Assembly: GCA_000310025.1 (NCBI GenBank)
Contig: FN649748.1
Location: 3,154,381 to 3,218,380 of the forward strand
Direction of reading: 5' to 3'
Length of the DNA: 64,000 nt
Source: Ectocarpus siliculosus
Lineage: Eukaryota > Sar > Phaeophyceae > Ectocarpales > Ectocarpaceae
Below the pieces are notes generated by a model. It ran no database searches, was not told where the DNA came from, and saw only the letters and a program-made list of their open reading frames with translations. Both the position numbers and the translations under genes were made by a program. Shown in pieces: positions 1-64,000 of this stretch (its first letter is position 1; each line of letters opens with the position of its first letter).

Positions 1-59
1 GGGGGGGGGTCACTGACTCTGTGTACCGAATGCTGCACCGAACCCTGTACTGAACCAAC

Positions 60-175
60 CCACGGAATCGAACCGTATCAACCGTAACCTACAGCAACGA
101 ACCGAACCAAACCGAACAGAACCGAGAACCGAACCGAACCGGACGAGCCAACCATACAACCACACCATACACCAT
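60..175. repeat. Degenerate AACCG-type pentanucleotide repeat
   Basis: A run of imperfect AACCGAACC units (GGTTC on the other strand) makes up most of this stretch. It lies just downstream of the last visible exon of the minus-strand nucleoporin gene, probably in an intron. No coding or regulatory role is visible. Confidence 0.6.
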
Positions 176-435
176 ACCGTACCGTCAATGGCGCCAGGAG
201 AACCTTGTGCCGACCGTATCTCTGAACTATTATAGCACGTCATCTGGCAGGTTGTCCACGCGTCTCATGCTTTCATCAACAGTCTCGGGAGGACCCCATC
301 GGCACTACACAAGAGTCCCACCCCAATCCTCCTTCTCTTGCAAGCACAGGCACACACCGCCCAAAGCTGGTACATTGTACCGCACGGCCGTTTCAGGTCT
401 CCCTCCCTTCCGAGGGCTGGCTAAATAGCTCTCAC

Positions 436-1473
436 CTCGGCTCCCCAGATCCCCGCGCCGTACCCCGAGGTATCCTGCCACGTGTCCGCGAGGCCCCTGA
501 CCCCCTCCGCCAGGCAGGCGATAGCGTCCTCCTTCACCGCGAACTCCATCGCCGCTGCTCCCGAGTCCTCTCCCCACCTACGGTTGTTCACGAGCGAGCA
601 CACGAGCACGCGAGTAGTGAGGTGAGGCGAGGTGAGGCGGGGTAGTGGAGGGAAAACATGCACAAACGCCTTACAGCAGAAGCGGTCACGGTTCAAGAGA
701 GATATTGCAAATGAGAGAGTGCGGCTTTGAGAGAGTTACAATGGCTTGTCCCGGCTATGAGAGATGCACATACAATTTCATAGTGCGTGGTGTGCAGGAG
801 TGTTTGGGGCTTGTCCCGCCCCTCCTCCCAAAAAACCGTAGCCGCTGCATTGCAGGTCTGACGCGATTTTCGCCGACGGAAGACAGCTACAAGAGAGTCG
901 TCGCGGGGGCACCGCGGAAGCGCGCTTCGGGAGGAATGGGGGTACACACGACCTCAAAAACAGGTGGGGGTGTTGGGACATGCTGCCGCTTTTGTGCAGC
1001 GTTCAGTTTGCCGGGACGGGCAGCTACAGTAGTGACGTCACCACTGTCTACGGAGATCTTCAACGGATATGCATACGTACGTCTAGCTCATGTAAACGAT
1101 AGTCGACAGCGGGAGGGGGGGGGGGGGGGGGGTAGCGGTGAACAGCTTCGTATCGATCGGTCACTGGAGCATCCGAGGGAGGCCGGTAGACGCACACGCT
1201 ACCCAGCACCTCGGTCACTCTTCCGCCATCATACACTACTACCCCCTGATTCATGGCCTCGGTCTCATGACTGGCTGGTTGACTGATACGAGAATGACTG
1301 GTTGACTGTCTGCCCAAGGATAAGAAAACACTGCACAAAAAGAAAGGGTGCGAGGAGGGGAGAGTCTGGTCTCACCCTTGAGAAAGGCCCGGGATGACCA
1401 TGCAGGCGTTTCGAAGGAGAACCCCCCACGCGACCACTACCAGCGTCTGTCCCACGGTAGCAGCAGCAGTAGC

Positions 1474-1524
<51 letters not shown>

Positions 1525-4500
1525 GGCCAACCAGCACGCGGCGGGGAGGCAAGAGTCAATTCAACGCCAAAGTAGCAACAGCAACAGCAGCAACAACAGC
1601 AACAAATGACGCCGAAACAGAGCCTGGATAGGAGAGGCGATGTTTCACAACCCCATCTCTTGAGGACCCGCGCCAAGATAACAGACACGACAACCAACTA
1701 GGTCGAAAGCAGGGCCTGGCTAGTGTCATGTAAGACTATGGCTAAACGTGGTTCGCCCTTGTAACTGACAACAAAATAGTAAGAAGTGGTGTTTGTTGGT
1801 CTTCACCTGGGGTGTTTCTATCATCTCCGGGCTTCCTTCGCTGGGCCCCTCGATCAGCAACCTCCTCTTCGCCTGCGAGAGCACACAACAAACAACGCTG
1901 GGGTCCTTTAGTTGACAGAGTGGCTGTTCCCACTTGCACGCCATCGTACTAATCTGTACACGCGAGGTTTTGAATGGCGGAGGGGTAGGCATTGAACGAG
2001 ACGTTGCAGGGCTCTGGAGAGGGTAAGGCTGCAGCTAGCTGCGCGCAATTCTGAGACAACGGATCGGACTACACCGAACGGGACACACAATGAGACATCC
2101 AACTGTCAGCAAATATAGCGATACTATTGTTGGTCCACGAACGGAAAGGGAAAGAATGTATTGCAGTTCACTAGACGAAATGATGAGGTTAGAGAGAAGG
2201 CGTGACATGGGCAATGGAGGACACGTGCCTCTTCAAACACAAACAAAAATAGTGCTGCAACCGTCTCTGAACTGCGCGCCGTATTGTGGGAACGTCCACA
2301 AAAAAAAACGAAAACGGTTTTCTACCTGCATTCTCAAACTCAGGCAAAGAATACCAACCGACAGTTACCTTGCACATGACGTCCACCGTTGGTTCCATGC
2401 AACTTGAACTGCAGTATACAAAAAAAAAAAATGTCTGTAAACTTCGCCTCGATTTGTGTGCCATGAAGAACAAAAATATTTATCGCGACATCATACCAGC
2501 ACAAACTAAAGACACATTTACCGCCATGTGCAAGACAAAAACCGTCAAAACCAAACGCCACAGCGTTGCTCAAGTGCTCTTCCGGAGAACCGGAGGCGGC
2601 GAGGCGGCGGCGGCGGCGGCTGGGGGGGGGGGGGGGGGTCCGTCATAAGAAGGAACACTCAACACTCGAGTCGAAGATCCACCGCTCTTCTCTCTGCCCA
2701 AGTGCCGTTCCGGCGGGGGGGGGCGGGGGCTCCGTCAAAACGGAAAAAAAAAACTCAAGCCAAACAAACCCACCGCTCTTCTCTCGCTCTTGTGGGAGTC
2801 CATCATGGCAGCTATGGTCTCGTTCACGACACCCAGGCGTTCTCGAGCGGTCTGTCTCACGGACGCGTCGTCGGCGTTGAAGTCTCTCAGGAGTGCGTGG
2901 TGCAACACCATCTCGTCTGGGCTGTCCACCTTCTGGAGGTCCAGCGCCTCGATCCCCAGCAACGCCAGGGTAAAGCTGCACATGCCAATGTTTTTTGGGG
3001 GACAAGGGCAACGGTTAAGCCAGGTGGGTGGCGCATACCGTGATTTTTGTAGGACAAAGGCAACGGTATGCCAAGTGGGTGGCACGTACCATGGGATTTG
3101 TAGGACAAGGACAACGGTTCAGTCAGGTGGGTGGCACGTACCATGGGATTTGTAGGACAAGGACAACGGTTCAGTCAGGTGGGTGGCACATACCATGGGA
3201 TTTGTAGGACAAGGACAACGGTTCAGTCAGGTGGGTGGCACGTACCATGGGATTTGTAGGACAAGGACAACGGTTCAGCCAGGTGGGTGGCACGTACCAT
3301 GGGATTTGTAGGACAAGGACAACGGTTCAGCCAGGTGGGTGGCACATAACATGGGTTTTGGTAGGACAAGGGCAACGGTTCAGTCAGGTGGGCGGGGGTA
3401 TGGAGATGCTGCATTAGGCAGGTAAATGCCTACCTCGCGGGTAGTGTGAATTTGGCTGTCGGAGGGGGACAATATCTTGTGGCACCAACCACCACGTTGT
3501 TTGGGGGGTGTACTCATGCAAACGCAGGCCGTAGTCGGTAGACCATTGACCTCGCATCTCTACAATGCCAGGACGGAGCGATATGCAGGGGGTACGGAGA
3601 TGCTGCATGGACAAGTACACACCTACCTTGCGGGTCGTTTGGTTTGTGGGCTGGGTGGCCAACAAGGGAAGTGAAACAACTGCCACCGCCATGTTGCTTT
3701 GGGGTTGGGGTGCTTGGGGAAGAAACGCCGCTTCTTTCTGACGGCGGTGCTTGTATTCTCTTTATAGAGTGGTGCGGGCCTCTTGTATTGCTGCCTTCAC
3801 ACTAAAAACCGTTCCGGTCTCCTCTCAGTACCCTCTAATGTCCGTACTGGTCCAACACACGCAGACGCCTTCCGTGGTCACAAGCCAACTAGGGTGCATC
3901 TTTCTAGAACAAAAAAAAAAAACGGACCCAGGAAAAAAACTCCAAACGAGGTCGTGTAAAAGGGAGACTATTATTAACTCATCTCGTTTTAACAACCATT
4001 GCTTGCACTTCTACCAGATCTACTGCCATGGCTGTCTGCGTGGATAATCCTGATCCCGATCCAACAGAACGTCTTCGTCCAATCTACAACCTGGTGCCAG
4101 AAACGTTTTTTTTATCTGTCTCCTAGGATGGGGAAAAAAATGAAAACCCAAAGGCTACAGCAGTACCACCATACCTGTAGGGGGAAGGTGGGACAACAAC
4201 AACAAAAACAGTCCCTTGTTGTACAAACCTTTCTCCTTTCGCCGAAAAAAAAAAAAAAAAAAAGTGCCGACTGGCGCGGCAATAGATGGGGACGACAAGA
4301 CACACAAATTCGGCGCATTGCATTTGTGACCACACCTCCGGCACATGCTCCAAAAAAGTACCGAAAAGTGTAGACAAAAAAGTTCCGAAAAGTATAGACT
4401 TGCGCCAATACAGTAACAGCAGATGCGACGAAAAAGAGCATAGACTGGCGCATACACAATAGAATGGATACAAAGAGAGCACACACACAAGCACAAACTT

Positions 4501-7500
4501 GGGAGCATGACATGCACAGCAGCAGCAGCAGCAGCAGTCCCGTGAGAGCCATCCGGCAGTCACATCACATCCACCAGGGCCAACTATTATAGCACGCGAA
4601 CCTTTCGCACCCCTAGCTAGATACGACCTTCCTTACCTGAAGCTTCGCGCCTTCTTGGAGACTTCTGAGGCTGCCGGAATGTACGCCCTGAACGCTGGGG
4701 GCATCGAAAAGTCCGCCTCCTGCATGAAGGACAGCATGTCCATCACCAGCCGTGCCTGGTCTCCTTGCACCTAAAAAAGGGGAACATTGCGCGGAGATGG
4801 TCATGTGAGGGAGGACCGAAACGTTCAAGAGCAAATGATATGTAAACCCTGTTGCGATCGTTTGGGCGTAGTTAATTCTTTGAGTCCGTTAGATTTTGCG
4901 ACAACAACCACGGGGCTGGTTTGGTCTCGCTCAACGTCCGTGACCGTCGTTATTCCCGGCAGTTGCACATTATTGTCACGGAGAAGTTGTTGATAACGTT
5001 ATCATCTCTCCGCGGTAAACAACGTTCCGTTTCGTCTACACAACCCATTCCGTCATTTCGTGGAACAGCGGTGTGAGGGACAACTTCGTTGTGTTGCCAC
5101 TGCCCTACTGAATATGAGACATACAGTACCAACTCCATGGAATAGAACACCCCCCCCACACACACACACCACAACCAGCGCTAATTTGTACATCACGGAT
5201 CACCATGAGTCCAGAACATCAATCTACTCTCCAAGTTGACATCATTTCGCGGAACAGCAGCGGTGTGAGTGGGAGCTGCTAATGTTACCGCCGTCCCGCC
5301 ACGTTCAAAACCGTTCCATCCTACCGAATATGGAATATGCCACCACACCTCCACGAAGAGTAACCCCCCCCCCCCCCCCCCGCCAAACACACCCAGTGGC
5401 ATTTTTTTAATACGAATCACCACGACTCCAAAACATAGAGCGAGTATATCAGACGGATCCTACCAAACGGGGGCAAGCATAAGAAATTCTGCGCTTATCT
5501 GAAGGAAGGGGGGATTTACCGTATTGTATGACGTAAGATATCACACACCCTTGGACCGATTTCCAAAGCTCTATTACTCGGCAGGGAGAGCAGTGACGGT
5601 CCCGAAAATGGCGGAGTTGGACCGTCGCATCGAGAGTCAAGGACTTTCCGAACACATATCGCTTGCCTTCGGCACCCTCTTGGCCGAGGAGTAACCGACC
5701 TTTGAAAAACGGTTCAGGGGGTGTGGTATATTACGTCACGCAACCTACGGTGTAGTATATGGCCAAGAGGATGTCTGCGTGCCTTGTTCAAGACCGACGC
5801 CAGTTCACCATTCTTGGTCGAGTCTACCACGTCGGCGCATCAGCCACCGTCGTGGCTCCGACACAAGAGGGAGGGTATCTACCTTATAAGATGGGGCTCC
5901 GATAGAAGAGGGTCGAAATCGGTCGTCACGGACTCGACCCTTTTATAGTGCTGAGTACTCTCTTAATCCGGTATAAGAGGGAGCTCTGAAATAAGAGGGT
6001 CGAAATCGGTCGTCACGGACTCTGCACTCTATGTAGTATAGTTGAGTACTCTCTTACTCCGGTATAAGACGGGGCTCTGAAATAAGAGGGTCGAAATCGG
6101 TCGTCACGGACTCGACCCTCTATAGCATACTATTATTATAGTAGTTGAGTACCCTCTTATTCCGGTATAAGAGGAGGCTCCCATAGAATCGAGGGCCTTT
6201 GTCACACCACCCTCTTGTAACGGAGCCACGACCGTTCTCTCAAATCAATCAATAGGGCCCCGAGACGACCACTCACCCGGTAGCGGTAGTACCCCGCGAT
6301 CACCATGCAGCCGACAACTTCGGACAGCTCGGCCACCCGCTGAGCGACCCACTCCCGCTTCCTCGCGGCACCCCCCCATCCCTGCCCGCTCTCGCTAACG
6401 ACGACGGGAGGGTTCTCCTTGAACAGCTCCCGCAGAAGCTCGAACAGGTCCCTCATCAGGTCGGGGTGGTGCCTGCCGAGCACCTGCTCCGCCTTCGGGT
6501 GAAGGCTGAGATTTTTGTGAGGAAACGTGGGAACATCGCGACGGACGGAGTTCATACAGGTAAGGTTGGAGCAAGGGGGGAGGGGGGTGGGGGGTGCATG
6601 CCGAGCACCTGTTCTGCCTTCGGGTGAAGGCTGACTTTTTTTTGTGAAGAAACGTTGGAACATCGACGGAGAAGGCTAAGGTTTCACCGATGGCACATAC
6701 TACGGCGGATCGAAATCCAGCCGAGGAGAAGAGTCTTGACGCACGATACTGCTGTACAAGGCTAACGCGGCAACAGCACGGGGTCGTATCCTTCCGTGGC
6801 GATCGGTTTTTCGGGGCAATGTAAGGCGGGGGGATTCGAGCCCACCGAACAACGGCGGTCCAGCCGAAATTCTCCAGTGCTGCGGCGTTTCTTCGAGGGG
6901 AGGGGAGGGGAGGGGATAGTAGGGAGGCATATGTGACGTAAGATAGCACACCCCCTGGACTAGACTTTCGAAGCTAGATTACCCCACGAAAAAAAGAGGA
7001 TGGAACATAAAACATTCAAATGGTCGTAACGTTCGGCGCAGCTCAAGGCAAGACGATTCGAACACGCCATTTTTTCGCCACCGTCACGGCTGCTTCCTGC
7101 TGCAGACAAATCGAGCTTCGAAAATCGACCGAAGATCTGTCCCGTGAAAAAAAAAATGAAGGAAGTCCGCCTGCTGACAGGGCGAGCGGGCTCCGATGCC
7201 GCGCACCACGCAACGTGTACCAGCACAGCAGATACGCGAAATAAACCCTTGCGAAGGAAAACACCAAGAAAATGCGCTTGCCTGTTGTCTGGGCCCTGAT
7301 CAATCCTCAGCAGCTCGTGCAGCAGGTAGAGGTGGGCTAGACGCTGGTTGCGGAAGTAGTCTCGGACCTTGGGGGCACCGCAACGTAAAATCGGGTACAT
7401 ACGATACAGACAGGCATGGATGTTCGTTTCATGGTTGATGGTCAACGGTCGTAGACAGATGTTTCTGGTACAAACTCGCGTTCACGGTGGACGCGGGAAA

Positions 7501-9214
7501 GGGATGGCCAAACTCTTCTCGCCACAAAAAGCAAGGCCAGCACCGCAAGGGGGAAAAAGGTGACGCAATGAAACAACAACAACAAAAACATGGAAAAATC
7601 TCCTGTGCCACCTTCCTCTTGTGTGGCCCCGGCTGATACATACGCCACGAAAGGCCTGTAAACCGGCGCCAGAATAGATGGGGACGGACACACACACAGC
7701 AAAACACCTTGTCACCACTGCCGCCGTATTTTCAAGTTCTCACTTCGAATAGAAGGAACTGCGACGAGAAGTCCAAGCCCTCCGACGCAGGGGGCGACCC
7801 ACGCGGGCTCTCGGAGTTCCTACGCCTTAGGAAGGCGTGCAGAACCTGCACACACTGAACCTGTGAAAACGGAAATACATGGGTTGGAGGCGGGGTGCAA
7901 TGATTGTGAGGCACAGAGCTACACTCAGATATTACGGAGATCTTTCTATGCCAACAAAGCATGAGTGGAAACCTACCGAGCGTAACAGGGGGGAGGGGCA
8001 GGGTCACGTGTCACACACACGAGGGAGACATACGACGCGGAGGCATTGCGCAGCCGTCGCGTTTCTTTCGCGCAACAATCGAGAACCACGTTTTCGAACG
8101 TATGGCATCCCTTGGTGTACATAGCACATGCCGCGAGAGTACCACACGGCCCGCCTGTACCCCTGCTTCACAATCGGCACCTACTGACCACGCGTCCCTC
8201 GAGAGGGCGAGTATTGAGTGGGTACGGGGGGGGGGTGCTCATGTTTCGCATCCCTTCGTTTGTTGGACCATTGACCACACGTCATCGAGAAGACGCAGCA
8301 TTGAGTCGGGGGGTCCTGTGTTCGCTGCTTGCTACCAATGGCATAAGTTTCTGGGACCGGTATGACCGGACCGTGAGGGAAAATGATGAAAGGTTTCTTG
8401 CTTGTTTGCGGCACTTCTTGGCCCTCTAGACAAATACAGGGTGGGTTATGCTAGGCTGATTCACCCGCCCTATAGCGGGCACCCGTCCTATTCAAAGTGC
8501 CAAAACCTTTAATTGTCTACGCCAAGAGATTTCGCTCAACCAAACACGAGTACTGTGCGCTTCGAGGACAACACTAATGAACACACCGCCCCGCTTCGTC
8601 AATACCCCCCCCACCACCACCCTGTCCCACCTCGTCAAGATGGAGGAGCTTCGAAAGGGAGACGCAGAACTTCCCTTCCGCCTCGCCCCCGGGAAGAGAA
8701 CGCTCCTGCTCCCCCTCCATTAACGCCACCTTGCCATCGACCACCTTCTTGAGGGACTCCGCGCTCGGCTGTGGGCCCCCCGAACGGACGGACGGTGGGT
8801 GAGATGGACAGCGAAGAAACGAGGGAATAAGCCGAGCTGCAAAAACCGGAGCAGCGGGGGGTGCGGTGTCTTGCGTGGCATACGGTAACAGCACACGGAG
8901 CAAAATGAGAGCACACGCCAGGTTTCAGTTGGTCGCCCTCCAAAGTCCCGACTCCATAGGTCCGCCGCCACGTGCCGTGCAGGCACACCACGAAGAAACC
9001 GCCCCGACCACAACGAAACGACACGTCTTTATCACAAGTCCACAAACAACTCCCCGCTCGCAACACACGGATTGATTGCGTTGCGCGGGTGGCACACCTT
9101 CTTGTAGTAATTCGCCAGCCCCTGGGCCATCCTCTGCCCCGCCGAGCCCTGCAACAGCGCCAGCTCCACCAGCCTCGGAGTGTCCGCCGTGGGCGCGCTC
9201 AGCAGTGAATACAC
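436..9214 (-). CDS. NUP188: Nup188-like alpha-solenoid exons
   Basis: Nine exons, of which seven (9214-2774) form one continuous frame of about 340 residues. Their order and key phrases follow the N-terminal solenoid of Nup188: VYSLLSAPTADTPRLVELAL, then SAESLKKVVDGKV, KFCVSLSKLLHLDE, VRDYFRNQRLAHLYLLHELL, KREWVAQRVAELSEVVGCM, ARLVMDMLSFMQEADFSMP and FTLALLGIEALDLQKV. One intron (7281-6506) appears to use a GC donor (CAG/GCAAGC), because only that site keeps the phase. The last visible exon, 577-436, aligns with the human segment ending in LFWGTEP. The candidate exon 1872-1807 is weaker. The assignment rests on remembered family sequence, not on a search. Confidence 0.72.
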
Positions 9215-10198
9215 CTGAACGAAGGAACACAAAATGGGGGGTGCGGGGGCGTGCTCATGTTAACGCATGCCGCAGTTGTTTGGCCATTGACCTCATCTAC
9301 TACCGGGAAGGAGCGATATGCCGGGTTTCCGCCGGCCCAGGCGGGGGTCAAGCAACAGGGAGGGCGTGCTAAGGCCACGATCGCTGAAGAATGGGATGTG
9401 ACCGGCGTGGCTATGCAGTGTGCAAGGCCGGACGCGCCAGGAGAGATGTTGCCCACGGGCAAGGAAAAATAAAAAAACACCCGAGCGGGCGCGCCGACAA
9501 TAGCTACACTGGATAGAGGAGGCACTTTGTGCAGATCGAACAGCTTTGACCACGCGAGACTATGACAAACTCATGTTCGTTGCTTCCATATGCATCTCTC
9601 CCTCCTCCTTACCCTGTGAGACCCTTGTCACGTGGGTTGTCCATGCATGTTACGGACAAACCCGCAAAGGGACCACGACTATTGCATCGCAGACACTCCA
9701 AAAATATTAAAAAAAAAGAATAGCTGCTGTAGTTAACGCTGGTTTTTCTTTATATAGGTGTCACCACATGGGAAATACCGGGGGTGGGAATCTGTGAAAC
9801 TGTCGGACAGCAGTAGGCTCCTTCGATAATAGAATGCTCCTGCTTGCGTAGGGGGGTACCAACACCTTCGCTACTACACCCCACCTGTTCGTCGTCGGCG
9901 TTCCGCCAGAAGTCCTCCGAGCCGGGGTTGACGGCATCAGGGTCACCGGCCGAAGCGCTCGTGAACGCTAACGGTGCCACCGCCGCCGCAGGAGCCGCCG
10001 CCGTCGCAAGCGGAAGCCCGGGCAACCCCCCCCCCCCCCCGGTACGACCACTACCACCCACACTCCAGATGACCCAAACAGTCCTCCGGCCGCCGCTGTC
10101 GGTGTCGCCGCTGCTGCCAGTGCCACCGTCGCTGCCGGTGCTGGCGCGGCAGTGCTGCTCGCCGTTGCGGGTGTCGCGACCGGCGCGGGAGCCGTACT

Positions 10199-10230
<32 letters not shown>

Positions 10231-12251
10231 CGGCGCCAGAGGCGGCCGGGGCAGCGGCACCCGCGGCCGGCGTGGAAGCCGTACTGGCAGCAGCAGAAGC
10301 AGCGGCAGGAGCAGGAGCGGCAGCAGAGGCGGCCGGGGCAGCGGCACCCACGGCCGCGACGGCGGTGCGCCCGAAGCTGAAACCTCCCGACCCCGACCCC
10401 GCTGCCGCCGGGGTCGGCGCAGCAGCGGTGCCATCCTGAGCCGGCGCAGAGGTCGCCGTCGCGGCGGGGGGAGGCTGAGCGGCAGCTGCAGCCGTTGACG
10501 AAACGCTCGCAGCCCCTGCCCCGAAGCTGAATGCCCCCGTCACAGCCGTCGCCGCCGCGGGTGCGGGGGTGGCCGCAGGAGGCTGAGCGGGCGCGGGAGC
10601 GGACGACGACGACGACGCGACCGTCGCCGTTGTTGCTCCAAAGCTGAAGGATCCGGTAGCGGCTGCGGGGGCGGCAGACGGTGCCCCCGCGGGGGTAGAG
10701 GCGGTAGCCGCGGCAGGTGCAGGTGTCGACGACGCCCCGAAGCTAAACCCGCTGATGGTGCCGGCGACGGCGGCGGCGGCTGAGCTTGGTACCGCAGCGG
10801 TGGTACTGGTGCTCACCGGCGTGGCAGCAGGGGCAGCAGACGGAACGCTCGCCGTCGTTGCCCCGGCGGTAGTAGCGGCGGCGGCGGCGGCGGCGGCGGC
10901 CGGGTTATTGACAGCAGGTGCCGGTGTCGTCGTCGAAGGTCCGAAGCTAAACGAAGGAGCAGTTGCTGCTGCGGGGGTGGTCGTCGTTGTTGCGGGAGCA
11001 GCAGCAGCTCCTAACGCCGACAAAGAAGCAGCCGCGGCTGCTGCCGGGGCGGCCGATGTCGCGGGTAAAGGGGCTCCAAAGCTAAATCCCGTTGGGGCAG
11101 CCTTTGCCGGAGCAGTAGCAGGTGCCGTTGCCGATGGAGTTACGGGAGCGGCGGCTCCAAAGCTGAGTCCGGTCGAAGCGGCGGTAGTGGCGGCCGGTTG
11201 CGCAGCAGACGCAGCCGTCGCCGACCCCCCAAAGCTAAATGACGTCGCTGCGGCTGCCGCTGGGGCCGCCGATGTTGCGGGGGCGGCAGCACCAAAGCTA
11301 AACCCTGATGGAGCCGTTTTCGCTGGAGCAGGGGCTGCTGCTGTCGCTGCTGCGGGAGCGGCGGCGCCAAAACTGAACCCTGATGCGGCAGCGGTGGTTG
11401 CTGCTGGGGCAGGTGCTCCTGCTGTCGATGACGTCGCCGGAGCAGCAGCTCCAAAACTAAACCCTGATGGAGCGGCTACGCCTGGAGCAGGTGCCGTTGC
11501 CGATGATGTTGCAGGCGCGGGAGTACCAAAGCTTAGGGCAGTCGAAGCCGTTTTCGATGCCGGGGCAGGTGCTGGTGTTGCTGCCGATGACGTCGCGGCA
11601 GCAGCAGCTCCGAAGCTAAACCCTGATGCGGCAGCGGTTGTTGCTGCCGGGGCATGTGCTACTGCTGTCGCTGCTGCGGGAGCGGCGCCGCCGAAACTAA
11701 AACCTGATGCTGCAGCCGCTGGGGCAGGCGCTGCTGCTGTTGATGATGCCACGGGAGCGGTGGCTCCGAAGCTAAACCCTGATGCTGCGGTGGTTGTTGC
11801 TGCTGGGGCAGGCGCTGCTGCTTTCGCCGGAGCAGCTGCTGCAGCAGCCCCGAAACTAAACCCTGACGAAGCGGTAGTCGCCGGGGCGGCGGCGGCCGCA
11901 GCAGCAGTAGTCGCGGGAGCCGCCGTCGCCGCCGCCGCAGCGCCAAAGCTAAATGCAGGGGTTGTCGCTGGAGCGGCCGAAGTCGTCGCGGGGGCAAGAA
12001 AAGAAGGGAGGGCGACAGACACCAAAGGGGTGGAACGAGAGTGGCCGGAAGAGGTGAGAGCGGTGCCCGGGGCGGGCGATTTCGGAGCGGGGACGGGGAA
12101 CGCGCCGACGGCGGGGGCGGGGGCGCGGCTCACGACCAAAGCGCCTAGCTGCGCCGGGGTGGGCTGCTGAGGCTGCGAGCTCGTGGCGGGGGCGGGGGCG
12201 GGGGTGATGGGCGCGGCGGAATTCGGGCCGGCAAAGAAAATGACACCTGGC

Positions 12252-12286
<35 letters not shown>

Positions 12287-13856
12287 CGTCTGCCCGGTTG
12301 CCGCCGGTACAAGCCCGAAGGCACTTCCGCCTGCATGGGCCAGGTCACGAGGTGTTAGAAGAGGAAAGGGAGCTGGGGGTGGGGGGGCAGCAGGGCTCCC
12401 ATGGCGCGGATCGTACCGCGCAACATTACTCTGCAGACTCGTACAAAGTGAGGCTGTTGCGATTCTTCTTCATGCGGTCGGCAGAGATTGTGAAACCACG
12501 CCTCATGTGCATGGCACCTTATGCGTTGACGGTCCAGAAATCGAGCAAATAATACAGCGGTCCTGGTTTCTCTGGCATCTTCTCTACACGGGCGGGGGGG
12601 AGGGGGGGTTGGGATTTGTGCAGCACCACAGTAGTGGGAGGAACAACAGAAACAACCCGTTCTGATTTGATGTGCGCATGTTGGTGTGATATTTACTAGC
12701 TTGTGTTCGCCGATATTCGGTACTGTACCTTCGAAGAGCAGGGAACCTACGGTGTTGGGCAGAAGTCAGTTGCGTCTACGGCGCCTTAGAGAATAAAAAG
12801 AAGCACTTGCTCCAGGAAGCCCGCTGATTTTTTCGCAGTGGAATGAGCGGCTGACCAACAGCAGTAAAACTACGTGTCCGTGGGTGAACAAAAGCCCCAA
12901 CGAATTCGGCCACAATTCTTCCGTCCTGGAAGCACAGGCGCCTACGTACGCGGCCTCCGAAAACACGTCGTTCTGACTGGTAAACTTTCTCCTGCATCCT
13001 GGTAAAAAGCAACACCCTCCACTCAAAGGCATGACATGACATAACAAGGTGGACGTGCATCGCGCACGGCACCTCAACAAACCTCCATCACGGCGGTGCA
13101 ATCGTCCCGGCCTCTCCCCCTCCCTCCCCAACATTATTTAGAAACCCATAACCCACCGGCGGGAGCAGGAGCCGTTGCAGCGGTAGCTCCAGCGGCACCG
13201 AAAGAAAGCGGTGTTCCCGCCGCCGTACCTCCAAATCCACCGGAGGCGGCCGCAGGCGCCAGCGCCGCGGCAGCTGGTGCAGCCCCGAACCGTCCTCCTC
13301 CTCCGAACACGGACGTCGTGGCCGCCGGCGCCGTGGCGGCCGAACCAAAGCCCCCACCGAAGCCCGCGGCGGCAGGCGCAGCGGCAGCGGGAGCGGGGCT
13401 CTTCCCGAAGCTGAAGCCCCCCGCGGCAGCGGGGGCGGCGGTAGAAGCAGTATTTTTCGCCCCGCCGAACCCGCCACTGAACGCTGCCGCCGCGGGAGCG
13501 GGTTTCGTCGTGCCAAAACCACCGCCGCCGAATGTTCCCGGTGCGGGAGCGGGTGCCGCCGAACCGAGGCCGCCGCCGCCGCCGAACACGGAAGTTGAGG
13601 CGGCCGGGGCGGCGGCGGAGGCGGCGGCGGGAGCGGTGCCGCTAGAAGCAGCTCCGAAGCCGCCGAAGGAAAACGCTGATCCGGGGGCGGGGGCCTGGGC
13701 GGCAGCCGGTGCCGCGGCCGGTGTCGATCCGAAACTGAAGCCCCCGGCGGCAGGCGTAGACGCCGCTGCTGCGGCGGGTTTTGTGGAGCCAAAGGAAAAG
13801 GCGGCTCCGCCGGAAGGGGCCGAAGCGGGGGTACCACCCGCCCCCGCGCCGAACAT
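436..13856 (-). CDS. NUP188: FG-repeat nucleoporin fused to a Nup188 scaffold N-terminus (partial, runs off the left edge)
   Basis: Nup188 is an inner-ring scaffold protein of the nuclear pore; FG repeats form the permeability barrier. My exon model on the minus strand is 13856-13157, 12330-9885, 9214-9098, 8768-8631, 7860-7744, 7367-7282, 6505-6277, 4770-4637, 2975-2774, (1872-1807) and 577-436. Junction phases agree from exon 1 to 2774. The exons after the FG part follow human Nup188 in order: GLANYYKK, SKLLHLDEVQCVQVLHAFL (human SKFLGLDEEQSVQLLQCYL, from memory), YFRNQRLAHLYLLHELL, then LALLGIEALDLQKV and GLADTWQDTSGYGAGIWGAE. About 70 expected residues between 2774 and 577 were not found, so an exon is missing from the model. 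The start ATG at 13856 opens MFGAGAGG. The C-terminal two thirds of the family lies outside the window. Alternative: two adjacent genes, an FG nucleoporin and Nup188. I favour one gene because the junction is in phase. Confidence 0.72.
1458..1521. repeat. (CAG)n trinucleotide tract
   Basis: About twenty CAG/TAG-interrupted CAG units in a Nup188 intron. Other CAG/CTG tracts lie at 4518-4537, 10200-10228 (coding alanine on the minus strand), 31289-31321 and 63957-63988, so they are a general feature of this genome. Confidence 0.9.
1807..1872 (-). CDS. Candidate small exon of the Nup188-like gene
   Basis: A 66-nt segment between a CTCGCAG acceptor and a CAG/GTGAAG donor, reading AKRRLLIEGPSEGSPEMIET and two more residues. 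It begins and ends in phase 0, so it fits directly after the 2975-2774 exon. I saw no family similarity. It may be a lineage-specific loop or a false exon. Confidence 0.35.
3000..3395. repeat. 52-bp tandem minisatellite in a nucleoporin intron
   Basis: About seven and a half copies of a 52-bp unit centred on ACCATGGGATTTGTAGGACA. Landmarks fall at 3088, 3140, 3192, 3244 and 3296, an exact 52-bp period. The outer copies are diverged. The array lies in the minus-strand intron 4636-2976, ending within 25 bases of the splice acceptor of the 2975-2774 exon. Confidence 0.92.
3505..3600 (+). repeat. Dispersed repeat family X, copy 1
   Basis: Contains the family core GACCATTGACCTCGCATC next to a GGACGGAGC block. 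Related copies are at 8222-8290, 9242-9345, 24640-24770 (inverted) and 48935-49059. No coding capacity is visible. Confidence 0.7.
5526..5745. mobile_element. MITE-like element A (terminal inverted repeats)
   Basis: The left end reads GACGTAAGATATCACACACC. The right end (5701-5745) is its imperfect inverse, ending GGGGGTGTGGTATATTACGTC, so the two ends form inverted repeats of about 40 bp around a body of about 130 bp that includes GAAAATGGCGG. Non-coding. A related full copy is at 55123-55333, and single ends are at 6926-6980 and 27083-27108. It lies in the Nup188 intron 6276-4771. Confidence 0.65.
5850..6231. mobile_element. MITE-like element B with internal tandem units
   Basis: Ends are GTGGCTCCGACACAAGAGGG and its inverse CCCTCTTGTAACGGAGCCAC. 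The interior holds about three diverged units of roughly 100 bp, each with GGTCGAAATCGGTCGTCACG. A 95-bp short version sits at 55347-55441. In both places element B lies just after element A. Non-coding. Confidence 0.65.
6926..6980. repeat. Solitary end of MITE-like element A
   Basis: GACGTAAGATAGCACACCCC followed by CTGGACTAGACTTTCGAAGC matches the left end of element A. I did not find a matching right end nearby, so this is probably a truncated copy. It lies in the intron 7281-6506. Confidence 0.55.
8222..8290 (+). repeat. Dispersed repeat family X, copy 2 (short)
   Basis: A poly-G run, a GTGCTCATG block and a GGACCATTGACC core match the family X consensus. Lies in the intron between the nucleoporin exons 8768-8631 and 7860-7744. 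Confidence 0.55.
9242..9345 (+). repeat. Dispersed repeat family X, copy 3
   Basis: GTGCTCATGTTAACGCATGC, then GCCATTGACCTCATCTACTA and a GGAGCGATATGCCGGG block match the other copies. Lies just upstream (minus-strand sense) of the 9214-9098 exon. Confidence 0.65.
9885..13856 (-). CDS. FG-repeat domain (exons 1 and 2) of the nucleoporin gene
   Basis: Exon 1 (13856-13157) has four FSFG repeats and several GFG motifs. Exon 2 (12330-9885) has about seventeen FSFG or LSFG repeats and one GLFG. Spacers are almost wholly Ala, Pro, Thr and Ser, more alanine-rich than the usual S/T/N/Q spacers. The intron 13156-12331 joins in phase (GCC G / GC GGA, giving AGGSAFG). Exon 2 ends DFWRNADDEQ before a GTGGGG donor at 9884. 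Near its end the frame changes across a 15-C tract at 10026-10040. No intron I could find fixes this, so a one-base homopolymer error in the assembly is likely. The long plus-strand reading frame at 10755-12170 is the antisense shadow of this Ala/Pro-coding repeat. Confidence 0.85.
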
Positions 13857-16800
13857 ACTGGGAGCTGACTTGCTCTCCCTTGGATGAGCTATGCAGCAGC
13901 CCTTTCCAAGGGCCGTAGAATGTAAAAAAACTCAGTCGCCCTGCAGGGTTGTTGCGCGAACGAGCAAGCGTGCACCGGGGGGGGGGGGTCAGCTGCGTTC
14001 AGAGACAGCAGTAGCTGTTGGTATGCCACAGGCCGAAGAAATAAGTTTGATTCAAGAACTTTGTTGCTTAGAGGGTGACAGACGTGAGGGAGGCAAGACG
14101 GGCTCCGCGTGCCATGTCCGTCGTATGTACCCATATCATCATCCACGGAACCCCCAAACAACCACCGTGACAATACGGGGCGACGATGGTGAATATCTCG
14201 TTTTTGCTCTTGTGATGGTGAGAATACAACAGCGGTAATTTCAAGCGAGAACCGGCAGGTATATCCAAGACCACATCTGCGTCTCCAGAATGTAGGGCGA
14301 GCTCGCCGTGGTACATTGTAGCAACCGCAAGATGGGATGCTACACCGAATCAACCAACCAAGCTCTCATTGAGCCGACAGCAGTTGCACAGACTCGCCAA
14401 CCGGCGGTGATGCGCCATCCTGGCAGTAGAGTACAACACCTGCTACTGTAGTACCAAAACTACAGTAATAGTACCAGCTCCAGTAACCTCCCAAGCCCTC
14501 GCGGCACTGACGGGAGGGGTGCGAGGTCAAGCAACTACAACAAGTATTAGGAAACATAAGTAGTGACAGAGAGCACGTTATTTGGCCGGAAATAGCAGTA
14601 CGCGGAACGTACAACTAGCTCCATGCTTGCTGACCACCACCATCACTGCTGTTATTTGTGTTTAAACACTTGCTTGTCTTGTCCGCCAGGCCAGCCGCAG
14701 TACTGCTGTGCACTGCCACAGCCTCCTGGGCCACCTTTGGTACAGAAGGATATGGGTCTATTGGAGACATACAGAAGCACGCATGTATGATGAAACTATT
14801 GCTGTATTTCCGAAAGAACGCAACCACCGGCGAAGGACGCCTACCCTGAAATCTTCCACGGAGCAAACACGCTACAAGTGCTATGCGGTGTGCATGCAGG
14901 AGAGGTCTGACCTCCGCAGCCCATGGGCTTGACGATGGGGGAAAATACTGCTGTAGAGGCAACACACACCGAGAGGGTGCGCTGAATAGCATAAGAAGCA
15001 ATTGCAGTCTAACAGCTGTTACAAACTGGCAGACAAAGCAGTAGGAGGATCATATTTGGAGACGCAGGAAACGAAAGAAAGCGGGCGCGACGGAACCAGG
15101 AGACAACGAGAGATGCATGGAGTACTGCTGCATTCGTAGAGAAGGTGTGTGTGGGGGATGGCTCCGCAGCTCGTAGCCAAACACGATTTCAAAAAGTGGT
15201 AACATGGTAGCATACCCCATGTCGAGAAACTTTATGGCACACCCTCGATTGCCGCAGAGTAGGTCCACGCAAGTGGTCCACACAAAGATCTACAAGCACC
15301 AGCCATAACACACCGGGGTGTAGCCCAGCGTCATTCGCGCGGTGCTAGTCCTCGCCGGAAGGCCAAATTCAACGACATTTTGAAACAGAAAGGCGTTGAG
15401 GATGTTGTGGTGGCACTGCTGTACATACGTGGTTCTGATCCACTTCACAAACCTGACGTGCTGGCCTCCCAATAAACCGCCCAGGCGCCAGCAGCTCTCG
15501 AAACGCAGCGTCCAGTTCCACCGGAACTGCACAACACGGCACAGCAGCGCGGTGTGTGCGGTGAGCGCAGCGGCTCAGGGAGTGCTGAAGGCCTGGATGG
15601 CTTTATTTTTCTGGACTTTCCATCCCCCCGCCCCTCGCCCCCTGCACAATTTTTGTGAAACGGTTTTCGGATTTTGGATGCAGAAAAATCCAATTGGAAA
15701 AATCCACACAACACACACGTCGTTATTTTTATCTGCATGCAGAGCTTCCGACGACATGCGTGTAACGATCATATTGTTTTTGGCCTGCCGTGGATTGGCG
15801 CTGCAGATCACTTCTGTACTCCAACCACAAATCGACTTGTTTGCACGGGTCTGATCGCGTTGAAGACCCAAAGCAAGCGGCACGCCATCCCAACTCCCAA
15901 ACCTACACCACACTATACATACATCATCATCAGCACTTTCTACTCTACACGGATCTCTCCGCGTCCACATCTCCCGAGCAAGACCGGAGACAAGACCAGC
16001 TACAACAGCATCTCCCGAGCACGACGGGAGACAAGACCAGCTATAACAGAGGGCTAAGGAAGGGGCAAAGTGAGTAGATGTAAAGGTATGGGCGGGGCTT
16101 CCTCAACTCTCGCCCTCGAGGTACTTCACACTCCCACACGAGTCTCTTCCCTGCTGTACCACATGCATAGACTGTGAAGTACTTGAGGTCTGTATCACTG
16201 GTACAGCATATAGTCTAGTTTTCCCTTCCGTAGCGGCGACCGTCTAGGAAACGACAAGTACATATCGTCACGGCGACAACTACAGCGATGTGGCATGCCT
16301 TTCCGTGCTTGGCCTGTTCATGGCTTTGCCAGAGTGACAGTGCATGCTGTAGCAACACTTTTTTCGCGTCGTGGAATTCCGCCACCTCTCTCCCTCTCTC
16401 CTCCTCCTCTCCTCTCGCTCTCTCCATATTTTCCCCTCCCGCGAACGTACCCGTTCGTCGTGCTGCTACGGCTCCTGGTAAAAGGAAAAGTGTCGCTACA
16501 CAATCCAACTACTGTAGATATGTATGTGTACTGTAGACTGCTGCATATCTAAAGTTGCCAAATATCTCCCCGAGGGGCTCAACAGAAGATCGGCGATCGC
16601 TTTTAACAGCAGACAGACAGTTTTACTGTCGTTGGACAAGGCCGATACGGCTGTCTGAGCCATGTGGTGCTTGATCTGTGGTCTGAACAGGTATTTATCT
16701 ACTCTACGCAATACCATACCATACGTTTTTTGTAGTTTCGGACTGCTTGACTAGGTCTCATTGCTTGACATGACGGTTGTATCGATGTAGTAGTGGCGAT

Positions 16801-17465
16801 GGTTCCGTTTCGGCGCTCAATTCGAATTCACGAATTATTCCGCCGCGTTGGTTCTCCGAGCTTTCGTGACGTGCTGGTTGATGCCCCTGCGCTCAGAAAT
16901 CCTACACCACAACAGTAGCATAAGTCCCACCCGTTGGCCATAGGTGTTGTTGTGTACATTGTCCAAGTTTTGCATACGGAGTATGTGAGGATTGGTTGAG
17001 CGTCTACTGTATGGTACCGTCTGGAACAGCACCACAAAAGCCTTCGGTACGGGAGCGGGGACGTCTACTGTAGATTGTGGGCAATCCATTTTCCCCACGT
17101 ATCCCGTATCCCGGGTTTTGGATCATTAGACTACTGCGGTACTCCGGACGGACACATCACGGTGTCCATTCCAGGCATCAGCTTGCTCCCCGATGCAGCC
17201 GAGAACCTCACACGACTATGGACATCAAATCCTGAGGCATCTCGAGAAGGGCGGGTGATGAAGATCGGGAAGAGGCGCGATCTTCGCGCGAGGTTTCAAA
17301 GGTGATGGAGGGTTTAAGGATTTTTGGGAACCGCAGTTGTGATCATCGTGTTGTTCACGGTTTGATGTCTACACATCAGTCAAAATTTTGGTAGACACCA
17401 CACTCCCCTCCGCCCCCCACCCGTTCCTCCCTTTCGTGTGTGTCCAATGCTTTGTGGGTTTGACT
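13857..17465. other. Intergenic region, no recognised gene
   Basis: Short open frames on both strands show no recognisable family and no coherent splice pattern. The left end must hold the promoter of the nucleoporin gene, but I see no clear TATA box. The only structure noted is an imperfect hairpin at 16115-16187 (CTCGAGGTACTTCACA pairing with TGTGAAGTACTTGAG). An open frame at 17075-17305 was not recognised. Confidence 0.5.
16115..16187. other. Imperfect hairpin
   Basis: Arms at 16115-16130 and 16173-16187 share a perfect 10-bp core (GTACTTCACA and its complement) and are separated by about 42 bases. It could be a small-RNA precursor, a transcription end structure, or chance. Confidence 0.4.
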
Positions 17466-17811
17466 ACATAGATAGTCCATACTGCTGTTGTTGCAAACAC
17501 ACAGCAGTAATCGAGCTATGTGTGCATGAAACATTTTGCTCTGGTTCACTTTTGCCTCCACAACCCGAGAATCCCACTGCTGTATCTCGACCTACAAGAC
17601 TCCAATCAACAAACCAGCACTGGCAGAAGTGTGTGGAAGATGCTGTGACAGCACAACTAAGTCGACACTCGTACGACTTCTATGTACGGTCGGCGTCTGG
17701 TCCATACTGCTGTAGAAATACAAAAATCGAGCCATCTTTTTTTTTTTCCATACTAATAGCCAGAAATGTATCACGTCACGACGACCATCCTGAGTATATA
17801 TATACACTATG
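17466..17811 (+). repeat. Direct repeat A, left copy
   Basis: About 340 bp, nearly identical to 19195-19535. Both copies begin near TGCTGTTGCAAACACACAGC (with a small difference in the left copy) and end in a poly-T stretch followed by GACGACCATCCTG. A diverged partial third copy lies at about 18830-18980. No coding capacity. It also carries the family Y core (complement of GATTGGAGTCTTGTAGG). Confidence 0.85.
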
Positions 17812-18320
17812 GTTAAGGATTGGCCCCCCGCCCCCCAATGGGGCTGGGGGCCAACATCCAGGACGGATGGTGGTGAGTGTCCGGGAGGAAGGAAAGAAGA
17901 AGAAAAGGGGAGAAGATTTGTAGGGGCGGGAAGAAGGGACGCGGTGTTGGGAGAGGCAAGGAAGTGGTGAAGAATTTCGACACTCGACGAGCGCGCGGTC
18001 CCGTCGGGGGTGAAAGGGAAATGTCAGTCCGTAGTCTTGTCTCTATCGGAATCGAAAAGCCGAAAACTCGAGGTATACATTATGTACATAACGATGGAGA
18101 AGGCCGGCGAGGAAGGTACGAAGAGAGGAAATTGCACCCCACGTTCGAAGTCGGTGTGAAAACCGCCGCAAGGAAGGAGTGCGGAGGGAACAAAAAAAAA
18201 AGCGGAGACGTCGACGTTTGCGTCGTGGAACGATCCTTCCGTATAACGCAGGTACTCACCAATGCAAGACAAAGAGGTAAAATACCCATCGTGAAAGTCA
18301 AAGTAGCGCAGGTCATAACT
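17812..18320 (+). repeat. Long inverted repeat B, left arm
   Basis: About 500 bp that recurs inverted at 19541-20038. The outer end is TTAAGGATTGGCCCCCCGCC and the inner end is CGTGAAAGTCAAAGTAGCGC. Both arms carry a frame reading RGIHYVHNDGEGRRGRYEER and onward, but the frames break differently at each end, so I do not call a gene. Confidence 0.88.
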
Positions 18321-19194
18321 GCATATGACTCATGCGCGGAGAAGTTACCACGGAGACTTATCAACAAGCAAGAAGTTTGAAGGCCGGCTGAGAAGGTTTG
18401 AAGCCACAAACACTTCAGCGACGATGGCAAGCGCAACGTCAAAACTTCACAGGAAGAAAAGTGCATATACGAAAAGTGCATACAAAAAAAGAAAAGGCCG
18501 GATGCCGACCTGTGGCTCTCTCGGAATGAAGGGATTCCCACAATTTCCAACAGGTAATCCACAAGTAAGTACGGACATGAAGTTACTGGGTAGAGAGAGA
18601 TCGGAACGGTTTTTCATGTGAAGACAACAACAACAACAACAATGATGATGATGAAGGTCGACCCGCCCTGCGTCGTTCGGTGTAAAATGATAAATGCGAA
18701 AGATGGACTGCGTAAAGATCCAGCGGTCTTTTTCGGCAGTGGCAAAGAAATATGCAACCACATGTCGCAAAAAAAAAAGTTGAGCGGGATACTCTAGTAA
18801 ATAGAACACCGCCTTCTCTGTTGTTGCAGGCAGGTTTGCTTCCACAACCTGGAACCCAACCCACTCTTGTATTTCGGCCTATAAGACTCCAATCGACGCA
18901 AGCAGTGCGCGGAAGATGCCGTGACAGCACAACTCCACTCTCCTACGACATATATGTACAGTAGTACTGCTGTCGTTGTAGCACCATGTGGAAGATCTCC
19001 GAGGGGTCCTTCCGCCTGCGCGGTAACGACAACATGGCGAGAGCTCTACGTGTACCTGTCGTCGACACATGTGGCAGCCGCGCGACACACGAACGGATGT
19101 TTGCATCGCACTGTACTATGGTTCGCCGTGGCAGAAAGTATCACATCCAGTTAGGTCGTTGCGGTAGTACGCGGACGTCGTTCGGCGTCTAGTC

Positions 19195-19535
19195 TATACT
19201 GCTGTTGCAAACACACAGCAGTAATCGAGCTACAGTATGCATGAAATTTTTTGCGCTGGTTCACTTTTGCCTCCACAACCCGAGAATCCCACTGCTGTAT
19301 CTCGACCTACAAGACTCCAATCGACAAACCAGCACTGGCAGAAGTGCGTGGAAGATGCTGTGACAGCACAACTGAGTCGACACTCGTACGACTTCCATGT
19401 ACAGTCGGCGTCTGCTCCATACTGCTGTAGAAACACAAAAATCGAGCCATATATATTTTTTTTTTTCCATACTAATAACAAGAAATGTATAAAGCACGAC
19501 GACCATCCTGTGAGTTTATATATAACATGATGATA
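19195..19535 (+). repeat. Direct repeat A, right copy
   Basis: Matches 17466-17811 with few differences over its whole length and is followed directly by the inverted arm of repeat B. The order is therefore A, B, spacer, A, B-inverted. Confidence 0.85.
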
Positions 19536-19540
19536 ACATG

Positions 19541-20038
19541 ATGACCTGCGCTACTTTGACTTTCACGATGGGTATTTTACCTCCCCGTCTTGCATTGGTG
19601 AGTACCTGCGTTGTACGGAAGGATCGTTCCACGACGCAAACGTCGGCGTCTCCGTTTTTTTTTTGTTCCCTTCGCACTCCTTCCTTGCCGCGGTTTTCAC
19701 ACCGACTTCGAACGTGGGGTGCAATTTCCTCTCTTCGTACCTTCCTCGTCGGCCTTCTCCATCGTTATGCACATAATGTATACCTCGAGTTTTCGGCTTT
19801 TCGATTCCGATAGACAAGACTACGGACTGACATTTCCCTTTCACCCCCGACGGGACCGCGCGCTCGTCGAGTGCCGAAATTCTTCACCACTTCCTTGCCT
19901 CTCCCAACACCGTCCCTTCTTCCCGCCCCTACAAATCCTCTCCCCTTCTTCTTTCCTTCCTCCCGGACACTCACCACCATCCGTCCTAGATGTTGGCCCC
20001 CAGCCCCATTGGGGGGCGGGGGGCCAATCCTTAACCCT
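19541..20038 (-). repeat. Long inverted repeat B, right arm
   Basis: Inverse of 17812-18320; it ends in GGGGGGCGGGGGGCCAATCC and TTAACC. The high similarity of the arms implies a recent duplication or a gene-converting foldback. Confidence 0.88.
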
Positions 20039-20527
20039 AGTACATATATATACAGCATACCACGTCCCAATCACATTCTGGTCGAGAGCGCCTTACACAG
20101 AAGAGGAGTGACTCAAGTTCCTTTGGTAGAGTCTGAGCGACGCGAGAATAACCTCTAGCGCGTCACGTCCATGTTACGCATAGCATTCACATATTATTGT
20201 AGCCTATAATAGACTGGGCATCTAACCCTGAGGCCCTTGCCCCATAGATCGGAGTTCTACTTACACCTATTCATGACACACCAATCCACCACCGAGCATC
20301 TATCTCCTTATACGCTACCACCCAACACCTACCACGGTACATTCAACAATAACACAACACCAACGAACCTACCGCAGAACGATGTAGTATTCACTTCAAA
20401 CAGCAACAAGAACTTCTGCGACGGCTTTCATTCACATGCCGGCAAACTCTTTACGCGACCGACGGTCGCACTACCCAACGGTTGACATCGTCTGTCAGTG
20501 CCTATGACACGAACCTCCCCCATCACA
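20039..20527. other. Short intergenic stretch, nothing recognised
   Basis: Lies between the repeat B right arm and the 3' end of the glycosyltransferase gene. No repeat, RNA gene or conserved frame was seen. It should contain the glycosyltransferase 3' untranslated region. Confidence 0.5.
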
Positions 20528-21574
20528 TCAATCTCTGCCGCTGTCGTTATCGTCGGGAAGGTTCCACAGATGTGCCTCCTTCATCCATGTAGCCATCCCC
20601 TCTCCTTTGTCACTACTGACACAGTGCGCCACGATCGTGTCGTTTGAAATTGGTGTCCGCCGGCAGCTTCGTGTGTACTTGTTATGCGGCAGCAGAGTTA
20701 CTTTCAATGAACCCCCATCAACAGTGATATTTTCAATCACGCCCGTCCCTGGTCGCGTGTTATCCGTGAAGTTCATGTCACTCATTGGATCCCAAACGAC
20801 ATCGAGCTTATTCAACGCTTCGTTCACAGCGATTTGGTCGTTTCCCAACTCATTCGCGATTTCCTCCACGACCGTCATGAACGCCTGCATTGCGCTGCCA
20901 CCAGCCCGAAAGAACGCAAAACCCATGCAGATAGTTGCTCCCCACTTGTGATACAACGGGAAAGGCATTACGGCCCTCGATGCAACGACGTTGCTGTCCA
21001 GAAACGCATCTGAAGCCAAGTCATCCGTCGGATCGCGGAGCCAAATTGCATCGGCATCCGACATCAATACGTCTTGGCCAGCGTTCAACAAACATATGGT
21101 GACGTCAATCCTCAGCACCCATATATCGCCTCGTGACACTGGGCATCCCAAGCAGCCATACCGAACACAACGTATCCCCAGGCCGTCGAAAATCGCCACA
21201 GATTCCTCGTCGAGGCACACTAGGTACAGGTTTTCTCGGGAGAATGTCGAATGAAGCTCCATGTTCGAGATAAAGTTCTCTTCCAGGCTGGCGTAAGGTT
21301 CGGACACGACTTGGAACACCACCGCCGGGCTTGATCGAGGAGGCAACCACGCGAGCATGTCAGAGCAAGAAGAGTCCTTTGTTATGGGCGGAAGGGTGCC
21401 CGCGACGGTGTCGTTGGCCAACCCCATCGTATGGACGACAACGTTGTCGGCCTCGTCCGGCTCGGCGTCCGGCCCGGCGGCATGTATGGAGGATGTCTTC
21501 AGACACACCACCAGACACCAAGTAAGTAGCCACCCCCTAAGCACCCGTACGCTTGTTGTCCACCCCGTCCCCAT
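20528..21574 (-). CDS. Nucleotide-diphospho-sugar glycosyltransferase (GT77/PF03407-like), intronless
   Basis: A 348-residue open frame from ATG at 21574. Residues 11-33 form a hydrophobic signal-anchor (VLRGWLLTWCLVVCL), typical of Golgi type II glycosyltransferases. The metal- and sugar-nucleotide-binding DxD motif is at 172-181 (SDADAIWLRD). It is followed by the family-like blocks WGATICMGFAFFRAG (211-225) and NDQIAVNEAL (245-254). Cysteines and four N-x-T sites (54, 268, 282, 311) suit a lumenal domain. The layout resembles PF03407 proteins such as plant RG-II xylosyltransferases. Donor and acceptor sugars cannot be read from sequence. It has no introns, unlike the other genes here, which could mean retroposition or simply a one-exon family. 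It lies alone between repeat-rich regions. Confidence 0.78.
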   Translation of the reverse strand: MGTGWTTSVRVLRGWLLTWCLVVCLKTSSIHAAGPDAEPDEADNVVVHTMGLANDTVAGTLPPITKDSSCSDMLAWLPPRSSPAVVFQVVSEPYASLEENFISNMELHSTFSRENLYLVCLDEESVAIFDGLGIRCVRYGCLGCPVSRGDIWVLRIDVTICLLNAGQDVLMSDADAIWLRDPTDDLASDAFLDSNVVASRAVMPFPLYHKWGATICMGFAFFRAGGSAMQAFMTVVEEIANELGNDQIAVNEALNKLDVVWDPMSDMNFTDNTRPGTGVIENITVDGGSLKVTLLPHNKYTRSCRRTPISNDTIVAHCVSSDKGEGMATWMKEAHLWNLPDDNDSGRD

Positions 21575-24002
21575 TGGGCACCCCGGTGAGCCGCTCGTCG
21601 AATCGATGTTCTTAAACCACCTGCAACGGCCAAATAAGTTTTCATTACAATAGTCGCGAAGCCACGGCCTGCACGTTCAGGGGCACTACAGGAGTCTGAC
21701 GCGCTGCTATCGCGGTGGAGGCGCACATGGGGTGGCCAGTAAGACAATCCATAGAGAGTAGAGAGAAGTACTTAAACGTCTGAACGCAGGGTTCGACAAA
21801 CCATGCGAGTACATCGAACACAACAGCGATCACGGTAATGCTGTTAAGCCGCTCTTCTATTGTTGTTACCGCCGCTAGGTGACCGGTTTTCACGTTAACG
21901 ATCAAGCAACAATGGGCGTCCTTCCAGTCGTACGATGCTGCCGTTGCTGTAACACACACTGCTGTACAATGTTGTCGAAGACACCTACAGCGGTCTTGGT
22001 TAATGGTAGTTGCAACAACCCAGCACAACACAACTACGACGAGAAGGCGTTCCTCCACATTGTAGTCTACCCTTTCTTCCAACCAAAAAAAAAAGAAGCA
22101 TCTGACTGGCAAACCTAGAGCAAAGTGGGCGTCCTGCATGCCAGGTTGTTACAGACCTGTGTCAGTGAACAGTCGAGGTGATACTCTCAAGAAGGTAAGA
22201 GCTCGCCCCTGGTGGCGAACTCTGGAACACGGCCACCGATCCGGCTTCGGAAATTCGAACAAATCGGTTGCGTGTTCTTTGCTATGTATTTCAGCCAATA
22301 GTTTATTTCTGCCTTTTCAGTCGTCATTATTGGGTTTTGGGACGACCATTACAAAGGAGTCATTTTTTAGAAACAGGCAATGTCCATCGCGGTTTCACAG
22401 CTTTCAGACACCACTCAAGCGTAGTGTGGACTGCCTCGGCCATGGATCAGAAAATTCTCGCGATTTTTTCCCTCTTTGGGGTCTCTCTGGGTCTGAATCA
22501 AGGTGTGGAGCTGTGTCGGGATTATTGAAAGAAAAAATAAAAACTTCTTCCTTCTTCCTAACTTGCCGGTACGTTCCGGCCGACCTCGCATGTCCGTCGT
22601 TCACTGCAAACTTTGCCAACCCGTACGACATGATGACGACGATGATTTGCCAACATATTTGCCAGCCCATCTTTCGCGGTTTGTCCTGCGTTCGTTCGGA
22701 GTCGGAGAAGAAAGTCCACAATTTCTTTTTCAAGGCGATGAGGGGTCTACGAAAAGACGGGTCGTCTTGGGGTGGAATACGTTTCAGGGTACCAACTCGT
22801 GCGGGGTCGCCAAGGTTTTGGCTGCCTAGTAATAGACGCACTGCGAGCGGGGCTTCTCATCGTCTTGGGTACGCGATCGGATATGGATCGGTTTCGTTCT
22901 CACATCATTGCGTTTGGATTCCTGGAGAACGCTATTACTGCGTCGCTCGGACTCGTGCTGCAAATCGCATGCTCGTCGGGGCTGGAGATGAACCTAGACG
23001 CCAGAAATAGGCACGTCGTTCGAGGGCTTCGCCTCGTGGGGCGCTTCGCCTCTCCGTGGGTGCGGGGCCATGGTACCAGGGCTCGCGATATTCTGTGGGT
23101 AACTGGAGAAATGTGAGCCCACCAAGGTGGCTCTCATATTGTTCGGCTCGCCGACGATTCGCGTCCCGAGTCCTTCCTCTGTCGTGGCGAGTACTTGGTA
23201 AACAGACTGTTGAACTCTCGCCACGCTCGCTTTTGGCGTTTCCTGGGCTTCAGACCGTGAGCGACTAAACATCGGATCACAAACATCGATTTCAGGTATC
23301 TAGAGATGAGCACTAAACAGTGGTATACTTTAGGGTCTGCCAATAGACCTCTTCGGTATGTTTTCTTCGATGTCCGTCCATGGAGGTAGCAAGGAGCGTG
23401 GGAAAAGCATGCACAGCAGAGTATGGGGGGTGTAGGCGTGGGGTTTGGATACGTAGGCCACCCAGAGATGCGAAAAGTTACCAATGACTGACCGAAAAGA
23501 GTCGAGCCATCGGGCAGGGTTAACGGCAGTCGGAAGTTTGTGTTCTGCTGATTAACCCGAACACGCACCCAAGGGGTTTAATGGTTCGTTTTTTGCCGTG
23601 CATCCGCAGCAGCCGTAGCAACGTTTTTCTCCCTGTCAAGTATCCATTGTGTGGCCACGCAATAGCGGCCGTGCCTCCGCCCGCCCGCCAATGTAGCAAG
23701 CAAGTCGCTGGTTCTCCTACCCGCAGTGGACCAGCGTATGATGCCTACATAGGGAACGGCCGCCTCGCAGAGGGAGAACTTTCACAATACATATAGCTAG
23801 CAAGGGTAAGTAACGTTCCCTCCGAATAGCGTCGGCTGGCGTGTATGTAGCACGTCAGCGCCGGCCTCTTCTTCTCCCCCAGTATGCGGCACGAACGAGC
23901 TGGGAGGATGATCCCCGCCAACAGCGGGCTGAGGCAACGGGTTAGAGGTGATTGACATAGAGCCGGTCCGATATTTGTTCACTTGGCACATCCTGCGTTG
24001 AT
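21575..24002. other. Intergenic region with one unrecognised open frame
   Basis: Upstream of the glycosyltransferase. A plus-strand frame of 290 codons runs from ATG at 22138 to 23010. It has no recognised domain, a poor codon pattern, and competing long frames in the same span on both strands (for example 22772-23116 plus and 22404-22841 minus), so I do not call it a gene. It could be a decayed element or an orphan gene. Confidence 0.4.
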
Positions 24003-24041
24003 AACCCTAATCCTAACCCTAAACCCTAACCCTAACCCTAA
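24003..24041. repeat. Interstitial telomere-like repeat
   Basis: Six units of CCCTAA/CCTAA type, including one CCCTAAA, in tandem. This is the plant/protist telomere pattern, but unique sequence lies on both sides, so it is internal. It could mark an old chromosome end, a repaired break, or telomerase-mediated healing. Confidence 0.85.
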
Positions 24042-24639
24042 GTCCCATGAGTGCCTGTTGAGGGAGGTTCACGCGGCCCTCACGACCTGCATGGTGTAGC
24101 TAAGGTGTCGATGCGCTTTTAGGCCGCTTCGTCTATTGTAGATGGTTCATTTACTCCCGCCGTTCCCCTCCACCGGTGTGTGCCATCATGGTTGGGTTTT
24201 CGTCGCTTGCCTCCGACGTGTAAAACACGCCCCCCCCTCGGTGTGTCCTCGGGGTCGGGTTTTCGTCGCTTGGCAACGACGTTGTAAAACAAGCCGATCA
24301 CTTCGTGAACTCGGCAACCAGGTTACCGCTTCGTTTTTTTACCTCTGTTTTTGTTTTTTTGGCGGTAACCATGGGTGGTGGTCGAGTAGATTATGTTGTG
24401 CCGGGTCGAGAACCCTCACTCCGCGCAGAGGGGATAATCGCACCACGTGGTGTTAATTTGGTCAAGCACCGTCGAGGCAGTTACACAGTGCTTATAACTG
24501 TCTCTGGAAGTGAAAGCACCAGAAAATAAACTAAGTCAAACGCAGCTGTTATCCGTATGCAAGAAGTAAGCACAAGATGCCGCACACCCTTAGCCGGATG
24601 AGCGCACCCTTCATGTGACTCGCCAAATACCTCACGGCG

Positions 24640-24770
24640 CTTCGCGCTTGGTGATGTGAGAGCCTGGTCCGGTGAGAACCCGGCATGCTCCGTCCCGGTT
24701 TTGTAGGGATGCGAGGTCAATGGTCAAACGACTACTACGGCATGAACGGCTATGAGTACATCCCCCCCCT
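24640..24770 (-). repeat. Dispersed repeat family X, copy 4 (inverted)
   Basis: Reverse complement of the family X consensus, closest to the 48935-49059 copy: GGCGCTTCGCGCTTGGTGAT, then GATGCGAGGTCAATGGTC. Confidence 0.75.
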
Positions 24771-24986
24771 CCCGCCCCCGCCCCCGCCGACCGAGGAAAG
24801 GTCGTACATCGGGTACAGTTAGCGCCAGCACTTCAGAATTATGAAGCCTCGGCTCGAGAAAGGTCGAAAATCTAAGAACTTAGGCACGGTTCGCGAGGTC
24901 GGATTAAGGCTTATGTAGCGGCCGTTCGTAGCATAACTTTACGAACTACACTGGAAGAACCCCAGCACTGGCAACACTGCACGGGT

Positions 24987-25222
24987 GGCCAGAGGCAGGT
25001 TGTGCGTAGGTTGGGGCACCAACTACAACCTGGGGGGGGAGGTTGTAGGGAGGATGCAGCCCAAAGCGTGCAAGGTATCCCGCATCTTGGATAGTAGCGT
25101 TATTGCAATCAACACGGCGGGCTGCAAGCCTGAAGAAAAAATGGGTTCAAGGTCGAACTCGGCCTCCCAACCCCCCCCCCCCAGGTTGTAGTTCGTGCCC
25201 AACCTGCCCCTCTGGCCACCAG
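24987..25222. mobile_element. Small foldback element (about 50-bp inverted termini)
   Basis: The left arm starts GGTGGCCAGAGGCAGGTTG and ends CAACTACAACCTGGGGG. The right arm (25168-25222) is its near-inverse, ending CCCCTCTGGCCACC. The body is about 130 bp and non-coding. Target duplications are not clear. Probably a MITE or foldback element. Confidence 0.7.
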
Positions 25223-25259
25223 TGTACAGGTTCTTGTGCATAGTGTTAGAAAGGCTTAC

Positions 25260-25301
25260 CCATTAGACTACTCAGTCAGCGCTGACTGAGTAGTCTAATG
25301 G
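25260..25301. other. Perfect 42-bp palindrome
   Basis: CCATTAGACTACTCAGTCAG plus C, followed at once by its exact inverse with no spacer. It lies 38 bases to the right of the foldback element, between GGCTTAC and CGCGAGTTCG. Confidence 0.95.
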
Positions 25302-25839
25302 CGCGAGTTCGCCGAGTTGCCGACACCCTATTCAACACACGTCTTGCGACAAGCTACCCCCAGTTCGGATCATCCTAACACATAGGTGTGGGCGGTTACC
25401 TGTGTGTAGTATACACTGTGTAGACTACACTATATACATACAGCAGTTCTTATCGTGTTGGCGAAACGGCCTGCTGGCCCTTCATTTTCAGCAGAGGTCG
25501 GCGCGGAGTATTCGTCTTCTTATACTTTATGACACGACGAATCCATCTCTATCTTTTGAAAAGAGTCTAAGAAAGATTAGCGATGAGTCCATAGCGTCAG
25601 CGGAAGCTACCTGTTTTTCCACGACTCCCTAGCGGCACACAGCGACACCATCTTCCCTGCGTCTCCGAAGTGTGTTCATCAGTCTTTGTGTTCGTATTTA
25701 TTGTTCCTATGAAACAGCCCATCATCCACAGAAAAAATGTGACTCTTGTCTATGATAGAGATGGATTCGTTGTGTCATATTAAGCTAGACTGTCCAGACT
25801 TTTTTTTGTACGCCAAAAACAAAAATGAGAGCGAGAGCG

Positions 25840-26220
25840 AGCGGGAGAGAAGTGCAGAGAAAGACACCAGCGTACTTACTTCTGCACACGCAACAGCTAT
25901 CTCCACCTGTAGGCCATGAGGGAAGCCGGCGACAGGGTGGTGGCCACAGACAGGGTCGGTCGTAGAAGGGTTGATGGGTGGTCGCGCTGCGGTCAGTATA
26001 GGGCAGGTTGGCTGTGTAGACTTTGAAATGATCAGTCGTCTAGCTGCCTCAACTAGTCTATTTTCGGTATACTGTAAATGATAAATGATCAGTCCAGACA
26101 GGGCAAAATGATCAGTGAAGACCCATAGCTGGTAATTGTACTTCTGTACTTCTCTGTTCTCTGTCCCCCCCCGAAATGTGCCCTACCAGCTCTCTAGAGC
26201 TCCTGTATTTTTCAAACAAG
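25840..26220 (+). repeat. Dispersed repeat family Z, uninterrupted copy
   Basis: Inverse of the two segments flanking the element at 37641-38887 (about 37553-37640 and 38888-39150). Shared blocks include CGACAGGGTGGTGGCCACAG, CGTCTAGCTGCCTCAACTA and CTAGAGCTCCTG. This copy lacks the element and so shows the site before insertion. Non-coding. Confidence 0.82.
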
Positions 26221-26229
26221 CACATCCAC

Positions 26230-26860
26230 CCGCACACACCCGTACCTCGTGGTTTCCTAGGTTCGGGCAAGGGTGGTATGTGTGGCGCTACGAGTGTGGA
26301 TGTGTTGCTGATATGTTTTACTCGTCTACAGCAGTAGTAGTAGTGTTGTTGTAGCATTCGTTGTAGCTGCTGACACAATAATGACTGCTGGATCTTGGGA
26401 ACGATTTTCAAAATGTTGGGAACCATGATATCCTCGATATCTGGGCTCCGGCAGGGCTTGCAATACCCCTCCCTTTTGCTGCTCTCTGCTCTTTGCAGCA
26501 GTGGCTTCCTGCGTTCGGGCGAAGGTATGTGTGGTGCTGCGAAAGAACACACATGTATGTATGCATGTATGCACACACGCGTTCATTGTACATACGTTGA
26601 GATATTCATGATTTGGCATATTGATTGGCCCTATTCCGAGACCTTGATATTACCCGCTGTCACTGACGTCTCTTCATTGGTCAGCTGGGTAGCGCGGGTG
26701 CTAATAATCTAGACACACCTACCTATGGACTTGCCAATACACGGCGCGAAGGGCTGCAGGGCGGCAACTCCACGACTTGCCACTACACCAGCATTTGCAA
26801 ATGATCAATCAATGATCAGTGAGAACGTGAGAACGCCTGAAGACTCAAAAGGGTTAGGAA
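26230..26860 (+). repeat. Dispersed repeat family W, copy 1
   Basis: Diverged direct copy of 40262-40860. Shared blocks include CCTAGGTTCGGGC, ATGACTGCTGGATCTT, CAGTGGCT-CCT and CACACCAGCATTT (or ACACCAGCATTTGCAAATGA). Both copies end close to a TGATCAGT motif. Non-coding. Confidence 0.7.
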
Positions 26861-27082
26861 AAAAAAAATATGTGCGGGAAAATTGTGTAGGAATCAACGG
26901 TTGCATGCACATCGGTTGAAAAAATAAAAAAGCTCGATTCCTCTGTAGGAAAGTAGGAAACTGTGATGATGCCGACAATGGCGGGGATGGAACCTTCTCT
27001 GCAAGAAGCTTTCTGAAAGGAATCATTTAATGATGGTGACATCTTTCGTTGTAGATATAGAGTATTCGGGCTCTGAACATTG

Positions 27083-27108
27083 ATCCAGGGGGTGTGCTAT
27101 CTTACGTC
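27083..27108. repeat. Right end of a MITE-like element A copy
   Basis: GGGGGTGTGCTATCTTACGT and CATGCC match the inverted terminus of element A. A GACAATGGCGGGGATGG block at about 26970 matches its interior, so a diverged copy probably spans about 26880-27108. The left end was not resolved. Confidence 0.55.
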
Positions 27109-27109
27109 A

Positions 27110-29150
27110 TGCCACCTACGAAAACGTGCTGCGACGCGTTGAATGACCAAACCTGTGTGCTTCTACGATTCCCCGAGCAAGCAGTATATACAGCGATAAC
27201 TTCCCTGTGGGGAGCAGGTTCAGCAAAGACCATCTGTGTGCATGTGACTACATATGTGTTTTGCTGGGGTAAAGAAGCTGGTGGAATGTTGTTGGTACGA
27301 TGTGTACAGGTTTGTCCGAATGGCTTGCTGTGAAGCTCTCTATCCTGTACCCCTCGGTCTGCGTATCCTCCAAGGTAGATAGACCCGAGAACAGCGTAGT
27401 CCACATCACTCTCCCAAGATGTGGAAGGTCATGAGACGAAACTAGACCATGGCGCGACAACGGGCCACGGGCGTCCCAAACCGCTGTATGGTAGGTAGGA
27501 GCAGCAAAAGACCGGGCAAAACTTCGAAATAAAAAAAAGGTTCTCTGCTGTGTTGCCATTACTTGCTTCTCGCAGCGTAAACAAAGCAGCTCACAAATGC
27601 TCACCTCTTCGTGTGACCGGGTGTGGTTAGAGTCCTGCAACGGGTGTGTCCTTTCCTTGGCCTTGTCGAGCCAGAATAAAGGGAAGAGGGGGAAGCGTGT
27701 GCTTGCGTGTTGTGTGTTCGGGGGAAGCGTGTGCTTGCGTGTTGTGTTGTGTGTTCGGGGGAAGCGTGTGCGTGTTGTGTGCTCTGGTAATCTATTCGTG
27801 GACGATTGCTTGCTATTACCGCGATTATTTTCGATTCTTTAAGGTCGGCTTCTTTCTATATCAACCCGCCGTGGTGTGTCGTGTGGCTTCATCGGTGCAT
27901 CATAAGCAGCCGTTCGCATGGCGCGGTCGTGCAGGCTTCGCCGCCCCCGGCTGAATAACCCCAGCGCTACCGGTTGGTTATCGCAGTGGGCGCCCACCCG
28001 TGTGAGGCAAAAAGGTGATACTGCTTGTATCTGGTAGACTGCTGTTGTCACATAACATATTTCAAACTCGCGTTCCCGGTTCCTTGATACATATTTATTT
28101 GCCTATTTTTGTCCCGAACCAACCATGGTTCAGGAATCTCCGTGGAAATCCAATTTCTATTTCAAACTGGTGGGGGTAGATATCTTCGAACGGGGAGGCC
28201 TTGATATATGGCTGTTCCGAGGAGATTACGTGTATTCCGAAACTCCGCCCAGTGTGCGCACACCTTGCTGCCACACATATATGTACCAAGCTGCAGCAGT
28301 ATACAGCAGTACAGCAGTACGGTGGAGAGAGAGGCCAACTTGGAGAGATCTCTTTTTATAACTACTAATACTAACTGCTTTTAGGCACACCTTTGGCCCT
28401 AATACCGCCGACGCGCGCAAGGCCTCAGCCTCACCAGAGTGCCCACTTATGTCCGACATCGCGGTGGGTATACCCACTGGGGTCAACAATTTTTTTCATG
28501 TACCCACTTGTGTCTGTATTTTGACCCACTGTTTTTGTCCAAATTGTATAGTACCCACTTTTGTCCACATACGGACGGCGGAAATCGAGCGGAAATCGAC
28601 CTCCACCTTACCGCACGCAGAACATCGAATAGCCTCGGAACGTCTCAGAACCTCGCAACGCCGTATCCATGGCATCTTTCCTATCCATGGTTGCCGACTG
28701 CGGACCGTTGCCGACTGCGGACCGACCACGGAGGAGGAACATGTCAGAAACATGCCAGACCCCTTCGGTACCGGCACATGAAGATAGCCACGGCAAGCCC
28801 GGCAAGCAGCGCACTATCGGCACGCCACAAATAAATACGTGACACACAACGGACAACACAACCAACGGGTCGCGCATACAAAACAAAAAGACGGGCAAAC
28901 AGCAACAACACACACACAACACTACCAACCACCACGACGAGTGCACACCGACTCGTCACGGCAGCAGTAGTAGCATGTCGAGGCCCTGCACCGTTGAAAT
29001 ATGTCATACTGTATACTGCTTGAAATATGTCAACAGCATGTGTCTTTGATGGCTTCGGTCCGTTAAAAGTACAACGAATACGGGATCTTCTGGTTTGAAA
29101 CTTTCCGGTACGGAGGGACTATCTATTTGACCGGTACTCCCGTTGTTCTT
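27110..29150. other. No gene recognised
   Basis: Short open frames only. A few short-period repeats occur, for example the GGGGGAAGCGTGTGCTTGCG tandem at about 27690-27775. No RNA gene or splice-consistent exon series was found. Confidence 0.45.
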
Positions 29151-29155
29151 CACCG

Positions 29156-29157
<2 letters not shown>

Positions 29158-29190
<33 letters not shown>
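29158..29190. repeat. (CT)n microsatellite
   Basis: About sixteen CT units. Similar tracts occur at 42767-42825, 52143-52173, 57019-57051 (as AG) and 63827-63848. Confidence 0.95.
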
Positions 29191-29193
<3 letters not shown>

Positions 29194-29339
29194 GGTCTCT
29201 ATGTGTCTCTGTGTGCTGTGTGCTGTGTGCGGTGTGTGTGCTGTGCTGTATTTGCGAGAACCACACACCTCCTATACCTGTGTGAAATGTGCGTTGCGCT
29301 TGCATCAACAACACACCTCCTGCCGCGCTGCTTGTGGTC

Positions 29340-29965
29340 GAGTGAGTCTTTGTAGGACCAGATTCAGGGGGAGAAAACGGACAGGTTATCTACCCCGACC
29401 ACCGGCCTTGGCTGCACTACACTGCTGTGGACCACTTCGGCTTCATGATAGGTACCGCGAAACCTCCTGCAGTAACACGCTGGAGTATCGTAGGGCTGGA
29501 TCTTGCAGGCACCGCGTCCCCGGCGTTGAAAGTTGAAAGCCTAGGCTTTCACTGGCCTGTCTGCAAGAAAGACAGAGAGCAGTGTTCGGTTTCCGTGCGG
29601 CGAGATTCGTGCCTGTTCCCCCCACAGCTGCAGTCTTTCAGTCTTTCCGGTGTGCTGGGGTTGCATGCATGTGTGTCATCTCCCAGAACATCAGGCTCCT
29701 CCCGGCGCTTGAGCATCAATCGGAGTCTTGTAGGACGAGATCCAGGTGGTGGGGTAAGGAAGGTTATCCACGGACCACACCAGTAGCTTGGTGATGGCCC
29801 CCGAGTTGCCTTTTGCCTAAACTGCCGTGTACCGTTTCGCCTTCACAGTGCGTCCCAAGATAGCCCAACGGCAACGCAGCAACACACTCATTCATGTCCT
29901 GTGTCGATTGGAGGCTTGCAGGGCGAGATACAGCTCGTGGGAGAAAGCACATGAGGAGTATAATC
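29340..29965 (-). repeat. Dispersed repeat family Y, three diverged units
   Basis: The core GAGTCTTGTAGGACGAGATC and variants occur at about 29341, 29725 and 29903, each followed by a GGTTATC-type or comparable block. The same core lies inverted at about 17600, 18885 and 19310 inside direct repeat A and its relative. No coding capacity was recognised. Confidence 0.6.
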
Positions 29966-30333
29966 CCATGGTGTTCGCCTCCGAGCTTGTCGTTTCTGCC
30001 TCCTAAACAACCTGTCCGTTTCGCGATCAGCAGTTTGCTCCCTACAAACGAAACATCAATCGTCTTGGTATTGGGCCTGAGCACGCGGGGAAAATTCCGC
30101 CCCTGGCCGCCTCTGGCCGCCGCCGCCCCTAGCCGGAGAGGGGCGGGGGAACCGTCACCAACGGGTAGCACTGGATCCAAGGTAGAAACGCGGAAACGCT
30201 AACGCGCGGCGGCCGCCTGATCGCGGGCAAGCGCTTCCACCTTGTAGAGGCGCAGGGGGGGGGGGGGCGACAAGAGGATTGGGGGAAGGGGGGGAGAAGA
30301 CCGGACCCTTCCCCCCCCCCGGCCCCCCTTACA

Positions 30334-30433
30334 NNNNNNNNNNNNNNNNNNNNNNNNNNNNNNNNNNNNNNNNNNNNNNNNNNNNNNNNNNNNNNNNNNN
30401 NNNNNNNNNNNNNNNNNNNNNNNNNNNNNNNNN
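30334..30433. other. Assembly gap (100 N)
   Basis: A run of exactly 100 N, the conventional gap size. The sequences on the two sides (about 30278-30320 and 30459-30490) both read GATTGGGGGA, poly-G and AGAC/GGAC, so the contigs may in fact overlap. Confidence 0.98.
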
Positions 30434-31125
30434 GTGTGTGGTTGGTGTTGTTGGTGATTGGGGGAGGGGGGGAGGAGGACAGGACACTCACATAGTTATA
30501 TGTCACGACACACGTAACCGCCATGACACTATTGACGCTCGCGCCAAGATGGGAGGGAGCTTGTCGGGGTACCATCGAGACCACGATTGGGGCGCGGGGG
30601 ATTCTGAGTCAAGTCCGTTCCTACCCGGGTAGGAAGTGCATGCTCTGAGGGCAGCGGCAAACTTGGGTACGCCTGGGGCCGTACGGAACTCGTGGCCGTA
30701 GTACTGGCGGCGTTTCCGACGAAAAACGTTCATTCTTTGAAAGAAAGGAAACATGTACGTATTTTTGAAACCAACAAGTTACGAGCACATCTCGTTTTCG
30801 TTCACCCTTGAAAAAGATTGCTGTACAGGCCATTTGGCTTCATTTCTCATCAGCAGTAATTACGCGCGCTGTCGGAATCGTAGGTAAGGTAACGCTGTTA
30901 TTGGATGGGCACGCTGACGCTACCGCTGATGCTGATGTTGTTATCTTCAGCATCATCGTTGTTCTTGTTGCCATCGATTGTTGCTGTTCCTTCATTTCGA
31001 GAACACCGCGACGTGGATTCTTTATCTGACGCCGCACTCACTTCCGGTGTCAACGACAAAATGACATCGACGTGATGGTCTGAAACCGTTTACCGACTAT
31101 TAGAAGCAAATAATGAAGCCACATA

Positions 31126-31288
31126 CTATTGAGACTGAGCGATCGAGGAGCAATCTGCCCCCACCCCACGGAGATCAGGGTTTGGATCCGAATTGTCTAG
31201 CTCACCTGCGGGGACAGGTCCGCGGCGCCAGCTTGGGTCATGGACTCCGACAGTGCTCCCCTCGCTAGGGCCGGCTGGATCACTCGCG

Positions 31289-31320
<32 letters not shown>

Positions 31321-31437
31321 AACCGCCGCTGCTGTTCTTGCACGTACATCCACCCCCCGCGGGCCTAATCGGTAGGGGGACATCGCAGGGTTTGTTTTAC
31401 GGTACCGCTCGTGAGCTACTGCTATGGGTGTCTTCAT
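31126..31437 (-). CDS. Unrecognised open frame with a polyalanine tract
   Basis: A 103-residue frame from ATG at 31437, starting MKTPIAVAHERYRKTNPAMS and containing a run of alanines encoded by a GCA/GCT repeat (31289-31321). No domain was recognised and no neighbouring exon clearly joins it. The first 40 residues look more protein-like than the average shadow frame. It could be one exon of a larger gene or spurious. Confidence 0.25.
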
Positions 31438-34400
31438 GGTTCTCAATGCAAGGAAACGCTTTAAACGTTGGTGAAGGTAGTACGCATTGCGAGACACGGG
31501 AGAAGGACACACCGAGCCCTCTCGTCCACCAACCAATCTCTTCGACTTGGTGTGCTTCTTGCGAAAACGTGATTTTCTTGCGAAAACATTCTCGAGGTCC
31601 ACGTCGTAAACTAAACGTTTCACCTACGTCCGGTTCCAAGCGTCTCGCTCCGATTGAGTTCGAGCCGTTTGGGCACCGATCTCCACGTTGTAGTTCGAAT
31701 GCCTTGCTCGCCGTCACCCCCTCCACATCGATCCAAGCGAACCTATTATCCGAGAAGGGTCTGTTTGTGTACCTGGGGGTGCGGGGCCGCGCGCTGCTGT
31801 GCTGGTGTCATCTTGAGACTCTTGGGGCGGACACGGACGGTCTTCGTGACGAAGCCGGAGGCCTGGTTTCGCAGGAGAGGGGGTACAGATGACCGTAAGA
31901 AGTGGAGGCGGTGGAGGCGGTGATTCGAACACGGCAGGGCTTCGTGACAATGTCGGCAGCGGGAGCGGAAGACGCTTCGTGGTTGACTCGGCGGCATGGA
32001 CTCATGCTGAGGATGGAGGTAACAGCAGTGGACGGGGTGATTTCTAGCATGGAAGGGCTTCGGAACGACGACGGCAACTTGATGGCTTTCACCTATAGGG
32101 GAAGGACACGCTCGAACGCAAAGCCTTGCTACAACGCACGCTCAACAGTAGTAAAACTATGTACACCACTTTGATGTTTTTCTTGCTCGGGGCCCCAACA
32201 CTTACCCGTGTAGACAACGAATTGCGACGTCGCATTTCCTAACCGCCAAACCACAGAGAAGACAGAGTCACAATCAAGGGTGTTCTCGTTTCTTCAAGTT
32301 CCTTGTCGTGCACATGGTCAACCGATGACATATCACGACGGAATCATTATCTCATCCCACGAAAAATCGGCCAAAGGTTGGGGAGCCAAGGCATGGCGGT
32401 GGCGTGGTGAAGCCTGCAGGTGAGGTGCACGCTTCACAAACCGAAAGACCCAACGTCAACTCCACCTCCACCAGCGTCACAACTACAACATCAAGTACGC
32501 TTTTTTCACCAATACCAAAACCACCCACAACAACGACAACGAGGATGTCAACAACGACAGTACCAACAACCATTCACAGAAGTTAGATGGTGTGGTAAAC
32601 AGAATGACGTACCGGATTCTTGGCCCTGGAATCTCGATGCCTAGCCCTTTTCAGCTGCTTCCTGGGTTTCTTCTTCATGCCCCGCTGCGATACAACCTGC
32701 AGGAGCACATCAAGATATCAGACCATTTAGACTGCCATTTGTCGTTGACACCGGACGCTGGCGTGAGAAAAACAAAACACCCGTGTCGCATTGTCCTTGA
32801 CACAAAGGAATGGCAACAACCAACAACAACAACAACAACGACAACAACTCACGCTTGATATTCCAAGGCAAACGTGTTTCCGAGACGAAACGAGGATAGG
32901 CGGTTGTTGGTAATAATATCTGCAGAATGACTCACGGAAATGAACGCTAGTATATTCGACACGCAGAACTCAGGCCGCGTTGAATTGCTAGTTAACCCTG
33001 AAACTTTGCATGCATGTACTTTGGGTAATTGCTGAATGCGAAACGATGGGCGGTGGGGGCGGTGTCAACTTCCTTTGTAGCTGCTTTTCTTGGCGGATAT
33101 TCTGGGTCCTAGGAGGTGCATATGCAGAAACAATAGGACCCCGCATGTCGACCAAGAAAAGCAGAAACTAAACTAAGGTACCACCGCCCATCGCTTCGCA
33201 ATCATCCAAAGACACGTGTGTGATATTTCTCTTACTACTAAACCCGGCAGGAGGTTTTGGTCTTTTCTGCAGTGAGGTTTCCCGCATCCTGTTTCAACCA
33301 ATGACTTGATCATAGTATCAAACAAATTATTTCGGGTACACGTGTTTGAGGTACAAACGACCCAATTTCTTCAGTTTATCCAACTTTGTCAAAAACACGT
33401 CGCAAAAAACTTTGTGTATACGTCCGTCAGGTATCATTGGCACGTACAGGGAAGATGGTGAAAAAAATCACAAGGTTTGGTGACGCTCGTTTGAGCTTCA
33501 CTTGCGCGACAAGGGCTAGCTCCTATAATAACGGGCCCACCGATGGCAGCGCACAACAACGACCGCAGCCGTCCAGTGCATCAAAAATCTCGATGAATCT
33601 GCGAAGCTTCATCATGAAACTCTCTGCAAAGCTTCATCATGAAACTCCCCGTGAGGCTTCATGACGGAACTCTCGGCGGAGCTTCGTACAAGCTCTCTGC
33701 GAAGCTTCACCCTAGACTCCCTGCGAAGCTTCATCCTAGACTCCCTGCGAAAGTTCATCCAAGACTCCCTGCGAAACTTCATCCAACACTCCCTGCGAAT
33801 CTGAACAAAGACCCAAGGCTCCATGAGAAACTCTCTGTGGAGCTGAAATAGAGAGTCTCTGCGATGGTACATAGCAAAGCAAAATGAAGACTCTGCCAAG
33901 CTTCAGAAAGTGAGGTGTTTGTTTTGACAATCGCTGGCAGATGCCGGTGGATGATGCGTGCATCTGAGCCTCCAACGCTTCGAAATTCCGTACAACTGCG
34001 CTGTGACCACAGTCGACAGGTTGCGCCTGGGGGTTGGATGCGTCGGAATCCCTACTTCTGAGAGGTTCCGTTGTGGAGGTTTGGGTTTACGCAGCACGTT
34101 GATACGACCTAACCGCCTGTGTTTTTCCCCTCGTTGTGAAAAAGCCTGCATGATCTAATCATTTTCAAGGCTCCTCATGGGCTGAGACGCGGGAAAAGAC
34201 TCCAACCGTGCACCCAACCAAGGCTCTAAACAAGATTCCGGCCTCGACGACTTCTAGCCTTCCTCGTCTGTGTCGCACTGATACGAAAACTAGCCAATGT
34301 AAGGATGCCGTCTGGCAGCTGTGGCGGAATGCATCTGGGTTCATTTCCGCGAAGCTGCTGGTATACGCGTTACTTTTCTCTTGCGCTCAACCAACCAAGG

Positions 34401-34581
34401 TGGGGGCAGCTCTCCCAGACGAAAGAGGCGGAGACTACGAGTTACGAGATGGTTCTTGGTAATACCTACAGGTGTCGCGCTTCGCGAGCACCCGACATGC
34501 GAAGGACCAAGAACAACCGTCCTAGAAACCGCGCAAACATCAAAGTCGACATGGTCACTCGAGCGGGAAAAGAGCGCCCCC
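31438..34581. other. Region without a recognised gene
   Basis: Overlapping short frames on both strands at 31.3-32.2 kb were not recognised. An AAC-rich tract lies at 32817-32848. At about 33600-33850 there is a short tandem array built on CTGCGAAGCTTCAT and related units of about 24 bp, which produces long repetitive frames on both strands that I take as artefacts. Confidence 0.45.
33590..33850. repeat. Tandem array of about 24-bp units
   Basis: Units such as GCGAAGCTTCATCCTAGACT with CCCT repeat with moderate divergence, about ten copies. They explain the MKLRRES-type repetitive frames on the minus strand. Confidence 0.7.
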
Positions 34582-36451
34582 CTAACCCCGCTCGCGAGTG
34601 ACCACAAGGCTCACCGGTTTTCGAGTCTCCCCCTTAGCCTTAGCCTCGTCGGCTGGCGACAGGGTCTTCGTGATCCTCTTGATCTGAACGCGGCAGCCGG
34701 GGCAGATGCTGGAGTTCTTGGTCCACTGGTGGATGCACGCGAAGCAGAACACATGTCCCTGGACAAGAATGGGACACACGGAGAGGCGGGAGAGATGAAG
34801 AGTTCATCGTGTCACGAGTGGTTGGTGTCAAGCAGTACGTTCAGTCCTGAATGTGCAACAAGCAGAAGAACAATGAACACAAAATAGTGAGCGAATGAAA
34901 ATTGTCACAGACGGGGACAATCTGGTGGGCAACGGGAACAGTGCGTGATAAATGTCGGGATCGGAGTGGCTTGTGGCCACGGCGCATAAAACCGTTTTCC
35001 AATCCCAAGAAGTCGCGTCGCTAAAACACCGTGCACAACGGAGCAGCCCGCTGCTAATGCTGTAGTGTCGACGGGCAGAGATAATCGAGGAGACAGAACG
35101 AACACAAAATTGTCATCCAGATAAAAAAGAGGAAATAAAAAAACAGGTCCAACCAATAGCTCGACCAGTGCCAGAGACTAAAAGCCAATAACCATCAGGA
35201 AGAGTGGCAAACACTCACGTATACAAAAGGCAGTACAATACTCGAATCAACAGACAGTGCAAGAAAGAAAGAAAAAAAAACTACGAAAAGTGGCGCAAAC
35301 TTACGCATGAGAGGACGCCCCTCTCGAGGTTCGGGAGCTTGTCGCAACAGATGGCGCACATCTCCTCCTCCTCCCTCTCCCGCTTCTTGCTCTCCTCCGC
35401 GGCCTTCTTGGCTCGCTCCACTCTCCTCGCCTCCTCCTCCTCCTTCGAGACTCCTGCGTTAGTTGCATCGTCGTCACAAACGTCTCTGGGTGTGGCACGA
35501 CAGACAGCTAGCTGATGGACCGGCGAACGTCTTTGGTTCTGGTGGAGCCGAACAGGTTTGACGCGAGTACCGCGCCAATTCTCAAGGACGGAGCAACGGC
35601 GAAACCGTCGTATTTCGGGTAAATATTCGCGTTCGTTGTATGCATATCGACAGAGGCATGCTTGCGTTTCGGGGTCTCGCGGTCCACTGACATACTCATT
35701 CGAGGTCTCTCTCTTGCCCCTGTTGCAACAACCAACGTAACACGGTCAAATTGAAAGGCGGGAGGTCAACTGTTGCCATGCTCTTTACCGCACCCTCGCT
35801 TGACATCTTCCGACGGGAATCGCGATTTTGTTGTCGGCCCTTGTCCTAGGGATCGACTGGGGGAAAGAAGCTTCGCCGGATTCGTTTGTCAGGTGACCCC
35901 GGGGCTAACTGGCTCTGTCCTAAACCGACCATGATAAACAAGAACCACACCACACAAGTGTACACCGACGGACACACCGACGATAGCGCTGCATACACCC
36001 AAAAAACCTCCTCCGCGTCTCCATGGTCGAAGGCTACAACGCGCTTTTGTGGCTCTTTTCCCGGGAAGACTTGCATGCTCCCATCGGTCATCCCGCTCTT
36101 GATGGTACAGCAGCGGTGGTCCTGGGTTAGCGACATGCCCCTGTATGGCGACGACAAAAACCGCGTGGTACCACTTCACCCTCACAAACAGCCGTTACAC
36201 CCCCAATACCGACCTCCCCTCACGAGCGATCAACACATTCCCTCCTGGATCACAAAGCCGAGCCCACCACAGTACCGTTCTTGAATAAACACACAGACAG
36301 GCCCACCTTCAGTTCGCGCGATGAGTTCTTCAGGAAGAGGGGCAGTCCTTGTCACCTCAGACTGGTCTGGCGTCGGTGCCAGGGTCGGTTGGTTCTTGCT
36401 ACCGTTGGCGTTTTGAAGCCATCCCGATCCCGGCCGCTGCGGAGGGGCCAT
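34582..36451 (-). CDS. C3HC4 RING-finger protein, probable E3 ubiquitin ligase
   Basis: Three exons, 36451-36307, 35453-35305 and 34758-34582, join in phase to give 156 residues from an ATG reading MAPPQRPGSGW. Residues 50-79 are a charged helical stretch (KEEEEARRVERAKKAAEES). The RING follows with all eight ligands: C81, C84, C98, H100, C103, C106, C117 and C120 (CAIC, then CGHVFCFACIHQWTK, then CPGC). The splice at 35305/34758 falls between C98 and G99 inside the RING. RING domains of this type bind an E2 and promote ubiquitin transfer. The spacing recalls PHRF1/Topors-type RINGs, but nothing outside the RING supports a closer name. The tail RIKRITK-like segment and a basic end finish the protein. 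An additional small exon between 36307 and 35453 cannot be excluded, although the phase fits without one. Confidence 0.78.
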
Positions 36452-37552
36452 GTCGGAGAAGTTGGAGATTCGCCAAACAGAGCTTCTCTGTGTGTACGCG
36501 GAGCGATATATCGTCAACAAGAGGGGGGCGGGGCGCATTGAAGCCCTCGTGCGGAGAGCGGTGAAGGTGGACATAAAACACCTTACAGTACCTACGTACC
36601 CCGTTGGGGGGGGGGGGGCTGCTACTACTGCTGCCACCGGCGCTACACCATAAGTTGCTTCCGCGCATTCACGGTAGACTTGGCGGTTCGGAGACAGCAC
36701 TATCATTGAACCCAATTTCCACAGCTAACGAAAGAGGCTTCATGCAGACCGGCACCGAATATTGTAGCGGTACACTCGTATGCACTGAACCCCTTTCCGA
36801 TACTCTGTCTTGTGTATGGACAGCCGCCCCCGTTCGGAGGCGGGCAGCTTGTTGTCAGAAGCGTAGAGACTCAGGACCTTGTATCAATAACGAGTGTGCC
36901 AGGCATGCTAGCCCATGCACGCCGATGGGGGATCGCCCCTCTACAAACACATACCACAATGATACACGAAGCCCCCTAGATCCCCGTTGATCAGTATCGA
37001 GTGCTGGGTACCCCCAAACAGCCGTCTCTCGCCGGTCCAAGCACTGAGGCCACAAGAGCACCTCGAAACCTAATGGTGGAGTCGACAATCCCCAGTCGCC
37101 ATACAGGCGGCAACGTAGAACAAAGACTTGGGGTTCATACATCTGCACAGCATAAGATACCACGGGTGTGGTATCTTACGCGACCCGCAGAAACTATCAT
37201 TTCTCTTTGTACAAGCTTTGTGCTACGGGAACGCGTCAAGAAAAACATGCGTCCGCGACGCTATTCTAGAGACGCGTATGTGCGCAAGCGTGCAAGAAAG
37301 ACAGTGCAAGCATGCGAACGTGACGTATGTATACGATACACCCATTGAGGGAGACTTCCTGCTGTATTCCGACTGGAGACTGGAGACTCTACCGCTGGGT
37401 TTTGAGGCGCACTTGTGGCATCAGTCCTTGATCCCGCGGGAGGGGGCGGCGGTCCATACACCAGATAAGGATATCGGAAAAGGCGCGGTGCGTATGTGTG
37501 TCACGTAGGTGTGCTGGTGTGCTTGTGTGATTGTAGGAAAAAACAGGAGCTC
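36452..37552. other. Intergenic region, repeats only
   Basis: Upstream of the RING gene. Contains a poly-G run (36606-36618). At about 36727 a block, GAAAGAGGCTTCATGCAGAC, recurs at about 40225. At 37143-37181 two ends of MITE-like element A stand head to head (ATAAGATACCACGGGTGTGG then TATCTTACG). No gene was recognised. Confidence 0.45.
37143..37181. repeat. Head-to-head ends of MITE-like element A
   Basis: CATAAGATACCACGGGTGTG then GTATCTTACG forms a short palindrome made of two element A termini with almost no body. It may be an internal-deletion product. Confidence 0.5.
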
Positions 37553-37640
37553 TAGTGAGCCGGCAGGGCTCTCATGAGGGGGGGACAGAGAAGAACAGAG
37601 AAGTACAAATTTATCAGCTATGGGCCTACAAGCCCTCTCA
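37553..37640 (-). repeat. Family Z repeat, part left of the inserted element
   Basis: Inverse of about 26105-26215: shared blocks are GAGCTCTAG, GACAGAGAA and CAGCTATGGG. Continues beyond the element at 38888. Confidence 0.75.
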
Positions 37641-38887
37641 GGCTGAGTCTTACGGCGTGATTATTTCGGAGTTTTGTTTTTTCTCTCGGTTGGAGGGGGG
37701 TGGCCTGCACGGAAAAAAATATCAAGATCCAAACGACCGTCTTACGGTTCCTCGAGGTGTACTTTTTTCTGAAGAGAAAAAAGAGGCTGATTGATGTTCT
37801 TGTGAGTCACAACATGCTTGCTTCAGTACACGGTTTTGGCTCGTGTGCGACCAACAAGACACCGAACGCCCTGTTATGGGTCGCCTGCAGAGGGCATGTG
37901 TATCATCGCACGCCAGTGGCTGCAGTTTGTGGATGTCGTCGGCCAAAGGCCTCTCTCTGATGGCATGCGTTGTACACTGATCACACTCGACTCGGAGCAA
38001 GCGGCAGAAAAAAAAAAGCAACGTCCAAAAAACGCAACACCGAACCACACCTCGATTTACGTTTGCAGGCCGTGTCCAATCAAAACTGGACAATACGCTC
38101 TGTTTCTGGGACGCGAGCAGAGGGTATGTGTATGACCACACGCCACTGGCTGCTGTTTGTGGATGTCGTCGGCCAAAGGCCTCTCTTTGGCATACGTTTT
38201 TGACTGGTCGCGGGTGACACACGGAGCAAACACGCGGCGTAACAAGAAAAAAGACCAAAAAGTCAACACCGCAACACAGTTTGGTTCACGTGTGCAGGCC
38301 GTGTGCAATCAAAACTGGACAACACGCTCTGTTTCTGGTACGCGAGCAGAGGGTATGATTATGAACACACGCCATTGGCTGCAGTTTGTGGATGTCGACG
38401 GCTTAAGACCTCTCTCTGGCATGCGTCACACATGCAGCAGGCGCAAAAACAGCTCTTTTCGGCCCAAAGGCAGGAACGTCAGCAGAGCAATGTGGCAGGG
38501 TTGACGTTTTCGGCTCGTGTGCGGCCAACACGACGCAGAACGCCCTGAATTTTAGATACCTGCGGAGGGTTTGTGCATGAACTCATGATACTGGCCTCTG
38601 TTTGGCCAGCAGACGGTGTAGTTCCTCGTTCTGGCACGATCGGGGTGTGACCAGGGGGTACCCCCCCCCATTTCTAACAGCGATATTCCAACAGGATCGC
38701 TGTTGGAAAATGGGCCAATTTTCTAACATGCCGGCCGGAATCGCTGTTGGAAACTGCGTTGTTGGATTTTGGGCTGTTGGAACTTGCCATTTTCCTACCT
38801 GTAAAACGCCCAAATTATTTTTTTGGCTCAGAAAAGGACCCCCCCCCAAAATCCAATCCGGAAATAATCACGCCGTAAGACTCAGCC
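37641..38887. mobile_element. 1.25-kb non-autonomous DNA transposon with terminal inverted repeats
   Basis: The left end is GGCTGAGTCTTACGGCGTGA and TTATTTC; the right end is its inverse, ending CCGTAAGACTCAGCC. A direct TCA triplet sits outside both ends (37638-37640 and 38888-38890), a likely 3-bp target duplication. The interior has three diverged units of about 230 bp (TTTGTGGATGTCG at 37926, 38155 and 38385) and no transposase frame. The flanks on both sides belong to one repeat (family Z), and its unbroken copy is at 25840-26220. The superfamily is not certain: a 3-bp TCA duplication would fit several groups. Confidence 0.82.
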
Positions 38888-39150
38888 TCACTGATCATTT
38901 TCACTCATCACTAGAAAATACAGAAAATAGAGTAGTTGAGGCAGCTAGACGACTGATCATTTCATCATTTCAAGGTATACATATATAAAGGCTACCCGCC
39001 CTACCGCCCGCAGCGGGACCACCCATCAACCCTTCCATGACTCTGTCTGTGGCCACCACCCTGTCGCGGGCTGCCCGCATGGCCTATACGTGGAGATAGC
39101 TGTTCGCCCACACAAGCATACTTTGTCTCTTTTCTGCACTTGTCTCTTTT
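38888..39150 (-). repeat. Family Z repeat, part right of the inserted element
   Basis: Inverse of about 25845-26104: shared blocks TCACTGATCATTTT, GTTGAGGCAGCTAGACGACT, GGTGGCCACAGA (as its complement) and GTGGAGATAGCTGTT. With 37553-37640 it rebuilds the family Z repeat around the insertion. Confidence 0.78.
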
Positions 39151-40261
39151 CTGCACTTAACTTCTGTCTCTTTTTTTCTTCGGTGAAAAAACAAATGACG
39201 CCGAAACGGACCGGGTCAAGGGGTTAACACGAGTTTGTTCATGCAGACTTGGGTACGTTATTGTCACGCATTTGACGACTTCCTCGGAGGCCACGGGAAC
39301 CGCAGCTGGGGCAACATATGAGCATCCCATCCTTTTCCTTCTAAGCTTCATTCATGTACCCAAGTCTGCATGTACAAACTGGTGTTCAACGAGAAGAGCT
39401 TACCTGTCCGGTTGGATCTGCCTAATGTGGCCTCCAATGCCGTGAGAGAAGAGATCAAGGTACGCTCCCACGAACAGCCGTCATCAGAGAAATCTGACAC
39501 CATGTTACCAGTCAGTGTGAGTAACGACCATTGCATTCGGAGGGAGAACCGCAGGGGTTCTGCCTGTTTACCTATGGAAACACCGGTAGTGACCTTGGTT
39601 TTCACATCGAGATCGGAGCAATTTGGTGCCGGATGGACCTGCTGCATCCTCGTGTATAGTGCTTGACAAGGCCGGTCACCGACACAGTACACAAGATAAC
39701 ACACACCCTGCGTATGGCGCATGGCGAGGCCCGAGAAATCACCCCGTCGGCCCTCCTGCCTAACTTTACACGCCCTCAGCAAGTTTCAGCTTGATTCGTG
39801 AAGATCGTTATGCAGTCTTCTGCCGTTCAACGCAGGTTGCTTTGCATTCTTGTGGAGAAAAGGAACTCGTTTACAAGTTCTTTGTCGTGGTCGTCGCCTT
39901 CACCTTGAAACCGCTACTGATCCTTACCCACGTAGGTTCTAGACCATTGGCGTCAGTGAGAGTGCCTGGAAGCACTAACGCATTCTTGGGTACGATGTGC
40001 CACCCTGTAGTTAAAGGCGAATCACTGCTTTCCATCCATGAACATATTGTTCACCGCTTTCATCTGCCCATATCCAGTTCAGTTTCGTACGCCGCTGTGC
40101 ACATGTCTCTTCCGTGTGACATGATTTACCGTCTTAGACCACCTCCGATTGGTCGAAGCTCGCCTTCAGTACCTCATGGCATTGACAACAATAGTGCAAA
40201 CGCTGAAAAATACATCAGGTACAACGAAAGAGGCTGCACGCGGACCGGCACCGAATAGCGA

Positions 40262-40860
40262 TATAGCACCTTCCTAGGTTCGGGCGATGTGTGAACCTTT
40301 GTGTGTACGCGGCATGTCGTCAATGCTATTTTATTTGACTCGTCTGCACTGCTGTCGTTGTGTAGTGCAGCAGCTGACACGATGACTGCTGGATCTTTGG
40401 AATGTTTATACGATTGTAAAAAAGATTGATGCAGCTATACCACGGTATCATGGCTTCGGCTGGGCTTGAAATACCCCTGTTGCAGCCCTCCGCTCTTTGG
40501 ATCAGTGGCTGCCTAGGTTCGGGCGAGGGTATGCGTGGTAATGTGATGTGTCTCTGTCAAATAATATGTAAAGATCAATTTAGGCATTCGCATTTTGCGC
40601 ATTGCGCATATTTTGGCCTGCTTCCCGATACCAACCTACAGTAGGTTTTGCCCACTGGGACTGACCCCTTCTCCGTGGTAAGCCGGTTAGCGCGGTCAAG
40701 GCCAAAATTAGAGACACACCTATGGACCTCGCAACGCCTGGCGTGGAGGGCTACAGAGGGCGGGAAATCCACGGCTAGCCACCACACCAGCATTTACAAA
40801 TGATCAACTAATGATCAGTCAGTACGCCTGTAGGCTCAAAAGAAGAGCTCCAGCGCCGCT
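40262..40860 (+). repeat. Dispersed repeat family W, copy 2
   Basis: Diverged direct copy of 26230-26860, sharing TTCCTAGGTTCGGGCGA, GATGACTGCTGGATCTT and CACCACACCAGCATTTACAA. Ends near TGATCAGTCAGTACGCCTG. Non-coding. Confidence 0.7.
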
Positions 40861-42763
40861 GTTTAAACTGTCCGGCGGTCGGATGGGCTGGGTTGGATCT
40901 GTCCAGTAAGATATGTGCTGATTAGCACAAGGAAGGGCGATACGCAGCGTAGACTAGTCTACAGTGCCGTAAAAGCCACATCATCGACAGCAACAGGTTG
41001 GCTTTCAACAAACCTAGAATTCATCGCCACCGTGGAACGAGGGGTCCTTGCAGCGCACACAGGTGGATGCCTACTTGCACGTTCGCTCAAACCCGCCGGA
41101 TTCGCTGAGACTGCAGTGCATCATCAACTCGAATTTGGAGATATCTTGGACGGCAACAGAAAGGAGGAAGCATACCCAAAATATTAGACATGAAGAAGCA
41201 GCTGTAAGTGCGCTTTTACGGTGGGGCGGCACCTCGCACACTACACTACCCTCTTCCCCAAAGGTACAACGCCCCGGCTGAACACGCAGAGAGGGTGTCC
41301 GCTCTGTATCGGCGGGATTTATCTCTGCAGTAAATGCTGTATGTTGGTTGAACGTTGAACAGAGTCAGAGAGAGGATCACCTCTCAAGCAAGGCAAGTTC
41401 GGAGGTTGATATCCCGCCCAAAACAAAGACAGCGCGAGGGGTTGTACCTCCATGAAAGAAGATCAGCGTCTAGAGTCTACCCTTGCCTGCAGTACGCAAG
41501 ATCCTCAGCCCCATGAAACACGCACCGCCCCTCTCGTTGTCACCTCTCACCTTTTCACCTATGAGTTGAAGTTTTGGAGATGCTCCGCAAAAACCGAATG
41601 TCTCGTGCTTGTTCTATCCTCTCGCGACCAAAGGAGGCTCTCCGCTTTCGGGCGAAAGTGGAGAACACTGACAAAGTGGAAGCTATCCGGCTGTCCCGTG
41701 CCGATTCCGAGCCTTTTCTCCAAGGTCGCGATGCTCCGGTCTCTGCTACCCTCTTTGATGTTCCGCTCTCCTGATGACGGTGGGGGCTGACGTACAGTAG
41801 GGGGTCCGCAAACGGCGCCCGTGAGAGTGACGGGGGGGTACCTGACGGTTTCGTGATTTTTGTTTTTTTCGACAACGACCCAACACGACACCACCTAGGA
41901 CTAAGTTTCAGGTGGGACACGTTTCGACTGAAGCACTCGGCCGTGATGACGGGTGTTCAAGGGGTACTCGGTGTCGGCTCCATCGCGTACCGCACGTTTG
42001 TTTCATGGAAGAACTTTTGAGGAAATAACTTGCACATGACGTATGTGCTTTTTCATGTCTATGAGGAGTATTACGTAGAAAAAGTCTCTCGAAATGGTAG
42101 ATGCAGCCACGGCGAACGGTTTTATCCGATTTGCGGTAAACTGTGATCGGTCTGTACCCTCTCATTCAATGCGGTGAAGAGCGTAGGGAATATTGACTGA
42201 GAACAAAAGGTGAGGAAACCAGGACGCCGATACATCGCGTTTTTTCACGTCCGCTCGATCGACCATTTGGCTGAGACACTGCTGCAAGAATCTCCGCCAC
42301 GCTCTGTCGTGCAGTCAGCTACATAGGCGCCCGCCTCTCCGTCCACAACGCACGATGGCGAGGCGCGTAGGATCAAGGAAAACACATGCCGTCACACCAC
42401 GCCGCTCTGCGTCCCCTGTTTGAGGAGGTCGGCCCTGCATCTGCCAGAAAAGGGTACACGTACCATATTTTGTCGACGGCGACGACTGTCAAGAAAGACG
42501 ATAACGACAGCATCAACCGGCAACAACAACACGAGCAACGACACTATTACCAATGGATGAGTAACAGTTTTCGCGCGTACAATCTGTGCCTCATATGCTT
42601 AGCCTGTTGACTTGATGCTCTCCTTGGCAGGTGCTCTCCTTGGCACAATTTTCTTTGTGAGAGTACAATAGACCAATACTGTAGGCGATGCGTGTTGTTG
42701 ATACCCGCTCGGTCTCGTGGGCATAGCAGCGTATGGCGAGAAACGCCCACATCTCAATCACGA

Positions 42764-42766
<3 letters not shown>

Positions 42767-42818
<52 letters not shown>

Positions 42819-42825
42819 CTCTCTC
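42767..42825. repeat. (CT)n microsatellite
   Basis: A nearly pure CT tract with one ATT interruption, the longest of its kind in the window. Confidence 0.95.
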
Positions 42826-43666
42826 TCTTGATGCAATGTGGAAACCGGAAGCAATCTACGAAGGCCGTTTGAAAACAAACGAAACGAGGGGTTCATGTCA
42901 CCCTCGAAACAAGCAGCGTCCTCCCAAGACGATCGTAACGGCTATGGCGTCTCCATATCGGAGTTAGGTCCAGCTAGCTGCTGTCGAGGCGTAACGAATA
43001 AGACCGCGCTTGTTCCACCGTGGTCGAGGCTATTTGTACCGTTAGACTGGACTCCGGGTGACACATGGCCAACGTCTGCATATACCCACCCAAAACACAC
43101 AGCCACATCAATGCAAAGGGGGGTAGGGTACGGGTGAGCCACCGGTGAAACCGGAGTACACAAACAATCAAACAAGTACCCAAACGATTCCACATGAGAT
43201 ACCAAGCATCATTGCAGGGGTAGACAGGCACGCTAGCGGAAAAGTACAAGCCACGCCGAACCCAAGACAAGACGGCTCCACTCCAAGCCACGGCCAAAGT
43301 CGACTCTTGCGAGAAACAAGACAGGGCTTACGCCCCTCAAGAACAAGGCGTATACGGCATGAAGAAGAGAGAGAGACAGCGAGAGGTCGACTCGGCATCC
43401 GCACATCGGTGTGGCGTCGCTTTGTACATCATGGTGCCACCGAAGTAACACCAGCATGGTTACCGTGTCGTAGCCGGGGGCGGGACACACAACATGTCGA
43501 GCACCACAAAAAGGAACATCTTCTTCTCCGCCGGGTGCACTTGCCGTGCCACACCCAGATAAGCTACTGCACAGCGCTGGCATGAAACCCGGGGGGAAGA
43601 ACCATTGCCATCCCCTAGCAGCAACATTCGGACGTTCTTCCGCAGGTGATTTGCACCCGGGTCATG

Positions 43667-59288
<15,622 letters not shown>

Positions 59289-59904
59289 GTCGGAGAGTTT
59301 GACCTTTTTCGCTCGAGAACCAGCAGCAGTAAAGCTCACACACAAACAACAGATCAGAGATCAGGACACTTTCGACAGAAAAAGAACCAATCAACAGCAG
59401 CTCTCCGTTCACGCGATTTCCTCGCTCTCAACCAGTGGCTCCCCCTCCTGTGGTGTGCGTAGAGCGCTTCTGCACCAACGGCACCGCTCTCTGCTGCGGC
59501 TTGATGGTGCGCGGTCCGCAGACTGAGGGTTTGCAAAAAAAAAGGCGCCAGTATTTTTTTTGTTTTTTCTTGTTTTTTTAAAGAAATGGATCCCGCAGCC
59601 TAAGGCCCGCCGCGCCGCTGCTGCAGCTGCTGTGTGTGTGAGCTTCGCAGGGAATTACACAACGCAGGCGACAGGGTGGCAGGGGTTGCGGCTAGATCAG
59701 TGAGAGAGACACGCAGAGATAGAGGAAGGCACACACGGAAAGACAGGCAGAGAGAGAAGGAGAGGGCTTCGCGAGAGATACATCCGTCGTCGGATAGTGG
59801 TCTCGCAGACACCTCCCCCCTACCTGCTGCTTTCTACTCGTGTCGAAGCTGCTGCTGTGTCCAGGTCGTCTCACTAGAAAGCTCCCCCGCTGGATGCCCT
59901 CGCC
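59289..59904. promoter_or_regulatory. Divergent promoter region between AK-HSDH and the SAP30-like gene
   Basis: 616 bp separate the two start codons, which point away from each other. It includes a poly-A/poly-T stretch (59535-59585) and a CTGCTGCAGCTGCTG block at about 59617. No TATA box or known operator was identified. The role is inferred from gene orientation. If AK-HSDH has an extra 5' exon, the region shrinks or moves. Confidence 0.5.
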
Positions 59905-62900
59905 ATGAACGGGTTGCGCGAGACGGTCCCCCCAGGACCGTACTTCCCCTTCCACCGAGACGAGACCTATCCCAGGACTCTCTGCGTGAACTTCAAGAGG
60001 CTAGAGGTGAGCAGCGAGTCCGTATCAACAGGGCGCGGAATTAGCGGTGGGTCTATGCAGGTCCCTGGCATCATCATCTCTACATCCCCAAACGGCAACA
60101 TACGTACAGCAGAAGCAGCACCCAGCGCTAGTTCCCGTGTCTCACTGGACGGCGCGGAGTAGGAGGATCCCGTGCCTTTTTCTCCGCCGCTGGTAATCAG
60201 CTAGGCTCACCGGCAGTCTGTTGTCATCCGGCGTGTCTGTGGTGTGGATGAAGACTGCGTGTGTTTTGTTTGGAGAGCGTTCGTTTGTCTCCACATCCAT
60301 CCTCGCCACCGCCGTTAGAGACTTAGCTCAGAAGCTTTAGCGCTACAGCTGTTGGTGTAACTCACGGCTGCTGCGGCTCTTCTTTTCTGACGCCGCCGCA
60401 TTAGTACAAGCGTGGTCGCATGTGCGCTGTAAGTCTTACATTGTGTATGCTGCAAACTTCGTGCGGGGTTTTTGTCGAACGGCAGCCTCCGGCCTGTATT
60501 CACACAGCCCGCACACCCTTGCTTCCCTGAAGTCCACACGACTTTCCAATATGGCGGCCTGGTGCGTGTCGCAGTGGAGCTGTTAAGCGTCCCCTGCCAT
60601 GGTTCACGCCAAGGCCGTGGATCCACTCGCTGTACGTATGTACAGCAGCAGTTTTCCATGGGGCGTCGTTCGTCGCTCTGACATGTAGACTGTCCCTTGG
60701 TGGAGGGACTTTATCCATAGGAACGCAAGTTCAGGACACAGGGAGGCACGACTCCGCCTGCTGTATGTACATATGTAGTTACTCACAGGGTGGAGGGTGT
60801 GGTTGATTATCCTGTTTAAGCTCTTGTATCTTGTCTTGCCCGGGGTGCCCCAGTCTGTCAGGTACACCCTGTCGCAGCCGTTCCCCCTGCCGTACAATGC
60901 TGACTGTGACAAAAAAAAAAAAAAACGCATGCAAATCGAACCTCCGTCGGCACGAAGCAGAAATACCGCAGAATTTTTGAATTTTCGTCAAGAGTCAGGC
61001 GTACATGTTTAAAAAAAACACAGAAACACCGAAGACGCAGCGGCCCCGACAGAGCGGCCGCCTGAACACTAGCACGCGAGCGCTGCCACTGAGTAAATAG
61101 ACGCGAGGGCGCTCAAGCGCAGGAACACAACCGCTGTAGTCCATTAACTGAGGAGTTTAATGAAAGGGAAGTGTACATGCATATGTTCATCCTCTGCTGG
61201 TACTGTATGTGGCGGCCAGGTACGTGGAATACTAATATTCATGCAAAGTACGTGGCGAAGAAAAATACACAACGGTAAATGTTTGTTTCCGTCGTCCGTG
61301 TGTGCGGGTCGGTGAGGCGGGCTTGGCCCTGCTGTACTGGCTGCAGATACATAGCACGTCTTCCAGTCGCGTGCACAATTCTCCCCCCTAGGCGGGGTTG
61401 TCTCTTTCACATGTGTAGCGCCTACAATACCCATCTCCAGATCCTGTAGCGCTACAATGTGTGCTGTTGTGCGTCCCCTACACCAGGCGATGCGAAACTT
61501 GATTTGGAGAGATACGTAGATGCGGTACAAACCCGTAAGCCCTCCGTCCGTGTTGTGTATTTTCTTCGTTTGTTAGGAAAAAAAATACAAACACATAAGG
61601 CTGACTACCCGTTCGAGTTTATGATGTTGTGGGTGGGTGTTGTGCTGGTGATTTTTGTCCCCGCAAGTTGATGTAGCATTCCATCCAACAACCGCCTCCT
61701 TCCGCCGCTGCCGTCCCCTGTCCCCTCCCCCGCTGCCTCCGCTCCCGCCAACACTATCGCAACAACGATGACGATGACGAACAGTATCGTACCCTCCAGA
61801 AGTACTGCAAGCTTCACGGCATCAACGTCCGCCCGGACTGCTCACAGGCCGAGCTGGCCGTCGCTGCGGCCAGACATTTTCAGGTACATCCCGTAGACAT
61901 GTTCACGTACAAGTGCATACCCTTCACGTACAAGTGCATACCGTTCTCGTCGTCTCTCTTCCTTTGTGCTGCGTGCAAGGGGTACAGTAAGAAATTTGAA
62001 AACGCCCTTTGTGTGCTAAGGGGGGTGTGTGGGGGTGCTCTGGGAAAATCTTCCTGGCTCCGTGCCTCCTGTGTGTGAAGTTGTCAAGTTTCTTTTTTGG
62101 GATGGGTTGTGGGGAGAAGAGGTTGTTGGGTACGGGGCAGTCCGGCAGGGAGGAGGCGGGAGAAAGAGAAGCAGCATATGCCCAAATAGTCTTAAGAATG
62201 ATGAAAATGGTGTGGTTGGACTCCCAGTGCCATGCTGCCGCTGTCCGTACTTTTCGTGTTTTTTTACCAGCCGGGGAAGGAACTTGAAATCAACCTTGGG
62301 AGTTTCTGCGAATCAAATACTAGCTGGGATCTCATCCCGGAACCGTCGATCCGCGCGCGAAAACCCGAAATCGCAGGAGGCACCTTCGGTGGACGAAGAG
62401 GGTGTTATGGTGTCCTTCCTACAGAAGGTCATCGTTCCCGACCGGCCTTTCGAGCCCACCATCGACCTCGCCCTCTCCCGCATGGGAAGCCTTAGCGTCG
62501 ACACGGCGGACCTCGGAGGTGGCGGGGGCAGCGGCGGCGGAGGGCGGAACGCGATGCCCAACGCCGTGATGCACGACCACATGGACGACGGCATGAACGA
62601 TGACATGGTGGACAGCATGGGAGGGGAGATGGGGGGCGGCGGCGGGGGCCGGGGAGGTGGGCCCGGCGGCAACGCCGGTGGTGGCCATCATGGCGGCGGC
62701 TACGGCCGTCATGGTGGCGGACACTCTTCTGCCATGGGCGGGGGGATGGGGTACGACGAGAAGCCGCGGGCGGAGGGGTACTCGTCCAGGGGGATGGGGG
62801 GGGGGGGCAAAAACGGCGGCGGCGGCGGGAGGGGGGGAGGGGGGTACGAACACGAGTTAAATTACGGGATGAAAATGGGCAGAACTCAGCAGCACCAGAT

Positions 62901-63039
62901 GTCCTCCATGGGGGCCCCGTGGGAGATGGAGCAGGACGGGCATGGGCACGGGGGGGGAGGGGGAGGGGACATGATGCCGAAGGTGGGCAAGCACGACGGA
63001 GAGAACCCTACGAACACCGTTGTAAACACGATTGTGTAA
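59905..63039 (+). CDS. SAP30: SAP30-like subunit of the Sin3 histone deacetylase complex
   Basis: SAP30 bridges Sin3 and the deacetylase in transcriptional repression. Exons 59905-60006, 61785-61883 and 62377-63039 join in phase to give 287 residues. The Sin3-binding fold spans all three exons: VNFKRLE / YRTLQKYCKLHG and NVRPDCSQAELAVAAARHFQ / EAPSVDEEGVMVSFLQKV. It matches the family pattern F-x-x-L-x-x-x-x-L-x-x-Y...HF (human LRRYKRHFKLPTRPG, from memory). The N-terminus is short (MNGLRETVPPGPYFPF) and lacks the zinc finger of animal SAP30. From about residue 112 the protein is a Gly/Met/His/Asp-rich tail with GGRGG-type runs, unusual for the family. The intron 60007-61784 contains possible antisense exons. 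The start has a good context (GCCATGA). Alternative: a SAP30-domain protein outside the Sin3 complex. Confidence 0.75.
60315..60903 (-). CDS. Possible antisense exons nested in the SAP30-like intron
   Basis: An exon-like segment at 60903-60787 follows a strong acceptor (a run of T, then GTCACAG) and ends CACCCT/GTGAGT. It reads GCDRVYLTDWGTPGKTRYKS and then LNRIINHTLHP, phase 0 at both ends. A second segment, 60629-60315, starts after TACGTACAG and stays open to a stop, reading RVDPRPWREPWQGTLNSSTA at its start. I do not recognise the family and found no first exon. It may be the 3' part of a nested gene, or a false prediction. Confidence 0.3.
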
Positions 63040-63955
63040 TTCATTGCAGCTCTGCCGAACGTTCTCGCACTGCAGGTTTTTTAGCACCGAGTTCTCCGAT
63101 TGGTCGTGCTACTGTTTTACCATGGTACCTTGTTTTTTATCTGACAAGATGTTGCTGCAGGTCGTTTAATATCTCGATGTCACTGCTGTTGCTACCGCTG
63201 CTGCTGTTGCTGCTGCGGTGGCCGCTGCTGCAACTACCAGTTCTCTTGTCCCGCTACCGCCGCACCCGCTCAAGCTGCGGCCGCGCCTCCCCCCGCGGCG
63301 GCCACCAGCCCCCCTCGCTGGTCAGCCACGACGGCCCAGCAGCAGCAGGCGGCGAACCACGCGCTGGTGTCGGCAGAGGACAAAGCGTTTGTGGGGGTGG
63401 CGATGCCGAAGAAAGGGCTGCGAAGAAATCTACGAAGGGGACCCCTTCCTTCACAGTCCTTCCCCCGGTGTCACCATCTTCATAGTAAGCTTTGTCCTCC
63501 GCCGCCAACATCACCGCATGGTTCGCCGCCGTCTGCAGCTATTGGGCTGTCATGGCTGACGAGCGAGGGGGGTCCGCGGCCGCAACTGGGGGGGGGGGTA
63601 GTCACATGTAGCACGTACGAGCGGTGTCGACCGGGTGGTAATTTAGCGGTGGTGGGAGAGTACGATGGTCAAGGGGCTACCGCACCTCTGGCCCCGTACT
63701 GCTGTACCCCTCTTGACGGACGCCATCATCACCCATTGGCCTTGTGATACACCCATCATGCGAAGAAATGCACACAGTAGAGGGGGTCATTTTCGTTATG
63801 TGCGTGTCTGCGTGCCGCTGCGTGTGCTCTCTCTCTCTCTCTCTCTCTGCTCTGTCTGCAACCGTTCGTTGGTCGTTTTTTGTGGTGCACCTCTCGTTGA
63901 GAGCTGGCGCGAGTGCGCCCTCCTTCTCAATGTCACTCCATGTGTCTTTGCCGGA

Positions 63956-63989
<34 letters not shown>

Positions 63990-64000
63990 CCTTTAATATC
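63040..64000. other. Downstream of the SAP30-like gene: inverted duplication and simple repeats
   Basis: Arms at about 63290-63392 and 63487-63590 are inverse copies (left GTCAGCCACGACGGCCCAGC; right inverse of it near GGGCTGTCATGGCTGACGAG). The left arm reads NHALVSAEDKAFVGVAMPKK on the plus strand, which looks protein-like, but no splice model joins it. CT and CAG tracts lie at 63827-63848 and 63957-63988. Confidence 0.5.
63957..63988. repeat. (CAG)n trinucleotide tract
   Basis: Ten uninterrupted CAG units near the right edge, outside any recognised exon. Confidence 0.95.

Follow-up and report, generated by a model that had tools for sequence, protein, structure and literature searches.

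A probable N-terminal FG-repeat domain on the nuclear pore scaffold protein Nup188 of Ectocarpus siliculosus

Gene model of the FG array and the solenoid exons

The window analysed here is a stretch of 64,000 nucleotides from Ectocarpus siliculosus (contig FN649748.1, positions 3,154,381 to 3,218,380), and its minus strand carries a series of exons that opens with an FG-repeat array and continues into sequence resembling the nucleoporin Nup188. The first exon (E1, 13157..13856) starts at an ATG at 13856 (MFGAGAGG...), holds the first FG block with 16 FG motifs, and ends in phase 1 at the donor GTGGGT. It splices in that phase to the second exon (E2, 9885..12330), which bears a spaced [FL]SFG array with 19 FG upstream of a run of 15 G (10026..10040) and ends in DPDAVNPGSEDFWRNADDEQ at the donor GTGGGG. 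Together E1 and E2 encode an alanine/proline-rich FG domain of ~1,040 residues. An earlier sequence-only reading of this DNA had described about 1,000 residues of [FL]SFG repeats; the size of the domain holds, but the repeat type was drawn too narrowly, since [FL]SFG accounts for just 22 of the 35 motifs.

The FG frame upstream of the G run spans 996 residues and contains 35 FG, among them 19 FSFG, 3 LSFG and 1 GLFG, against a mean of 6.55 and a maximum of 16 in 5,000 shuffles of the same frame. Nearly all phenylalanines (54 of 59) stand within an FG or FxFG context. The chain is of low complexity and nearly uncharged (39.6% Ala, 12.3% Pro, and only 14 D, E, K or R among the 996 residues), and is presumably disordered. 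The motifs lie close together in E1, and in the middle run of E2 there is about one per 21-31 residues. The 22 [FL]SFG motifs are encoded in 18 different ways, with the variation falling mostly at synonymous third positions, and it is therefore the protein motif and not the DNA that is conserved. A 198-residue piece of the array, searched against the 189-Mb genome of 492 contigs, matched strongly at its own locus only, with two weak matches elsewhere (E 0.028 and 0.26), both containing stops. The Pfam model PF13634 (Nucleoporin_FG) returned two other loci in a genome search at E<=0.01, and neither the present locus nor a Nup98-like gene with 30 FG (described below) was among them.

The FG array and the solenoid are separated by an intron of 670 bp (9215..9884), across which DFWRNADDEQ, followed by GTGGGG, joins VYSLLSAPT at 9214, preceded by GTTCAG. 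This splice, from 9885 to 9214, runs from phase 0 to phase 0 and bears out the in-phase junction of the sequence-only reading; the predicted peptide across it is DFWRNADDEQVYSLL. Exon E3 (9098..9214; VYSLLSAPT...GLANYYKK) corresponds to the N-terminal helices of Nup188, and E4 (8631..8768; PSAESLKKV...VSLSKLLHLDE) is the top of 114 candidate phase-0 exons in the intron between E3 and E5. Then follow E5 (7744..7860; VQCVQVLHAFLRRR...LLFE), E6 (7282..7367; VRDYFRNQRLAHLYLLHELLRIDQGPDN), which ends at the one GC donor found among the introns of the Nup188 part, E7 (6277..6505; LHPKAEQVLG...VIAGYYRYR), E8 (4637..4770; VQGDQARLVMDMLSFMQ...) and E9 (2774..2975; FTLALLGIEALDLQKVD...), with E5, E7, E8 and E9 assigned to the Nup188 solenoid and the local alignment to the human protein extending into E9. 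The last three exons lie outside the significant alignment: E10 (1807..1872; AKRRLLIEGPSEGSPEMIETPQ) was assigned from splice sites and phase, E11 (1376..1446; TLVVVAWGVLLRNACMVIPGLSQ) was picked by eye against human Nup188, and E12 (436..577; GWGEDSGAAAMEFAVKEDAIACLAEG...) is the final exon before the window end and an N gap of 7,409 bp that lies directly below the window start. In all, E3 to E12 form ten phase-consistent, stop-free exons of 434 residues. The sequence downstream of the join was thus rightly recognised as Nup188 in the earlier reading, with exons traced to 436 and the human and Xenopus proteins as the two best matches in the PDB (see below).

The join between the FG array and Nup188

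When codon usage is scored with the FG domain as the training set, frame 0 is favoured before the G run (10040-10026) and frame 2 after it, and the frame-2 signal persists to the last scored window, which ends at 9911 and whose own score is low (0.13). Downstream of the run, frame 2 reads LPGLPLATAAAPAAAVAPLAFTSASAGDPDAVNPGSEDFWRNADDEQ, while frame 0 reads an arginine-rich stretch and then a stop, so that in the assembled sequence, read literally, the FG frame meets a stop at ~9970. As assembled, then, the FG frame does not run without a break into that of DFWRNADDEQ. Earlier, the repeats had been described as simply ending in DFWRNADDEQ; both do lie in E2, but the change of frame between them had gone unreported. 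It calls for a length error in the run, a polymorphism or a short intron, and ten candidate small GT-AG introns would be able to bridge the run. Coding is presumably bridged across it in one of these ways.

We consider it probable that the locus is one gene, whose product is orthologous to Nup188 and starts with an FG domain of ~1,040 residues, and that the fusion proposed by the sequence-only reading is most likely real, a view supported by the PDB matches of the solenoid together with the lack of an alternative start in the joining intron. One mRNA and one protein would then run across both parts. Human and plant Nup188 likewise open with an [FL]-W close to the start and, after it, a YYK or MFK motif, although this resemblance is statistically weak (see the tail shuffles below). 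When the five exons E3 to E7 (229 residues) were searched against the genome, five matches were obtained, all at this locus. No recognisable match to the C-terminal Nup188 solenoid was found in the 40 kb beyond the window, 9,920 bases of which are N, and the remainder of Nup188 would sit past the gap. The SH3-like domain between clamps, described as separating Nup188 from Nup192 (PMC9061825), would have its position within or past the same gap.

A less probable arrangement, and one we think unlikely, is that of two adjacent genes. The first, an FG nucleoporin, would end at ~9970 if the frame is read literally, or else inside the 670-bp intron; the second would be a Nup188 gene in its own right, whose start has escaped recognition. 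The stop met when the G run is read literally would fit such an arrangement, as would the weak resemblance of the DFWRN tail to Nup188 N-termini (of 2,000 tail shuffles, 614, 41 and 83 reach the real score against the human, Xenopus and plant proteins, respectively) and the statement, in a study on Tetrahymena, that Nup188 and Nup205 elsewhere are free of FG repeats (PMC5450191). However, the frame-2 codon signal reaches at least 9911, and the DFWRNADDEQ frame contains no Met back to its upstream stop. Nor does the joining intron (9884-9215), to which this search was confined, contain an ATG-started exon that splices in phase to E3, and a start at the first in-frame Met of E3 itself would lose the first Nup188 segment. 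With two genes, the FG protein would also have no recognised domain to anchor it.

Still less probable is an artefact of assembly in which an FG gene from another place was mis-joined to Nup188. The assembly does have gaps, one of which abuts the window start, and the region is GC-rich and repetitive, yet there is no N in positions 1-14000 and the splice phases are consistent across the join. In addition, the searched pieces of the FG array and of the Nup188 exons match strongly here alone, so that no intact separate copy was found, and the Nup98-like and Nup62-like genes elsewhere in the genome retain FG domains of their own.

The Nup98-like gene (C27, ~1,529,000-1,533,000) has a Nucleoporin2 domain (E=6.3e-12) and, just upstream, an FG open frame with 30 FG, 8 of them GLFG. 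The Nup62-like gene (C5, ~2,032,700-2,034,700) gives a weak family match to an Nsp1_C-like coiled coil (E=0.93), and its FG exons are followed by TVEEIVNSWNVELDQ, which looks Nup62-like; ~7 FG are present in the pieces of this gene that were seen (6 tallied, plus 1 from another open frame). We also considered the FG block of the present locus as a missing FG part of Nup62, and this was dropped because the Nup62-like gene on C5 has its own FG exons. The FG domains of both genes share with that of the FG-Nup188 gene alanine/proline-rich linkers, FSFG motifs and few charges, but those of the Nup62-like gene adjoin an Nsp1_C-like coiled coil and those of the Nup98-like gene a Nucleoporin2 domain, whereas the array described here joins a solenoid.

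Identity of the solenoid

To place the solenoid we searched a 454-residue query with phmmer against 177,635 distinct PDB sequences, and found human Nup188 first (E=8.6e-4) and Xenopus Nup188 second (4.3e-3), in a collinear alignment that starts at query residue 46 and human residue 40. The Nup188 entries used, PDB 5ijo, 7wkk and 9sob, come presumably from human, Xenopus and a plant, in records that give molecule names only. In local alignments the z scores were 17.0 for human and 18.2 for Xenopus Nup188, and 2.5 for a 152-residue piece of plant Nup188; Nup205 stayed at chance, with 1.2 for the human and 0.0 for the Xenopus protein. By sequence comparison, then, the solenoid is closer to Nup188 than to its paralog Nup205. 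A search of the solenoid that led to a different family would have spoken against the fusion as first proposed; with Nup205 at chance, none did, and scans against Pfam gave two sub-threshold, unrelated families only. In the HMM check that the sequence-only reading had suggested, the Pfam model PF10487 (Nup188_N) matched neither the spliced 454 residues (E<=10) nor the genome, and was equally silent in 14 of 14 control genomes.

Some of the solenoid exons were picked by eye with Nup188 in mind, and a check for bias was run on the choice of E4. When the best-scoring of the 114 phase-0 exons (30-300 bases) possible in the intron between E3 and E5 was taken, the real sequence reached 118, whereas 60 shuffles gave a mean of 41.6 and never exceeded 58; without E4 the score was 71 against a maximum of 60 (500 shuffles). 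The PDB query made without E4 gave no match to Nup188. A profile of three Nup188 N-termini, run against the 1,656 unspliced frames of the window, placed no exon above noise, since single exons are too short. Homology-driven spliced alignment with a low intron penalty across the whole window scored 219 for human Nup188 on both strands, and for the Xenopus protein 189 on the plus and 220 on the minus strand; on the minus strand of positions 1-14000 alone, human Nup188 scored 107, where 60 shuffles averaged 101 and reached 143 at most. This approach chained chance matches and was dropped in favour of the E4-selection null.

That the solenoid is instead Nup205/Nup192, and the gene a direct counterpart of Tetrahymena Nup308, is the least probable reading of all, even with the same FG-then-solenoid order in Nup308 and the kinship described between Nup188 and Nup192/Nup205 (PMC3679522), given the chance-level Nup205 alignments and the absence of Nup205 from the PDB matches up to E=10. 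Nup205 itself was matched in the genome neither by its Pfam family nor by the human sequence, two queries that drew no match in any genome searched. Among prokaryote contigs, 26 pattern matches gave no confirmed relative.

Comparison with Tetrahymena Nup308 and the proposed role

The closest known system is Nup308 of Tetrahymena thermophila. Its residues 1-570 are reported to bear GLFG repeats, with a helical region after them, and it groups with Nup205 at a bootstrap of 72% (PMC5450191). Like the alga gene as modelled here, Nup308 has an N-terminal FG domain ahead of a large alpha-helical part that belongs to the Nup188/Nup205 class. Nup62, too, looks poor in FG in the two organisms, with ~7 in the pieces seen of the algal gene and "relatively few" in Tetrahymena, and the authors, who state that Nup205 and Nup188 are without FG repeats, proposed that Nup308 compensates for the FG-poor Nup62 (PMC5450191). 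Nup308, however, is a GLFG protein of the Nup205 clade from a ciliate, whereas the alga gene is a Nup188 with FSFG motifs from a fucoxanthin alga. The genome itself points to such an alga, in keeping with the stramenopile origin assumed in the sequence-only reading: light-harvesting genes gave 82 matches at E<=1e-5, and the single one compared with the PDB hit chain FCP17 at E=2.2e-122, ahead of further fucoxanthin-chlorophyll proteins. Nup308 is thus a clear precedent for FG repeats on a scaffold of the Nup188/Nup205 class. The novelty of a scaffold protein with barrier repeats, which the sequence-only reading had stressed, remains for Nup188 but is smaller than it had assumed, because GLFG repeats at the N-terminus of a Nup205 ortholog had already been described.

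The N-terminal solenoids of human and Xenopus Nup188 are collinear with that of the alga, but the first ~150 residues of the human, Xenopus and plant proteins lack an FG array, unlike the alga gene. We found no FG-bearing Nup188 in searches of the open full-text literature, a body of work that has subscription journals and most preprints outside it. In a survey of 2010, a table whose columns we took from its plain-text version seems to record Nup188 for opisthokonts and plants alone (PMC2951903); a Nup188 in Ectocarpus would, if true, put the protein in a lineage group for which that table seems to have no entry.

The solenoid would be expected to fix the protein to the inner ring of the pore, its place in other eukaryotes. 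From there the FG domain would extend from the Nup188 N-terminus into the pore, where it might bind transport receptors and join the cohesive FG barrier. For the FG domains of Nup98, both phase separation and the uptake of receptors are reported (PMC4283134). On the simplest reading, the FG domain would be a part of the barrier that is anchored on the scaffold. Nup188 of yeast is described as contacting the channel trimer (PMC9061825). In vitro, fungal Nup188 is reported to bind FG repeats (PMC3679522), so that the fusion would join the binder and its ligand within a single polypeptide. The inner rings are described as holding 16 Nup188 modules per pore (PMC13242641), and at that number the FG-Nup188 gene alone would, if the model is true, contribute ~560 FG motifs to the scaffold wall.

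Although speculative, it is tempting to consider that in this alga much of the central FG mass now sits on the inner-ring scaffold and no longer on the Nup62 trimer, and that such a shift has perhaps recurred within the stramenopile-alveolate-rhizarian group. This idea, which we hold only tentatively and think rather doubtful, is drawn from the pairing of an FG-rich Nup188 with an FG-poor Nup62 here, and of an FG-bearing Nup205 with an FG-poor Nup62 in Tetrahymena. In the textbook pore, scaffold proteins and FG barrier proteins are separate. If the fusion is real, the FG-Nup188 gene and the ciliate Nup205 case would together mean that the division between scaffold and barrier can change, and that the barrier repeats would have been re-anchored at least twice on the same pair of scaffold proteins.

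Repeats and an antisense frame in the candidate FG-Nup188 gene

Two of the introns in the Nup188 part of the gene contain tandem arrays, namely the intron following the solenoid exon E7 (window positions 5885-6123; 2.7 copies of a 91-bp unit) and that preceding the solenoid exon E9 (3000-3392; 7.6 copies of a 52-bp unit). Inspection by eye also picked out an apparent duplication at 6505-6680, where the start of E7 and sequence upstream of this exon seem to have been copied directly upstream, as signalled by a second CCTTCACCCGAAGGC... at about 6630. On the plus strand, an open frame of 527 residues (10587-12170) runs antisense through the FG exon, and we interpret this frame as a side effect of the bias towards GC-rich codons.

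Other candidate genes in the window

A minus-strand open frame at 20531-21676 matches the nucleotide-diphospho-sugar transferase domain (PF03407, E=1.8e-11). The domain scan of 102 open frames in the window, which reports matches without their places, returned amino acid kinase and ACT domains, and likewise a SAP30 Sin3-binding domain. Together with a below-cut-off homoserine dehydrogenase match at 44310-44945 (minus strand), the amino acid kinase and ACT matches suggest an aspartokinase-homoserine dehydrogenase gene.

Genes elsewhere in the genome

On three other contigs (C92, C232 and C488), our genome search revealed full-length light-harvesting matches that occur in clusters and score identically. 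On a further contig, C5, a Nup62-like gene lies at about 2,032,677-2,034,700, with FG exons that carry only approximately 7 FG in the pieces seen, a low count that parallels the FG-poor Nup62 of Tetrahymena.
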